Below are positions 1 through 47,449 of a stretch of 47,449 nt of DNA, piece by piece. This DNA comes from Rhodoferax sp. (GTDB lineage Bacteria > Pseudomonadota > Gammaproteobacteria > Burkholderiales > Burkholderiaceae_C). Made by a program: the position numbers and the translations under genes. Every line of letters begins with the position of its first letter. The stretch's first letter is position 1. Location: assembly GCF_023701345.1 (NCBI RefSeq), contig NZ_JAMPXE010000005.1, positions 1 through 47,449 of the forward strand, written 5' to 3'. The notes under the pieces were generated by a model, which saw only the letters and a list, made by a program, of their open reading frames with translations, had not been told where the DNA came from and did not search any database.

Positions 1-819
1 TTCATTCTGGCGGTGCCGGGGCGGCGCCACGGTGAATTTGTTGATGTGCTGCAGGCCTTCGAAGGCCGGGCAACGAGGGCCGAGCAAGAGCTGATTGAGG
101 AAGCGTCCTGGCACGATCTGCGGTTGGTGGTGGCGCACCACCCGCAACGGGCCAAGGAGCAAACGCAATTGCGCCAGGAGCGCATCGCCGCCTTGAAGAC
201 CCAAGCGCAAGCCTGGGCTGGCAAACTCGATGAGCAAGACGGCGGCGTGAGCGCCAGGGGCCGCAAGCTCTCTGACAGTGGCGCCAAGGCGCGGCTGTAT
301 CACGAGGTCAAAGAAGCGCATCTGGCGAAGATAGTCAAAGTTGATCTCAAAAGTGACCTGTTTAGCTACACCGTAGACGAAGACGCGCTCAAACAGGCTG
401 AATTGATGGACGGCAAGTTATTGTTGGTCACCAATGTGGCTGACTTGACACCACCAGAAGTAGTGCGGCGTTACAAGGCTCTGGCTGATATCGAGCGGGG
501 CTTTAGGGTGCTCAAATCCGAGATGGAAATTGCCCCGGTGTATCACCGCCTGCCCGAGAGAATCCGGGCCCATGCGTTTGTTTGTTTCCTGGCTTTGATT
601 GTTTACCGTGTCATGCGCCAAAGATTGAAACTGGCCAAGAGTGATCTGTCGCCGGAGCGGGCCTTGGCAGAACTGAGAAAAATTCAGCGCCATCAGGTGC
701 GCATCAACAATGCCGAACCCATCGCGGGCATCTCAACGATCAACGACAGCCAAACCAAGGTGCTGGAGACGTTGAACATCAAAAAACCGACCCAAGACGC
801 CCAGTTACCCCTTTTGTAG
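1..819 (+). CDS. IS1634-type transposase, C-terminal part (5' end outside window)
   Basis: The reading frame is open from base 1, so the N-terminus lies outside the window; 272 codons are visible. The protein resembles the C-terminal half of IS1634/IS4-superfamily DDE transposases. The stretch DIERGFRVLKSEMEIAPVYHR (about residues 164-184 of the visible part) is the conserved block around the last catalytic acidic residue, and it is followed by the usual HAFVCFLALIVYRVM helix. The middle carries a coiled, charged segment (KEQTQLRQERIAAL). It would cut and rejoin DNA at the ends of its own element. The stop is only about 60 bp from the apparent element end near base 880. The downstream neighbour is a hydrolase gene that the element has interrupted. 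Whether the transposase is intact cannot be judged from here. Confidence 0.85.
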   Translation, partial: FILAVPGRRHGEFVDVLQAFEGRATRAEQELIEEASWHDLRLVVAHHPQRAKEQTQLRQERIAALKTQAQAWAGKLDEQDGGVSARGRKLSDSGAKARLYHEVKEAHLAKIVKVDLKSDLFSYTVDEDALKQAELMDGKLLLVTNVADLTPPEVVRRYKALADIERGFRVLKSEMEIAPVYHRLPERIRAHAFVCFLALIVYRVMRQRLKLAKSDLSPERALAELRKIQRHQVRINNAEPIAGISTINDSQTKVLETLNIKKPTQDAQLPLL

Positions 820-881
820 TGGCAAGTTTGAACCCGGTTCTATATGAATCAATAACTTGCGTCATTTGGTGTCGAACTCGG
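1..881 (+). mobile_element. Right end of an IS1634-family-like insertion sequence
   Basis: The element contains the transposase and a short 3' tail. Its right boundary is inferred, not seen as a repeat: the hydrolase gene read from the right follows its family up to the residues VFIP (about base 883) and then switches to PEFDTK and a stop. The outermost bases on the element side, read inwards, begin CCCCGAGTTCGACACC. The left inverted repeat and any target-site duplication lie outside the window, so the exact end is uncertain by a few bases. Confidence 0.65.
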
Positions 882-1455
882 GGGGGATGAACACCGTGTC
901 GTCACCCATCGGCCACAGGCGTAGTTTGATGCTGGCGATCAGCGTGTCATGGTCGCCCTGCGGAAAATCGGTGCGACCAATCGAACCGGCAAACAGCACA
1001 TCACCGACAAAGGCCCGCTTGGCCTCACTGGCGTAAAACACCACATGACCCGGCGTGTGACCCGGGCAGTGGCGCACCGCCAACGTGCATTGCCCCACGG
1101 TCACGGTATCGCCGTCCTTGAGCCAGCGTGTCGGGGTGAACGCTTGGGCCGGCGGAAAACCAAACATCTTGCTTTGCCCGGGCAAGCCGTCGATCCAGAA
1201 CTGGTCGGCCGGATGCGGGCCAACAATGGGCAAACCCAGCCGCTCGGCCAGTTCACCGGCGCCCCCGGCATGGTCGATGTGGGCATGAGTGAGCCAGATT
1301 TGTTCCAGCTTCAAACCCAGCCGCGCCACTTGTTCAAGCAGCAGGTCGAGGTCGCCACCGGGGTCGATGACGGCCGCTTGCAGCGTCTGGTCACACCAGA
1401 CCAGGGAACAATTTTGCGCAAAGGCGGTAACGGGCACGGTGAGGTAACGAAACAT
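862..1455 (-). pseudogene. Metallo-beta-lactamase-fold hydrolase (glyoxalase II-like, YcbL type), 3' end removed by IS
   Basis: Cytoplasmic zinc hydrolase of the glyoxalase II-like family, presumably acting on thioesters. The start chosen is the ATG giving MFRYLTVPVTAF, because family members begin there; an in-frame ATG eight codons upstream is less likely. The THAHIDHAGG motif (first metal site, D and H ligands), the HCPGHTPGHV motif and the FVGDVLFAGSIGRTD motif (bridging Asp) are all present. The normal C-terminus after VFIP continues with GHGP, where the His is a metal ligand, plus about 15 to 20 residues. Here it is replaced by PEFDTK and a stop contributed by the insertion sequence. 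Loss of that His should abolish or severely weaken activity, so it is called a disrupted gene. Confidence 0.8.
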
Positions 1456-1728
1456 GGGGTTGAAACTTGTTGTGATCAAAGTATCAAGATTTATAACAAA
1501 TTTTCTGACAGCTCGCGGCGATCACGTGGTGTCCCAAAGCCGTCTCATTGGTAGCCGAAGTCATACCCTCCATTGCTGACCTGTTTGTAACTTGACGGTC
1601 ATGCATCCGACGAGGTTCACTTTCTATAGTTCATCCATATCGCAATACGGCGATAGAAGCTGGACAAGACGGTACACGATGACGACCGACCTGCCCGGAA
1701 CTGTTTGACAACCTTGAAAGGAATCATC

Positions 1729-2058
1729 ATGAATACCAAATTTACATCCGTCGCCTTGATCCTCGCCACCGGTCTACTCGCAGGCACCCAGGCCCTCGCC
1801 GGCGTCACGCGCGAACAAGTGCAGGCCGAGCTGGCCCAGGCCATCCGTGCTGGCGACATACCGATGCTTAACGATCAAGGTCTGAAGCCCAACGAGTTGT
1901 ACCCGGATCGCTTCCCAGCCAAACAAGCGCAAGCGAGTGTTACTCGCAATCAAGTGCAGGCGGACATGAACAAAGCCATGCGCGACGGAAATTTCATGAT
2001 CACAGATAGCGGCCTGCTGTGCAATGAAGTGCACCCGGACATGCATCCAAAGGTGTGA
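1729..2058 (+). CDS. DUF4148-type exported small protein
   Basis: A 109-residue protein with a clear signal peptide (MNTKFTSVALILATGLLAG, cleavage after TQALA), so it is exported to the periplasm. The mature part contains two similar units, GVTREQVQAELAQAIRAGDI and SVTRNQVQADMNKAMRDGNF, each followed by a short segment with LxPNEL/LLCNEVHPD. This R-x-Q-V-x-A-(E/D) pattern is typical of DUF4148 proteins, which are abundant in Burkholderiales and of unknown function. The ATG at 1729 is preceded by GAAAGGA, a good ribosome binding site; an in-frame TTG 24 bases upstream would add residues in front of the signal peptide and is rejected. It is monocistronic and has no obvious link to the neighbouring genes. 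Confidence 0.8.
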   Translation: MNTKFTSVALILATGLLAGTQALAGVTREQVQAELAQAIRAGDIPMLNDQGLKPNELYPDRFPAKQAQASVTRNQVQADMNKAMRDGNFMITDSGLLCNEVHPDMHPKV

Positions 2059-2068
2059 CTGTGGCCAG

Positions 2069-2158
2069 GCACTGACCGAGGCCGCGCGGGTTCGTTATGG
2101 GGGCGGCCCGTTGATGTTTGAAGTTCCGGACGGCAACCGGCTTTCGGCGACGGACTAA
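2069..2158 (+). pseudogene. VOC-family (glyoxalase/bleomycin-resistance fold) C-terminal relic
   Basis: Thirty codons, open to TAA, translate to ALTEAARVRYGGGPLMFEVP and DGNRLSATD. The GGGPLMFEVPDGNRL pattern looks like the last strand and metal-ligand Glu region of VOC-superfamily proteins. There is no start codon, ribosome site or N-terminal half upstream, since the DUF4148 gene ends at 2058. It therefore looks like the truncated tail of a gene once present here. It overlaps the end of the SSB-like relic on the other strand, suggesting two genes that once converged at this point. The family assignment rests on about 20 residues and is tentative. Confidence 0.45.
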
Positions 2159-2281
2159 ACCCCCGACTCGGTGCTCACCACCCGGTGCGCCACCAGGTCC
2201 AGCGCGGGCTTGGTGTTGCCCTGCTTGTCGGTCCAGACCTTGGGGTTCAGGTGGCCGGCGGCGGCCAGCGAGTCGCCGTCA
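2155..2281 (-). pseudogene. SSB-like gene relic (C-terminal ~40 codons)
   Basis: Read on the minus strand this gives DGDSLAAAGHLNPKVWTDKQ, GNTKPALDLVAHRVVSTESG, V and a stop. It is the same as the C-terminal part of the intact SSB-like protein at 13029-13331 except for the last few residues (VSTESGV here, LSTEPGF there). Homology stops abruptly at 2281, 18 bp beyond the stop codon of the neighbouring kinase gene, so the N-terminal 60 codons are missing. The different last codons show that this is not simply a recent copy of the whole right-hand gene. Confidence 0.75.
2179..2281. repeat. Direct repeat, left copy (103 bp, identical to 13053-13155)
   Basis: This 103 bp segment is identical, base for base and in the same orientation, to 13053-13155. 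Outside that core, similarity continues leftwards with a few mismatches to about 2160 and ends sharply at 2281 on the right. The two copies bracket the whole RLP catabolic island (2299-12954), with 10,874 bp between corresponding bases. Confidence 0.9.
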
Positions 2282-2298
2282 TCAGGAAGCCGCCACCG

Positions 2299-3585
2299 TC
2301 ATGTCAGCATCGTGAAGGCTTTGCTAAAAAAGTCGTCAGTCCCAAAGTTGCCGGACTTGAGCGTCAAGTGCAGCCCCTCATGTGACGTGACCTCGGTTTG
2401 GGCATGGCACCAAGGGACACCGGGGTCAATTTGCGGCCCGATCTTCATTTGTGTGATGGCCAGGGCTTGCACGCAGGCCCCCGAGGTTTCGCCGCCGGCC
2501 AGCACCAACTGGCGCACACCCAAATCCACCAGGCCACGCGCAATCGCAGCCAGCGTGCGCTCTACCAATGCGCCGGCCGTTTCCACACCCAACATCCCCT
2601 GCACGGACTTGACGGCCGTTGCGTCGGCCGACGAATAAATGAGCACCGGTCCTTGAGCTAACAAGGGCTCAGCCCAGGCCAACGCATCGGCCACCACATT
2701 GACGCCGGTAGATTCTTGGGTGGCAATCTGCAAGGGATCAATCTCTAATGCGGGAAGACCCGCCTGGATGAATGCCATCACCTGCCGATTGGTTACCAGC
2801 GAACAGCTACCCGACACCACAGCTTTCAGGCCAGTGGCGGCGGGCAAGGCGCTGGCCGCGCTGGAGGGCACAATGCCAAAATTGGCGGGCAGGCCAATCG
2901 CAACGCCCGAGCCTGCCGTCACCAACGGCATGTCTTTAAGCGCTGGTCCCAGGCGGATCAGGTCGTCGTTGGAAATCGCATCAACCACTGCCAGATTCAC
3001 GCCTTGGGCACGCAGTTGCTCAATGCGCGCACGAATGGCCGCCTCGCCCTGTGCCACGACCTTGTAGTCAATCAAGCCGACCTTGCGGCGGCATTGCCCC
3101 TGCAACACGCGCACCAAGTTGGCATCGGTCATGGGTGTGAGCGGGTGATTCTGCATTCCGCTTTCATTGAGCAGAACGTCAGCGACAAACAAATGACCCT
3201 TGAAAACAGTGCGCTGGTTGTCCGGAAATGCCGGCGTGGCGATGGTGAAGTCGCTGCCTGGCAGGTCGGCCAGTGCGTCCATCAGGGCCTCGGTCACCGG
3301 GCCAATATTGCCGTGCGCCGTGCTGTCAAAAGTGGAGCAATACTTGAAATAGATTTGCTCCGCACCCTGGGTCTGCAGCCAATGAAGTGCTGCCAGTGAC
3401 TGAGCAATGGCCTCCTCTTTGGGAAGCGTGCGCGACTTGAGTGCGATCACCACGGCATCCGTATCGGCGTCCAGCGGCTGCGCTGGCGTACCCATCGCCT
3501 GCATCACCCGCATACCGGAGCGCACCAAGTTGTTGGCCAGATCGGTTGCGCCGGTAAAGTCATCCGCAATGCAGCCGAGTTTCAT
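2299..3585 (-). CDS. otnK: DUF1537 four-carbon acid sugar kinase, OtnK-like (3-oxo-tetronate 4-kinase)
   Basis: Cytoplasmic ATP-dependent kinase of the DUF1537 family, 428 residues, the usual length. The N-terminal substrate domain starts with CIADDFTGATDLANNLVRSG, the family signature. FKYCSTFDSTAHGNIGP and TPAFPDNQRTVFKGHLFV follow, the latter characteristic of the OtnK branch. The C-terminal nucleotide domain ends in LAGGETSGACVQALAI. The start MKLGC is chosen because its ATG overlaps the upstream stop as ATGA, indicating translational coupling; the frame is open for 26 further codons upstream but those residues overlap the previous gene. OtnK enzymes phosphorylate 3-oxo-tetronates made from threonate or erythronate. 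The usual partners OtnC (aldolase) and OtnI (isomerase) are absent, so the true substrate may differ. It is the last gene of the island operon. Confidence 0.85.
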   Translation of the reverse strand: MKLGCIADDFTGATDLANNLVRSGMRVMQAMGTPAQPLDADTDAVVIALKSRTLPKEEAIAQSLAALHWLQTQGAEQIYFKYCSTFDSTAHGNIGPVTEALMDALADLPGSDFTIATPAFPDNQRTVFKGHLFVADVLLNESGMQNHPLTPMTDANLVRVLQGQCRRKVGLIDYKVVAQGEAAIRARIEQLRAQGVNLAVVDAISNDDLIRLGPALKDMPLVTAGSGVAIGLPANFGIVPSSAASALPAATGLKAVVSGSCSLVTNRQVMAFIQAGLPALEIDPLQIATQESTGVNVVADALAWAEPLLAQGPVLIYSSADATAVKSVQGMLGVETAGALVERTLAAIARGLVDLGVRQLVLAGGETSGACVQALAITQMKIGPQIDPGVPWCHAQTEVTSHEGLHLTLKSGNFGTDDFFSKAFTMLT

Positions 3586-4256
3586 GACTGCACCTGCTGT
3601 TGAATATCCACGCGCTGTGCCAGATCGCGCATGAGCAGGGGCGGACTGGCCAGCACGGGGCATGGCAACTCCTCCTGCAGCAGATCCCGCAAATGCGCCA
3701 AGGACGCCTGAGCTAAAACGATCACGTCAACTGAGGGTGCCAACTCGGCCGCAGACAGTCGCACCAGCTGGTCATGGCGTGTACGATCTCCCGCCATCAG
3801 CGCTGCGTACGCGTCAGCATTGACCATTGGGTGAACGCTCACCGACATGCCCTGCTCGGCAGCGTGCGACTGCAACAGCGCAGTGCTGGGTTCAACCGTA
3901 CTGCTCGCGGTGCAAAGCAAGCCAATTCGTCGGCCTTCGCGCACGGCTTGCGCCGCCATGGGGTCATCGATTTTGAGCACAGGTTGACGAACCAGTCGAC
4001 GCGCGATGTCCACTGCTGGCGAGGTCGAGGAGCAGGTCACAACGATCAAGTCAGGCTGCGCGTCCGACGCGAGCAAGATTTGTTCGACAACGCGGCGGTA
4101 TACCGGCTCCTGCGGTCCGCCGCGCAGCAGGTCCTTGAGCAAACTCTCGTTCAAGATGTGAAAGCACTCGACATCTGGCATCTCTGTACGCATCAGCTGT
4201 CGAAAAGTGTCAGAGAGAAATCCGACCGTGTGGATAAAAGCAATCTTTGTCGTCAT
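3582..4256 (-). CDS. Asp/Glu racemase-superfamily protein with a single catalytic-type cysteine
   Basis: A 224-residue protein of the aspartate/glutamate/hydantoin racemase fold. The first half carries VVTCSSTSPAVDIARRL with Cys75, the position of the first catalytic cysteine. At the second catalytic position the sequence is VIVLAQASLAHL, so no cysteine is present there. Two-base racemases need both, hence a racemase reaction is unlikely. Relatives with one cysteine include arylmalonate decarboxylase and maleate isomerase, although arylmalonate decarboxylase keeps the other one. A role in isomerising or decarboxylating a keto- or hydroxy-acid of the island pathway is an inference. Its stop overlaps the start of the OtnK-like kinase by four bases, so the two are probably translated together. 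Confidence 0.75.
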   Translation of the reverse strand: MTTKIAFIHTVGFLSDTFRQLMRTEMPDVECFHILNESLLKDLLRGGPQEPVYRRVVEQILLASDAQPDLIVVTCSSTSPAVDIARRLVRQPVLKIDDPMAAQAVREGRRIGLLCTASSTVEPSTALLQSHAAEQGMSVSVHPMVNADAYAALMAGDRTRHDQLVRLSAAELAPSVDVIVLAQASLAHLRDLLQEELPCPVLASPPLLMRDLAQRVDIQQQVQS

Positions 4257-4310
4257 TAAAACGTTCCAAAAAATGGGTTGTTCTGGCCAGCACCGGCCGA
4301 CAGGGAAGGA

Positions 4311-4919
4311 CTATCCGAGATGTGCGTCGTCGCCCCAGCTCTCGATTGACCACTGATCGCCATCAATACCGATCCAGTTGATTCCGGCATTCGGAATCGG
4401 ATAGTCACGAGGGGCCTCAAGCGGCAGCTGACGGGCCCGTCGGTAGATGACATCCAGCGCCCCGCCATGGGTCACCACCACAATGGTTTGTCCCTCATGC
4501 TCACGCACCAAGTGTTCAATGCAGTCCAATACACGCACCTGGTGTTGTCGACGGCTTTCCCCACCGCCCGGTGATGCGTAATCTGGATCGTGGCTTTCAA
4601 TTGCCCGGGCGTCTTCTTCATATTGGAGGGATATCTCCTCAAGGGTCATCCCTTCGCAGCGTCCAAAATGTCGCTCTCGCAATGCCTGCAAAAGGATGAT
4701 CGGCAAATGCAAGACCTCAGAAATGGGCTGCGCCGTTTGGCGGGCACGCAACAAGTCGCTGCTGTACAACGCCGTCGCGGTCGAGCCAACAAAATGGCGC
4801 CCCACTGCCGTCGCTTGTGCCTCACCTTTGGCGTTAAGTGCCAGGTCCATTTGACCTTGCAAACGCAGCTCAATATTCCAGTCCGTCTCACCGTGGCGAA
4901 CAAAACATATACGAGTCAT
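4311..4919 (-). CDS. Histidine phosphatase family protein (phosphoglycerate mutase-like)
   Basis: A 202-residue cytoplasmic phosphatase of the histidine phosphatase superfamily. CFVRHGETDWN at the N-terminus contains the RHG motif whose His is phosphorylated during catalysis. LYSSDLLRARQTAQPI, LRERHFGRCEGMTLEEI (acid residue) and VVVTHGGALDVIYR (second catalytic His) are all in place. Residues match the broad-specificity phosphatase branch rather than glycolytic mutase. It sits 54 bp upstream of the racemase-fold gene and is separated from the TRAP genes by a 165 bp AT-rich gap. A plausible job is removing phosphate from a sugar-acid phosphate or phosphoglycolate made by the island pathway; the substrate cannot be read from sequence. 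Confidence 0.85.
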   Translation of the reverse strand: MTRICFVRHGETDWNIELRLQGQMDLALNAKGEAQATAVGRHFVGSTATALYSSDLLRARQTAQPISEVLHLPIILLQALRERHFGRCEGMTLEEISLQYEEDARAIESHDPDYASPGGGESRRQHQVRVLDCIEHLVREHEGQTIVVVTHGGALDVIYRRARQLPLEAPRDYPIPNAGINWIGIDGDQWSIESWGDDAHLG

Positions 4920-5084
4920 TTTTTATCGCCGCAAATTCAGGGTTAAACATTAGTATAGTGAAGTTAGTGAATTAATTTCTTTCGAAATCATTAAAGAATC
5001 ACCAACTTCGATTCAACATTTCTCATGCAATTTTAAATTTTGATTTAGTTCAATATCAAATGAACAAAAGAAACTAAATTTATT

Positions 5085-6350
5085 CTACTTAATAACCCAA
5101 GTCGTCATGCTGGGGATAAAAGTAACCAGCATCAAGACGAATAACATGACACCAACAAAAGGCAGAGCGGCAAGACTCAGGCGCGACAACGAAACTTTTG
5201 AGATATTACTGGCCACATAGAGAGCCGTCCCCACAGGAGGCGTCAATAAACCGATCGTCAGGTTGATGACCATCATGAGGCCAAACTGGGTAAGATTGAC
5301 ATCCAAGGAGACGGCAACAGGCACAAGAACAGGAACCAAAATAATAATTGCCGGACCAAGGTCCATGAATACGCCAACTGCCAGCAAGAGAAGATTGATC
5401 ATGAGCAATATGGCATATTTATTATCAGAAATGCTCAAGATCGTTTCACTGATTTGCTGTGGAATTTGCTCACTTGCCAAAATCCAACCAAACAAGGAAG
5501 CCGTGGCAATCAGAAAACTGATGACCGCCGTGTTGCTCACCGAGCTACTGAAGATCTCTGGGAAATCGCTCCAGGCCAGTTCCTTGTAAACAAATTTGCC
5601 AATGAAAATCGCATAGACAGCGGCAACAACACCGCCTTCGGTTGGTGTAAAGACACCCATGCGAATTCCAACAATAATGATGATTGGAAGCAACAAAGCC
5701 CACACTGAATCTTTGACACATACCCATTTTTGAGCACGGGTCATTGTTGACTCAGCTGGATAGTTTCGTTTTTTTGCGTGGAAGTGAGAAACGACCATGA
5801 AGCCCGCAGCTATTAATATTCCTGGCAAAAATCCAGCCATGAACAAGTCGCCAATAGATGTGCCTGAAGCGACGCCATAAAGAATCATGGCAATACTTGG
5901 GGGAATAATAAGGCCAATACTTCCTGACGCAGCAACCAGCGCAGCTGAAAATGGAAGTTCATACCCTCTTTTTTTCATTTCAGGAACCATCAGTGTGCCA
6001 ATGGCCGCTGTATCTGCAACACCGGAACCGGATATGCCACCCATGATCACACCAGATATGGACACCACATGGGCCAAGCTGCCACGGAGCCCACCCACCA
6101 GCGCGAGGGCGAAATTGATGATCCGGCTGGTGATGCCGCCTTTCTCCATCACTGAACCAGCAAGCATGAAAAACGGGATCGCCATCAATGGAAAAGAGTC
6201 CACTCCGGCAAACATTCGTTGAATAACGACCTGCATCGGGTAATCTGCTACAAAAAACATTGCAGCCAGGGAAGATATACCCAAAACAAAGGAAATGGGA
6301 ACGCCAACCAATACAAGAACGACAAACACACTGAACAAAACTAAAGTCAT
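5085..6350 (-). CDS. dctM: TRAP transporter large membrane subunit (DctM/TRAP-L)
   Basis: A 421-residue inner-membrane protein with about a dozen hydrophobic helices, the translocation subunit of a TRAP (Na+-coupled) carrier. The family landmarks are visible: PISFVLGISSLAAMFF near the N-terminus, IPFFMLAGSVMEKGGIT, GGISGSGVADTAAIGT, ASGSIGLIIPPSIAMILYGV and the late LTIGLLTPPVGTALYVASNI. Its start lies 4 bp after the end of the small subunit gene, so the two are co-translated. The base composition is noticeably AT-rich compared with the kinases at either end of the island. Substrate is unknown; the gene context suggests a sugar acid. Confidence 0.95.
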   Translation of the reverse strand: MTLVLFSVFVVLVLVGVPISFVLGISSLAAMFFVADYPMQVVIQRMFAGVDSFPLMAIPFFMLAGSVMEKGGITSRIINFALALVGGLRGSLAHVVSISGVIMGGISGSGVADTAAIGTLMVPEMKKRGYELPFSAALVAASGSIGLIIPPSIAMILYGVASGTSIGDLFMAGFLPGILIAAGFMVVSHFHAKKRNYPAESTMTRAQKWVCVKDSVWALLLPIIIIVGIRMGVFTPTEGGVVAAVYAIFIGKFVYKELAWSDFPEIFSSSVSNTAVISFLIATASLFGWILASEQIPQQISETILSISDNKYAILLMINLLLLAVGVFMDLGPAIIILVPVLVPVAVSLDVNLTQFGLMMVINLTIGLLTPPVGTALYVASNISKVSLSRLSLAALPFVGVMLFVLMLVTFIPSMTTWVIK

Positions 6351-6354
6351 GGCA

Positions 6355-6813
6355 TCAGCGTCTGGCTAAGACGTCCTCATAAAAATTCTTTACTAAATAC
6401 GCAAAAATCAACATGCCGGCAAGAGGCAAGACCACATAGACATAATTCATTGGTATTTCCAAGGCTGAACTTGCCTGTCGAGAGCCGCGTGCAACAAATT
6501 TAAAACCGCCATAAATCAATACAGAAGTAAAAATCATCATTGATAAGTAACTTATCGAAAGCAAAATCTTTTGTGGAAAAATAGGCAAGCTCTTCAGAAT
6601 CAAATCCAAACTGACGTGCTGTCTGTTTCTGACAGCCATTGCTGCACCTAGAAATGTCATCCAAACAAATATGTAGCGCCCAGCCTCTTCAGACCAGGAA
6701 AGTGAATTTGAAAATGCGTACCTCGCAACAACTTGGGTAAAAATTATTGCCACCATGGCCAACATCAACAAGAAGCACACTGTTCTTAAAATAACGTAGA
6801 ACCTTTTTTCCAA
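6355..6813 (-). CDS. dctQ: TRAP transporter small membrane subunit (DctQ/TRAP-S)
   Basis: A 152-residue protein with four predicted membrane helices (about residues 10-32, 45-65, 85-108, 125-145), the usual DctQ layout. It includes the conserved SWSEEAGRYIFVWMTFLGAA segment and NRQHVSLDL. It associates with the large subunit encoded immediately downstream. Upstream, an 85 bp gap with a strong stem-loop separates it from the binding-protein gene. Composition is AT-rich like its partners. Confidence 0.93.
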   Translation of the reverse strand: MEKRFYVILRTVCFLLMLAMVAIIFTQVVARYAFSNSLSWSEEAGRYIFVWMTFLGAAMAVRNRQHVSLDLILKSLPIFPQKILLSISYLSMMIFTSVLIYGGFKFVARGSRQASSALEIPMNYVYVVLPLAGMLIFAYLVKNFYEDVLARR

Positions 6814-6836
6814 TTTTTTCTCCTTGACCAGTAAAT

Positions 6837-6878
6837 AAAATTGACACCATCGGAACTGTTCAAGATGATGTCAATTTT
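6837..6878 (-). terminator. Stem-loop between dctP and dctQ (partial terminator or mRNA stabiliser)
   Basis: The arms AAAATTGACACCATC (6837-6851) and GATGATGTCAATTTT (6864-6878) pair over 15 bp with one mismatch around a 12-base loop. On the transcribed minus strand the hairpin is followed by an A/T-rich run beginning TTTTATTT. It lies just after the stop codon of the solute-binding protein gene, where a terminator-like stem commonly lowers expression of the membrane subunits relative to the binding protein. The T-run occurs on both strands, so it could act in both directions. Confidence 0.7.
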
Positions 6879-6898
6879 TTATTTGTAAAAATTTATAT

Positions 6899-7879
6899 TT
6901 ACTTGCCGGCTTCGATAATTTTGTTGTAAAGATCAATGCCGTATTTTTCGGCGAACTGCTTGTGAACCGTGCGAGCCAGTTTTGCCCATTCTGTGGTATC
7001 TGGTTTGGTGACTTTCATGCCTTTTGCCTGCAAGTCTTTCAACAAGTTGTCAGATTTTTCAAAGACAAGCTTGTTCTCATATTGAGTCGCCTCGGCAGCA
7101 GCTTCTTTAACCGCCTTCTGTTGGTCGGCACTCAATTTCAACCAGGCTTTATTGCTCATGGCAATGAGAACATACTCATACTTGTGATTTGTCATGGCAA
7201 TATATTTCTGCACTTCATATATTTTGCCAGCATGAATAAATGGGACTGGATTTTCTTGTGCTTCAATCACATTTTGCTGCAATCCTGTATAGACCTCACC
7301 CCATGCCATGGGCGTAGGATTGGTGCCCATGGCTTTCCAGGCCGCAATGATGGGGGGAATTTCAGGAACCCGAATCTTGAGTCCTTTGATGTCATTCAAT
7401 GAATTAACCGGTTTGTTGGTCGTCAATTGACGAGGACCACGCTCCCAGAAAGCCAATCCTCGTATATCGGAACTTTTCAGCAATTTATCAAGGAGTTGCT
7501 CACCGATCGGACCGTACATGACCTTGCGTAAATGTGTTTCGTCTTTGAACAGGTACGGCAGTTCCATGATTTGAATTGAAGGTTCAAAATTTCCAAGAAC
7601 ACCTGCAATCAGGGCAAAATCGACGGAGCCAATTTGCATGCCTTCAGCCATGTCCCGGTCGTTGCCGATTGTTGAGTTGGGAAATACCTTGATTTGTACT
7701 TCACCTTTTGTTTTGGCATCAACCAATTCAGCAAACTTGAGGGCACCGAGTTGCCACAAATCGGACTCATTTTGAACGTGACCCAGTTTCATCACGATTG
7801 GTTTTTTGACCGGTTCAGCGGCAAATGCAGTGCAAGCGACAGCCAGACCGACAATTAAAGACAAGGCAAACTTTTTCAT
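6899..7879 (-). CDS. dctP: TRAP transporter periplasmic solute-binding protein (DctP family)
   Basis: A 326-residue protein with a signal peptide (MKKFALSLIVGLAVACTAFA, cleaved before AEP), so it works in the periplasm. The mature part shows DctP features: MKLGHVQNESDLWQLGALKF, VFPNSTIGNDRDMAEGMQIG, and LKGLKIRVPEIP-like DIKGLKIRVPEI, whose Arg normally salt-bridges the carboxylate of the ligand. WGEVYTGLQQNVIEAQENP follows and is typical. The ligand is therefore expected to be an organic or sugar acid. It is first of the transporter genes; a 13-bp perfect palindrome lies about 80 bp upstream of its start. Confidence 0.95.
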   Translation of the reverse strand: MKKFALSLIVGLAVACTAFAAEPVKKPIVMKLGHVQNESDLWQLGALKFAELVDAKTKGEVQIKVFPNSTIGNDRDMAEGMQIGSVDFALIAGVLGNFEPSIQIMELPYLFKDETHLRKVMYGPIGEQLLDKLLKSSDIRGLAFWERGPRQLTTNKPVNSLNDIKGLKIRVPEIPPIIAAWKAMGTNPTPMAWGEVYTGLQQNVIEAQENPVPFIHAGKIYEVQKYIAMTNHKYEYVLIAMSNKAWLKLSADQQKAVKEAAAEATQYENKLVFEKSDNLLKDLQAKGMKVTKPDTTEWAKLARTVHKQFAEKYGIDLYNKIIEAGK

Positions 7880-7955
7880 AAATTCTCCAATTAAATTAAT
7901 TATTTAACACAAACAAACGCAAAATTATCACAATATCTTTATATTCTCCTTATGG

Positions 7956-7968
7956 TGAATAATATTCA
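7956..7968. promoter_or_regulatory. Palindrome TGAATAATATTCA upstream of dctP (possible operator)
   Basis: TGAATA-A-TATTCA is a perfect inverted repeat in the 123 bp AT-rich gap between the dehydrogenase and dctP. It is about 77 bp before the dctP start on the same transcript direction. It could bind a regulator or mark an internal promoter of the transporter genes. No regulator is identified for it; in AT-rich DNA a palindrome of this size can also be chance. Confidence 0.3.
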
Positions 7969-8002
7969 TCGATTCGGATATGGAATTAAAAGGTGAATGA
8001 GA

Positions 8003-9022
8003 TTAAATTTCAATCATTACTTTGACGACGTGCTCCTTTTTCTGACTTAAGACGTCAAGGCCTTCCTGCGTATGCTCAAGATCCATCGTCTGCGTAATGA
8101 AGTCTGTCAAATCGAGGCCGTTATTGATCATGTCTGCAGCTTCCTTGAAATCTTTCGTTTCATAGGTCATCGCACCGTACATGGTGAGTTCGTTGATGAC
8201 GATCTGATACGAATAAAAGGGTATTTTTTCGGTAATCATGGCAATAATGCCGATCTCGCCACGCTTTCTAACGCATGCGGTAGCCTGGTCAACGATATTG
8301 TTGGCACCGGCTGCAATCAGCGCGAGGTCGGCCCCTCGGCCATTGGTCAGTTTTTTTACGACATCCACCACATCTGATTCAAGGGGATTGATAGCGAGGG
8401 TTGCACCATGTTTGAGTGCCATGTCACGGTTGAATTCAGCCGTGTCGGTACAGACAACGTGTTTGTAGCCCATTTGCTTGGCAACAACCAAGGTCAGGAG
8501 ACCGATGGTTCCAGAACCCAGGATGACCAGGCAGTCCTTTTCCTGGACGGTCGATTTTCTCAAGGCACGCACGGCCACGGCAAGCGGCTCTATCATGGTG
8601 CCCATTTTGTAGCTCACCTCGTCATTCAATTTGTGTATGGTGACCTCGGGTGCATTGAAATACTCCACAAAAACACCGATCCACTTGGCAGTTCCGGGAA
8701 CAACCTTGGTACTGCATAAATTCACGAGGCCTTGTTTGCAGTATTCGCATACGCCACAACCATATTGCGGTTCAACCGTGACACGATCGCCGATCTTGAC
8801 TGTTTTGACATTCTTGCCAATTTCAACGACATCTCCTGCAACCTCGTGCCCCAGGATGGCCGGCGGTTTACGGAAGGCATGGGTTCCTCTGAAAAGATGC
8901 AGATCCGAGCCGCAAACCCCAACGGTTTTTACTTTGATCAAAACCTCATCATCTTTGATGACGGGTCGATCGACCTGCTGAATGGAAACCTTTTCAAGAT
9001 CAGTGACGAGTGCTGCTTTCAT
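8003..9022 (-). CDS. Zinc-dependent medium-chain alcohol/polyol dehydrogenase
   Basis: A 339-residue cytoplasmic NAD(P)-dependent dehydrogenase of the sorbitol/threonine dehydrogenase type. Catalytic zinc ligands are visible: Cys in GVCGSDLHLFRG, His-Glu in LGHEVAGDVVEIG, and the Glu in MIEPLAVAVRAL. The structural zinc site has the four cysteines of CGVCEYCKQGLVNLC. The Rossmann motif is VILGSGTIGLL. It would oxidise a hydroxyl of the imported compound to a ketone, giving the 3-oxo acid that DUF1537 kinases use; this link is inferred from context. It lies between the kinase gene (140 bp away) and dctP (123 bp away). Its AT-rich codon use matches the TRAP genes and differs from the kinase and RLP. 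Confidence 0.9.
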   Translation of the reverse strand: MKAALVTDLEKVSIQQVDRPVIKDDEVLIKVKTVGVCGSDLHLFRGTHAFRKPPAILGHEVAGDVVEIGKNVKTVKIGDRVTVEPQYGCGVCEYCKQGLVNLCSTKVVPGTAKWIGVFVEYFNAPEVTIHKLNDEVSYKMGTMIEPLAVAVRALRKSTVQEKDCLVILGSGTIGLLTLVVAKQMGYKHVVCTDTAEFNRDMALKHGATLAINPLESDVVDVVKKLTNGRGADLALIAAGANNIVDQATACVRKRGEIGIIAMITEKIPFYSYQIVINELTMYGAMTYETKDFKEAADMINNGLDLTDFITQTMDLEHTQEGLDVLSQKKEHVVKVMIEI

Positions 9023-9162
9023 TGCATTTTTTCCTATATAAATTAAATTTGAATATTTGAACTGGACATGTGGTTAACGCCGGTCAATTCATGTCTTTTG
9101 GTCGGCCGTGGTTTGATTTCATGATTTCTATCCTTGCTAGAGTTAATTGCCGGGTAACTACG

Positions 9163-10548
9163 TCAGGTATTGCCATGGAGCGCTTTTACAAAATAAGACT
9201 CGTCGCCCATTTGTCCGCCCTTCAAGGCAATCTGCAACGTATTAAGGTGCATTTGTTTCGAGATGACCCGGCATAGTGGTGCGCCAGGCGCAAGGCGGGC
9301 TTCAATCTCAAGGGCGTCAGGCGCCAGTACGCGGGTAATCTGGCTTGACGTGTCGCCCCCGGACAACAACAGGCGGCGCAATGGCGTTGCGAGCAGGATG
9401 GCCTTGACGATCAAACCGAGTCGCAGGCCAAGCAGGCGACCACCACTGTGTTTTGCCTCGTCTCTTGACTTGCCGAGTAACACCAGTGATCCAATCATGG
9501 CTTCAATGCGAGGGTCTTGTGGACCACGCGCGGTATGCAACATGACGCTTTTGCCTTGCTGAAGCTGTTCAAGAACATCCGCGACCAAGGTGGATGCCGC
9601 AAACTCCCAATGTTGCTCATCGACGAGAGCACAGGCATTTATCGGCATGTCGATGAAGCCGGCAGCTATGGCCGCATCAATTTGAAGCGCACTGAGCGAC
9701 GATGCGCTGCCCGAGATGGCGAGAACTTGGTCAACCCCGGCAAAGGATTCGTACTTTGGCGTGGGAGGAGTTTGAGGGCCGCTTTCACGCCACCACTGTG
9801 TCAGCGCGTATTCGACGCCGGAGGAACCGACGACAAAAACCGTTCCCTGCCGATACGCATGGGCGTCAATCAGCCTGCCCACTTCGGTCATATGCGCATG
9901 GGTCAAGCCGTCCAAGAGCACTGCGGCAGCTTGTGCGCTGGTCAGTACCGCCCACGCATCGTCCATTGCGGCGCGATCGTTGGCGAAGTTCGACACCACA
10001 AACTTGTCGATGGCCAGACTGGTTTGACGACCCAGGAATTGCGTCAGATCACTCTCGTCGATCGGCGTGACGGGATGCACGCTCATGATGGGGTGCTTGT
10101 CAATGCGATACGTCAGCCCGTCGGTGCCCGATCTTGCGAACAGGTTTCCAAAAAGGCAGTACCTGGCAAGCGCAGGAGTGCCGGCCACGATCGGTATAGG
10201 GGCTGTGCCAAAAATCCTGCGCCCGATTTCCATGACCCGACCCATGCTGCCAATGGTCGGCGAACTGTCAAACGTGGAACAGACCTTGTAATGCACGATG
10301 GGTGCCTTGAGATCCGCCAGTGACTGGAAGATCGACGGCAGCATTGCGTCCATTTCCGAGGGTGACATGCCGCGGCTGTCGCCAGCGATTCCAATGGCAT
10401 CAAAACCCGCGAATTCCTGTCGCGTTTCGGGTGTCGGGGCGCTCAGAAACAGCGCGCAGCGAAGGCCCGCAAAAGCAAGAACTTCCAGCGCATCGGTGGA
10501 CCCGGTGAAGTCGTCGCCATAGAAGGCGAGGCGAGGTGAAGCGTTCAT
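9163..10548 (-). CDS. DUF1537 sugar-acid kinase, OiaK-like (RLP-partner type)
   Basis: A 461-residue cytoplasmic kinase of the DUF1537 family but clearly different from the OtnK-like one at 2299. The N-terminus is LAFYGDDFTGSTDALEVLAF, with HYKVCSTFDSSPTIGSMGRV and VVGSSGVEYALTQWW; the C-terminal nucleotide domain has LLLSGGDTSSQITRVL. This branch, with FYGDDFTGSTDALE, is known to sit next to RuBisCO-like protein genes, for example 3-oxo-isoapionate kinase OiaK of D-apiose catabolism. The start MNASPRL has a GGAA-type site 8 bp before it; an ATG five codons upstream (10563) is also possible. The RLP gene ends about 20 bp upstream, so the two are co-transcribed. Confidence 0.85.
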   Translation of the reverse strand: MNASPRLAFYGDDFTGSTDALEVLAFAGLRCALFLSAPTPETRQEFAGFDAIGIAGDSRGMSPSEMDAMLPSIFQSLADLKAPIVHYKVCSTFDSSPTIGSMGRVMEIGRRIFGTAPIPIVAGTPALARYCLFGNLFARSGTDGLTYRIDKHPIMSVHPVTPIDESDLTQFLGRQTSLAIDKFVVSNFANDRAAMDDAWAVLTSAQAAAVLLDGLTHAHMTEVGRLIDAHAYRQGTVFVVGSSGVEYALTQWWRESGPQTPPTPKYESFAGVDQVLAISGSASSLSALQIDAAIAAGFIDMPINACALVDEQHWEFAASTLVADVLEQLQQGKSVMLHTARGPQDPRIEAMIGSLVLLGKSRDEAKHSGGRLLGLRLGLIVKAILLATPLRRLLLSGGDTSSQITRVLAPDALEIEARLAPGAPLCRVISKQMHLNTLQIALKGGQMGDESYFVKALHGNT

Positions 10549-10565
10549 ACAGTTTTCCGTCATGA

Positions 10566-11843
10566 TCAGGTGTGACTGAACTTGATGAGCGCTTTTTGGA
10601 GGGCGGGGTGCGTCTTCGCGAACACTTCCAGGCTGACGCCAGCCACGGCAGCTTCCCAGCCCTCGCGCATGCTCAAAACACCGGCAGCAATGCCGTCCAG
10701 GTGCCCCAGGATCCCACCACCCGCGAGGTGCATCAGATCCGTCGACCCGAGGTTGGCATAAAGATCCGGCGCTTGCGAGGCCCACTGTCCCGACGAGAAC
10801 ACCGGCATCAGGGGTGTGACACCCGCAAAAGGTGCCAGACAAGACCTGGCAGACGCGATGACCGAATCGTCTGATTCGCTGAATTTGCCGCGAATGCCGT
10901 TGACGTGAAGATGGTCCACACCCACCAGACGCCAAAGTTTTTGATAGGCAGCGAACGAAAATCCAAGATGCGGATGACGCGAGAATGCGCCCCAGCCGTT
11001 TCGATGGCCGTGAATTGGCAGCTCAGTATGCTTGCGCAGATGTTCTACACCAGCAAAGCCAACCCAATTCGCGCTCACCATGACACAGGTGCCCCCCGCA
11101 GCCAGCACCGCATCATGACGACGCAACATCTCGTCGATGCTGCCCGAGATATTAAAGGCATACATCGGCATGCGCCCAAGCCGGTCAGCGTGCCGCTTCA
11201 ATACAGGCATGACAGCATGGAGCCGCTCGTCAAAAGGGGCGTACGGCGGATCGGCGAGCAGTTCGTCATCCTTGATGAAGTCAATATCGGCCGCGCACAA
11301 GGCCTCGACCATCTCGGCCGTCTCCGCCGCTGATAGCCCGATGCTCGGCTTGATGATGGTGCCAATGAATGGCCTGCCGTGGATCCCCGCTTTTTTTCTT
11401 GTGCCTTCAATCCCGAATTTTGGCCCAGGAAATTGGCTTGCGTAGGTCGAAGGCATGTCGATATCGAGCAGCTTCAGACCCGTGACTTCGCCTAACTCAA
11501 AGAGGTTGCCGGCAACGGTGGCCAACAGCGTGGAGATGTTGGGCCCGACGTTCGCGATTGGGAATGCGATTTCGACCTCAGCGCGATGGTACATACCCTT
11601 GTGCGCCCGTCGTTCGACAAAGGCACTGCGCAGTGACGGTTCGAACACAGGAGGCAGGGTATCGATGCGTGTGACACGGGCACGAGAACGTGATTTGAGC
11701 GCATCAGTTTCGCCAGGCAGGGACATGAAGGTGCCACTTGATTGCTCGCCAGCAATGATGTCGGCCGCCTTCTCTGTCGGCACGGAACTTTCAATAAAGT
11801 ACCGCGCCGTGAATTCGGGGCGGCAAGAGTTTTGCTTGGACAT
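10566..11843 (-). CDS. RuBisCO-like protein (form IV RLP), possible sugar-acid-phosphate decarboxylase or transcarboxylase/hydrolase
   Basis: A 425-residue RuBisCO large-subunit homologue without carboxysome or CBB-cycle neighbours. The catalytic framework is well kept: Lys165 in GTIIKPSIGL (RuBisCO K175), Lys191-Asp193-Glu194 in DFIKDDELLADPP (carbamate lysine and Mg ligands, K201/D203/E204), HGHRNGWGAFSRHP around residue 280, and Lys320 in VNGIRGKFSESDD. So it should bind Mg and activate as a carbamate, unlike RLPs that lost the lysine. Together with an OiaK-like kinase directly downstream it resembles OiaC/OiaX of apiose catabolism, which act on 3-oxo-isoapionate 4-phosphate. Apionate oxidoisomerase and lactonase genes are not present, so the substrate is open. 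It is first in the island operon, divergent from the LysR gene. Confidence 0.88.
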   Translation of the reverse strand: MSKQNSCRPEFTARYFIESSVPTEKAADIIAGEQSSGTFMSLPGETDALKSRSRARVTRIDTLPPVFEPSLRSAFVERRAHKGMYHRAEVEIAFPIANVGPNISTLLATVAGNLFELGEVTGLKLLDIDMPSTYASQFPGPKFGIEGTRKKAGIHGRPFIGTIIKPSIGLSAAETAEMVEALCAADIDFIKDDELLADPPYAPFDERLHAVMPVLKRHADRLGRMPMYAFNISGSIDEMLRRHDAVLAAGGTCVMVSANWVGFAGVEHLRKHTELPIHGHRNGWGAFSRHPHLGFSFAAYQKLWRLVGVDHLHVNGIRGKFSESDDSVIASARSCLAPFAGVTPLMPVFSSGQWASQAPDLYANLGSTDLMHLAGGGILGHLDGIAAGVLSMREGWEAAVAGVSLEVFAKTHPALQKALIKFSHT

Positions 11844-11979
11844 TCTTTGGAGCTACTGTGTGTGATATTTTTGAACAGAAAATTTTTTATAGAAATGAAT
11901 TTTTTTGTCTTCTACCTGCTCTATGGCTCGAATAATATGATTCACAATCCAATTAATCAATCGATATGAATTCTGTGAT

Positions 11980-11998
11980 TTGTGCGGAAAACTCACAA
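11980..11998. promoter_or_regulatory. LysR-type operator candidate in the RLP/LysR divergent promoter region
   Basis: The 226 bp gap 11844-12069 is AT-rich and divergent. TTGTG-N9-CACAA is a dyad that contains the LysR T-N11-A pattern (T at 11983, A at 11995). It is about 70 bp upstream of the regulator start, the normal place for an autoregulatory recognition site. A further CACAA half-site stands at 11943-11947, nearer the RLP promoter. No cofactor-binding evidence can be read from DNA. Confidence 0.5.
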
Positions 11999-12069
11999 TA
12001 TGATGGGGAAAACCCTAAGCCTCAGGGGGCACCTTTGACATGAGTACCTACTGAGCCGGAGAACGAGTC

Positions 12070-12954
12070 ATGAAGATACCCAAACCATCACTCAATGCGC
12101 TACGTGCCTTCGAGGCAACTGCCCGCCTTCGCAGCTTCACGGATGCGGCAGACGAACTGTCAGTCACGCACGGAGCGGTGAGCCGACATGTGCGGTCGCT
12201 GGAAGAGACGCTCGGAATCCAGTTGCTTCGACGCAATGCGCATTCCACCGACACAACACCGCAGGGCTTGCGACTGGCCGAAGGCTTGACTTCAGCCTTC
12301 AAACAAATACAGAACAGCATCGAACAATTGATGTCCGGGCCAGTGACACTTTCATGCTCAGAGTCGATCATGATGTACTGGCTGATTCCACGAATTTCTC
12401 GGTTTCGGCAACTGCATCCGATGGTGGATCTTCGCGTCAACATGAGTTCAAGTCTGGAGGACTTTGCACGTGAAAACATCAGCGTTGCGATTCGTCTCTC
12501 GACCAGAGAACTCCCAAAGGAGGCATTGAAGGTGGATGTCGTTGAAGAATGGATCGGGCCGGTTTGCACCGCCGAATACATGCAGTCAGCGCGTCTTCAA
12601 TCGGTTGAGGACTTAAGTCGAACACGTTTACTTGCAACCAGGACAAGGCCCTTGGCTTGGTCGGAATGGTTCCGCACCTGCGGTCATGTCAGCAATCGGC
12701 TAAAGATTGCCGATTCGTTCGAACATTTCTATCTCATGATTCAGGCCGCAAAGTGTGGACTCGGGGTCGCGAATGTTCCAAGAATGCTGGTACGCGATGA
12801 CCTGAACGCAGGGACGCTTGTCGCTCCCTTTGGGTTTGTGCAGGGACCCAACAAGGTTTCGTTGTGGATCGCTGCCCATCAGAGTGCCAGACCCGAGACA
12901 ATCGCCGTCGAAGACTGGTTGATCGAAGAACTCAGACGGGCGGAAAAAGATTAG
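12070..12954 (+). CDS. LysR-family transcriptional regulator (GcvA-like) of the RLP island
   Basis: A 294-residue regulator. The N-terminal winged helix-turn-helix is clear: SLNALRAFEATARLRSFTDA, ADELSVTHGAVSRHVRSLEE and TLGIQLLRR. The effector domain begins around residue 92 (VTLSCSESIMMYWLIPRISR) and belongs to the GcvA/AmpR-like branch. The ribosome site GGAGAACGAG precedes the ATG. It is divergent from the RLP operon, and the shared region contains a T-N11-A dyad, so it most likely controls that operon in response to the imported acid or a pathway intermediate. It is the last gene of the island before the right-hand direct repeat. Confidence 0.9.
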   Translation: MKIPKPSLNALRAFEATARLRSFTDAADELSVTHGAVSRHVRSLEETLGIQLLRRNAHSTDTTPQGLRLAEGLTSAFKQIQNSIEQLMSGPVTLSCSESIMMYWLIPRISRFRQLHPMVDLRVNMSSSLEDFARENISVAIRLSTRELPKEALKVDVVEEWIGPVCTAEYMQSARLQSVEDLSRTRLLATRTRPLAWSEWFRTCGHVSNRLKIADSFEHFYLMIQAAKCGLGVANVPRMLVRDDLNAGTLVAPFGFVQGPNKVSLWIAAHQSARPETIAVEDWLIEELRRAEKD

Positions 12955-13028
12955 ATGACAACTGCTTTTTGGTTGGCGTCAACGAATGACCATCCTAAAT
13001 GCTGGTGCCATTTTCGCGTTCTTTGACG

Positions 13029-13331
13029 TTAAAACCCCGGCTCGGTGCTGAGCACCCGGTGCGCCACCAGGTCCAGCGCGGGCTTGGTGTTGCCCTGCTT
13101 GTCGGTCCAGACCTTGGGGTTCAGGTGGCCGGCGGCGGCCAGCGAGTCGCCGTCACGCAGCGCCATCAGCACGGCACAGGGCGCCTCATCAAAGGCAATC
13201 AGGTTCACCATCAGGTGCTCACCCTCGCTGCTCTGCGCGCGCACCCGCGCCACCACAAAGCTGCTGTCGCCCTTGCCCTGGCGTCGCTCCGGGTCGCCGA
13301 TCAAGCGGCCGGCAATCAATCCGTCAATCAT
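13029..13331 (-). CDS. Single-stranded DNA-binding-like OB-fold protein
   Basis: A 100-residue protein starting MIDGLIAGRLIGDPERRQGK, with FVVARVRA, HLMVNLIAFDE and DGDSLAAAGHLNPKVWTDKQ. This is the strand pattern of a short SSB/PriB-type OB fold, but it lacks the acidic C-terminal tail (DDDIPF) of true SSB and ends LSTEPGF. Similar short proteins are found in Comamonadaceae, usually labelled SSB. The ATG was chosen because the homology begins there; the frame is open far upstream. A role in nucleic-acid binding is likely; which process it serves is unknown. Its 3' third is duplicated at 2155-2281. Confidence 0.75.
   Translation of the reverse strand: MIDGLIAGRLIGDPERRQGKGDSSFVVARVRAQSSEGEHLMVNLIAFDEAPCAVLMALRDGDSLAAAGHLNPKVWTDKQGNTKPALDLVAHRVLSTEPGF
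13053..13155. repeat. Direct repeat, right copy (103 bp, identical to 2179-2281)
   Basis: It lies inside the 3' third of the intact SSB-like gene. It is identical to the left copy over 103 bp and in the same orientation. It marks the right border of the RLP island, starting 99 bp after the LysR stop codon. Confidence 0.9.
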
Positions 13332-13440
13332 TCGTGTGCTCCTGAGGCATTCAATACAGGCTTGCATGGTAGCCGCAGGCGCAGGGACGCTTGCGGCGAT
13401 GGCTATAGTGCAGGCTTGTTTTCTTTTTTTGGAGTGGTGT

Positions 13441-13863
13441 ATGCGCGTGTGGCAACAGCCTGTTTCTGTGGCCGAACTGACCCGTACCAGCCTGGACACG
13501 GCGGTCAGTCATTTGGGGATTGAATTTCTGGAAGTGGGCGACGACTTCATCCGCGCCCGGGTGCCGGTCGATGCGCGCACCCGGCAACCGTTTGGCCTGC
13601 TGCATGGCGGGGTCAGCGTGGTGCTGGCCGAAACGCTGGGTTCGGTGGCCGCCAACTATGCCTGTCCTGCGGGTTATCGTGCCGTGGGGCTCGACATCAA
13701 CGCCAACCACCTGCGCAGCGCCACCAGTGGCTGGGTGACAGGCACCACCCGTGCCGTGCACATTGGCCGCACCACCCAGGTCTGGCAAATTGACATGGTC
13801 AACGACGCCGGTGAATTGACCTGCGTGTCGCGCATCACCATGGCGGTGCTGGCGCCGCGCTGA
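13441..13863 (+). CDS. Hotdog-fold thioesterase (PaaI/YdiI-like)
   Basis: A 140-residue acyl-CoA thioesterase of the hotdog fold, probably a cytoplasmic tetramer. RQPFGLLHGGVSVVLAETLG holds the central helix with the catalytic acid (E of LAETLG) and the HGG motif. It is followed by VGLDINANHLRSATSGWVTG and GRTTQVWQIDMVNDAG, all typical of YdiI/EntH/PaaI-like enzymes. ATG is preceded by GGAGTGGT. The start at 13441 matches family length; upstream in-frame codons read back into the SSB-like gene. The substrate, an acyl-CoA, cannot be narrowed down. It is not connected to the sugar-acid pathways. Confidence 0.88.
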   Translation: MRVWQQPVSVAELTRTSLDTAVSHLGIEFLEVGDDFIRARVPVDARTRQPFGLLHGGVSVVLAETLGSVAANYACPAGYRAVGLDINANHLRSATSGWVTGTTRAVHIGRTTQVWQIDMVNDAGELTCVSRITMAVLAPR

Positions 13864-13873
13864 AAGTGAACCC

Positions 13874-13945
13874 GTCACTGCGAGCGCAGCGCGGCAGTCC
13901 ATGCCGTCAGAAAGTCATGGATTGCCGCGCTTCGCTCGCAATGAC
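13874..13945. repeat. REP-like palindrome between convergent genes
   Basis: The arms GTCACTGCGAGCGCAGCGCG... (13874-13903) and CATGGATTGCCGCGCTTCGC... (13916-13945) are 30 bp each, near-perfect complements around a 12-base spacer. The GTCATTGCGAGC...GCTCGCAATGAC type is a common interspersed repeat in several proteobacteria. Placed between the stop codons of the thioesterase and the M20 peptidase, it may also end transcription from both sides. Confidence 0.8.
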
Positions 13946-13971
13946 AGCCTTCTACTCAGATGCTGTCCTAA

Positions 13972-15453
13972 TCATGCCAGCGCCGCTGCCGCAATCACCT
14001 GCGCCACCGCCGCAGTGAGCTTTTTGGCATAGGGCACATGCAGGAATTCATTGGGGCCGTGGGCGTTGCTCTTGGGACCGAGCACGCCGCAGACCATCAT
14101 CTGCGCCTTGGGAAAGCCAATCGACAGCATGTTCATGAGCGGGATGGTGCCGCCCTGGCCAATATAGCCGCAGGGCGCGCCAAAATAGTCTTGTGAAGCG
14201 CGTTGCAGCGCCTGCTCGAACCAGGGCGCGGTGCTGGGTGCGTTCCAGCCGGTGGCGCCGGCGCCGCCTTCGAACGTGACCTTGGCCTGGTAGGGCGCGT
14301 TGTCTTCCAGCAGCGTCTTGAGCTCGGCCACGGCGCTGGCCGCATCCACCAGGGGCGGCAGGCGCAAGGACAGCTTGAAGGCGGTGTAAGGGCGCAGCAC
14401 ATTGCCGGCGTTCTTGAGTTCGGGCAGGCCGTCGGCCCCGGTCACGCTCAAAGTGGGTGTCCAGGTGCGCGCCAGCAGGGCTTGCAACGGGTCGCTGGTG
14501 GTGGGTAGCATGGTCTGGCTGCTGCCGCCGCAGTCGGCGTGTGCCCAGGGGAAGCGCTTGTACAGCGCCTCGCCCAATATAGCCGCCGTGGCTTTGGCCT
14601 GGTTCAGACGGTCAGCGGGCACCTCGCAATGGAAACTGGCGGGCAACAAACGGCCGCTGGCGCTGTCTTCTAGCCGGTCCAGCAGATGGCGCAGGATGCG
14701 AAAACTCGAAGGCACCAGGCCGCTGGCGTCACCCGAATGCACGCCCTCTGTCAGCACCTCGACCTTCAGCACGCCCGTCACATTGCCGCGCAGGCTGTTG
14801 GTCATCCACAGCTGGTCGTAGTTGCCGGCGCCCGAATCCAGGCAAATCACCAGACCCACATCACCCAGCCGCTGGCGTAGCGCGTCAATGTAGGGCAGCA
14901 GGTCATAAGAGCCGCTTTCTTCACAGGTTTCCACCAGGCCGACAATGCGCGGGTGCGCAGCTTGCTGGGTTTTGAGTGCCTGAATGGCGGTGATGGCAGC
15001 ATAAATGGCGTAACCATCATCGGCACCGCCGCGGCCATACAGTTTGCCGTCTTCATATTTGGGCGTCCACGGCCCCAGGTCAGAGCGCCAGCCGGTGAAT
15101 TCGGGCTGTTTGTCGAGGTGGCCATACATCAGAACGGTCTGATCAGACACCGCCTGGTTGTTGTTGCCGGTGGAGGCCGCCACCTCAAAAAACAGCACCG
15201 GCGTGCGTCCCGGCAGGCGAATGATCTCCAGCGTCAGGCCCGCCACCTTTTGCGCCTGCACCCACGCAAAGGCGTTCTGCACCACGGTATCAATCAGGCC
15301 ATGCTGGGCCCAGTCGGCGTCAAACATGGGCGATTTGGCGGGAATCGCGATGTAGTTGGTGAGCTGCGCCACCAGGTCGGTGTCCCAGGCCTGACTGACC
15401 TGGGTCAGGGCTTGGACGGAGTTTAGAAGCGCGGGTGCGATGCGTGCGTTCAT
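13972..15453 (-). CDS. M20-family metallopeptidase (dipeptidase/deacylase type)
   Basis: A 493-residue cytoplasmic zinc hydrolase. Metal ligands of the M20 fold are seen in order: LMYGHLDKQPEFTGW (His, and the Asp two later), YGRGGADDGYAIYAAI (bridging Asp), ETCEESGSYDL (general base Glu and ligand Glu), CLDSGAGNYDQLW (Asp), and a late His in KSNAHGPNEFLHV. The lid domain occupies about residues 215-375. It probably hydrolyses dipeptides or N-acyl amino acids. It stands alone: the TRAP large-subunit gene upstream ends 131 bp before it and the gap shows nothing beyond a good ribosome site (AGGACTCCCC). Confidence 0.9.
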   Translation of the reverse strand: MNARIAPALLNSVQALTQVSQAWDTDLVAQLTNYIAIPAKSPMFDADWAQHGLIDTVVQNAFAWVQAQKVAGLTLEIIRLPGRTPVLFFEVAASTGNNNQAVSDQTVLMYGHLDKQPEFTGWRSDLGPWTPKYEDGKLYGRGGADDGYAIYAAITAIQALKTQQAAHPRIVGLVETCEESGSYDLLPYIDALRQRLGDVGLVICLDSGAGNYDQLWMTNSLRGNVTGVLKVEVLTEGVHSGDASGLVPSSFRILRHLLDRLEDSASGRLLPASFHCEVPADRLNQAKATAAILGEALYKRFPWAHADCGGSSQTMLPTTSDPLQALLARTWTPTLSVTGADGLPELKNAGNVLRPYTAFKLSLRLPPLVDAASAVAELKTLLEDNAPYQAKVTFEGGAGATGWNAPSTAPWFEQALQRASQDYFGAPCGYIGQGGTIPLMNMLSIGFPKAQMMVCGVLGPKSNAHGPNEFLHVPYAKKLTAAVAQVIAAAALA

Positions 15454-15584
15454 TGGGGAGTCCTTGCGTTCTGCGTGAAACGAAAGTCAGATCATGCCAT
15501 GACTCGCCGGGCATTGATGTGGAATGCCCAATGAAGCTGTGCTCACGGTTTCTGGCGACGCTTTGAAGAACCGACGCCGCGCAT

Positions 15585-16871
15585 TTATCGGGCACCAAAC
15601 AGCAGATTGGGCAACCAGAGCGATAACTGCGGAATAAACGACACCAGCAAAAGTACCAGAATGTTGCCCGCCAAAAACGGCATGATTTCCTTGATCACGG
15701 AAGAAAGTGGCGTTTTGGCGATATTTGCACACACAAACAGACAAATACCGACCGGCGGCGTCGTCAGGCCGATCATCAAGTTCAAGACGGCAAAGGTTGC
15801 AAAATGGATCGGGTCGATGCCGACGCCAACCGCGACCGCGAGCAAGGGTGGGAACAGAATGATCAACGCGGCGATGGTTTCCATGAACATGCCCACGATC
15901 AACAGCAGAATATTGATCAGCAGGATGATCACATATTTGTTGGTGCTGATGGAGAGCATGGTCTTGGCGATGGTTTGCGGAATTTCCTCGTTGGCCATGA
16001 TCCAGCCAAACACATTCGCAACGCCCACCAGTGCCAACAGCGCGGCAGACGTGATGGCGCTGTCGATCATGATTTTCGGCACATCGCGCAAGGTGATGCC
16101 CTTGTAAATGTAGACCCCGATCACAAAAGCATAAACACAAGCCAGGATGGCGGTCTCAGTCGGCGTGACCACGCCACTGAGCAGGCCACCGATGATCAAG
16201 GCGGTCAACATCAGGGCCCAGAACGCCCCCAGGAACGAATGCCACAACTCCTTCCAGCCTTTCCAGGGCTGCCGCGGGTAATTTTTTTTCACCGCGATGA
16301 TGTAACAGACGAGCATCATGCCCAGACCAAGCATGATGCCTGGGATCGCACCCGCCATGAACATGCGACCCACCGAGACGCCGCTCAGTGCACCCACAAT
16401 GATCATCGGCACACTGGGCGGGATGATGGGTCCGACGGTCGATGCGGCAGCCGTAATGGCAGCGGCGAAGCTGACCGGGTAGCCTGCTTTCTTCATGCCC
16501 GGGATCATGACGGCGCCAATGGAGGCCGCTTCAGCAACGGCCGTTCCGGAAATGCCGGCAAACAACATGGACCCAGCCACGTTGGTCAGGCCCAGTCCAC
16601 CACGGACCCAGCCCACGCCGGCACTGGCGAAGCGGATGATGCGGTCGGTAATGCCGCCACCGTTCATCAGGCTGCCTGCCATGATGAAACCCGGGATGCA
16701 CAGCAGGACAAATGAATCCACGCCGGAAAATATTTTTTGTGAGAAAACCACCAGGGGTATGTCGGCATAAAAAACCAGATACGCGGCCGACGACACCCCA
16801 AGGCAGATGGCCACCGGCACACCGATGACCAGACACAGGATGAAGGTACCAAACAAAATAGCAATGCCCAT
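15585..16871 (-). CDS. dctM: TRAP transporter large membrane subunit (DctM/TRAP-L), second system
   Basis: A 428-residue polytopic inner-membrane protein. It shows PVAICLGVSSAAYLVF, LLCIPGFIMAGSLMNGGGIT, GISGTAVAEAASIGAVMIPG, STVGPIIPPSVPMIIVGAL and LNLMIGLTTPPVGICLFVCA, the TRAP-L landmarks. It follows the small subunit gene by 8 bp and belongs to a dctP-dctQ-dctM operon divergent from the GntR/ManD operon. This context suggests import of a hexonate such as mannonate, gulonate or idonate, or a uronate. GC-rich codon use is typical of the host, unlike the TRAP genes of the RLP island. Confidence 0.95.
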   Translation of the reverse strand: MGIAILFGTFILCLVIGVPVAICLGVSSAAYLVFYADIPLVVFSQKIFSGVDSFVLLCIPGFIMAGSLMNGGGITDRIIRFASAGVGWVRGGLGLTNVAGSMLFAGISGTAVAEAASIGAVMIPGMKKAGYPVSFAAAITAAASTVGPIIPPSVPMIIVGALSGVSVGRMFMAGAIPGIMLGLGMMLVCYIIAVKKNYPRQPWKGWKELWHSFLGAFWALMLTALIIGGLLSGVVTPTETAILACVYAFVIGVYIYKGITLRDVPKIMIDSAITSAALLALVGVANVFGWIMANEEIPQTIAKTMLSISTNKYVIILLINILLLIVGMFMETIAALIILFPPLLAVAVGVGIDPIHFATFAVLNLMIGLTTPPVGICLFVCANIAKTPLSSVIKEIMPFLAGNILVLLLVSFIPQLSLWLPNLLFGAR

Positions 16872-16879
16872 GTCAGACC

Positions 16880-17374
16880 TCAGTGTGTGGGGGAAGTCAA
16901 TTCTTGGCCAGGGACGGCAACAAGAATCTGAATAAATTTGACCAGGCCAAAGACGCCAAGCAGCAGCGCAAACAGCAGCATGGCGCCAAAGATGTATTGC
17001 ATCGGTGTCTCAAGCGTGGGTGAGGTTTGCATGGCGCCAGACACCGTGAACTCCCAGGCCCCAGGCACCAGAAAGAAGCCAAACAGGGAAACCAGCGCCG
17101 CCGAGACCAGTTCGCAAAATCGGCGCACCGACTTGGGCATCAACATCAACGCCAGGTCCACATTGACCAGGTCGCCCGTGAGCACCGAGGCGCCCACACC
17201 CAAACCCACGATGTAGAGCAAGGCGACGCGTGACCCTTCTTCAGTCCAAAGCGGGGGTTGCGCCATGAAGGTGCGGCCGAACACCTGAACCATGACGGCC
17301 ACGATCATGAAGGCAAAGACCACAAAGATGGCCGCCTTGATCAGTTGCTCCAATTTTTTCATCGCTATGGGCAT
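16880..17374 (-). CDS. dctQ: TRAP transporter small membrane subunit (DctQ/TRAP-S), second system
   Basis: A 164-residue protein with four hydrophobic helices. FGRTFMAQPPLWTEEGSRVA is the equivalent of the conserved W-(S/T)-E-E segment of DctQ, followed by VNVDLALMLMP. It sits between dctP (81 bp upstream, with a hairpin in the gap) and dctM. The ATG at 17374 was kept; a second ATG four codons in has no better ribosome site. Confidence 0.92.
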   Translation of the reverse strand: MPIAMKKLEQLIKAAIFVVFAFMIVAVMVQVFGRTFMAQPPLWTEEGSRVALLYIVGLGVGASVLTGDLVNVDLALMLMPKSVRRFCELVSAALVSLFGFFLVPGAWEFTVSGAMQTSPTLETPMQYIFGAMLLFALLLGVFGLVKFIQILVAVPGQELTSPTH

Positions 17375-17411
17375 TTCATTTCTTTCAGTTGAGGCAGAAC
17401 GATGTCAACCT

Positions 17412-17438
17412 GCCCGACCTGCCAGCGGCATGTCGGGC
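17412..17438 (-). terminator. Stem-loop between dctP and dctQ of the second TRAP operon
   Basis: GCCCGAC (17412-17418) pairs with GTCGGGC (17432-17438) around a 13-base loop. An outer TGTCA...TGACA pairing adds a weaker extension. There is no T-run, so it is more likely an mRNA-stabilising or attenuating stem just after dctP than a full terminator. Confidence 0.5.
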
Positions 17439-17455
17439 CAGTGACACGCTAGCGC

Positions 17456-18436
17456 TTAGTCGGCGTACAGCTGCTGGATAATTGGCTTGATTTCTTCCTT
17501 GGCCGCGGCCAGCACGGCTTCTTTGGCCTTCTTGGCAAAGCCGGTCTGGTCGGTTTCAACAAAGGTCATGCCTTTGGCCTTGAGCTCGGCTTCCAGTTTC
17601 TGTTCGTCAGCCAGCATCAGGGTGCGCTCATAAACCTGGGCACGCTGGGCCGCTTCCTGAACGGCTTTCTTCTGCTCGGCGTTGAGCTTGTTGAAGGACT
17701 TTTCACCAATCGCCAGATAGATCCATGAACGGACGTGCTCGGTGCGATTGACATATTTTTGGACTTCAAAGAAGCTGGCCGACTTGATCAGCGCCAGCGG
17801 GTTTTCCTGTGCGTCAATGACACCGGTTTGCAGTGAGGTAAACACTTCACCGAACGCCATGGGTGTCGGTTGTGCACCCACGCCGCGCCAGAATTGCATG
17901 AATACCGGCACATTGGGCACCCGCATCTTCAGGCCCTTCACGTCATTCACTGACTTGACGGGGGTTTTCGAGGTCAGGTTGCGCGGGCCGCGCGCAAAGT
18001 AGGCCAAGGCGATCACCTTGGCGCGCTCGGCAACTTCTTTCTTGATCTCTGCGCCCAGCGGGCCATTCACGGCCTTGTCCATTTCAGCCATGTCCTTGAA
18101 AGCGTAGGGGATGGCCAACAGGGCGGCTTTGGGTGCCCAGTTTTGCAATGATTCACCTGTGATGGTCATGTCGGCAGTGCCTAATTGCATGCCATTGATC
18201 AAGTCCATTTCCTTGCCCAGCGAGTCATTGGGGAAGACCTTGACTTCCACTTTGCCGTTTGTCAGCGTCTTGACTTCGTCGGCGAACTTGAGCGCCGCCT
18301 TGTGCCAGGAATTCTCTTCGTTGGCAATATGCCCCAGCTTCAGCGTGACGTCAGCCGCGTGCAGCACGCTGGAACAGGCCAAGGCCGCAGCGCTCAGTGT
18401 GACGGCGCGAACCAAATTTTTGTTCAATGAAAACAT
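17456..18436 (-). CDS. dctP: TRAP transporter periplasmic solute-binding protein (DctP family), second system
   Basis: A 326-residue periplasmic protein with signal peptide (hydrophobic core AVTLSAAALACSSVL, cleavage after HA). KLGHIANEENSWHKAALKFA, VFPNDSLGKEMDLINGMQLG, VKGLKMRVPNVP with the ligand-binding Arg, and FGEVFTSLQTGVIDAQENP are characteristic. It is divergent from the GntR regulator, across a 323 bp region that contains the candidate operators. A hexonate or uronate ligand is inferred from the mannonate dehydratase and idonate-type dehydrogenase encoded opposite. Confidence 0.95.
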   Translation of the reverse strand: MFSLNKNLVRAVTLSAAALACSSVLHAADVTLKLGHIANEENSWHKAALKFADEVKTLTNGKVEVKVFPNDSLGKEMDLINGMQLGTADMTITGESLQNWAPKAALLAIPYAFKDMAEMDKAVNGPLGAEIKKEVAERAKVIALAYFARGPRNLTSKTPVKSVNDVKGLKMRVPNVPVFMQFWRGVGAQPTPMAFGEVFTSLQTGVIDAQENPLALIKSASFFEVQKYVNRTEHVRSWIYLAIGEKSFNKLNAEQKKAVQEAAQRAQVYERTLMLADEQKLEAELKAKGMTFVETDQTGFAKKAKEAVLAAAKEEIKPIIQQLYAD

Positions 18437-18638
18437 TTTTTCTCCTGATTAAAAGTTAATGAAACAACGGTTTTTCTGTGGCCGTACAAACACATCCAGC
18501 GCATCCAACATGCTCAAAATAATTCCGCAGCGAAGTCAGCCGGAATGGCTGATCACCAGCGCCTTGCCTCATCCGTTGCAGCCGATTTCAAGGTAAGCTG
18601 GAACCACCAACTCCGAGATTCGATCCTTTTTTCTACAA

Positions 18639-18660
18639 CTACCATGGTGCCATGGTGTGT
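18639..18660. promoter_or_regulatory. GntR operator candidate 1 (overlapping CCATGGTG units)
   Basis: In the 323 bp divergent region 18437-18759, CTACCATGGTGCCATGGTGT contains ACCATGGT (18641-18648) immediately followed by a second CCATGGTGTG. The same core recurs at 18747. Apart from these two sites I see no gene in this intergenic stretch. Confidence 0.6.
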
Positions 18661-18744
18661 TATTTGTGACGAACGGATGTTAATCGGCAAAAAATACGCA
18701 ATGCATCGGGGTTTACCCCTATATTTTCTCTATTTATTAACACA

Positions 18745-18759
18745 CTACCATGGTGTAAC
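18745..18759. promoter_or_regulatory. GntR operator candidate 2, abutting the regulator start codon
   Basis: CTACCATGGTGTAAC repeats the core of the first site (CTACCATGGTG) and ends directly before the ATG of the GntR gene at 18760. A repressor bound here would block expression of its own gene and the ManD operon. The pairing of a duplicated palindrome with an adjacent GntR regulator supports autoregulation. Confidence 0.6.
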
Positions 18760-19548
18760 ATGCTGGAAAATTCAACTCAACCCTCTGACATGCTGACCCG
18801 AAATTCGACCCGCAAAAGCAAAAGCGACCCCGTTGCGCCTGACAGCGTGCTGGTCGACGCGCTTGACGGGTTCAAGCTCGATACGCAGCGTTCGTACACG
18901 GCGCAGGTTCATGATGCCCTGCAGCAGGCCATCCTGCGGGGCAAAATTCCGCCGCGCACGGCGCTTTCAGAAGCCACCATTGCGTCGATCATCAACGTCA
19001 GTCGCACCCCCGTGAGAGAGGCGCTGGCGCAACTCGCCGAAGAGCAATTGGTGTTGATTTACCGGCAGGTTGGCACCATCGTGGCGCCCGTGCGTTTGTC
19101 GCTGATTGAAGAGGGGCGCTTTGTTCGCAGCACCCTCGAGTGCGCGAACCATGTCCATCTGGCTCAAACCATCACGCCGGAGCAAATTGCCGAATTTGGC
19201 CGCCTTTTGGAGCAACAGCGCCGCGCTGTCGCCGACGGTCAAATGGATCTTTTTTGTGAACTCGATGAGCTCATGCACCGGCGCCTGTTCGAATTTGCCG
19301 GGCGTGACCATGTCTGGCCCATGCTGGAGCCCATGAAGCGTCAGTTTGACCGCGTGCGCTGGTTGCTGGCGGGTCAGGTCAGTGGTCACGCTGAACGTGC
19401 CCTGCGTGAACACGAACAAATGCTGGCCCAGATGGCGGCGCGCGACGTGGCAGGCCTGGGCGCCAGCGTCTCCATGCATATCAACCATATCAGCGAGCAT
19501 CTGGCCGCGCTAAGACAACAAGCCCCTGAAAGCTACTTTGTCGATTAA
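18760..19548 (+). CDS. GntR-family transcriptional regulator (FCD domain) of the mannonate locus
   Basis: A 262-residue regulator. After an N-terminal extension of about 40 residues, the winged helix ([60 protein letters not shown]) is textbook GntR. The C-terminal all-helical FCD domain (about 115-250) has the metal/ligand residues in [13 protein letters not shown] and HEQMLAQM...HINHISEHL. An ATG ten codons later (18790) is an alternative start; neither has a strong ribosome site. It precedes manD by 20 bp and heads that operon, so it probably senses a sugar acid and controls both its own operon and the divergent TRAP genes. Confidence 0.9.
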
Positions 19549-19568
19549 CGACATCCAAGGACTGCATC

Positions 19569-20777
19569 TTGAAAATCGAACGCATTCAAATCATCGTCAC
19601 CTGCCCTGGCAGAAATTTCATCACGGTCAAGGTTTTCACGGACGAAGGCTTGTACGGATTGGGCGACGCCACACTCAACGGGCGTGAGCTGGCAGTCAAG
19701 GCCTATCTTGAGGAGCATGTCGTCCCCTGCCTGATCGGACGCGATCCCCGCAACATTGAAGACATCTGGCAATACCTGTATCGCGGTGCCTACTGGCGCC
19801 GGGGACCGGTGACGATGACGGCCATAGCCGGTATCGACATGGCGCTGTGGGACATCAAGGGCAAGCTGGCCGGCATGCCGGTCTACCAGCTATTGGGGGG
19901 CAAAAGCCGCAATGGCCTGATGGTCTACGGACATGCCAACGGGCGCGACCACAGCGAGTCGGTGGAGGCGGTGCAAAAGCACATCGAAGAAGGTTTCAAG
20001 GCGATACGCGTCCAATCGGGCGTGCCGGGCCTGGCTAAAACCTACGGCGTCGGCAAGACCAAGGGTTTTTACGAACCCGCAGAAAAGGGGCTGCCACCGG
20101 AAGAACCCTGGGACACCTCGCTTTACCTGCACCATACACCGGAGCTGTTTCGCAAAGTGCGCGAAGCCGTCGGTTTTGAGCCCCATTTGCTGCACGATGC
20201 CCACCACCGGCTCACCCCGATCGAAGCCGCCCGCCTTGGCAAGGAGTTGGAGCCATACAAGTTGTTCTGGCTGGAAGATGCCACGCCCGCAGAAAATCAG
20301 GAAGCCTTCCGGCTGATCCGCCAACACACCACCACACCACTGGCGGTGGGCGAGGTTTTTAACTCGATCTGGGACTGCAAGGCGCTAATCGAAGAGCAGC
20401 TGATTGACTATATCCGCGCCACCATCGTACATGCCGGCGGCATCACCCATGTGCGACGCATTGCCGATTTTGCCGCCATGTACCAGGTGCGCACCGGTTT
20501 TCATGGTGCCACCGATCTGTCGCCGGTTTGCATGGCGGCGGCCGTCAATTTCGGCCTGTGGGCACCCAACTTCGGCATTCAGGAACTGATGCCGCACACG
20601 CCACTGACCGACGAGGTGTTTCCGCATAACTACCGCTTTGAAGACGGCTACCTGGTGATGGACGAAGTCCCCGGGCTCGGCGTCGATATCGATGAAGAAC
20701 TGGCTGCCAAGTACCCCTACGAGCGCGCCTACCTGCCAGTCGCCCGACTAACCGATGGCGCCATGTGGAATTGGTGA
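19569..20777 (+). CDS. manD: D-mannonate dehydratase (enolase superfamily, ManD/RspA type)
   Basis: A 402-residue cytoplasmic Mg-dependent enzyme that dehydrates D-mannonate to 2-keto-3-deoxygluconate. All catalytic positions of the ManD subgroup are present at the standard numbering: Arg147, Tyr159, Asp210 and His212 (LLHDAHHRL), Glu236 (WLEDATP), Glu262 (VGEVFNS), His312 (FHGATDLSP). Position 314 is Ala; as I recall, Ala here goes with efficient mannonate dehydratases and Pro with low-efficiency or gluconate-type members. The start is TTG, preceded by AAGGA; no ATG fits the family N-terminus. The next gene encodes an idonate/gulonate-type 5-dehydrogenase, a pairing known from L-gulonate and L-idonate catabolism. 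Confidence 0.93.
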
Positions 20778-20857
20778 TGCCAGCCAGCCCACCGGCATTG
20801 CCGTCGATGACAGGGTGTGGGCCAAGATCCAGCCAACTTTGAACCAAAGGAATTGAT

Positions 20858-21904
20858 ATGCAAACACGCGCTTGTGTTCTTCACGCCCAGGAAGATGTCC
20901 GAATTGAAACTTATGAGATCGGCGAGATGGGCCCGCAACAGGTTCTGGTGCGTATCGGCGCCGGGGGCATCTGCGGCTCCGACATCCACTATTACTGGGA
21001 AGGTGGCATCGGCACCATCCGCGTCACCGAGCCCATCACCATGGGCCACGAGGTGGCCGGCGTGGTCGAGGCGGTTGGCGCCAACGTCACCCGGGTGCGC
21101 CCTGGTGACCGCATTGCGGTCTGCCCGAGTCGCCCCTGCGGCAAGTGCAAGTTCTGCCTGGACGGTGAGCAGCAACACTGCCTGGAGATGCAGTTTTTTG
21201 GCAGCGCCATGCGCACGCCCCACACCCACGGTGGTTTTCGCGACCGGCTGATTGCCGAGGAATACCAGTGCGAGCCCATGGGTGACAAGGTGTCGCTGGG
21301 TGAAGCCGCCTGCACCGAACCGCTGGCAGTTGGTGTACACGCGGTCAATCAGGCCGGCAACCTGGTGGGCAAGCGCGTGCTGGTGACCGGCGCCGGGCCG
21401 ATTGGAGCCTTGCTGATTGGCGCCGTCCGCGTGGCCGGTGCCAGTGAAATTGTCGCCCTGGACATCTCGGAAGCCCCGCTCAAGACCGCGCTGGCCATGG
21501 GCGCCCAGGTGGCCATCAATGCCGCGCTGGAGCCCGATCGCCTGATGGCGGACTACTCGGCCAACAAGGGTTATTTCGACGTGGTGTTTGAGTGCACGGG
21601 TGTGGGCGCGGTCCTCAAGCAGGCCTTCCCGGTGGTCCGTCCGCGTGGCACGATTGTCCAGGTGGGTGTGACTGGCAGTGCTGACATCCCGGTCAATGCG
21701 CTGGTGGGCAAGGAAATCCGGCTGGTCGGCTCGCACCGTTTCCACCACGAGTACGCGGTGGCAGCCAGCATGATCCGTGAGCAACGCATCGACGTCAAGC
21801 CAGTGATCACCAAGACCCTGCCGATGGAGCAGGTGGCCGAAGCCTTGACAATTGCCCGCGACCGCTCAACGCAAATGAAAGTGCAGTTGAGTTTCGCTGA
21901 CTGA
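20858..21904 (+). CDS. idnD: L-idonate 5-dehydrogenase-like (or L-gulonate 5-dehydrogenase) zinc enzyme
   Basis: A 348-residue zinc-dependent medium-chain dehydrogenase. GICGSDIHYYWEGGIGTIRV is the signature of the IdnD branch. The catalytic zinc ligands are Cys of CGSD and His-Glu of MGHEVAGVVEAVG; the structural zinc cysteines lie in CGKCKFCLDGEQQHC. The Rossmann motif is VTGAGPIGALLIG. It would oxidise C5 of L-idonate or L-gulonate to a 5-keto acid (5-ketogluconate or fructuronate). With ManD next to it, a gulonate-fructuronate-mannonate route is attractive, but the reductase that would make mannonate from fructuronate is not in the window. The ribosome site is AAAGGA. Confidence 0.85.
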   Translation: MQTRACVLHAQEDVRIETYEIGEMGPQQVLVRIGAGGICGSDIHYYWEGGIGTIRVTEPITMGHEVAGVVEAVGANVTRVRPGDRIAVCPSRPCGKCKFCLDGEQQHCLEMQFFGSAMRTPHTHGGFRDRLIAEEYQCEPMGDKVSLGEAACTEPLAVGVHAVNQAGNLVGKRVLVTGAGPIGALLIGAVRVAGASEIVALDISEAPLKTALAMGAQVAINAALEPDRLMADYSANKGYFDVVFECTGVGAVLKQAFPVVRPRGTIVQVGVTGSADIPVNALVGKEIRLVGSHRFHHEYAVAASMIREQRIDVKPVITKTLPMEQVAEALTIARDRSTQMKVQLSFAD

Positions 21905-21923
21905 CAGCCACCGGAAGCGCCTC

Positions 21924-22892
21924 ATGAAAAACCCTTCCGTTCTCGATGTCGTGACCGTGGGCGAGGCCATGGCCTTGTTCATGGCCCGACAGCCCGGCGC
22001 CTTGTCCCAGGTGCATGACTTCAGCCGCGCCACAGCGGGCGCAGAACTCAATGTGGCCGTCGGTCTGAGTCGGCTGGGTTTGCGCGTTGGCTACGTCAGC
22101 CGTGTCGGCGCCGACAGCTTTGGTGAACACCTGCTGGAGTTCATGGACGCGCAAGGCATTGACCGGAGTCACGTGCGTATTGACCTTGAACATCCGACAG
22201 GGTTCATGCTGAAGTCGCTCGAACTGGACGGCAGTGACCCGCGCATCGAATACTTTCGCAGCAATTCCGCCGCCAGCCATTTGTGTGCGGCAGATCACCC
22301 TGAAGCCTACTGCGCGGCTTCACGGCACCTCCACCTCACGGGCATCAGCCCGGCCTTGTCTGGCGGCGTCAAGGAACTGGTGACCGAAATGGCCATCCAG
22401 GCGCGCCATGAAAAACGAAGCGTTTCTTTTGATCCCAACCTGAGACCGCGCTTGTGGGCTTCGCAAAAGGAGATGATCGCATGCATGAACCATCTGGCGG
22501 CCTGTTCAGATCTGGTCTTGCCTGGTTTGGTCGAGGGGCAATTGTTGACAGGTGAAAAAACAGCCCAAGGCATTGCTGATTTTTATCTCACGCAAGGGGC
22601 CTCCCAGGTGGTCGTCAAACTGGGGGCCGACGGCGCCTACATCGCCAGCCGGGACGGCTGCGCCACCGTCCCCGGCTTGCCGGTGGAAAAAATCGTCGAC
22701 ACCGTGGGTGCCGGCGACGGCTTTGCGGTCGGCGTGATCAGTGGCTTGCTGGAGGGCCTGTCACTGCATGAGGCGGCCCGGCGTGGCAACGCCATCGGCG
22801 CACGGGTGGTGCAGTTTCCCGGCGATTGCGACGGCTTGCCTGACCAAGCGCAGCTGGCTGAAGTCATGGGATCAGTTTTAGCTCCCGTTTAA
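21924..22892 (+). CDS. kdgK: 2-dehydro-3-deoxygluconokinase (PfkB family)
   Basis: A 322-residue PfkB-family kinase that phosphorylates KDG to KDPG. VVTVGEAMALFMARQPGAL at the N-terminus, the sugar-binding AGAELNVAVGLSRLGLRVGY, and the C-terminal signature VDTVGAGDGFAVGVISGLLE with the catalytic Asp (GAGD) are all seen. It directly serves ManD, and also UxaA encoded further along, both of which give KDG. It is 19 bp after idnD in the same operon. The KDPG aldolase that would complete the pathway is not encoded in this window. Confidence 0.93.
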   Translation: MKNPSVLDVVTVGEAMALFMARQPGALSQVHDFSRATAGAELNVAVGLSRLGLRVGYVSRVGADSFGEHLLEFMDAQGIDRSHVRIDLEHPTGFMLKSLELDGSDPRIEYFRSNSAASHLCAADHPEAYCAASRHLHLTGISPALSGGVKELVTEMAIQARHEKRSVSFDPNLRPRLWASQKEMIACMNHLAACSDLVLPGLVEGQLLTGEKTAQGIADFYLTQGASQVVVKLGADGAYIASRDGCATVPGLPVEKIVDTVGAGDGFAVGVISGLLEGLSLHEAARRGNAIGARVVQFPGDCDGLPDQAQLAEVMGSVLAPV

Positions 22893-22906
22893 CGCGCAAG
22901 TTCACC

Positions 22907-23236
22907 ATGAATTGGCTAAGCAAGTTTTTTACTGACAAAGCGGCGCAGCAGCAAGCGCCCGCCTATGACGATAACGCTTTGATCATCGACGTTCGAACGC
23001 CTGGCGAATTTGCCTCGGGTCACGTCGACGGTGCCTTGAACCTTCCCATGGACAAGTTTGGCAAAAACTACGCCAAGCTGGTGCCTGACAGGGGACGGCA
23101 AGTGATTGTTTATTGCCATTCAGGGGTGCGATCAGTGCACGCCTCGCAATTCTTGAAGCTTCAGCGGTACGTGAAAGTGATCAATGGTGGTACCGCCGAG
23201 GCCGTGGCATCCACCTTGCAGCGCAAGATCGTCTAG
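22907..23236 (+). CDS. Rhodanese-like domain protein
   Basis: A 109-residue single rhodanese domain. ALIIDVRTPGEFASGHVDGA and VIVYCHSGVRSVHASQFLKL are the family motifs; the active-site Cys stands in YCHSGVRS, so sulfurtransferase activity is possible. A short N-terminal segment (MNWLSKFFTDKAAQQQ) may be a weak membrane or lipid anchor. It begins 14 bp after kdgK and is read in the same direction, but has no clear metabolic link to sugar acids; it may be a passenger. Confidence 0.88.
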   Translation: MNWLSKFFTDKAAQQQAPAYDDNALIIDVRTPGEFASGHVDGALNLPMDKFGKNYAKLVPDRGRQVIVYCHSGVRSVHASQFLKLQRYVKVINGGTAEAVASTLQRKIV

Positions 23237-23359
23237 ATCCTGAGGTTCCGGCCGGTTGGAGAATTCGCGTCGACCAAACCAGGTCCCGACCTGTCCCCTA
23301 TGCAAGGCATCGCTGCAACTCGGAGACAATCACCAATCGACACCTCAGGAGATTTCACC

Positions 23360-24247
23360 TTGAACCAGCCCATCGACACCCTCAACCGCCGCTTCGGCCT
23401 GACTGGCGCGCTGCATTTTGTGCAGGGCCGCGCCGGTTTGCCCGAGGCTGAAATACAGACCCCCCTGGCCAGTGCACGCGTGGCTCTGCACGGTGCGCAA
23501 TTGTTGGCGTGGCAACCGGCGGGGGCGCAGCCGGTCATCTGGGTATCACAAGCCGCGGTGTTTGAGCCCGGCCAGCCGGTGCGCGGCGGCGTGCCGGTGT
23601 GCTGGCCCTGGTTTGGCGCGCGTGAGGGCCTGCCGATGCATGGTTTTGTGCGCACCCGGCCGTGGCAGGTGCGTGCGGCCTCCACGGATGCGGCCGGGCA
23701 GGTGGTGTTGCGCCTGGGCCTGCAGGACGACGCCGACACCCGCGCGTTGTGGGACCATGCCTTCGATGTGGAACTGGTGTTGACCATCGGCACCACCCTG
23801 AGCATGAGCCTCATCAGCCGCAACACCGGCGACCAGCCCATCACCCTGACCGATGCACTGCACACCTACTTTTGCGTGGCAGACATCCAGCAGACTGTGG
23901 TGCAGGGGCTCGACGGCTGTGATTACCTCGACAAGGTGCAAAACTTTGCCCAGGCCAGGCAAGCAGGGGCGGTCGACTTCACCGGCGAGACCGACCGCAT
24001 TTATGTCGACACCACAGCCGACTGTGTGATCGAAGACCGGGCAACACAGCGCAACATTCGGGTCAGCAAAAGCGGCAGCAGTTCCACGGTGGTGTGGAAT
24101 CCCTGGCGCGACAAAGTATTTACCGACATGGCAGCGGGTGAGTACCAGCAGATGCTGTGCGTGGAAACCTGCAACGCCGGGCCGGACCAGGTCACCCTGG
24201 CACCTGGCCAGTCGCATGCTTTGAGCGCCCGCTTCGCCGTTGACTGA
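23360..24247 (+). CDS. D-hexose-6-phosphate mutarotase / aldose 1-epimerase-like (YeaD family)
   Basis: A 295-residue galactose-mutarotase-fold protein. GGVPVCWPWFGAREGLPMHG and FVRTRPWQV, then LTDALHTYFCV and the acidic catalytic Glu in MLCVETCNAG, fit the YeaD/aldose-6-phosphate epimerase group. It would equilibrate alpha and beta forms of hexose 6-phosphates. The start is TTG at 23360, because TCAGGAGA lies 6 to 14 bases before it and family members begin around NQPIDTLNRRFGL; the frame is open 20 codons further but those bear no resemblance. It ends 14 bp from the convergent ene-reductase. Confidence 0.85.
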   Translation: MNQPIDTLNRRFGLTGALHFVQGRAGLPEAEIQTPLASARVALHGAQLLAWQPAGAQPVIWVSQAAVFEPGQPVRGGVPVCWPWFGAREGLPMHGFVRTRPWQVRAASTDAAGQVVLRLGLQDDADTRALWDHAFDVELVLTIGTTLSMSLISRNTGDQPITLTDALHTYFCVADIQQTVVQGLDGCDYLDKVQNFAQARQAGAVDFTGETDRIYVDTTADCVIEDRATQRNIRVSKSGSSSTVVWNPWRDKVFTDMAAGEYQQMLCVETCNAGPDQVTLAPGQSHALSARFAVD

Positions 24248-24261
24248 TACGGCCCCCGGGT

Positions 24262-25383
24262 TCAGGCGTTTTTGAGCGTGGGGTAATCGGTATAACCCTT
24301 GGCACCACCGCCGTACCAGGTGCCGCGGTCGCTCTCAGCCAGGGGCTTGCCTTTGCGCAGGCGCTCGACCAGGTCGGGGTTGGCGATGAAGGGACGGCCA
24401 AAAGCCACCAGATCAGCCCCATCCGCGATGACTTGTTGCGCCATGCCTTTGTCCAGACCGTTGTTGACCATCCAGGCGCCTTTGCCAGCGGCGGCGCGGT
24501 AGGCACGGCGCAGGCCGGTGTAGTCAAACGGGCGGTCAGCCAGCTCGCGCGGGCCGCCGGTGGCGCCTTCAATGATGTGCACATAAGCCAGCCCAAACGC
24601 GGCCAGTTCGCGCACCACGTAGTCAAACAGGGGTTGCGGGTCGGGATCGAACGCGTCGTTGGCCGGCGTCACCGGCGACAGGCGAATGCCGACGCGGCCG
24701 GCGCCCACGGCGCTGGTCACGGCCTGCATCACTTCGAGCAGGAAACGGGCACGGTTTTCGATGCTGCCACCAAAGTCGTCGCGGCGCTGGTTGGAGCCGC
24801 TTTTGAGGAACTGGTCCAGCAGGTAGCCATTGGCGGCGTGGATTTCAACCCCGTCAAAACCGGCGGTATGGATCGCATTGCGCGCGGCAGCCACGTAGGT
24901 GTGCACGATGTCGGGCAATTCGTAGGCTTGCAGCGCACGCGGCGCCGAGGTTTCGACAAAAACCGGCACGCCATCCTGGAGCAGCACGGTTTTGGTTTTG
25001 GCGGTGATCGCCGACGGCGCCACCGGCTGGCCGCCATGCGGCTGCAAGCTGGTGTGCGAGACACGGCCCACATGCCAGAGCTGGCAGACGATTTTGCCGC
25101 CGGCCGCATGCACGCTGCGCGTCACGTCTTTCCAGGCCTCAACCTGTTCCTCGGCATACAAACCGGGCACATCGGCGTAACCCTGGCCTTGCTGGCTGAT
25201 GGCGGTGGCCTCGGTGATGAGGAGCCCGGCGCTGGCGCGCTGGGTGTAATACTGCACCATCAGGGCGTTGGGGGTGGCATCGGGGGCGCGGTTGCGCGTC
25301 AGGGGGGCCATCACGATGCGGTTGGCCAGCGCCAGATCCCCGGCATGCACGGGGTCAAACAGGGTGGCGGTACGGTGTGGCAT
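24262..25383 (-). CDS. NADH:flavin oxidoreductase / alkene reductase (Old Yellow Enzyme family)
   Basis: A 373-residue FMN enzyme of the Old Yellow Enzyme family, NemA-like, reducing C=C bonds of activated alkenes. It begins LFDPVHAGDLALANRIVMAP with the FMN-binding segment. LWHVGRVSHTSLQPHGGQPV, and VEIHAANGYLLDQFLKSGSN with the His-Asn pair and catalytic Tyr, are diagnostic; the phosphate-binding end is DLVAFGRPFIANPDLVERL. It is transcribed alone, divergently from the penicillin-binding protein gene 89 bp away. It shows no tie to the neighbouring sugar pathways. Confidence 0.93.
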   Translation of the reverse strand: MPHRTATLFDPVHAGDLALANRIVMAPLTRNRAPDATPNALMVQYYTQRASAGLLITEATAISQQGQGYADVPGLYAEEQVEAWKDVTRSVHAAGGKIVCQLWHVGRVSHTSLQPHGGQPVAPSAITAKTKTVLLQDGVPVFVETSAPRALQAYELPDIVHTYVAAARNAIHTAGFDGVEIHAANGYLLDQFLKSGSNQRRDDFGGSIENRARFLLEVMQAVTSAVGAGRVGIRLSPVTPANDAFDPDPQPLFDYVVRELAAFGLAYVHIIEGATGGPRELADRPFDYTGLRRAYRAAAGKGAWMVNNGLDKGMAQQVIADGADLVAFGRPFIANPDLVERLRKGKPLAESDRGTWYGGGAKGYTDYPTLKNA

Positions 25384-25472
25384 AAAGACTCCAGATTGGT
25401 TTTGCTACGGTCTGCAGTTTAAAGGCTGCTCGCAAAGGCCTCAAGCGCCGGTCCGGGCCTTAAACTCCGCGC

Positions 25473-27512
25473 ATGATTCCGGACCTGCAACGCGTCACCA
25501 CGTTTACCCTTGCGCAATTTCATCGCCTCACGGCTGCCATCAGGCGATACCCCGTGCGGGCGGCTTTGGCATTGCCTGCGCTGCTGCTGCTTTATGTGTT
25601 GCTGCTGGTTCCGTTCACGCCCGGCATTGGCGACCTGCGCAAGGCCAAATCAGAAGCCCCCTCGGTGCTGCTGGCAACCGACGGCAGCGTGCTGGCCGAG
25701 TACAAGCGCATCAACCGCCAGTGGGTCACGCTCGACAATATCTCACCCAACGTGGTGAACGCCCTGATCGCCACCGAAGACCGCCGCTTTTACGAACACC
25801 ACGGCATTGACTTGCGCCGGCTGGCGGGCGCGGCGCTCAGCACCCTGTCAGGCGAACTGCAAGGCGGCTCAACCATCACCCAGCAGCTGGCGCGCAACCT
25901 CTTCCCCGAAGAAATCGGCCGCGCAGCCACCCTCACGCGCAAGCTCAAGGAAGCCATCACGGCGCTGAAGATCGAGTCGGTGTATTCCAAGGACGAAATC
26001 CTTGAGACCTACCTCAACACCGTGCCTTTTCTCTACAACGCCTTCGGCATCGAGATGGCGGCGCGCACCTACTTTGACACCTCGGCCGACCAGCTCGACG
26101 TGCTGGAAAGTGCCACGCTGATCGGCATGCTCAAGGGCACGAGTTATTACAACCCGGTGCAAAACCCCGAGCGCGCCAAACAACGCCGCAACCTGGTGCT
26201 GGAGCAGATGGCCAAAAACGGCAAGCTGGAACCTGCCCAGGTCAAGACCTTGTCCAAACGGCCGCTACGGCTCGATTTCGAGCGCCAGGTTGAAGCCCCG
26301 GGGCCGGCACCGCACATGGCCCAGCACCTGCGCAAGTGGCTGATCGACTGGGCTGATCGCCGTGATTTCGACCTTCAGGCCGACGGCCTGAAGGTCTACA
26401 CCACGCTGGACGCCAGGCTGCAGAAAGCAGCCAACCAGGCGTTGACACGCCAGTTGACCTACCTGCAGACCCTGGCTGACAGTCGGCGCAAGGCCGGGCA
26501 GGAGCCCGTCGTGCTGCAGGCCGGCTTTCTGGCGCTGGACCCGCGCAATGGCGCGGTACGGGCGTGGGTCGGCAGCCGCGACTTTGCCCAGGAGCAGTTT
26601 GACCATGTGAGCCAGGCGCGGCGCCAGCCCGGCTCGACCTTCAAGCCCTTTGTGTATGGCGCGGCCTTCATGCAGGGCTTCAACCCGTCGGACACGTTCA
26701 TGGACCAGCCGGTGGCGATCTCGTCGCCGGGCAGCGAAGTGTGGACCCCCAGCGATGCCACACCGCCCAGCTACCAGCCCACCAGTCTGCGCAACGGACT
26801 GGTTTATTCCAAAAACACCATCACCGCCCAGTTGATGCAACAAGTGGGGCCGGAGCGCGTTGGCCAGTTGGCACAAGCCATGGGCGTGCGCCAGAGCAAG
26901 CTGGACCTGGTGCCCTCGCTGGCCCTGGGCACCAGCCCGGTCACGCTGCTCGAGATGGTCGCCGCCTACGGCACCATTGCCAACGGTGGCAACTACTTTG
27001 CGCCCAATCTGGTGCTGCGCGTGGAGGACCGCAATGGCCAACTGCTGGAACAGTTTGCTTCTGTTGCCGAACGCGAACCGGCCATGCCACGCGCGCAGGC
27101 GCTGACCCTGGTGAATGTGATGCGCGGCGTGATCGATGAAGGCACCGGATCGGCGATTCGCTACCGCTATGGCATCCAGGCCGACGTGGCCGGCAAAACC
27201 GGCACCACGCAAGACAACACCGACGGCTGGTTCATCATGATGAACCCCCAACTGGTGGCGGGGGCCCGCGTCGGCTTCAACGACAACAGCGTCACGATGG
27301 GATCATGGGGCCAGGGCGCGCGCAGCGCCTTGCCGATGGTGGGCGAGGTGTTTCAGCAGGCGTTTCGCAACCGCTGGCTTGATCGACAAGTCGAATTCGA
27401 CATCCCGCGCCCCCGGCCAGCCCCGCCGCCAGAACCATTGCTGCCGGACAACCCGGTCACGGACATCGTGAACAACGCCATGGACAGCCTGTTGCAGTTG
27501 TTGCGGGATTGA
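25473..27512 (+). CDS. Class A penicillin-binding protein (bifunctional transglycosylase/transpeptidase)
   Basis: A 679-residue inner-membrane cell-wall synthase. One membrane segment (about 28-48) follows a short cytoplasmic tail. The GT51 domain has the catalytic Glu102 in IATEDRRFYEHHGIDLRR and the GGSTITQQLARNLF motif. The transpeptidase domain has the SxxK serine in RRQPGSTFKPFVYGAAF, SKN in VYSKNTITAQLM and the KTGTT box. The tail is Pro-rich (RPRPAPPPEPLLP). The protein is shorter than PBP1A of E. coli and lacks the OB-like insertion, so it may be an accessory synthase. Independent gene, ATG start. Confidence 0.93.
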   Translation: MIPDLQRVTTFTLAQFHRLTAAIRRYPVRAALALPALLLLYVLLLVPFTPGIGDLRKAKSEAPSVLLATDGSVLAEYKRINRQWVTLDNISPNVVNALIATEDRRFYEHHGIDLRRLAGAALSTLSGELQGGSTITQQLARNLFPEEIGRAATLTRKLKEAITALKIESVYSKDEILETYLNTVPFLYNAFGIEMAARTYFDTSADQLDVLESATLIGMLKGTSYYNPVQNPERAKQRRNLVLEQMAKNGKLEPAQVKTLSKRPLRLDFERQVEAPGPAPHMAQHLRKWLIDWADRRDFDLQADGLKVYTTLDARLQKAANQALTRQLTYLQTLADSRRKAGQEPVVLQAGFLALDPRNGAVRAWVGSRDFAQEQFDHVSQARRQPGSTFKPFVYGAAFMQGFNPSDTFMDQPVAISSPGSEVWTPSDATPPSYQPTSLRNGLVYSKNTITAQLMQQVGPERVGQLAQAMGVRQSKLDLVPSLALGTSPVTLLEMVAAYGTIANGGNYFAPNLVLRVEDRNGQLLEQFASVAEREPAMPRAQALTLVNVMRGVIDEGTGSAIRYRYGIQADVAGKTGTTQDNTDGWFIMMNPQLVAGARVGFNDNSVTMGSWGQGARSALPMVGEVFQQAFRNRWLDRQVEFDIPRPRPAPPPEPLLPDNPVTDIVNNAMDSLLQLLRD

Positions 27513-27539
27513 TGCCTCGGCAATGCCTGCCCTGCTGGC

Positions 27540-27932
27540 TCAAGCCGCGGCAAAACGCCCCTGCAGGTAGCTGATGATGGCCCCTGACTCGACCAGCCAC
27601 CGGCTTTGACCGCTGGCGTCGGTGATCCTGAGGCAGGGCACCTTGACGGTGCCAGCGCCCTGGAGCAGCGCGTCACGGTTGTGCTGATGGTGCTGCGCGT
27701 CGCGGCGTTCAATGGGCAAGGACAGGCGCCGCATTTCCTGGCGCACCTTGATGCAAAACGGGCAGGTGGTGAACTGGTACAGCACCAGGCTCTGACACTG
27801 CTGGTTGACGGCCTGCTGCAGCTCGGGCGCACGCACCACCCCTTTGGGCCGGGAGGCAAACTCCCACAAACGCATGAAGGGGCCAAGCACGATGCGCAGG
27901 GTTCTGAAAAAGCTTCTGATAATGAATTTCAT
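27540..27932 (-). CDS. Glutaredoxin/GST N-terminal-domain protein
   Basis: A 130-residue protein with a hydrophobic, basic N-terminal segment (about residues 4-25) that could anchor it to the membrane. The rest is a thioredoxin-fold domain: LVLYQFTTCPFCIKVRQEMR contains the redox CPFC site, and VKVPCLRITD carries the cis-proline. VESGAIISYLQGRF matches the end of GST-N/glutaredoxin-like domains. A thiol-disulfide or glutathione role is likely. Its ATG overlaps the glycerate kinase stop (TGATG), implying translational coupling, although the functions do not obviously relate. Confidence 0.85.
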   Translation of the reverse strand: MKFIIRSFFRTLRIVLGPFMRLWEFASRPKGVVRAPELQQAVNQQCQSLVLYQFTTCPFCIKVRQEMRRLSLPIERRDAQHHQHNRDALLQGAGTVKVPCLRITDASGQSRWLVESGAIISYLQGRFAAA

Positions 27933-29212
27933 CAGGTGATCATAATCGCCCGAAAATCGTTGACATTGGTCAGCGTCGGGCCGGTCAGCACCGAGTCGCC
28001 CAGCGCCTGGAAAAAGCTGTGGGCGTCATTGTTGTCCAGAAAACTGCGCGGATTCATGCCTTGTGCCCAGGCCCGGGCGATGGTGTCCGGGGTGAGCAGG
28101 GCGCCGGCAATTTCTTCAATACCGTCCACACCGTCAGTGTCTCCCGCCAGCGCGTGCACGCCGTCGAGGTCGCCCAGCGCCACCGCCAGGGCCAGCAGAA
28201 ATTCCACGTTGCGGCCGCCCCGGCCGGTGCCCCGCATCGTGACCGTGGTTTCGCCGCCGCTGAGCAGCACACACGGCCGCTGGAACGGCTGGCCGTGCAG
28301 TGCCACCTGGCGGGTGATGCCGGCCAGTACCTTGGCCACGTCGCGCGCCTCGCCCTCCAGGCTGTCGCCCAGAATGCAGGGTGTGATGCCGGCCGCGCGG
28401 GCCACTTGGGCGGCCGCTTCCAGCGCGATTTGCGGTGCCGTGATCATGCGCACCTCACTATTTTGCAGGCGCGCATCACCGGGCTTGACGGTTTCGCCAC
28501 GACCACTTTCCAGCAGCGCCCGCACCGCTGCCGGAACCTCAATACGGTAGCGCGCAATGATGTCCAGCGCCTCGGCGCAGGTGGTGGCATCGGTCACGGT
28601 GGGGCCCGAGGCAATGTCCATCGGGGCATCACCCGGCACATCGGAAATCAGCAGCGTGAGCAACTGCGCCGGGTGGCACAGGGCGCCCAGGCGGCCGCCC
28701 TTGAGGCTGGACAGGTGGCGGCGCACGCAGTTCATCTCGGAAATGGTGGCGCCACTGGCCAGCAGCGCGGTGTTCACCGCCTGCTTGTCGGCCAGCGTCA
28801 GGCCAACGCCTGGTGCCACCAGCAGCGAGGAACCGCCGCCGGAGATCAGTGCAATCACCAGGTCATCCGCCGTCAAACCTGTCACCAATGCGGCGATTCG
28901 CTGTGAGGCCGCCAGGCCGGCGGCGTCGGGCACCGGGTGCGCCGCCTGCACAATTTCGATGCGCTGACAGGGTTGCTGGTAGCCGTAGCGCGTCACCACC
29001 AGGCCTTCGAGCGGCCCCGGCCAATGGGCTTCGAGCGCCAGCGCCATGGCCGCCGACGCCTTGCCGGCACCGATCACAATGGTGCGGCCCTTGGGCGGCG
29101 CTGGCAAATGCGGCGTCAGGCACAGCGCAGGCTGGGCGGCTGCGACGGCCGCATCAAACAGGCTGCGCAGCAAGGCGCGGGGATCAGGGAGGTTGGCGTT
29201 GAGATCGGTCAT
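27932..29212 (-). CDS. Glycerate 2-kinase (MOFRL family, TtuD/GckA type)
   Basis: A 426-residue cytoplasmic kinase converting D-glycerate to 2-phosphoglycerate; older annotations call this family hydroxypyruvate reductase TtuD. TIVIGAGKASAAMALALEAH, LISGGGSSLLVAPGVGLTL, LLISDVPGDAPMDIASGPT and the C-terminal MOFRL block LLSGGETTVTMRGTGRGGRN are all visible. The start MTDLN is an ATG; the frame reaches two codons further to a TTG that is less likely. It takes the glycerate made by GarR, encoded just upstream, and so completes the galactarate/glucarate route to central metabolism. Confidence 0.92.
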   Translation of the reverse strand: MTDLNANLPDPRALLRSLFDAAVAAAQPALCLTPHLPAPPKGRTIVIGAGKASAAMALALEAHWPGPLEGLVVTRYGYQQPCQRIEIVQAAHPVPDAAGLAASQRIAALVTGLTADDLVIALISGGGSSLLVAPGVGLTLADKQAVNTALLASGATISEMNCVRRHLSSLKGGRLGALCHPAQLLTLLISDVPGDAPMDIASGPTVTDATTCAEALDIIARYRIEVPAAVRALLESGRGETVKPGDARLQNSEVRMITAPQIALEAAAQVARAAGITPCILGDSLEGEARDVAKVLAGITRQVALHGQPFQRPCVLLSGGETTVTMRGTGRGGRNVEFLLALAVALGDLDGVHALAGDTDGVDGIEEIAGALLTPDTIARAWAQGMNPRSFLDNNDAHSFFQALGDSVLTGPTLTNVNDFRAIMIT

Positions 29213-29307
29213 GAGCAATTTTCAAAAAAGCAGATAGCCGGATTGTGCAGCTTGTCATTGCGAGCCTGCCGTACCCGGCCCGACACCGCACACGGACCTT
29301 GAACCCT

Positions 29308-29353
29308 GTGGGGCGGACTTCAGTCCGCCATGGTCGAATAAATTCGACCCCAC
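29308..29353. repeat. Two-hairpin palindromic element between garR and the glycerate kinase
   Basis: GGCGGACT-TC-AGTCCGCC (29312-29329) and GGTCGAAT-AA-ATTCGACC (29332-29349) are two perfect 8-bp hairpins side by side, enclosed by an outer GTGG...CCAC pairing (29308-29311 with 29350-29353). The folded form is a three-way junction. It lies in the 208 bp gap between two co-oriented genes. The compact structure and spacing suggest an interspersed REP/BIME-type element, but I see no second copy in the window. Confidence 0.65.
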
Positions 29354-29420
29354 AACAAACCAAAACTCGGTGTTCATGGAAAGCGCAGCGCGATGACGGG
29401 ATCGGGAAAGTCCGGCTTTC

Positions 29421-30311
29421 TTACTTGGCGCTCGCCACCTCATGGTTGCCCATCAGCTCAAGGGCTCGCACCAGCGCCGAATGGTCCAGCTCCGCCATGC
29501 CGTTGGCAGCGCAAACCTGCATCAACTGCGCGGCGCCGGCGGTTTGTGGCAATGCCAGACCCAGTTCACGCGCGCCCTGCAGCGCCAGGCCGAGGTCTTT
29601 CTGGTGCAGCTTGATGCGAAAACCCGGATCGAAGGTGCGTTTGATCATGCGCTCGCCATGTACTTCAAGAATGCGGCTGGAGGCAAAACCACCCATCAGC
29701 GCCTGGCGCACCTTGGCCGGGTCAGCCCCGGCCTTGCTGGCAAACAGCAGGGCTTCGCCGACGGCGGCAATGTTCAGCGCCACGATGATCTGGTTCGCCA
29801 CCTTGCAGGTCTGGCCGTCGCCATTGCCACCGACCAGGGTGATGTTCTTGCCCATCAGTTCAAACAGGGGCTTGACCAGGTCAAACGCGGCCTGCGGACC
29901 GCCAACCATGATGGTCAGGCTGGCCGCCTTGGCGCCAACCTCGCCACCGGACACCGGTGCATCCAGGTAATCGCAACCCAACGCATTGACCTTTTGGGCA
30001 AAGACCTTGGTGTCCATCGGCGAGATCGAGCTCATGTCGACCACGGTCTTGCCCGCAGTCAAACCACTGGCCACGCCGTGGTCGCCAAACAGTACCTTGG
30101 CCACGTCGGGTGTATCAGGCAACATCAGGAAAATGATGTCGGCGCGCTGCGTTACCTCCTGGGCCGAGGCGCAGGCCACGCCGCCCGCAGCAGTCAACTC
30201 GGCGGGAACCGCGCCCAAGGTTGTCATAAAAAGCTCATGGCCGGCCTTGATCAGGTGGTCGGCCATCGGTTTGCCCATGATGCCCAGGCCGATAAATCCT
30301 AATTTACTCAT
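29421..30311 (-). CDS. garR: Tartronate semialdehyde reductase (2-hydroxy-3-oxopropionate reductase)
   Basis: A 296-residue NAD(P)H enzyme of the beta-hydroxyacid dehydrogenase family, reducing tartronate semialdehyde to D-glycerate. The Rossmann motif GLGIMGKPMADHLIKAGHEL opens the protein. DAPVSGGEVGAKAASLTIMV is the substrate-binding signature, and the catalytic Lys is in NGDGQTCKVANQIIVALNIA, with DLGLALQGARELG in the C-terminal helical domain. It is 24 bp downstream of garL and acts on that enzyme's product. Confidence 0.93.
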   Translation of the reverse strand: MSKLGFIGLGIMGKPMADHLIKAGHELFMTTLGAVPAELTAAGGVACASAQEVTQRADIIFLMLPDTPDVAKVLFGDHGVASGLTAGKTVVDMSSISPMDTKVFAQKVNALGCDYLDAPVSGGEVGAKAASLTIMVGGPQAAFDLVKPLFELMGKNITLVGGNGDGQTCKVANQIIVALNIAAVGEALLFASKAGADPAKVRQALMGGFASSRILEVHGERMIKRTFDPGFRIKLHQKDLGLALQGARELGLALPQTAGAAQLMQVCAANGMAELDHSALVRALELMGNHEVASAK

Positions 30312-30335
30312 TGTTTACTCCTGTTGTTTAAAAAA

Positions 30336-31118
30336 TCAAACGCGGTATTTGTCGCACAGGGCTTGCGTGCCGGCGCGAAACACGCCCAGGTCGCTGCCCA
30401 CCGCCACCAAGCTCGCGCCCATGGCCATGTAGCGGCGTGCGTCAGCCTCCACCGGCGCCAGGATGCCGGCCGGTTTGCCAACGGCTTGTGCTGCCACAAA
30501 GACGGACGCAATGGCCGCCTGCACGTCGGGGTGGCTGGCGTTGCCCAGATGACCCAGGCCGGCGGCGAGATCGGAAGGACCGACAAACAGGCAATCCACG
30601 CCGTCCAGCGCCGCGATGTCCCGGGCCGCAGCAACCCCGGCGATGCTCTCGATCTGCACCATCACACACATCTGCTCGTTGGCGCCCTTGAAGTAGTCGG
30701 CCACCGTGCCGTAGCGGTTGCTGCGCTGCGACACCGACACGCCACGCATGCCCTGCGGCGGGTAACGGGTGGCAGCCACGGCCCTTTGTGCCTCATCGAC
30801 GCTTTCGACAAAGGGCACCAGAAAGTTGTAGAAGCCGGCGTCGAGCAGGCGCTTGATTTCCACTGCGTTATTAGTCGACGGTCGCACCACCGGCGCACTG
30901 GCGCTGTCCTTGAGCGCCATCAGTTGCGGAATGTAGGTGCTCATGTCGTTGGGCGAATGCTCGCCGTCGAGCAGGATCCAGTCAAAACCGGCCACGCCCA
31001 GCACCTCGGTGGTAATGGCGTTGGACAGCGACGACCAGCAGCCGATGAGCTTTTTGCCCGCCTGCAGGTCACGCTTGAAACTGTTGGGGAAGGATTGGTA
31101 AGGAGTCGGGTTTGTCAT
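30336..31118 (-). CDS. garL: 2-dehydro-3-deoxyglucarate aldolase (5-keto-4-deoxyglucarate aldolase)
   Basis: A 260-residue class II aldolase of the HpaI/GarL family, cleaving 5-keto-4-deoxyglucarate into pyruvate and tartronate semialdehyde. [33 protein letters not shown] with the catalytic His, [39 protein letters not shown] (metal Glu) and [17 protein letters not shown] are seen. MTNPTPY is taken as the start since the family begins close to it; 42 more open codons upstream are in a different gene's tail. It lies between garD and garR in one operon. Confidence 0.93.
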
Positions 31119-31155
31119 GGTGATATGGAGTGGTTGGAGTTGGAGGTCATGGCCA

Positions 31156-32733
31156 TCAGGTGATCGGCGCCGGGTTGAACAGCACCAGCGCGTTGTGCAG
31201 CTGCCAGTGCTCGGCCCAGGTCTTTTTGCGGCCGCTGGCGACATCGAGCATCAGTTGGAACAGTTCCCAGCCCAGCTCTTCGATGCTGGCGCTGCCGTCG
31301 GCAATACGGCCGGCGTTGACGTCCATCAGGTCGTGCCAGCGCCGTGCCAGGTCACTGCGCGTGGCGACCTTGATGACAGGGCATTCGGCCAGCCCGTATG
31401 GTGTGCCGCGGCCGGTGGTGAACACATGCAGGTTCATGCCGGCAGCCAGTTGCAGCGTGCCACAAACAAAGTCGCTGGCGGGGGTCGCGGCATAGACCAG
31501 GCCGCTGCGGATGCCTTTTTGCCGCAGGCTCTCCCCGGGGGACAACACGCCGGAAATGGCGGCGCTGCCTGACTTGACGATCGAGCCCATGGCTTTTTCG
31601 ACAATATTGGACAAGCCGCCCTTTTTGTTGCCGGGCGTGGTGTTGGCGCTGCGGTCGGCGCTGCCCTTGGCCAGGTAGGCGTCATACCAGGCCATCTCGC
31701 GGATCATGGCCTGCGCCACCGCCGGGCTGCTGGCGCGGGCGGTGAGCTGGTCAATGCCGTCACGCACTTCGGTCACTTCGGAAAACATCACGGTGGCGCC
31801 GGCGCGCACCAGCAGGTCGGCACAGAAACCAACGGCCGGGTTGGCGGTGACACCCGAAAACGCGTCGCTGCCGCCGCACTGCACGCCCACGACCAGGGCA
31901 CTGGCGGGGACGGTTTCACGCTTTCTCGCGTTGAGCCGCTCCAGATGACGCACGGCGGTTTGCATGATCGAATCAATCATCGACATGAAGCCGACATGCT
32001 TGTCGGACTGGAGACAGACCACGTCGAGTTCAGCGGGTGCATTGCCCGCGCTGCGTTCGTCCCGGATGGCGAGCGAACCCGGTGGCAACAAGCGCTCGGG
32101 CTGCAGCTTTTCGCAGCCCAGGCTGACTACCATGAGCTCACCACCAAAGTTGGGGTTCAGGCTGATGTTGCGCAGGGTGCGGATCGGGATGATGGCGTCG
32201 GGCGCGTCAATCGCCACGCCGCAGCCATATGCATGCTCCAGCCCCACCACGTCGTCCACGTTCGGATACTTGGGAAGCAGTTCGGTCTTGATACGTTTCA
32301 CCGCCATCTCAACCACACCCGAGACACATTGCACGGTGGTGGTGATGGCCAGGATATTGCGTGTGCCAACCGAGCCGTCGGCGTTGCGGTAGCCCTCAAA
32401 GGTGTAGCCGTCCAAAGTGGGCAATTCCGGCGCCGCTTGGGTGGCTTGCGGCAAATCATCGAGTGAACGCGCGGCCGGCATGTCCAGCACCGCCTCATTG
32501 ACCCAGCTGCCGGCGGGCAAATTTTTCAGCGCCGTGCCAATGGTCACGTTATAGCGGCGCACCACGCTGCCCTGGGGCAAATCGACGAGGGCAACCTTGT
32601 GGCCCTGCGGTACCGCCTGCACCAGCTTCAAACCGTTGGCAAACACCGCGCCCGTAGGCAAGCCGCCATCGTTGACCACGATGGCCACGTTATCTGCCGA
32701 GTGCATTTTGATGAAAAAATTCGCGCTGCTCAT
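31156..32733 (-). CDS. garD: Galactarate dehydratase (GarD/UxaA superfamily)
   Basis: A 525-residue cytoplasmic iron-dependent dehydratase, near the 523 of E. coli GarD. It has the N-terminal SAF domain (about 1-90: [40 protein letters not shown]). The large catalytic domain starts around 115 ([20 protein letters not shown]), with cysteines in [42 protein letters not shown] and [19 protein letters not shown]. Galactarate is dehydrated to 5-keto-4-deoxyglucarate, which GarL cleaves. It is 3 bp from the upstream dehydratase gene, so this is tightly coupled. A GarD versus UxaA assignment from sequence alone is supported by length and by garL and garR next door. Confidence 0.88.
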
Positions 32734-32736
32734 GGC

Positions 32737-34002
32737 TCAGAACCTCGGTTTGATTTGTGTCCAGTCGGGCCGGAAACGCTGCATCTGCACCACGTCGTTG
32801 CGGGTGCGGATGCGGCACACCTTGAAGGCTTCATGTAACTCGGCCAGCTTGTCCTGGTCCAGCTCGACACCCAGGCCGGGTTTGTCAGTCAGGTGCACAC
32901 AGCCACCCACTATCGGCACGCGGCCACCCACCAGCACCTCGTCCTGCTGCCAGGGGTAATGCGTGTCACAGGCGTAGCTCAGGTGGTGCACCGAGGCGGC
33001 CAGATGGGTCATCGCCATCAGGCTGATGCCCAGGTGGGAATTGGAGTGCATCGACAGGCCCAGGCCAAAGGTCTGGCAGGTGCGCGCCAGCGCCTGGGTG
33101 GCGCGCAGGCCGCCCCAGAAATGGTGGTCTGACAGCAAGATCTGCACCGAGTTGAGTTCAATCGCGCGTTTCAGCTCAGCCCAGTTGGTCACCACCATGT
33201 TGGTGGCCAGCGGCAGGCCAGTGGCCTTGTGCAGCTCGGCCATGCCCTCCAGCGTGGGGGTCGGGTCTTCGTAATACTCCAGCACCCCGTCGAGCTTTTT
33301 GGCAATGCGCAAGCTGGTTGCCATCGACCAGTTGCTGTTCGGGTCGATGCGCAACTGGTGCTTCGGGAAGGCGACGCGCAGGGCCAGCACCGCATCGGCT
33401 TCTTCGTCGGGCTCGAACACACCGGCCTTGAGCTTGATGCTCTCAAAACCGTACTGGTCGATCATCTGTTTGGCCTGTTTCACGATCTGCTCGGCATTCA
33501 CCGCCTCGCCATAGACGTCAGGCGCGTATTCGGGGTCCACCGAGGCGTCCCACTTGTAGAACAGGTAGGCCGAATACGACACCTTGTTGCGCACCGCACC
33601 GCCGAGCAACTCCACCAGCGGGATGCCGATGGTGCGCGCCTGCAGGTCCATGAACGCCACCTCAAACGCCGAGAACGCGCTGGTCACCAGGTTGCTGGCC
33701 AGGGAACCTGGGGCCAGTTCCATTTCGACATGGCCGGTGGAAATCTTCGGTGCATGGGCCGCCACACGCGCCAGCATGCCGTTGACATCGAAAGCCGACA
33801 GGCCGACCAGACTCGGCGCGGTGCGCGTCAGCAGGTCGAGCACCGGCGCGTCGCCATAGGTTTCGCCCAGGCCCACCAGGCCGTTGGCGCCGACGACCTC
33901 AATGATGGAACGCAGGCCAAAGGGCTCGTGCACACCTGCAGCGTTGAGCAGGGCAGGGTCTTTGATGGCAATCGGGGTCACACGGACAGCGGTGATTTTC
34001 AT
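32737..34002 (-). CDS. Glucarate dehydratase-like enolase-superfamily enzyme
   Basis: A 421-residue enolase-superfamily protein. The catalytic pattern is that of the glucarate dehydratase subgroup: Lys190-x-Lys192 (SIKLKAG), Asp220 (RIDPNSNW), Glu245 (YYEDPTP), Asn268 (ATNMVVT), Asp292 (LSDHHFWGG) and His319 (MHSNSHLGIS). The use of Asn as third metal ligand and the DHHFWGG motif are diagnostic of GudD-like enzymes, yet the N-terminal third differs from the canonical GudD encoded at 39588. The substrate may therefore be another aldarate, or it may be a GudX-like companion. Its stop is 3 bp before garD and it follows the talarate/galactarate dehydratase by 39 bp. Confidence 0.88.
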   Translation of the reverse strand: MKITAVRVTPIAIKDPALLNAAGVHEPFGLRSIIEVVGANGLVGLGETYGDAPVLDLLTRTAPSLVGLSAFDVNGMLARVAAHAPKISTGHVEMELAPGSLASNLVTSAFSAFEVAFMDLQARTIGIPLVELLGGAVRNKVSYSAYLFYKWDASVDPEYAPDVYGEAVNAEQIVKQAKQMIDQYGFESIKLKAGVFEPDEEADAVLALRVAFPKHQLRIDPNSNWSMATSLRIAKKLDGVLEYYEDPTPTLEGMAELHKATGLPLATNMVVTNWAELKRAIELNSVQILLSDHHFWGGLRATQALARTCQTFGLGLSMHSNSHLGISLMAMTHLAASVHHLSYACDTHYPWQQDEVLVGGRVPIVGGCVHLTDKPGLGVELDQDKLAELHEAFKVCRIRTRNDVVQMQRFRPDWTQIKPRF

Positions 34003-34041
34003 GATGGGTCAATGAACTGACAAGCAGTCACGTACATGTGT

Positions 34042-35181
34042 TTAAACCTTGACATCAAAACTGACATGCTCGCGCGTCCATTTGCGTGCCTGTTCGCTTA
34101 AGCTCAGACCCAGCCCGGGTCGATTGGGTACAAGCATCCGACCACCGGCAATTTCGATGCGTTCGTTAAACAACGGCTCCAGCCAATCGAAATGCTCTAC
34201 CCAGCCTTCACGGGGATAGGCGGCAGCCAAGTGGATGTGCAGCTCCATAGCAAAATGCGGTGCAACCAACAGGCCAGCTTGGTCGGCTTGGGCCGCCACC
34301 TTGAGGTATGGGGTAATGCCACCAACACGGGGCGCATCCGGCATAAGGTAGTCGGCAGCGCGATGGCGTATCAGTTCGCCGTGCTCGGCAGCACTGGTGA
34401 GCATTTCTCCGGTGGCAATGGGTGTGTCGAACTGGAGGGCAAGCGCGGCGTGACCTTCGTGATCGTAGGCATCCAATGGTTCCTCGATCCACACCAAATT
34501 GAACTGCTCGAAAATGCGGCACATACGCTGAGCTGTAGGCCGATCCCATTGCTGGTTGGCATCAACCATGATTGATGCCGCATCACCTAAATGTTTCCTC
34601 ACCGCTTCCAAACGCCGCACGTCCAGCGCCCGATCGGGCTGGCCCACCTTCAGTTTGATGCCGCCAATTCCACGCGCCAACGATGCTGACGCATTGATCA
34701 GGAGTTGCTCCGTGGGGGTGTGCAAAAACCCGCCGGACGTGTTGTAACAAGGGACAGAGTCCCTATAAGCGCCAAGCAGTTTGGCCAATGGCAGGCTAGC
34801 CCGCCGCGCTTTGAGGTCCCACAATGCAACATCAAATGCACCGATTGCCTGAGTAGACATACCACTGCGTCCGACTGAGGCACCAGCCCAGCAAAGTTTG
34901 TCCCACAGTCGGCCGATATCACTTGCATCCTCGCCAAGCAGCGTGGGTGCGATTTCCCGGGCATGGGCGAATTGTCCCGGGCCACCAGCCCGTTTCGAGT
35001 AACTCATGCCCAGCCCTTGCTGGCCGTCTTCGGTTGTTACTTCGACGAAGAGCATGACCACTTCAGTCATCGGCTTTTGACGACCAGTGAGCACTTTGGC
35101 ATCGCTGATGGGCTGGGCCAAAGGAAGATAGGTGGACGAAACATCTATGTGAACGATACGCGGTGCAACTGTTGAAGTCAT
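34042..35181 (-). CDS. L-talarate/galactarate dehydratase (enolase superfamily, mandelate racemase subgroup)
   Basis: A 379-residue enzyme. Lys176-x-Lys178 (IKLKVGQPD), metal ligands Asp207 (VDANQQWD), Glu233 (WIEEPLDAYD) and Glu259 (ATGEMLT), and the Asp282-His309 dyad (APHFAMELH) define the mandelate racemase subgroup. GRQKPMTEVVMLFVEVTTED, YSKRAGGPGQFAHAREIAPT and LLGAYRDSVPCYNTSGGFLH closely match, from memory, the characterised Salmonella L-talarate/galactarate dehydratase. It produces 5-keto-4-deoxyglucarate, like GarD and GudD. It follows tctA after a 143 bp gap in which I see only a small AACCCG/CGGGTT stem (35280-35305). Confidence 0.9.
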   Translation of the reverse strand: MTSTVAPRIVHIDVSSTYLPLAQPISDAKVLTGRQKPMTEVVMLFVEVTTEDGQQGLGMSYSKRAGGPGQFAHAREIAPTLLGEDASDIGRLWDKLCWAGASVGRSGMSTQAIGAFDVALWDLKARRASLPLAKLLGAYRDSVPCYNTSGGFLHTPTEQLLINASASLARGIGGIKLKVGQPDRALDVRRLEAVRKHLGDAASIMVDANQQWDRPTAQRMCRIFEQFNLVWIEEPLDAYDHEGHAALALQFDTPIATGEMLTSAAEHGELIRHRAADYLMPDAPRVGGITPYLKVAAQADQAGLLVAPHFAMELHIHLAAAYPREGWVEHFDWLEPLFNERIEIAGGRMLVPNRPGLGLSLSEQARKWTREHVSFDVKV

Positions 35182-35324
35182 GATCGTGTTGAAGTTGATT
35201 TGAAGAAAAGAAAATCGTTGAGTGGCATGGCCAATGTAAAATGTATTTAGTTAGTGGGCATCACATTGGCTGAAGGTCAAACCCGACTGTTGGGTGCAGC
35301 GGGTTGTTCAAAAGCAGAAAGGGT

Positions 35325-36821
35325 TCAAACCTTTGCCGCAGGCTTCGCACGATGCGCCTGAACCACATGCCAGACAACCGAGGCCGCGGCCAAGCCGAGA
35401 AAGGTGCCCGCAATCGGTTTCGTCAAAAAGTCCATAAAGTTGTTGTCTGACAGCATCAGGCCGCGGCGCAGGTTGGTCTCCGCCATGGGTCCCAGGATCA
35501 GGCCGATGATGAAGGGGGTCTGCGGGACACCAAACTTCACAAAACCGTAGCCCAGCAAGCCGAAGAACACGATCACACCCACGTCAAAAATACGGTTGCC
35601 CAGACCGAAGGCGCCCACGAAGCAAAGCACCAGGATGATCGGCAACAGGATGTGTTTGGGAATATCCAGCAACTTGACGAAGACACGCACGCCGTAGAGC
35701 TCGGCAAAAAGCATGATGAACGCCGACACCACCATGGCGATGAAGATGGAGTACACCAACGGCCCTTGCGAGATAAACAGCAACGGCCCGGGCTGGATGC
35801 CGTGGATCATGAAGCCGCCCAGCAGCATCGCCGTGACGGTGTCGCCCGGGATGCCGAGTGTCAACAGCGGAATCATGGCACCACCTACTGAGGAACACGC
35901 CGCAGTCTCCGACGCGACGATGCCGTCAATGACGCCAGTACCAAACTTCTCTGGATGCTTGGACTGCTTCTTGGCCACCATGTAGGACACGATGTTGGAG
36001 GTGCCAGAACCGATGCCCGGCAGAATGCCGATGCCGGTGCCGATCAAGGCGGAGCGGATCATGTTCCAGCCCTGCTCGAAAAACTCCTTGATGGAAAACC
36101 CGAAGCCCTTGAGCTTGACGATGCTGATGCTGACATGCGTTTCAGTCTTGACCTCTTCAGCCACCTTGATGATCTCGGAAATGGCAAACAGGCCAATCAA
36201 CACCGGCAGGATGTCAAATCCGCCATTGAGCTCGGTCAGGCCCAAGGTAAAGCGTTGAACCGCATCCACCGGTGCAATACCCACCGTTGAAAACGCGAAC
36301 CCCAGCAAGCCGGAAAACAGGCCTTTGACCATTGAGCCGGTGGCCAGCGACACGATCAGCGTCAGCGAAAAAATGGCGATCGCAAAGTACTCGTGCGGGC
36401 CAAACGCCAGTGCGATTTTGGCCAGAGTGGGTGCGATGAAGATCAGCGCAACGATGCTCAGCATGGTGCCGACAAACGAGTAAAAAATGCCAACACCGAG
36501 CGCCTTGGCCCCTTCGCCCTTTTCCATCATGGGGCCACCGTCAAAAACGGTGGCAACAGAGGCCGGTGTGCCTGGAATCTTGAGCAAGATGGCTGAAATC
36601 AACCCGCCCGAAACGCCACCAATGTACAAGGCCACGAGCAGTGCAATGCCTGCAGTGGCGCCCAACGTGTAGGTGATGGGTAGAAAAAGGGCCACTGCCA
36701 TGGTGGCAGTCAACCCGGGGATGGCACCAAAAATAATGCCCACCACGGTGCCGAAAAAGATCAGCCCGAGAATCTGGAAGGTGAAGATGGCTTCCATCCC
36801 CTGCTGGAATAAAGGCAACAT
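35325..36821 (-). CDS. tctA: Tripartite tricarboxylate transporter large membrane subunit TctA
   Basis: A 498-residue polytopic protein with about 12 helices. GAIPGLTATMAVALFLPITY, ALYIGGVSGGLISAILLKIP, GTPASVATVFDGGPMMEKGE, and the second PGIGSGTSNIVSYMVAKKQS and GGAMIPLLTLGIPGDTVTAM are the TctA hallmarks (two inverted halves, each with a GxPG-like loop). It forms the channel of a secondary transporter that works with TctC. Gene order TctC-TctB-TctA is conserved. Here it is followed by three aldarate dehydratases, so galactarate or glucarate is the expected substrate rather than citrate. Confidence 0.95.
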   Translation of the reverse strand: MLPLFQQGMEAIFTFQILGLIFFGTVVGIIFGAIPGLTATMAVALFLPITYTLGATAGIALLVALYIGGVSGGLISAILLKIPGTPASVATVFDGGPMMEKGEGAKALGVGIFYSFVGTMLSIVALIFIAPTLAKIALAFGPHEYFAIAIFSLTLIVSLATGSMVKGLFSGLLGFAFSTVGIAPVDAVQRFTLGLTELNGGFDILPVLIGLFAISEIIKVAEEVKTETHVSISIVKLKGFGFSIKEFFEQGWNMIRSALIGTGIGILPGIGSGTSNIVSYMVAKKQSKHPEKFGTGVIDGIVASETAACSSVGGAMIPLLTLGIPGDTVTAMLLGGFMIHGIQPGPLLFISQGPLVYSIFIAMVVSAFIMLFAELYGVRVFVKLLDIPKHILLPIILVLCFVGAFGLGNRIFDVGVIVFFGLLGYGFVKFGVPQTPFIIGLILGPMAETNLRRGLMLSDNNFMDFLTKPIAGTFLGLAAASVVWHVVQAHRAKPAAKV

Positions 36822-36834
36822 GAGATGACTCCTC

Positions 36835-37308
36835 TTATTCGATGAAGCTAGACAGCGGTCCGACCGGCAAAATCATGTCAAACGCATAGCGGAAGGTGGC
36901 ATAAACCACCACCGAGGTCACCACGGCAATGGCCGCGTACTTGGGGAGGCTGACCTTCTGGTCTGGTGGCGTGAGTACAACGAACTGGGCAATCAGATAA
37001 ACCACCGTCATGATCGGGAAACCCACCGGTTGCAGAAACGCTGCATAAGCGACGATCAGCCCCAGCGTTTTCCAGACTGTGCGGTAGTCAGCACTGTCAG
37101 AAATTTGCGTGGCACTGTCAGCCAGTTTGGCGGCACCGCGCAGTTGCAGCACGCCCAGCAGGCACATCACGCTGGCCAGCACGTACGGTACAAAAGCCGC
37201 GTCGATGAACTGCTTGCGTGGTATGGCCGTGGTCAGGTACAGGTACCCGAGACCAACCAGGAGGAAGAACGCGCCAACGGCGTACTCCTGCTTCTTTCTA
37301 TTACCCAT
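36835..37308 (-). CDS. tctB: Tripartite tricarboxylate transporter small membrane subunit TctB
   Basis: A 157-residue protein with four hydrophobic helices (about 10-27, 40-58, 85-120, 130-155). The sequence is weakly conserved in this family; identification rests on length, topology and position between tctC and tctA. MGNRKK is chosen as the start because the ATG follows an AAAAGGAT site and gives a normal N-terminus; the open frame upstream overlaps the hairpin region. Confidence 0.88.
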   Translation of the reverse strand: MGNRKKQEYAVGAFFLLVGLGYLYLTTAIPRKQFIDAAFVPYVLASVMCLLGVLQLRGAAKLADSATQISDSADYRTVWKTLGLIVAYAAFLQPVGFPIMTVVYLIAQFVVLTPPDQKVSLPKYAAIAVVTSVVVYATFRYAFDMILPVGPLSSFIE

Positions 37309-37343
37309 GGTGAATCCTTTTGACAAGTGATGGAGGCCTTCGG

Positions 37344-37369
37344 AAAAGGCGTGCCAAGGCACGCCTTTT
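37344..37369 (-). terminator. Perfect hairpin between tctC and tctB
   Basis: AAAAGGCGTGCC and GGCACGCCTTTT form a perfect 12-bp stem with an AA loop. It lies 22 bp after the tctC stop codon. The arm ends in TTTT on either strand, giving a terminator-like or stem-loop attenuating structure that probably sets a higher level of the binding protein than of the membrane subunits. Confidence 0.8.
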
Positions 37370-37391
37370 CGATAGCAACAATTGACCTTGC

Positions 37392-38372
37392 TTACTTCTT
37401 CTGACGCAGCAGATCTTTGTACTGCATGTATTCAGTACGGGTCTGTTGCAGCAACACCTTGGCTGCGTTGGTGTCATAAAAGCTCACGGGCTGCTTGAAG
37501 CCGTCTTGCAACGCCTTGGCGTATTCGGGCATCTCGGTGATCTTCTTGGCGATTTCCGCCATTTTCTGGACGATGGCCGGGTCAGTGCCCTTGGGGAACG
37601 CGAAGATGTAGGGCTTGTCCATGTCGAAGCTCACGCCCTGTTCCTTAAAGGTTTTGACACCGGGAATCAGCGGGTTCGCCACACCGCTGTACTGCGCGAT
37701 CATGTTCATGTCACCAGTTTTGCCGTAGTCCTGTACCGAACCGTACGAGATCGACGAAAAGTCCATCCGGCCACCCAGCAACGCTGGAATCTTGTCTGAG
37801 ACCGTCCCGGAGTCGACAAACTTTAGGTCGATGCCTGTTTTCTTGGCAAAGATTAGACCCTGCAGATGCGAGAAGTTGCCCATCTCGGTCCCGTAGATGA
37901 CTTTGCCAGGGCTGGCCTTGGCCTTGGCCACGACATCTGCGACCGACTTCAGGCCGGATGCTTTGCCGGACACGAGGACCGTGCCCTTATCCACTGCAGG
38001 GATGCACGAGATGTCGAATGAATCGTAGCTTGAATCCGTTAGTCCCGAAACCTCAGTGGCGATCATGATACCGGTATGGGCAAACAGGATCGTATTGCCA
38101 TCGGGTTTTGCGTCCCTGACCTGAGCCATGCCTATGGTGCCGCCGCCGCCATTAACGTTGGTCACCACCATCGGTTTTCCAGTGACCTTTTCAAAATAAC
38201 GTGCCATCTGGCGGGCGTTGAAGTCGGTGTCGCCCCCTGCGCCGGCAGGCACGAACACTTGCACCGGCCGGGTGGGCCATTTGGTCGCTTCAGTAGCAAA
38301 TGCGCTGGTGAGAGCGGTGGTCAGACCGACAGCAGCCACGGCAGCGGCGAGGAATGTTCTACGAAACTTCAT
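37392..38372 (-). CDS. tctC: Tripartite tricarboxylate transporter periplasmic binding protein TctC
   Basis: A 326-residue periplasmic protein with signal peptide (hydrophobic FLAAAVAAVGLTTALTSAFA, cleaved before TEA). TRPVQVFVPAGAGGDTDFNA, VTNVNGGGGTIGMAQVRDAK, DGNTILFAHTGIM and the GNFSHLQGLIF region fit the TctC/BugD fold, in which a loop binds a carboxylate. The strong ribosome site AAGGAGATCATC precedes the ATG. It is divergent from a FadR-type regulator; the shared region carries a candidate operator at 38611-38637. An aldarate ligand is inferred from the operon. Confidence 0.93.
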   Translation of the reverse strand: MKFRRTFLAAAVAAVGLTTALTSAFATEATKWPTRPVQVFVPAGAGGDTDFNARQMARYFEKVTGKPMVVTNVNGGGGTIGMAQVRDAKPDGNTILFAHTGIMIATEVSGLTDSSYDSFDISCIPAVDKGTVLVSGKASGLKSVADVVAKAKASPGKVIYGTEMGNFSHLQGLIFAKKTGIDLKFVDSGTVSDKIPALLGGRMDFSSISYGSVQDYGKTGDMNMIAQYSGVANPLIPGVKTFKEQGVSFDMDKPYIFAFPKGTDPAIVQKMAEIAKKITEMPEYAKALQDGFKQPVSFYDTNAAKVLLQQTRTEYMQYKDLLRQKK

Positions 38373-38468
38373 GATGATCTCCTTGATAAAACGGATTGAT
38401 AGCAGGGGAAAGAAAGGGGAAGGTACAGGGGAAAACAGCGCGTCAGACAGCAGCCAGGTGTAGCGAGA

Positions 38469-38534
38469 TTAGAAACCCTCAGCCACCCAGGCGGCGGCGA
38501 TGAAGAGCAGGATGTGTTGCACTTTTAGAGTCAT
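38469..38534 (-). CDS. Possible 21-residue hydrophobic small ORF upstream of tctC
   Basis: In the 308 bp gap between tctC and the regulator, the minus strand reads MTLKVQHILLFIAAAWVAEG and F before a stop, preceded by GAGCGAGAC as a weak ribosome site. A single membrane-type helix is predicted. It is in the tctC transcript leader, 97 bp upstream of its start. A short random ORF is an equally good explanation. Confidence 0.2.
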   Translation of the reverse strand: MTLKVQHILLFIAAAWVAEGF

Positions 38535-38610
38535 GTCTCGCTCATTTAAGGATATTTTTCCGATCACTGGACTAAATAGTTCTGACGCTTTACAGTTCAT
38601 TCAACTTTAA

Positions 38611-38637
38611 CTTATCAGTTGTATGTTGTCTGATGAG
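38611..38637. promoter_or_regulatory. FadR/GntR operator candidate in the tctC/regulator divergent region
   Basis: CTTATCAG...CTGATGAG is an inverted repeat enclosing AGTTGTATGTTGTCTG (38617-38632). Fourteen of those 16 bases recur at 39525-39540 in front of gudD. The position, 40 to 70 bp upstream of the regulator start, fits autorepression. Apart from this site and a doubtful 21-codon ORF, the 308 bp gap 38373-38680 shows nothing I can name. Confidence 0.6.
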
Positions 38638-38680
38638 TTAAATTGTGATCCTCTTCAATCAGCGAGTCAACAGTTTTTTT

Positions 38681-39430
38681 ATGGAATCATGGAAAACCCC
38701 TAGTGCACCAGCAACCCGTCAGCGGCGGCCGCGTGGGCTGGTGCAGGAAATCGTCAACAGCCTGACGGCCAGCATTCGGGACGGTGTGATCAAGCCCGGC
38801 GACAAGTTGCCCACCGAGTCGGAAATCATGGCCCGCTTTGAGGTCAGCCGCACCGTGGTGCGCGAGGCCCTGTCCAAGCTGCAAGCCAGCGGCTTGGTGG
38901 AGACACGCCACGGCATTGGCACCTTTGCTTTGAGCCTGCCTGACACCAGCAACTTCAAGATTTCGGGCTGCGACTTCTCGACCCTGGCCGATGTGATTGC
39001 CTTGCTGGAACTGCGCATCAGCCTGGAAACCGAGGCCGCCGGCTTGGCCGCACAACGCCGCACCGACGCCAATCTGGCCGCCATGGAGGCCGCGCTGAAG
39101 GGGTTTGCTGATGCGATTGAGCTAGATTCTGAAGCTGTATCGTCGGACTATGCCTTTCATATGGAGGTGTCGCGCGCAACCGGCAACCGGCATTTTGCCG
39201 ATCTGATGACCTACCTGGGCACCGTGATCATCCCGCGCACCCGGATTGATACGTCCAATAGCGCGCCGGAGGGTCGGCTGAAATACCTGTTGCAGGCACA
39301 CGGTGATCATGAGAACATTTTTAACGCCATCCGCAACCACGACTCGGACGGCGCACGCGCCGCCATGCGCACCCACCTGAGCAACAGCCGAGAGCGGCTG
39401 CGCCGTGCGCAGCTCAGTCAAGTGCAGTAG
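38681..39430 (+). CDS. FadR-type GntR regulator of the galactarate/glucarate locus
   Basis: A 249-residue regulator. The winged HTH is clear: GLVQEIVNSLTASIRDGVIK, PGDKLPTESEIMARFEVSRT, VVREALSKLQASGLVETRHG. The FCD ligand domain follows from about residue 95 (LADVIALLELRISLETEAAG, with the HMEVSRATGN and HENIFNAI...DGARAAMRTHL metal residues). A GTG 12 codons upstream is possible but gives only extra residues. It is divergent from tctC and followed by gudD; shared 16-base sites lie in front of both, so it probably represses transport and catabolism until an aldarate or its product is present. Confidence 0.9.
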   Translation: MESWKTPSAPATRQRRPRGLVQEIVNSLTASIRDGVIKPGDKLPTESEIMARFEVSRTVVREALSKLQASGLVETRHGIGTFALSLPDTSNFKISGCDFSTLADVIALLELRISLETEAAGLAAQRRTDANLAAMEAALKGFADAIELDSEAVSSDYAFHMEVSRATGNRHFADLMTYLGTVIIPRTRIDTSNSAPEGRLKYLLQAHGDHENIFNAIRNHDSDGARAAMRTHLSNSRERLRRAQLSQVQ

Positions 39431-39524
39431 TTGCAACTTGAGGCTTCCCGCTGACGCAAAGAAGCCAGCCGCTAGGTGCGGATGGCTTCAGTCAGAATTT
39501 CCCCCATTGCAAAAGTTATTATAT

Positions 39525-39540
39525 AGTTGTACGATGTCTG
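39525..39540. promoter_or_regulatory. FadR/GntR operator candidate upstream of gudD
   Basis: AGTTGTACGATGTCTG matches the site at 38617-38632 in 14 of 16 positions. Its left part TAGTTGTACGA (39524-39534) fits the general GntR/FadR half-site pattern T-N-G-T-N3-A-C-N-A. It lies about 48 bp before the gudD ATG. Confidence 0.6.
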
Positions 39541-39587
39541 TTAAGTAAGCTACTGCGTCAACCACTTCAACTTGAAAGAGTCTTGCC

Positions 39588-40931
39588 ATGACCGTTTCTG
39601 CACCCAAGCACACCCCCACCATCACCCACATGCGCGTTGTCCCGGTTGCCGGGCATGACGGCATGTTGCTCAACCTGAGCGGCGCACACGGGCCGTTTTT
39701 CACCCGTAACCTCGTCATATTGACGGACAGCGCGGGCAACACCGGCGTGGGGGAGGTGCCGGGTGGCGAAAAAATCCGGCAAACGCTGGAAGCCGCGCAA
39801 AACCTGATCGTCGGCCAGTCGCTGGGCAACTGGAATAGCGTGCTCAACAGCCTGCGCGTGGCTTTTGCCGACCGCGACAGTGGTGGCCGTGGCTTGCAAA
39901 CCTTTGACCTGCGCATTGCCATCCACGCGGTGACCGCGGTGGAAAGTGCCCTGCTGGATTTGCTGGGCCAGCACTTGGGCGTGCCAGTCGCAGCGCTGTT
40001 GGGTGAAGGCCAGCAACGCGCCAGCGTGGCGGTGCTGGGCTACCTGTTTTACGTGGGCGACCGCACCCAGACGGACCTGCCCTATGTCAGCGAGCCAGAT
40101 CAGGCTGACGATTGGCTGCGCCTGCGCCACGAAAAAGCCATGGACGCAGCAGCGGTGGTGAAACTGGCCGAAGCCGCTTACTCCCGTTATGGCTTCAAGG
40201 ACTTCAAGCTCAAGGGCGGCGTGTTGCGCGGTGAGGACGAAATGGAAGCCGTTGAAGCTTTGCACGCGCGCTTTCCCGAGGCCCGCATCACGTTGGACCC
40301 GAATGGTGGCTGGCTGCTGAAAGACGCGATCCGCCTGTGCCGCGACCACCGCGATGCTTTGGCTTACGCCGAAGACCCCTGTGGTGCCGAAGGTGTGTTC
40401 TCGGGCCGCGAGGTGATGGCCGAGTTCCGCCGCGAAACCGGCCTGCTGACCGCCACCAACATGATTGCCACCGACTGGCGCGAAATGGCGCACTCGGTCG
40501 CCCTGCACAGCGTGGACATTCCGCTGGCCGACCCACATTTCTGGACCATGCAGGGCTCGGTGCGTGTGGCGCAGTTGTGCCAGATGAACGGGCTGACCTG
40601 GGGCTCCCATTCCAACAACCACTTTGACATCTCGCTGGCCATGTTCACCCATGTGGCAGCGGCGGCACCCGGCAAGGTGACGGCCATCGACACCCACTGG
40701 ATCTGGCAGGACGGCCAGCGCCTGACCAAGGCGCCGCTGCAGATTGTGGACGGCAGCATCACCGTGCCGACCACGCCCGGCCTGGGGGTGGAGCTGGACA
40801 TGGCCGAGGTTGAAAAGGCGCACCAGCTGTACCTGCAGCACGGCCTGGGTGCGCGCGACGATGCCATCGCCATGCAATATTTGATTCCCGGCTGGAAGTT
40901 TGACAACAAGCGCCCAAGCCTGGTGCGCTGA
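39588..40931 (+). CDS. gudD: Glucarate dehydratase
   Basis: A 447-residue enolase-superfamily enzyme converting D-glucarate (and L-idarate) to 5-keto-4-deoxyglucarate. The sequence follows E. coli GudD throughout: [60 protein letters not shown] (catalytic Lys), [10 protein letters not shown] (Asp), [33 protein letters not shown] (Asn), [40 protein letters not shown] (His) and the C-terminal [16 protein letters not shown]. It is preceded by a regulator site shared with the divergent promoter upstream, and ends convergent with uxaA. Confidence 0.96.
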
Positions 40932-40953
40932 CCCCGACGGACCGGATCAAACC

Positions 40954-41000
40954 GCTTGCGGTGTGGCTCTACCCGGTGCCACTCACGCCGCCCCGCAAGC
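40954..41000. terminator. Stem-loop between convergent gudD and uxaA
   Basis: GCTTGCGG (40954-40961) pairs with CCGCAAGC (40993-41000), and an inner GTGTGGC/GCCACTCAC pairing shortens the loop. The structure fills most of the 69 bp between the two stop codons and could stop transcription from both sides. No T-run is present. Confidence 0.55.
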
Positions 41001-42515
41001 TCACATCACCGCGCCCACTTGCCACGGCAAAAACTCGTCATTGCCATAACCCAGCACTTCGCTGCGCACTTTCTCGCCAGAGGCGTGGCGGATGATCGCG
41101 TCGAAGATGCGCTGGCTGATGACGGGCATGGCGGTGCCGGTGATGAGGTCGCCACAGTTCACGTCCATGTCGTCACCCATGCGCTCGAACAGGGCGTTGT
41201 TGGTGGCCAGCTTGATGGTGGGCACACCGGCACAGCCAAAGGCCGAGCCGCGCCCGGTGGTGAAACAGATGATCTGGGCACCACCGGCCGCCTGGCCGGT
41301 GGCCGACACCGGGTCGTAGCCTGGCGTGTCCATGTAGACAAAGCCTTTGGCATCCACCTGCTCGGCATACAGATAGACGCCATTGAGGGTGCTGGTGCCG
41401 CCTTTGGCCACGGCGCCCAGGGATTTCTCCAGGATGGTGGTCAAGCCGCCCGCCTTGTTGCCCACCGAGGGGTTGTTGTCCATCTGATTGCCATTGCGCG
41501 CGGTGTAGTCCTTCCACCACGCGATGCGGCTGATCAATTTGTGTGCAATGTCGGCGCTCGCCGCTCGGCGTGTCAGCAGGTGTTCGGCGCCGTAGATCTC
41601 TGGCGTTTCTGACAGGATGGTGGTACCTCCCTGCGCCACCAGCAGGTCGGACGCGCCGCCCAGTGCCGGGTTGGCGGTGATGCCGGAATAACCATCGGAG
41701 CCGCCGCAGTTCATGCCCACAATGAGGTGGCTGACTGACACCGGCTCGCGCTGGTAGGTGTTGGCGCGCGCCAGCATGGCGGTGATCTGGGCGATGCCTT
41801 TTTTGATCGCCGCCGCAGTCCCGCCTTCGGCCTGCATCACCACCTGTTGCAACATGCCGGGCTCGTGGGCGCCGACCCGTTCCACCAAGGGCGCAATCTG
41901 GTTTTGCTCGCAGCCCAGGCCCACAAACAACACGCCGGCAAAGTTCGGGTGGCGGGCATAGCCCACCAGCGTGCGACGCAAAATGTCCATGCCTTCACTG
42001 ACCACACCCATGCCGCAGCCCAACGGGTGTGGCAACGCAACGACCCCGTCGATGTTGGGATAGGCCGCCAACCGTTCCGGATTGAAGTGGTTGGCAATGG
42101 CGCGCACCACGGTGGCCGAGCAGTTGACCGAGGCAATCACCGCGATGTAGTTACGCGTGCCGACCTTGCCGTTCGGGCGTTTGTAGCCCATGAAAGTGGC
42201 CGGGTGTTCCACCTTGGGCAACTCGCAAACCCCTTGCCCAATACCGTAGTCGCGCTCGAACTCGCCCATGCCCAGGTTGTGGGAATGGACGTGTTGACCT
42301 GCGCCGATGTCAGTCGTGGCGAAGCCGATGATCTGGTTGTAGCGGCGCACGGCATCACCCGACTTGATCTGATGCGCCGCCAGCTTGTGGCCCGGCGGCA
42401 CCATGTCCGCCACCACCAGGTTTTCAGCGCCAAGCGTCGTGCCAGGCAACAATTGTTGGGTGGCGATCAGCACGTCGTCGTTGGCGTGTAAACGGATGAA
42501 AGGAGATTGGGCCAT
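41001..42515 (-). CDS. uxaA: Altronate dehydratase
   Basis: A 504-residue iron-dependent dehydratase converting D-altronate to KDG. It has an N-terminal SAF domain (FIRLHANDDVLIATQQLLPG, GHKLAAHQIKSGDAVRRYNQ). The catalytic part has MGYKRPNGKVGTRNYIAVIA, ALPHPLGCGMG, VGLGCEQNQIAPL, VGMNCGGSDGYSGITANPAL, CFTTGRGSAFGCAGVPTIKL and MDVNCGDLITG. Its product joins that of ManD for KdgK. Ribosome site GAGGAAA. It is divergent from a LysR gene; the 248 bp between contains a TGAAA-N5-TTTCA dyad. GarD at 31156 is a paralogue of the same superfamily. Confidence 0.92.
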   Translation of the reverse strand: MAQSPFIRLHANDDVLIATQQLLPGTTLGAENLVVADMVPPGHKLAAHQIKSGDAVRRYNQIIGFATTDIGAGQHVHSHNLGMGEFERDYGIGQGVCELPKVEHPATFMGYKRPNGKVGTRNYIAVIASVNCSATVVRAIANHFNPERLAAYPNIDGVVALPHPLGCGMGVVSEGMDILRRTLVGYARHPNFAGVLFVGLGCEQNQIAPLVERVGAHEPGMLQQVVMQAEGGTAAAIKKGIAQITAMLARANTYQREPVSVSHLIVGMNCGGSDGYSGITANPALGGASDLLVAQGGTTILSETPEIYGAEHLLTRRAASADIAHKLISRIAWWKDYTARNGNQMDNNPSVGNKAGGLTTILEKSLGAVAKGGTSTLNGVYLYAEQVDAKGFVYMDTPGYDPVSATGQAAGGAQIICFTTGRGSAFGCAGVPTIKLATNNALFERMGDDMDVNCGDLITGTAMPVISQRIFDAIIRHASGEKVRSEVLGYGNDEFLPWQVGAVM

Positions 42516-42596
42516 GTCATTTTCCTCAAAGCGGTGGGCACGAACCCAGGCAGGTCAGCAGCAAGTTGGGCGAATATACGACAAAAGTGAACAGCA

Positions 42597-42632
42597 CTCA
42601 ATATTTTTTGAAACATATTTTCATTTTTTGAG
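42597..42632. promoter_or_regulatory. Nested dyad (TGAAA-N5-TTTCA) upstream of uxaA
   Basis: TGAAA-CATAT-TTTCA (42609-42623) is a perfect inverted repeat, flanked by CTCAA (42597-42601) and TTGAG (42628-42632). The core resembles the KdgR-type box of enterobacteria. A related TTGAAA-N4-TTTCAA dyad precedes uxaC. No IclR-family KdgR gene is in the window; the adjacent LysR protein is an alternative binder. Confidence 0.55.
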
Positions 42633-42763
42633 TATGGACGTTATTCTGACAACTTCGGTCCAGCCCGTGTTGGTTACCATGTCGGTAAAAAATCCAGGTG
42701 CCGATCCGCATACGATGGCCGCCACAGTTCATTGCGACAAATTATTTCAAGCAGAGGTGCAGC

Positions 42764-43675
42764 GTGGATATTCGTCGACTCAAGTTTTTTATCGTGACCG
42801 CTGAAGAGCGCAATATCGGCCGGGCGGCAGAGCGCCTTCACATCACGCAGCCCCCCCTGACCCGGCACATCCAGTCGCTCGAAGATGAGCTTGGGGTGCA
42901 GTTGTTCAGACGCACGAGCTCAGGAGTGGAACTCACCCAGGCCGGCATGGCGCTGCTGACGCACGCCCAAAACATCAGCGCCCACGTCGAACTGGCAATC
43001 GAGCAGATCAAGCGCGTGGCAGCGGGCAAGGAAGGGCGGATCGACATCGGCATTTTTGGCTCGGCCATGCTCGATGTCATCCCCCGAATCCTGAGTTCAT
43101 TTTCTCTGGCATGCCCGCATGTCAACGTGGTGCTGCATAACGCGCCCAAAAACCGTCAACTCGAAGCCTTGCAGCAAGGGCGGATCATGATTGCCTTTGA
43201 CCGCTATTTCCGCCCGATGCCAGAACTGCAGTCGGAGCTGATCAGCCAGGAGCCGTTGTGGATTGCATTGAACCAGCGCAATCCTCTGGTGCAAAAGGCC
43301 AGCATCACTTTGGCGGACCTGAAAGCCGAGCCACTCATCGGCGAGCAGGACCAAAGTGTCTTCTTTGCCAGTCAGGAGTTGTTCCGGCTGCAAAACTTCA
43401 GCCCCTTGATCGTTCACAAGGCGGCCGACATGATTTCGGCCGTGGTCATGGTGTCAGGGGGGTTTGGCAGTGCGCTGGTGCCGGAGTCGGTGCTCAACCT
43501 GAAGTTGCCCGAGGTGGTGTTTCGGCCCCTGGCGCCTGACATCGCATCCACGGTGGACCTGCACTGCGTTTACCGCAAGGACGAAAAATCGCCGCTGCTG
43601 GCGGCCTTGCTGGCGTGTATCCGTGACTTCAAGTGCCAGCATCCGATACCTTCAGGGTATCGACACATGCCCTAA
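42764..43675 (+). CDS. LysR-family transcriptional regulator (divergent from uxaA)
   Basis: A 303-residue regulator starting at GTG (VDIRRLKFFIVTAEE), with GAGG about eight bases before. The HTH is NIGRAAERLHITQPPLTRHI, QSLEDELGVQLFRR. The effector domain from about 92 (RIDIGIFGSAMLDVIPRILS) is of the type found with hydroxy- and aromatic-acid LysR proteins. The frame is open 22 codons upstream, but those do not resemble LysR N-termini. It is divergent from uxaA and is its likely regulator; it could also affect the GH3 gene downstream, which begins 181 bp later. Confidence 0.9.
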   Translation: MDIRRLKFFIVTAEERNIGRAAERLHITQPPLTRHIQSLEDELGVQLFRRTSSGVELTQAGMALLTHAQNISAHVELAIEQIKRVAAGKEGRIDIGIFGSAMLDVIPRILSSFSLACPHVNVVLHNAPKNRQLEALQQGRIMIAFDRYFRPMPELQSELISQEPLWIALNQRNPLVQKASITLADLKAEPLIGEQDQSVFFASQELFRLQNFSPLIVHKAADMISAVVMVSGGFGSALVPESVLNLKLPEVVFRPLAPDIASTVDLHCVYRKDEKSPLLAALLACIRDFKCQHPIPSGYRHMP

Positions 43676-43856
43676 CAACATTGGACTGCAGCAAGCACCG
43701 CCACCTAGAATTTTTTTCGACATAGCGGTGAAAACCAGCCTGACCTCAACGGTCGGGCCTCTTCCCTCTTGTCAAAACCCCGTCAGGCGAGCCAGGTGGC
43801 ACAAGCCAACCCGGTGCGCAAGACGACCAATCTATTACAAAATTTGGAGACGAGAA

Positions 43857-46166
43857 ATGCATCAGATGTTAAGAACCAGAAAAACGGCAGTGGCCATTGC
43901 GGTTGGCGCGACCTTGATACTTGGCGCCTGCGGCGGCGGCGGTGAGGTGGTCGACACGGGGATCGACAACAGCATTGCCCAACCGGTGATCAATGTGCAG
44001 GTCAAGAGCGTTCTGACGGTTGAAGGCAAGCAGTTCAAGGACTCGAACGGCAATGGCCAGCTGGACAAATATGAAGATTGGCGCCGCAGCGTCGACCAGC
44101 GCGTTGACGACCTGGTGGGCAAAATGACGCTTGAGGAAAAAGTCGGCCTGATGCTGATCAACACGCTGAACTCTGATGCGGGCGGCGCGGTTTCCCAAAC
44201 GGCGTTCGACTACATCAACAAGCAAAAGATGAGCCGCTTTGTGTTTCGCAACGTGGTGACGGCGACGCCCACAGCGGGACAGGTCACCCCTGAGCAGGCG
44301 GCAAAGTTCACGAACGCCGTCCAGGCGATGACCGAAGCCACGCGCCTGGGCATTCCGGCGGTGTTCAAGTCGAACGCCCGCAACCATTACGAGAAAGACC
44401 CGCGCTTCGGCATCAGCGAGGCGGCGGGCGCCTTCACCGAATTCCCGAAGGAAGCGGGCCTGGCCTCGGCGTCGCTGGGCGCGGGCGACATGTCACTGAT
44501 GAAAAACTTTGCCACGGTCATGGGCGATGAGTGGAAATCCATTGGCCTGCGCGGCATGTACGGCTACATGGCCGACCTCTCGACCGAGCCGCGCTGGTAC
44601 CGCGTCCACGAAACCTTCACCGAGGATGCCGACCTGAACGCCAGCATCATGAAGACGCTGGTGCAAACCCTGCAGGGCCCCACGGTCAAGGATGGCACCT
44701 CGGTCAATCCGAACTCTGCCGTCGCGCTGACATTGAAGCATTTCCCCGGTGGCGGCCCGCAAGAGGGCGGCTTCGATCCGCACTACGCTCACGGCAAGAA
44801 TCAGGTTTATCCAGGCGGCAATTTCGGTTATCACCTCAAGCCGTTCATGGCAGCCATGGAAGCCGGCGTCTCGGCAGTCATGCCGTACTACGGCGTGCCA
44901 ATCAACGTGACCTATGAAGGCGTCACCTACGACCAGACCGGCATGGCTTTTTCGAAGCAAATTGTCACCGACCTGCTGCGCGGCAAACTCGGCTTCAAGG
45001 GCTATGTGAATTCCGACACCGGCATCATCAACGACCGTGCCTGGGGTCTGGAAAAGAATACCGTTGCGGAACGCGTTGCTGCAGCACTCAATGGCGGTAC
45101 GGAAACACTGTCGGGGTTCAGCACGAACAAGACCATCATGGATCTGGTCACGGCCGGTTTGGTCACTGAAGCCCGGGTCACCGAAGCCGCAAAGCGCCTG
45201 CTGAAAGAGCAGTTCCAACTGGGCCTGTTCGAGAACGCGTACGTCGATTCAAGCAAGGCGGCCGGCATCATCGGCAGCGATGCGAACCGCGTCGTGGGCA
45301 TGGACATTCAGCGTAAATCGATCGCGTTGCTGCAGAACCAGGATCAGGCTGCCGGCGGCAAGACCCTGCCACTGCAAGCCGGCGCCAAGGTCTACACCAT
45401 GGGCCTGGCCAAAGCCGATGTCGAGAAGTACGGCTACACCGTGACCGACGGGGAAAAGAATGCCGCCACCGGAGCGTCCTTGCCTACGGATGCCACCACC
45501 GGTGACGTCGTCGGACGCCCGAGCGCCGTCGGCAGCGACTATGCGGTGATCCGGGTGGAAGTGTCGAACAACAAGCTAGTGCCGGGCACCAACACCAGGT
45601 ACACCAGCACCTACAAGAGTGATGATCCTGCGACCGGCGGCCGCATCAACCCGGCCACCGGCAAGTCCTGGGGTTCCGAAGACCGTTGCGTTGCCAAAGC
45701 TGATTACTCGGTCGAGGATTCCACCAAGGCCTGTCTGGATAACGGTCTCGGATTCGGCGGCTCCTTCCCATGGGAAAACGGCATGATGTCGTTCACCGAG
45801 ATGGCCGCTGCGCAGTCGTGGAAAATCTCGCCATCGCTGGCCGACATCCAGAAGGTCATGCAGGAAGTGGGTGACCCGAAAAAGGTCGTGCTCAGCATCT
45901 ACTTCCGCCAGCCCTATGTTCTTGACGATGCCAGCGGGCTGAAGAATGCCGGCGCCATCGTGGCCGGCTTCGGCGTGAGCAACACCGCACTGTTGGACGT
46001 GCTGAGCGGCAAGGTGCTGGCCACGGGCGCGGCGTTCAAACCGCAAGGCAAGTTGCCGTTCGCCCTGGCCAACAACTCGAAGGCCATTGTCGACAACCAG
46101 CCTGACGTTCCGGGCTATCCGGCGAAGGACACGCTGTATCCGTTCGGCTTCGGTTTGAGCTACTAA
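43857..46166 (+). CDS. Glycoside hydrolase family 3 lipoprotein (beta-glycosidase)
   Basis: A 769-residue exported beta-glycosidase. The signal peptide ends in a lipobox (LILGAC, Cys25) followed by a Gly-rich linker, so it is probably anchored to a membrane facing the periplasm or outside. Residues 62-73 (DSNGNGQLDKYE) form an EF-hand-like calcium loop common in this GH3 group. The TIM-barrel domain holds LKHFPGGGPQEGG (Lys294-His295) and the likely nucleophile Asp387 in GYVNSDTGIINDRAWG. The (alpha/beta)6 domain ends with YFRQPYVLDDASGLKNAGAI and YPFGFGLSY. It lacks a fibronectin-III tail. The ATG after GGAGACGAGAA is the start. A partial decayed copy follows. Substrate, such as a gluco- or xylo-oligosaccharide, is not readable. 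Confidence 0.9.
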   Translation: MHQMLRTRKTAVAIAVGATLILGACGGGGEVVDTGIDNSIAQPVINVQVKSVLTVEGKQFKDSNGNGQLDKYEDWRRSVDQRVDDLVGKMTLEEKVGLMLINTLNSDAGGAVSQTAFDYINKQKMSRFVFRNVVTATPTAGQVTPEQAAKFTNAVQAMTEATRLGIPAVFKSNARNHYEKDPRFGISEAAGAFTEFPKEAGLASASLGAGDMSLMKNFATVMGDEWKSIGLRGMYGYMADLSTEPRWYRVHETFTEDADLNASIMKTLVQTLQGPTVKDGTSVNPNSAVALTLKHFPGGGPQEGGFDPHYAHGKNQVYPGGNFGYHLKPFMAAMEAGVSAVMPYYGVPINVTYEGVTYDQTGMAFSKQIVTDLLRGKLGFKGYVNSDTGIINDRAWGLEKNTVAERVAAALNGGTETLSGFSTNKTIMDLVTAGLVTEARVTEAAKRLLKEQFQLGLFENAYVDSSKAAGIIGSDANRVVGMDIQRKSIALLQNQDQAAGGKTLPLQAGAKVYTMGLAKADVEKYGYTVTDGEKNAATGASLPTDATTGDVVGRPSAVGSDYAVIRVEVSNNKLVPGTNTRYTSTYKSDDPATGGRINPATGKSWGSEDRCVAKADYSVEDSTKACLDNGLGFGGSFPWENGMMSFTEMAAAQSWKISPSLADIQKVMQEVGDPKKVVLSIYFRQPYVLDDASGLKNAGAIVAGFGVSNTALLDVLSGKVLATGAAFKPQGKLPFALANNSKAIVDNQPDVPGYPAKDTLYPFGFGLSY

Positions 46167-46395
46167 AAGGTGATCTGGCTGGCTCGACGCACCGGCGAAA
46201 ACTGGTGTGCCGAGCGGTCGCCAAGCCCGGGCCATTGCCGCGATGCTGGCAATAGTCTTCCGCCTGCAACCTACAACCTGATTGAGTTTTAGCTTTTATA
46301 ACCGCGTTCAAAAGGAGACATGCATGAACGCACATCGTGATATTTTTTCTTGGCCAGACCGGTAGCAATTGGGGTCGGTCTGCTGATTCGACAAC

Positions 46396-46709
46396 GGTGT
46401 CACTGGCCCCGGCACCCTCTTCGGCGGCGACCCGAAGAAGGTGGTCCCGCGCGTCTACTTCCGCGCACCGTTTGTCATGGACGACGCCAGCGGTCTGAAG
46501 AAGGCCGGCGCGATCCTGGTGACCGTCGGTGTCACCGATGTGGCCATGATGGACGTGCTCTCGGGCAAATTCAAAAGATGCCGTTTGCGTTACCCAAGAC
46601 CCAGAAGGCGGTGCAGGAACAGAAAACCGATGTGCCCGGCTTTGACGAAACAACCGACGGCGCACTCTACAAGTTTGGTCACGACCTGACCTATCGAGTT
46701 GCGTTGTGA
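46396..46709 (+). pseudogene. Decayed second GH3 gene, C-terminal remnant with frameshift
   Basis: The 685 bp between the GH3 stop and uxaC hold a relic. From 46396 one frame reads GVTGPGTLFGGDPKKVVPRV, then YFRAPFVMDDASGLKKAGAI and MMDVLSGKF; after about 46570 the homology continues in another frame as KMPFALPKTQKAVQEQKTDV, PGFDETTDGALYKFGHDLTY. Both parts align to the C-terminal end of the intact GH3 (GDPKKVV, DDASGL, VLSGKV, KLPFAL, LYPFGFGLSY) with many differences, so it is an older paralogue, not a recent duplicate. About ten residues are missing at the break. Upstream, an isolated start (ATG 46324, site AAGGAGACATGC) runs only 13 codons. No catalytic half remains. Confidence 0.75.
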
Positions 46710-46729
46710 ATGCTGCATTCCAAATAATC

Positions 46730-46766
46730 AAAACATTGTTTTAATTTTTATTGAAATCAGTTTCAA
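46730..46766. promoter_or_regulatory. Two palindromes upstream of uxaC (KdgR/UxuR-like operator candidates)
   Basis: AAAACATTGTTTT (46730-46742) is a perfect palindrome; TTGAAA-TCAG-TTTCAA (46751-46766) is a second. The latter resembles the TGAAA-N5-TTTCA dyad before uxaA. They lie about 86 to 122 bp upstream of the uxaC start, in an AT-rich stretch unlike the flanking coding DNA. Confidence 0.55.
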
Positions 46767-46851
46767 ATTGGTGTAGAGTCCGCACCTATCGATCACATCG
46801 ACTGTCGCTCATCCCGGTGACAGCCACACAAAAGAGACGGAGCAGCCCCCC

Positions 46852-47449
46852 ATGAAGCCATTTATGAACGCCGATTTCCTCTTGCCGGACGACTGCTCCA
46901 GGCGGTTGTTCCACGAGTACGCGGCCCAGATGCCGATCCTTGACTACCACTGCCACCTGCCACCTGCAGACATCGCCAGCAACGCCACCTTCAGCAACAT
47001 GGCCCATGCCTGGCTGGGTGGCGACCACTACAAATGGCGCGCCATGCGCTCCAATGGCGTGCCCGAGGCCGACATCACCGGCCACGAACCCGACTACGAC
47101 ACCTTTCTGGCCTGGGCCAGAACCGTGCCGCGCCTGGTCGGTAACCCGCTCTACCACTGGACGCACCTGGAGCTGCAGCGCTACTTCGGCATTCACGACG
47201 CCCTGTCGGAAAGAACCGCCCCGGCCATCTGGGAGGCCTGCAACACCCAGATCGTCACACCAGAATTCGGTGCCCGCTCGCTGCTGATGCGCATGAACGT
47301 GCGCGCTGTCGGCACCACCGACGACCCGGCTGATACGCTTGCGCACCATATCGCCTACGCCGCAGTGCGTCAAGCGGGTGAACCCGTGATGGTGCCCAGC
47401 TTCCGCCCCGACCGCGCGCTGGCCACCGATGACCTGGCTGTCTGGAAAA
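46852..47449 (+). CDS. uxaC: Uronate isomerase (glucuronate/galacturonate isomerase), 3' end outside window
   Basis: 199 codons are visible of a family of about 470. It begins MKPFMNADFLLPDDCSRRLF, with QMPILDYHCHLPP holding the HxH metal-type motif of the amidohydrolase-fold UxaC. SNMAHAWLGGDHYKWRAMRS, YHWTHLELQRYFGI and LLMRMNVRAVGTTDDPADTL follow, all characteristic. It interconverts D-glucuronate with D-fructuronate and D-galacturonate with D-tagaturonate, the first step of the hexuronate pathway whose third step is UxaA. The start ATG follows AAAAGAGACGGAG at a spacing of about 13 bases; homology supports it. Confidence 0.93.
   Translation, partial: MKPFMNADFLLPDDCSRRLFHEYAAQMPILDYHCHLPPADIASNATFSNMAHAWLGGDHYKWRAMRSNGVPEADITGHEPDYDTFLAWARTVPRLVGNPLYHWTHLELQRYFGIHDALSERTAPAIWEACNTQIVTPEFGARSLLMRMNVRAVGTTDDPADTLAHHIAYAAVRQAGEPVMVPSFRPDRALATDDLAVWK

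Follow-up and report, generated by a model that had tools for sequence, protein, structure and literature searches.

A RuBisCO-like protein and an OiaK-like kinase in a Rhodoferax gene island that probably supports sugar-acid breakdown

The gene island of Rhodoferax sp. described here probably supports the import and breakdown of a sugar acid, a process in which a RuBisCO-like protein (RLP) would take part. We tentatively read it as a catabolic operon, an interpretation to which we give slightly less than an even chance, in which a 3-oxo acid would be made, phosphorylated and then split by the RLP in the manner of OiaT, with one kinase (K1) on a side branch and a racemase-fold protein (rac) as isomerase or epimerase. 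The cleavage chemistry that we favour would lead toward 3-phosphoglycerate from a phosphorylated, probably branched, 3-oxo acid. The island lies in a window of 47,449 nt (contig NZ_JAMPXE010000005.1), the whole stretch of DNA that was analysed, and all ten genes of the original prediction were confirmed in place: nine run leftward from 11843 to 2299 and a LysR gene is divergent (12070-12954), giving the order LysR / RLP - K2 - zinc dehydrogenase - TRAP importer - histidine phosphatase - rac - OtnK (K1). The features are as follows.

2156..2281, no strand assigned: incomplete duplicate of an ssb-like gene's 3' end (126-nt direct repeat, 97%)
2299..3585, minus strand: K1, 3-oxo-tetronate kinase OtnK of the DUF1537 family (NCBIfam NF043035), with a 4-nt overlap with rac
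3582..4256, minus strand: rac, member of the Asp/Glu racemase superfamily that keeps a single catalytic cysteine of the usual two (Pfam PF01177)
4311..4919, minus strand: histidine phosphatase superfamily branch 1, CobC/GpmB-like (Pfam PF00300)
5085..6350, minus strand: TRAP transporter large permease DctM
6355..6813, minus strand: TRAP transporter small permease DctQ
6899..7879, minus strand: TRAP solute-binding protein DctP (nearest solved structure by sequence, 4pc9)
8003..9022, minus strand: zinc-dependent (MDR) dehydrogenase, L-threonine 3-dehydrogenase-like (Pfam ADH_N and ADH_zinc_N)
9163..10563, minus strand: K2, OiaK-like DUF1537 kinase (NF042436), starting 2 nt after the RLP stop
10566..11843, minus strand: clade-A RLP, a relative of OiaX and OiaT (PF00016, tree, active-site residues)
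12070..12954, plus strand: divergent LysR-type regulator
13030..13155, no strand assigned: ssb-like gene, 3' end, at the opposite flank of the island (second copy of the 126-nt repeat)

The RLP belongs to the RuBisCO superfamily, as judged by its PF00016 match (247 bits) and the presence of the carbamate lysine and Mg ligands (K191/D193/E194). The residues for which it had been called carbamate-competent, Lys165, Lys191, Asp193, Glu194 and Lys320, were all found and align with K166, K191, D193, E194 and the loop-6 K329 of form II RuBisCO, the equivalence of Lys320 and K329 having been set by eye. Its best NCBIfam model is OiaX (NF042437) at 464.6 bits, under the curated cut-off of 700; the RLP of R. 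gallicum, used as a positive control, scored 759 bits, none of 300 genomes of the order gave a match above the cut-off, and no OiaT model was present among the NCBIfam matches. A quick tree of 120 rows places the RLP in clade A (52 rows, support 99), which is mostly from Burkholderiales and lies apart from the three NCBI-called OiaX rows (support 100), from apionate-cluster RLPs and from a rac-linked clade of three other phyla. The clustering with OiaX that the original prediction had named as evidence against it was thus not seen. This tree omits duplicate stretches and the bulk of the RuBisCO rows, with three form II rows and L177 retained, and its program flagged L170 and L177 as long branches joined to each other. 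Loci L088-L092, L095, L100, L153, L154, L156-L176, L187 and L190 are in the tree and outside the counts given below, and L006 and L007 enter the tree and the residue count and no other tally.

E48, N111, K166, K191, D193, E194, H287, R288, H321, S368 and the loop-6 lysine are present in all 53 clade-A rows of the residue count, which includes L150. In place of the clade-A residues, the OiaX rows (n=3) have D48, G111, Q321 and C/G368, while N111, H321, S368 and the loop-6 lysine are present in 14/14 ApnO-linked rows; the position of RuBisCO K168 is Ser in every row of the clade-A, ApnO-linked and rac-linked groups. N111, H321, S368 and the loop-6 lysine may define OiaT function, and the ApnO-linked clade may be ‘OiaT-like’. 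Identification of the RLP as OiaX itself was dropped on account of its score, its separate clade and the difference at N111/H321/S368. To our knowledge, no clade-A enzyme has been assayed.

For comparison of gene content, 80 of 140 related loci were kept, and genes were assigned by BLAST identity to annotated plasmid-locus proteins, with thresholds of our own choosing and loci of unequal length. The clade-A counts refer to 52 loci (L038-L069, L071-L087, L094, L147, L149), from which L070 (a contig-end piece of the relative G027), L148 (on the same record as L071), L150 (RLP the same as that of L083) and L093 (partial RLP) were dropped; the comparison groups comprise 12 ApnO-linked (14 for residues), three OiaX and 13 rac-clade loci. 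K2, whose best NCBIfam model is OiaK (NF042436) at 415 bits, under the cut-off of 700, is present in 52/52 clade-A loci, and a LysR protein at least 45% identical in 39/52. One of three kinds of oxidoreductase occurs in 48/52 (SDR in 43, an ApnO-like protein in four, the zinc dehydrogenase in three), with an SDR additionally present in one ApnO-like locus and one Rhodoferax locus; the four loci that have none are contigs of 4.6-9.6 kb. At a stricter 55% identity the SDR is found in 39/52, always within 6 kb of the RLP, and at 35% identity it is found outside clade A in 2/12 ApnO-linked, 1/3 OiaX and 0/13 rac-clade loci. The zinc dehydrogenase is the Rhodoferax oxidoreductase among the clade-A loci; neither it nor the TRAP binding protein matched the plasmids at E 1e-70. 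It fell below the cut-off in all 23 NCBIfam models listed for it, as did the histidine phosphatase in all 20 listed.

Pyruvate kinase is encoded in 12/52 clade-A loci, in 11 of them on the RLP-K2 strand, and enolase in 2/52, and neither occurs in any of the 28 loci in the three comparison groups, which fits a phosphoglycerate product; in the other 40 clade-A loci, which differ in length, the stretch examined contains no pyruvate kinase gene. ApnO-like genes in the loci of RLPs that are 70-75% identical to the one described here tie the RLP-K2 pair to 3-oxo-isoapionate-like substrates. The three ApnO-like proteins tested are unnamed by any NCBIfam model, and we presume the label from position in P. 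sprentiae, where the neighbours are ApnL (770 bits, cut-off 750) and OiaK (822 bits, the positive control for NF042436). With the L148 protein as query, an ApnO-like gene was found in 0/4 Rhodoferax genomes with a clade-A RLP, including the source genome, which is 90.6% complete, and in 2/2 Rhodoferax genomes with an apionate-cluster RLP.

K1 is an OtnK (616 bits, above the cut-off of 350), and the presence of two kinases of different types suggests two branches, as had been proposed. Four other Rhodoferax genomes hold most of the island, so that its neighbourhood is conserved in relatives, contrary to the outcome that would have counted against the original prediction. OtnK occurs in 3/52 clade-A loci, once as a remnant; it is absent from the G044 island and decayed in L038, while the RLP, K2, dehydrogenase, importer and rac are retained. 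OtnC, OtnI and LtnD were not found within the island, and the claim that OtnC and OtnI are not encoded here holds to that extent; it fails for the genome, which elsewhere encodes LtnD, a second OtnK, an OtnC-like aldolase (217 bits, cut-off 250) and OtnI (393 bits, cut-off 325). In the relative G027, an OtnC-like gene directly follows this OtnK, and the histidine phosphatase was not found in the island.

The AlphaFold model of rac (pLDDT 92.5) has the Asp/Glu/hydantoin racemase fold, with Foldseek matches to 3s81 and 2eq5. In 19/19 sequences Cys75 is invariant and the second catalytic position is Gln183, so the description of rac as a one-cysteine protein is right for the catalytic positions; the protein as a whole has further, non-conserved cysteines. 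An ordinary two-base racemase was rejected as a candidate since one catalytic cysteine is replaced by Gln. All 13 rac-clade loci combine rac with an RLP and an OiaK-type kinase, and at the thresholds used none of them holds an ApnO-like, SDR or OtnK match; rac, and perhaps the RLP of these loci too, may therefore act on another kind of acid. Weak OtnK-like matches lie farther away in two of these loci (L096, L099). A profile search (E 1e-20) gave rac matches in 7/369 genomes of the class, the source genome included; those other than the window copy are paralogues of 29-33% identity, with no RLP near them in the 9-17 kb stretches examined. Among 80 plasmid records that match rac, the contexts of eight were examined. 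In Haloprofundus and Haladaptatus, rac occurs with a DUF1537 kinase that is OiaK-like, not OtnK, and with a class II aldolase that scores best as a fuculose- or ribulose-phosphate aldolase (220-225 bits, below cut-off) and at 97-99 bits as OtnC (cut-off 250). In Neorhizobium, rac adjoins OtnK (524 bits, cut-off 350) together with a short class II aldolase annotation; OtnK thus lies next to rac in both Rhodoferax and Neorhizobium. The idea that rac is solely a stand-in for OtnI is weakened by the two haloarchaeal loci, with their OiaK-like kinases and non-OtnC aldolases.

We propose the following route, in which the substrate, step order, products and roles of the dehydrogenase, rac and the phosphatase are conditional. 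The TRAP importer would take up the sugar acid, and the zinc dehydrogenase, occupying the step held in related loci by an ApnO-like enzyme or an SDR, would oxidise the C3 hydroxyl directly to give a 3-oxo (beta-keto) acid, of which K2 would phosphorylate the terminal hydroxyl. To the RLP, acting like OiaT, the phosphorylated 2-hydroxy-2-hydroxymethyl-3-oxo acid could then mimic the six-carbon intermediate of RuBisCO, and the enzyme would split it into 3-phosphoglycerate and a two-carbon acid, via decarboxylation/recarboxylation or direct hydrolysis. K1 would act on an unbranched 3-oxo-tetronate in a dispensable side branch that ends with an OtnC-like aldolase, of the kind that adjoins K1 in G027 and is encoded outside the island in the source genome, and rac may be an isomerase or epimerase for one of the oxo acids. 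A wider reading, which we regard as speculative and rather improbable, is that clade A represents widespread RLPs running the second half-reaction of RuBisCO catabolically on 3-keto-2-carboxypolyol phosphates: the acid, of the hamamelonate/2-carboxyarabinitol or isoapionate type, would be oxidised by a plain dehydrogenase without ApnO, yielding 3-phosphoglycerate and a small acid, and a one-cysteine rac step would add a new isomerisation or epimerisation, both in Rhodoferax and at RLP loci from three further phyla.

It is unlikely, though worth weighing, that the RLP is a plain OiaX-like decarboxylase which removes CO2 from the K2 product to leave a four-carbon ketose phosphate; starting from 3-oxo-isoapionate 4-phosphate, this would be L-erythrulose 1-phosphate. 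OiaX is its best NCBIfam match and the RLP-kinase order is shared with the OiaX locus L184; however, the sub-threshold score, the separate clade, the retention of N111, H321 and S368 (altered in the three OiaX rows) and the pyruvate kinase genes of clade A argue against this. The original prediction had the RLP replacing OtnC, and it would then act on 3-oxo-tetronate 4-phosphate, which the dehydrogenase would produce together with a DUF1537 kinase. A C-C-cleaving enzyme does recur alongside rac and a DUF1537 kinase, as if RLP and aldolase were exchangeable, this third partner being an RLP in all rac-clade loci, a class II aldolase in the two haloarchaea and, with OtnK, an annotated aldolase in Neorhizobium. 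The haloarchaeal aldolases are poor as OtnC, though, and their kinases are not OtnK, which lowers the odds; the tetronate genes elsewhere in the genome and the OtnC-like neighbour of K1 in G027 disfavour the proposal, clade-A RLPs pair with an OiaK-type kinase throughout and rarely with OtnK, and the ApnO-like loci of the clade point to a branched substrate. We therefore consider it very unlikely, and discarded the notion that the RLP is the genome's only possible OtnC replacement.

Two further alternatives draw on RuBisCO chemistry itself. The substrate might be the six-carbon hamamelonate (2-carboxy-D-arabinitol), which the dehydrogenase or an SDR would convert to a 3-keto acid for phosphorylation at C5 by K2, the RLP running the second half reaction of RuBisCO or its reverse; we judge this distinctly improbable. 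3-Keto-2-carboxyarabinitol 5-phosphate would be the RuBisCO intermediate less one phosphate. The Bradyrhizobium elkanii clade-A locus, much like the OiaX-called Rhizobium gallicum locus, has aldo/keto reductases, a lactonase, an SDR and pyruvate kinase; against this, a lactonase of that type occurs in 2/52 clade-A loci, neither of them Rhodoferax. An RLP oxygenase of the D-hamamelose pathway (Kim 2018) is linked to 3-phosphoglycerate and glycolate in a somewhat garbled citing passage (PMC8914248). Such an oxygenase activity, reported for another RLP (Kim 2018, in the citing passages of PMC8914248 and PMC10176493), also allows that our RLP, with its RuBisCO residues retained, uses O2 to cleave a pentulose phosphate, giving 3-phosphoglycerate and glycolate. 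This seems highly improbable, since the fixed partner is an acid-sugar-family kinase, the beta-keto acid route accounts for the dehydrogenase and nothing found points to O2.

Few RLPs have an assigned function. Clade A is a supported clade with a near-complete RuBisCO active site, a constant kinase, few alternative oxidoreductases and a link to pyruvate kinase, and these features make its substrate and chemistry directly testable, which bears on the origin or re-use of RuBisCO-type carboxylation and cleavage chemistry in breakdown pathways. Rac offers a second testable case, a one-cysteine racemase fold that recurs near acid-sugar kinases in bacteria and archaea.

The gene combination had not been recognised as a described pathway, and our search, judged by titles and the start of abstracts and with most subscription literature outside its reach, likewise found no prior description. 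OiaC, which had been named alongside OiaX as an RLP, is not known to be one. The two published apiose RLPs are, in the excerpt of PMC6302742, a decarboxylase and a transcarboxylase/hydrolase. With the OiaK/OiaT branch of D-apiose catabolism (Carter 2018, as described in PMC6302742), the island shares the pair of RLP and DUF1537 kinase, active-site residues as in the ApnO-linked clade and, in 4/52 clade-A loci, an ApnO-like gene; it differs in its separate RLP clade, in the lack of a detectable ApnO-like gene in the source genome and in having the zinc dehydrogenase and TRAP importer plus rac, phosphatase and OtnK. With OiaK/OiaX (NF042436, NF042437) it shares the gene order of L184 and the top-scoring models for both proteins, whereas both scores are under the curated cut-offs and the RLP differs at N111, H321 and S368. 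The L-threonate/D-erythronate pathway comprises LtnD-OtnI-OtnK-OtnC (Zhang 2016, as outlined in part of PMC12540250); K1 is the shared OtnK, and the island, without the other three, has rac overlapping K1 instead. The D-hamamelose pathway (Kim 2018, as cited in passages of PMC8914248 and PMC10176493), compared by description, likewise employs an RLP in branched-sugar breakdown, and the island has neither a lactonase nor an aldose dehydrogenase. Finally, rac shares the fold of the Asp/Glu/hydantoin racemase superfamily (PF01177) and departs from it in carrying Gln in place of one catalytic cysteine in every sequence compared.

All ten genes that the original prediction placed in the island (2299-12954) are present at their predicted positions, as listed below.

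Rightward from 12070: LysR gene.
Leftward from 11843: RLP (RuBisCO-like protein), 425 aa.
Leftward after the RLP, starting 2 nt behind the RLP stop: K2, OiaK-like DUF1537 kinase.
Leftward after K2, in this order: zinc dehydrogenase, DctP, DctQ, DctM, histidine phosphatase and rac (Asp/Glu racemase-superfamily protein with one catalytic cysteine).
Leftward, last gene, after rac with a 4-nt overlap: K1, DUF1537 kinase.

NCBIfam identifies K1 as OtnK, and the best models for K2 and the RLP are OiaK and OiaX, respectively, both scoring far below their cut-offs. The dehydrogenase and TRAP genes (5085-9022) have a G+C content of 40-49%, whereas the remaining island genes lie at 54-60% (0.58-0.60 for RLP, K2, rac and K1), and from this contrast the operon may have been put together from two sources. 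A second TRAP large permease gene is located outside the island (15585-16871), past a peptidase-like gene.

The window RLP is encoded in four of the 89 Rhodoferax genomes searched, its own included, at 89-100% identity, and another RLP, 53-55% identical, in two of the 89. With a fifth island-bearing genome, L038, drawn from another collection, we find that LysR, RLP, K2, the dehydrogenase, DctP/Q/M and rac are common to all five islands and that the phosphatase is present in four (not found in G027), so that most of the neighbourhood is conserved in other members of the genus. K1 is intact in three islands (window, G055 and G027), is decayed in L038 (11876-12221), where residues 1-28 and 117-170 alone are recognisable behind rac, and is missing from the G044 island. 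An OtnC-like gene (214 bits, NCBIfam cut-off 250) directly follows K1 in G027. The island adjoins ssb in the window and in G055 (L032) and has different neighbours in G044 (L033). In the window it is flanked by a 126-nt direct repeat (97%; 2156-2281 and 13030-13155), one copy forming the 3′ terminus of an ssb-like gene and the other partially duplicating it. The G055 island is collinear with that of the window (91% DNA identity), and in the stretch read there the ssb copy alone was found, without the second repeat copy. In G027 the RLP gene is interrupted where the contigs break, leaving the island on two contig ends (L034, L035) whose outward flanks carry genes that by eye resemble hisD and hisC. 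With sites this varied, the island looks mobile.

A quick tree built from 120 rows of RLPs and RuBisCOs places the window RLP in a clade, hereafter clade A, that has 52 rows at support 99 (54 rows at support 97); most are Burkholderiales, and some come from Pseudomonas, Chimaeribacter and Alphaproteobacteria. The NCBI-called OiaX proteins (3 rows) and the apionate-cluster RLPs stand apart from it, as does a rac-linked clade whose 13 rows come from Verrucomicrobiota, Bacteroidota and Planctomycetota. The apionate cluster is so named because of the P. sprentiae locus, which encodes OiaK (822 bits, cut-off 700) and ApnL (770, cut-off 750); the protein beside these, named by no NCBIfam model, we label ApnO-like from its position. 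Haloarchaeal plasmids also carry RLPs of the wider group: L153 has a DUF1537 kinase behind the RLP, with rac, SDRs and zinc dehydrogenases nearby, and in L190 the kinase is not directly behind the RLP, a four-carbon acid sugar kinase lying ~8 kb off.

In form II RuBisCO numbering, all 53 clade-A rows keep E48, T53, N111, K166, K191, D193, E194, H287, R288, H321, S368, G370, G393 and the loop-6 lysine, 50 keep G394, and K168 is replaced by Ser. ApnO-linked rows have the same residue set except that G370 is present in 11/14, and the three OiaX rows carry D48, G111, Q321 and C or G at 368. We infer from these residues that enzymes with the kept set would cleave or transcarboxylate their substrate and those with the changed set would only decarboxylate it; according to an excerpt of PMC6302742, both activities are known, one each for two apiose RLPs.

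Gene content was compared at 52 clade-A, 12 ApnO-linked, 3 OiaX and 13 rac-clade loci. K2 is present at every clade-A locus and is the next listed gene after the RLP in 51, the remaining locus listing a LysR ORF first; LysR (at least 45% identity) occurs in 39/52. An SDR (at least 35% identity) is found in 43/52, 2/12, 1/3 and 0/13 loci of the four groups, respectively, and at an identity of at least 55% in 39/52 clade-A loci, always within 6 kb of the RLP. The corresponding counts are 4/52, 12/12, 2/3 and 0/13 for ApnO-like genes, 3/52 (every one Rhodoferax), 0/12, 0/3 and 13/13 for rac, and 12/52, 0/12, 0/3 and 0/13 for pyruvate kinase, which shares the RLP-K2 strand in 11 of its 12 loci (opposite in L071). 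Enolase occurs in 2/52 clade-A loci, and OtnK in 3/52 (one the L038 remnant) and in 1/12 ApnO-linked loci. An SDR, an ApnO-like gene or a window-type zinc dehydrogenase is present in 48/52 clade-A loci, the other four being short contigs. Within the genus, ApnO-like genes were found in none of the four genomes with a clade-A RLP and in both genomes with the other RLP, ~6 kb from it in G017 (contig C314) and on a separate contig in G057. A 21-kb stretch of Cupriavidus pinatubonensis plasmid p2 (L148) encodes, besides a clade-A RLP and its partner kinase, two enolases, pyruvate kinase, PEP carboxylase, NADP glyceraldehyde-3-phosphate dehydrogenase, OtnK/OtnC and an ApnO-like protein.

The original prediction suggested that the RLP could replace the aldolase OtnC. 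The L-threonate route, as described in an excerpt of PMC12540250, comprises LtnD, OtnI, OtnK and OtnC. The window's own genome encodes, on contig C197, a second OtnK (630 bits) and LtnD (465 bits), each above a cut-off of 350, and an OtnC-like aldolase (217 bits, just under 250) adjoining OtnI (393, cut-off 325) on contig C121; in G055, ltnD-otnK-otnC-otnI form a single run. Since these genes lie elsewhere in the genome, K1 need not depend on the RLP. The earlier interpretation holds in part: the RLP falls outside the NCBI-called OiaX proteins and its neighbourhood recurs in relatives, but its use in place of OtnC is not favoured.

The 19 rac proteins compared, all encoded in RLP loci, come from Rhodoferax (five), three further bacterial phyla (thirteen) and a haloarchaeon (one). 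They share H9, T10, C75 and the motif AQAS at the site of the second cysteine in two-base racemases. The structure model of rac (pLDDT 92.5) resembles Asp/Glu/hydantoin racemases; its match to arylmalonate decarboxylase is weaker. Outside RLP loci, rac relatives 47.5% identical in Haloprofundus and Haladaptatus have as neighbours a kinase resembling OiaK (482-486 bits against a cut-off of 700) and a gene resembling those for fuculose/ribulose-phosphate aldolases, a Neorhizobium relative (39%) adjoins OtnK and a gene annotated as a short class II aldolase, and those of Rhizobium, Sinorhizobium and Halomontanus have unrelated surroundings. As most kinase-bearing rac loci have a kinase of the OiaK type, rac may serve the RLP branch despite its overlap with K1 in the window; our guess is that it is an isomerase or epimerase of an oxo acid. 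A second, distant rac paralogue in the same genome (L209, contig C185, 5031-5666; ~32% identical to haloarchaeal rac) lies opposite two genes that, by eye, resemble those for GlcE and GlcF of glycolate oxidase. In Sphingobacterium phlebotomi (L107), rac, RLP, kinase and a sodium symporter-family gene lie on one strand together with transketolase (split), FGGY kinase and sugar ABC importer genes, a set resembling the apulose transketolase route for apiose.

The combination of TRAP importer, dehydrogenase, acid-sugar kinase and RLP suggests oxidation, phosphorylation and cleavage: an imported acid would be converted to a 3-oxo acid by the threonine 3-dehydrogenase-type dehydrogenase, phosphorylated by K2 and then cleaved at a C-C bond by the RLP. 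ApnO-like genes in clade-A loci suggest that the substrate may be a 3-oxo acid with a 2-hydroxymethyl branch, for example 3-oxo-isoapionate, and pyruvate kinase genes in clade-A loci suggest phosphoglycerate as the product of the RLP. With a six-carbon substrate (hamamelonate), the compound met by the RLP would be the RuBisCO intermediate itself, lacking one phosphate. An RLP oxygenase acting in a hamamelose pathway has been published (Kim 2018, as cited in excerpts of PMC8914248 and PMC10176493), and the pairing of hamamelose with an RLP is therefore already known. The island operon itself was not found in the literature searched, as judged by titles and abstract openings, and we regard it as a variant of the OiaK/RLP kind of pathway.
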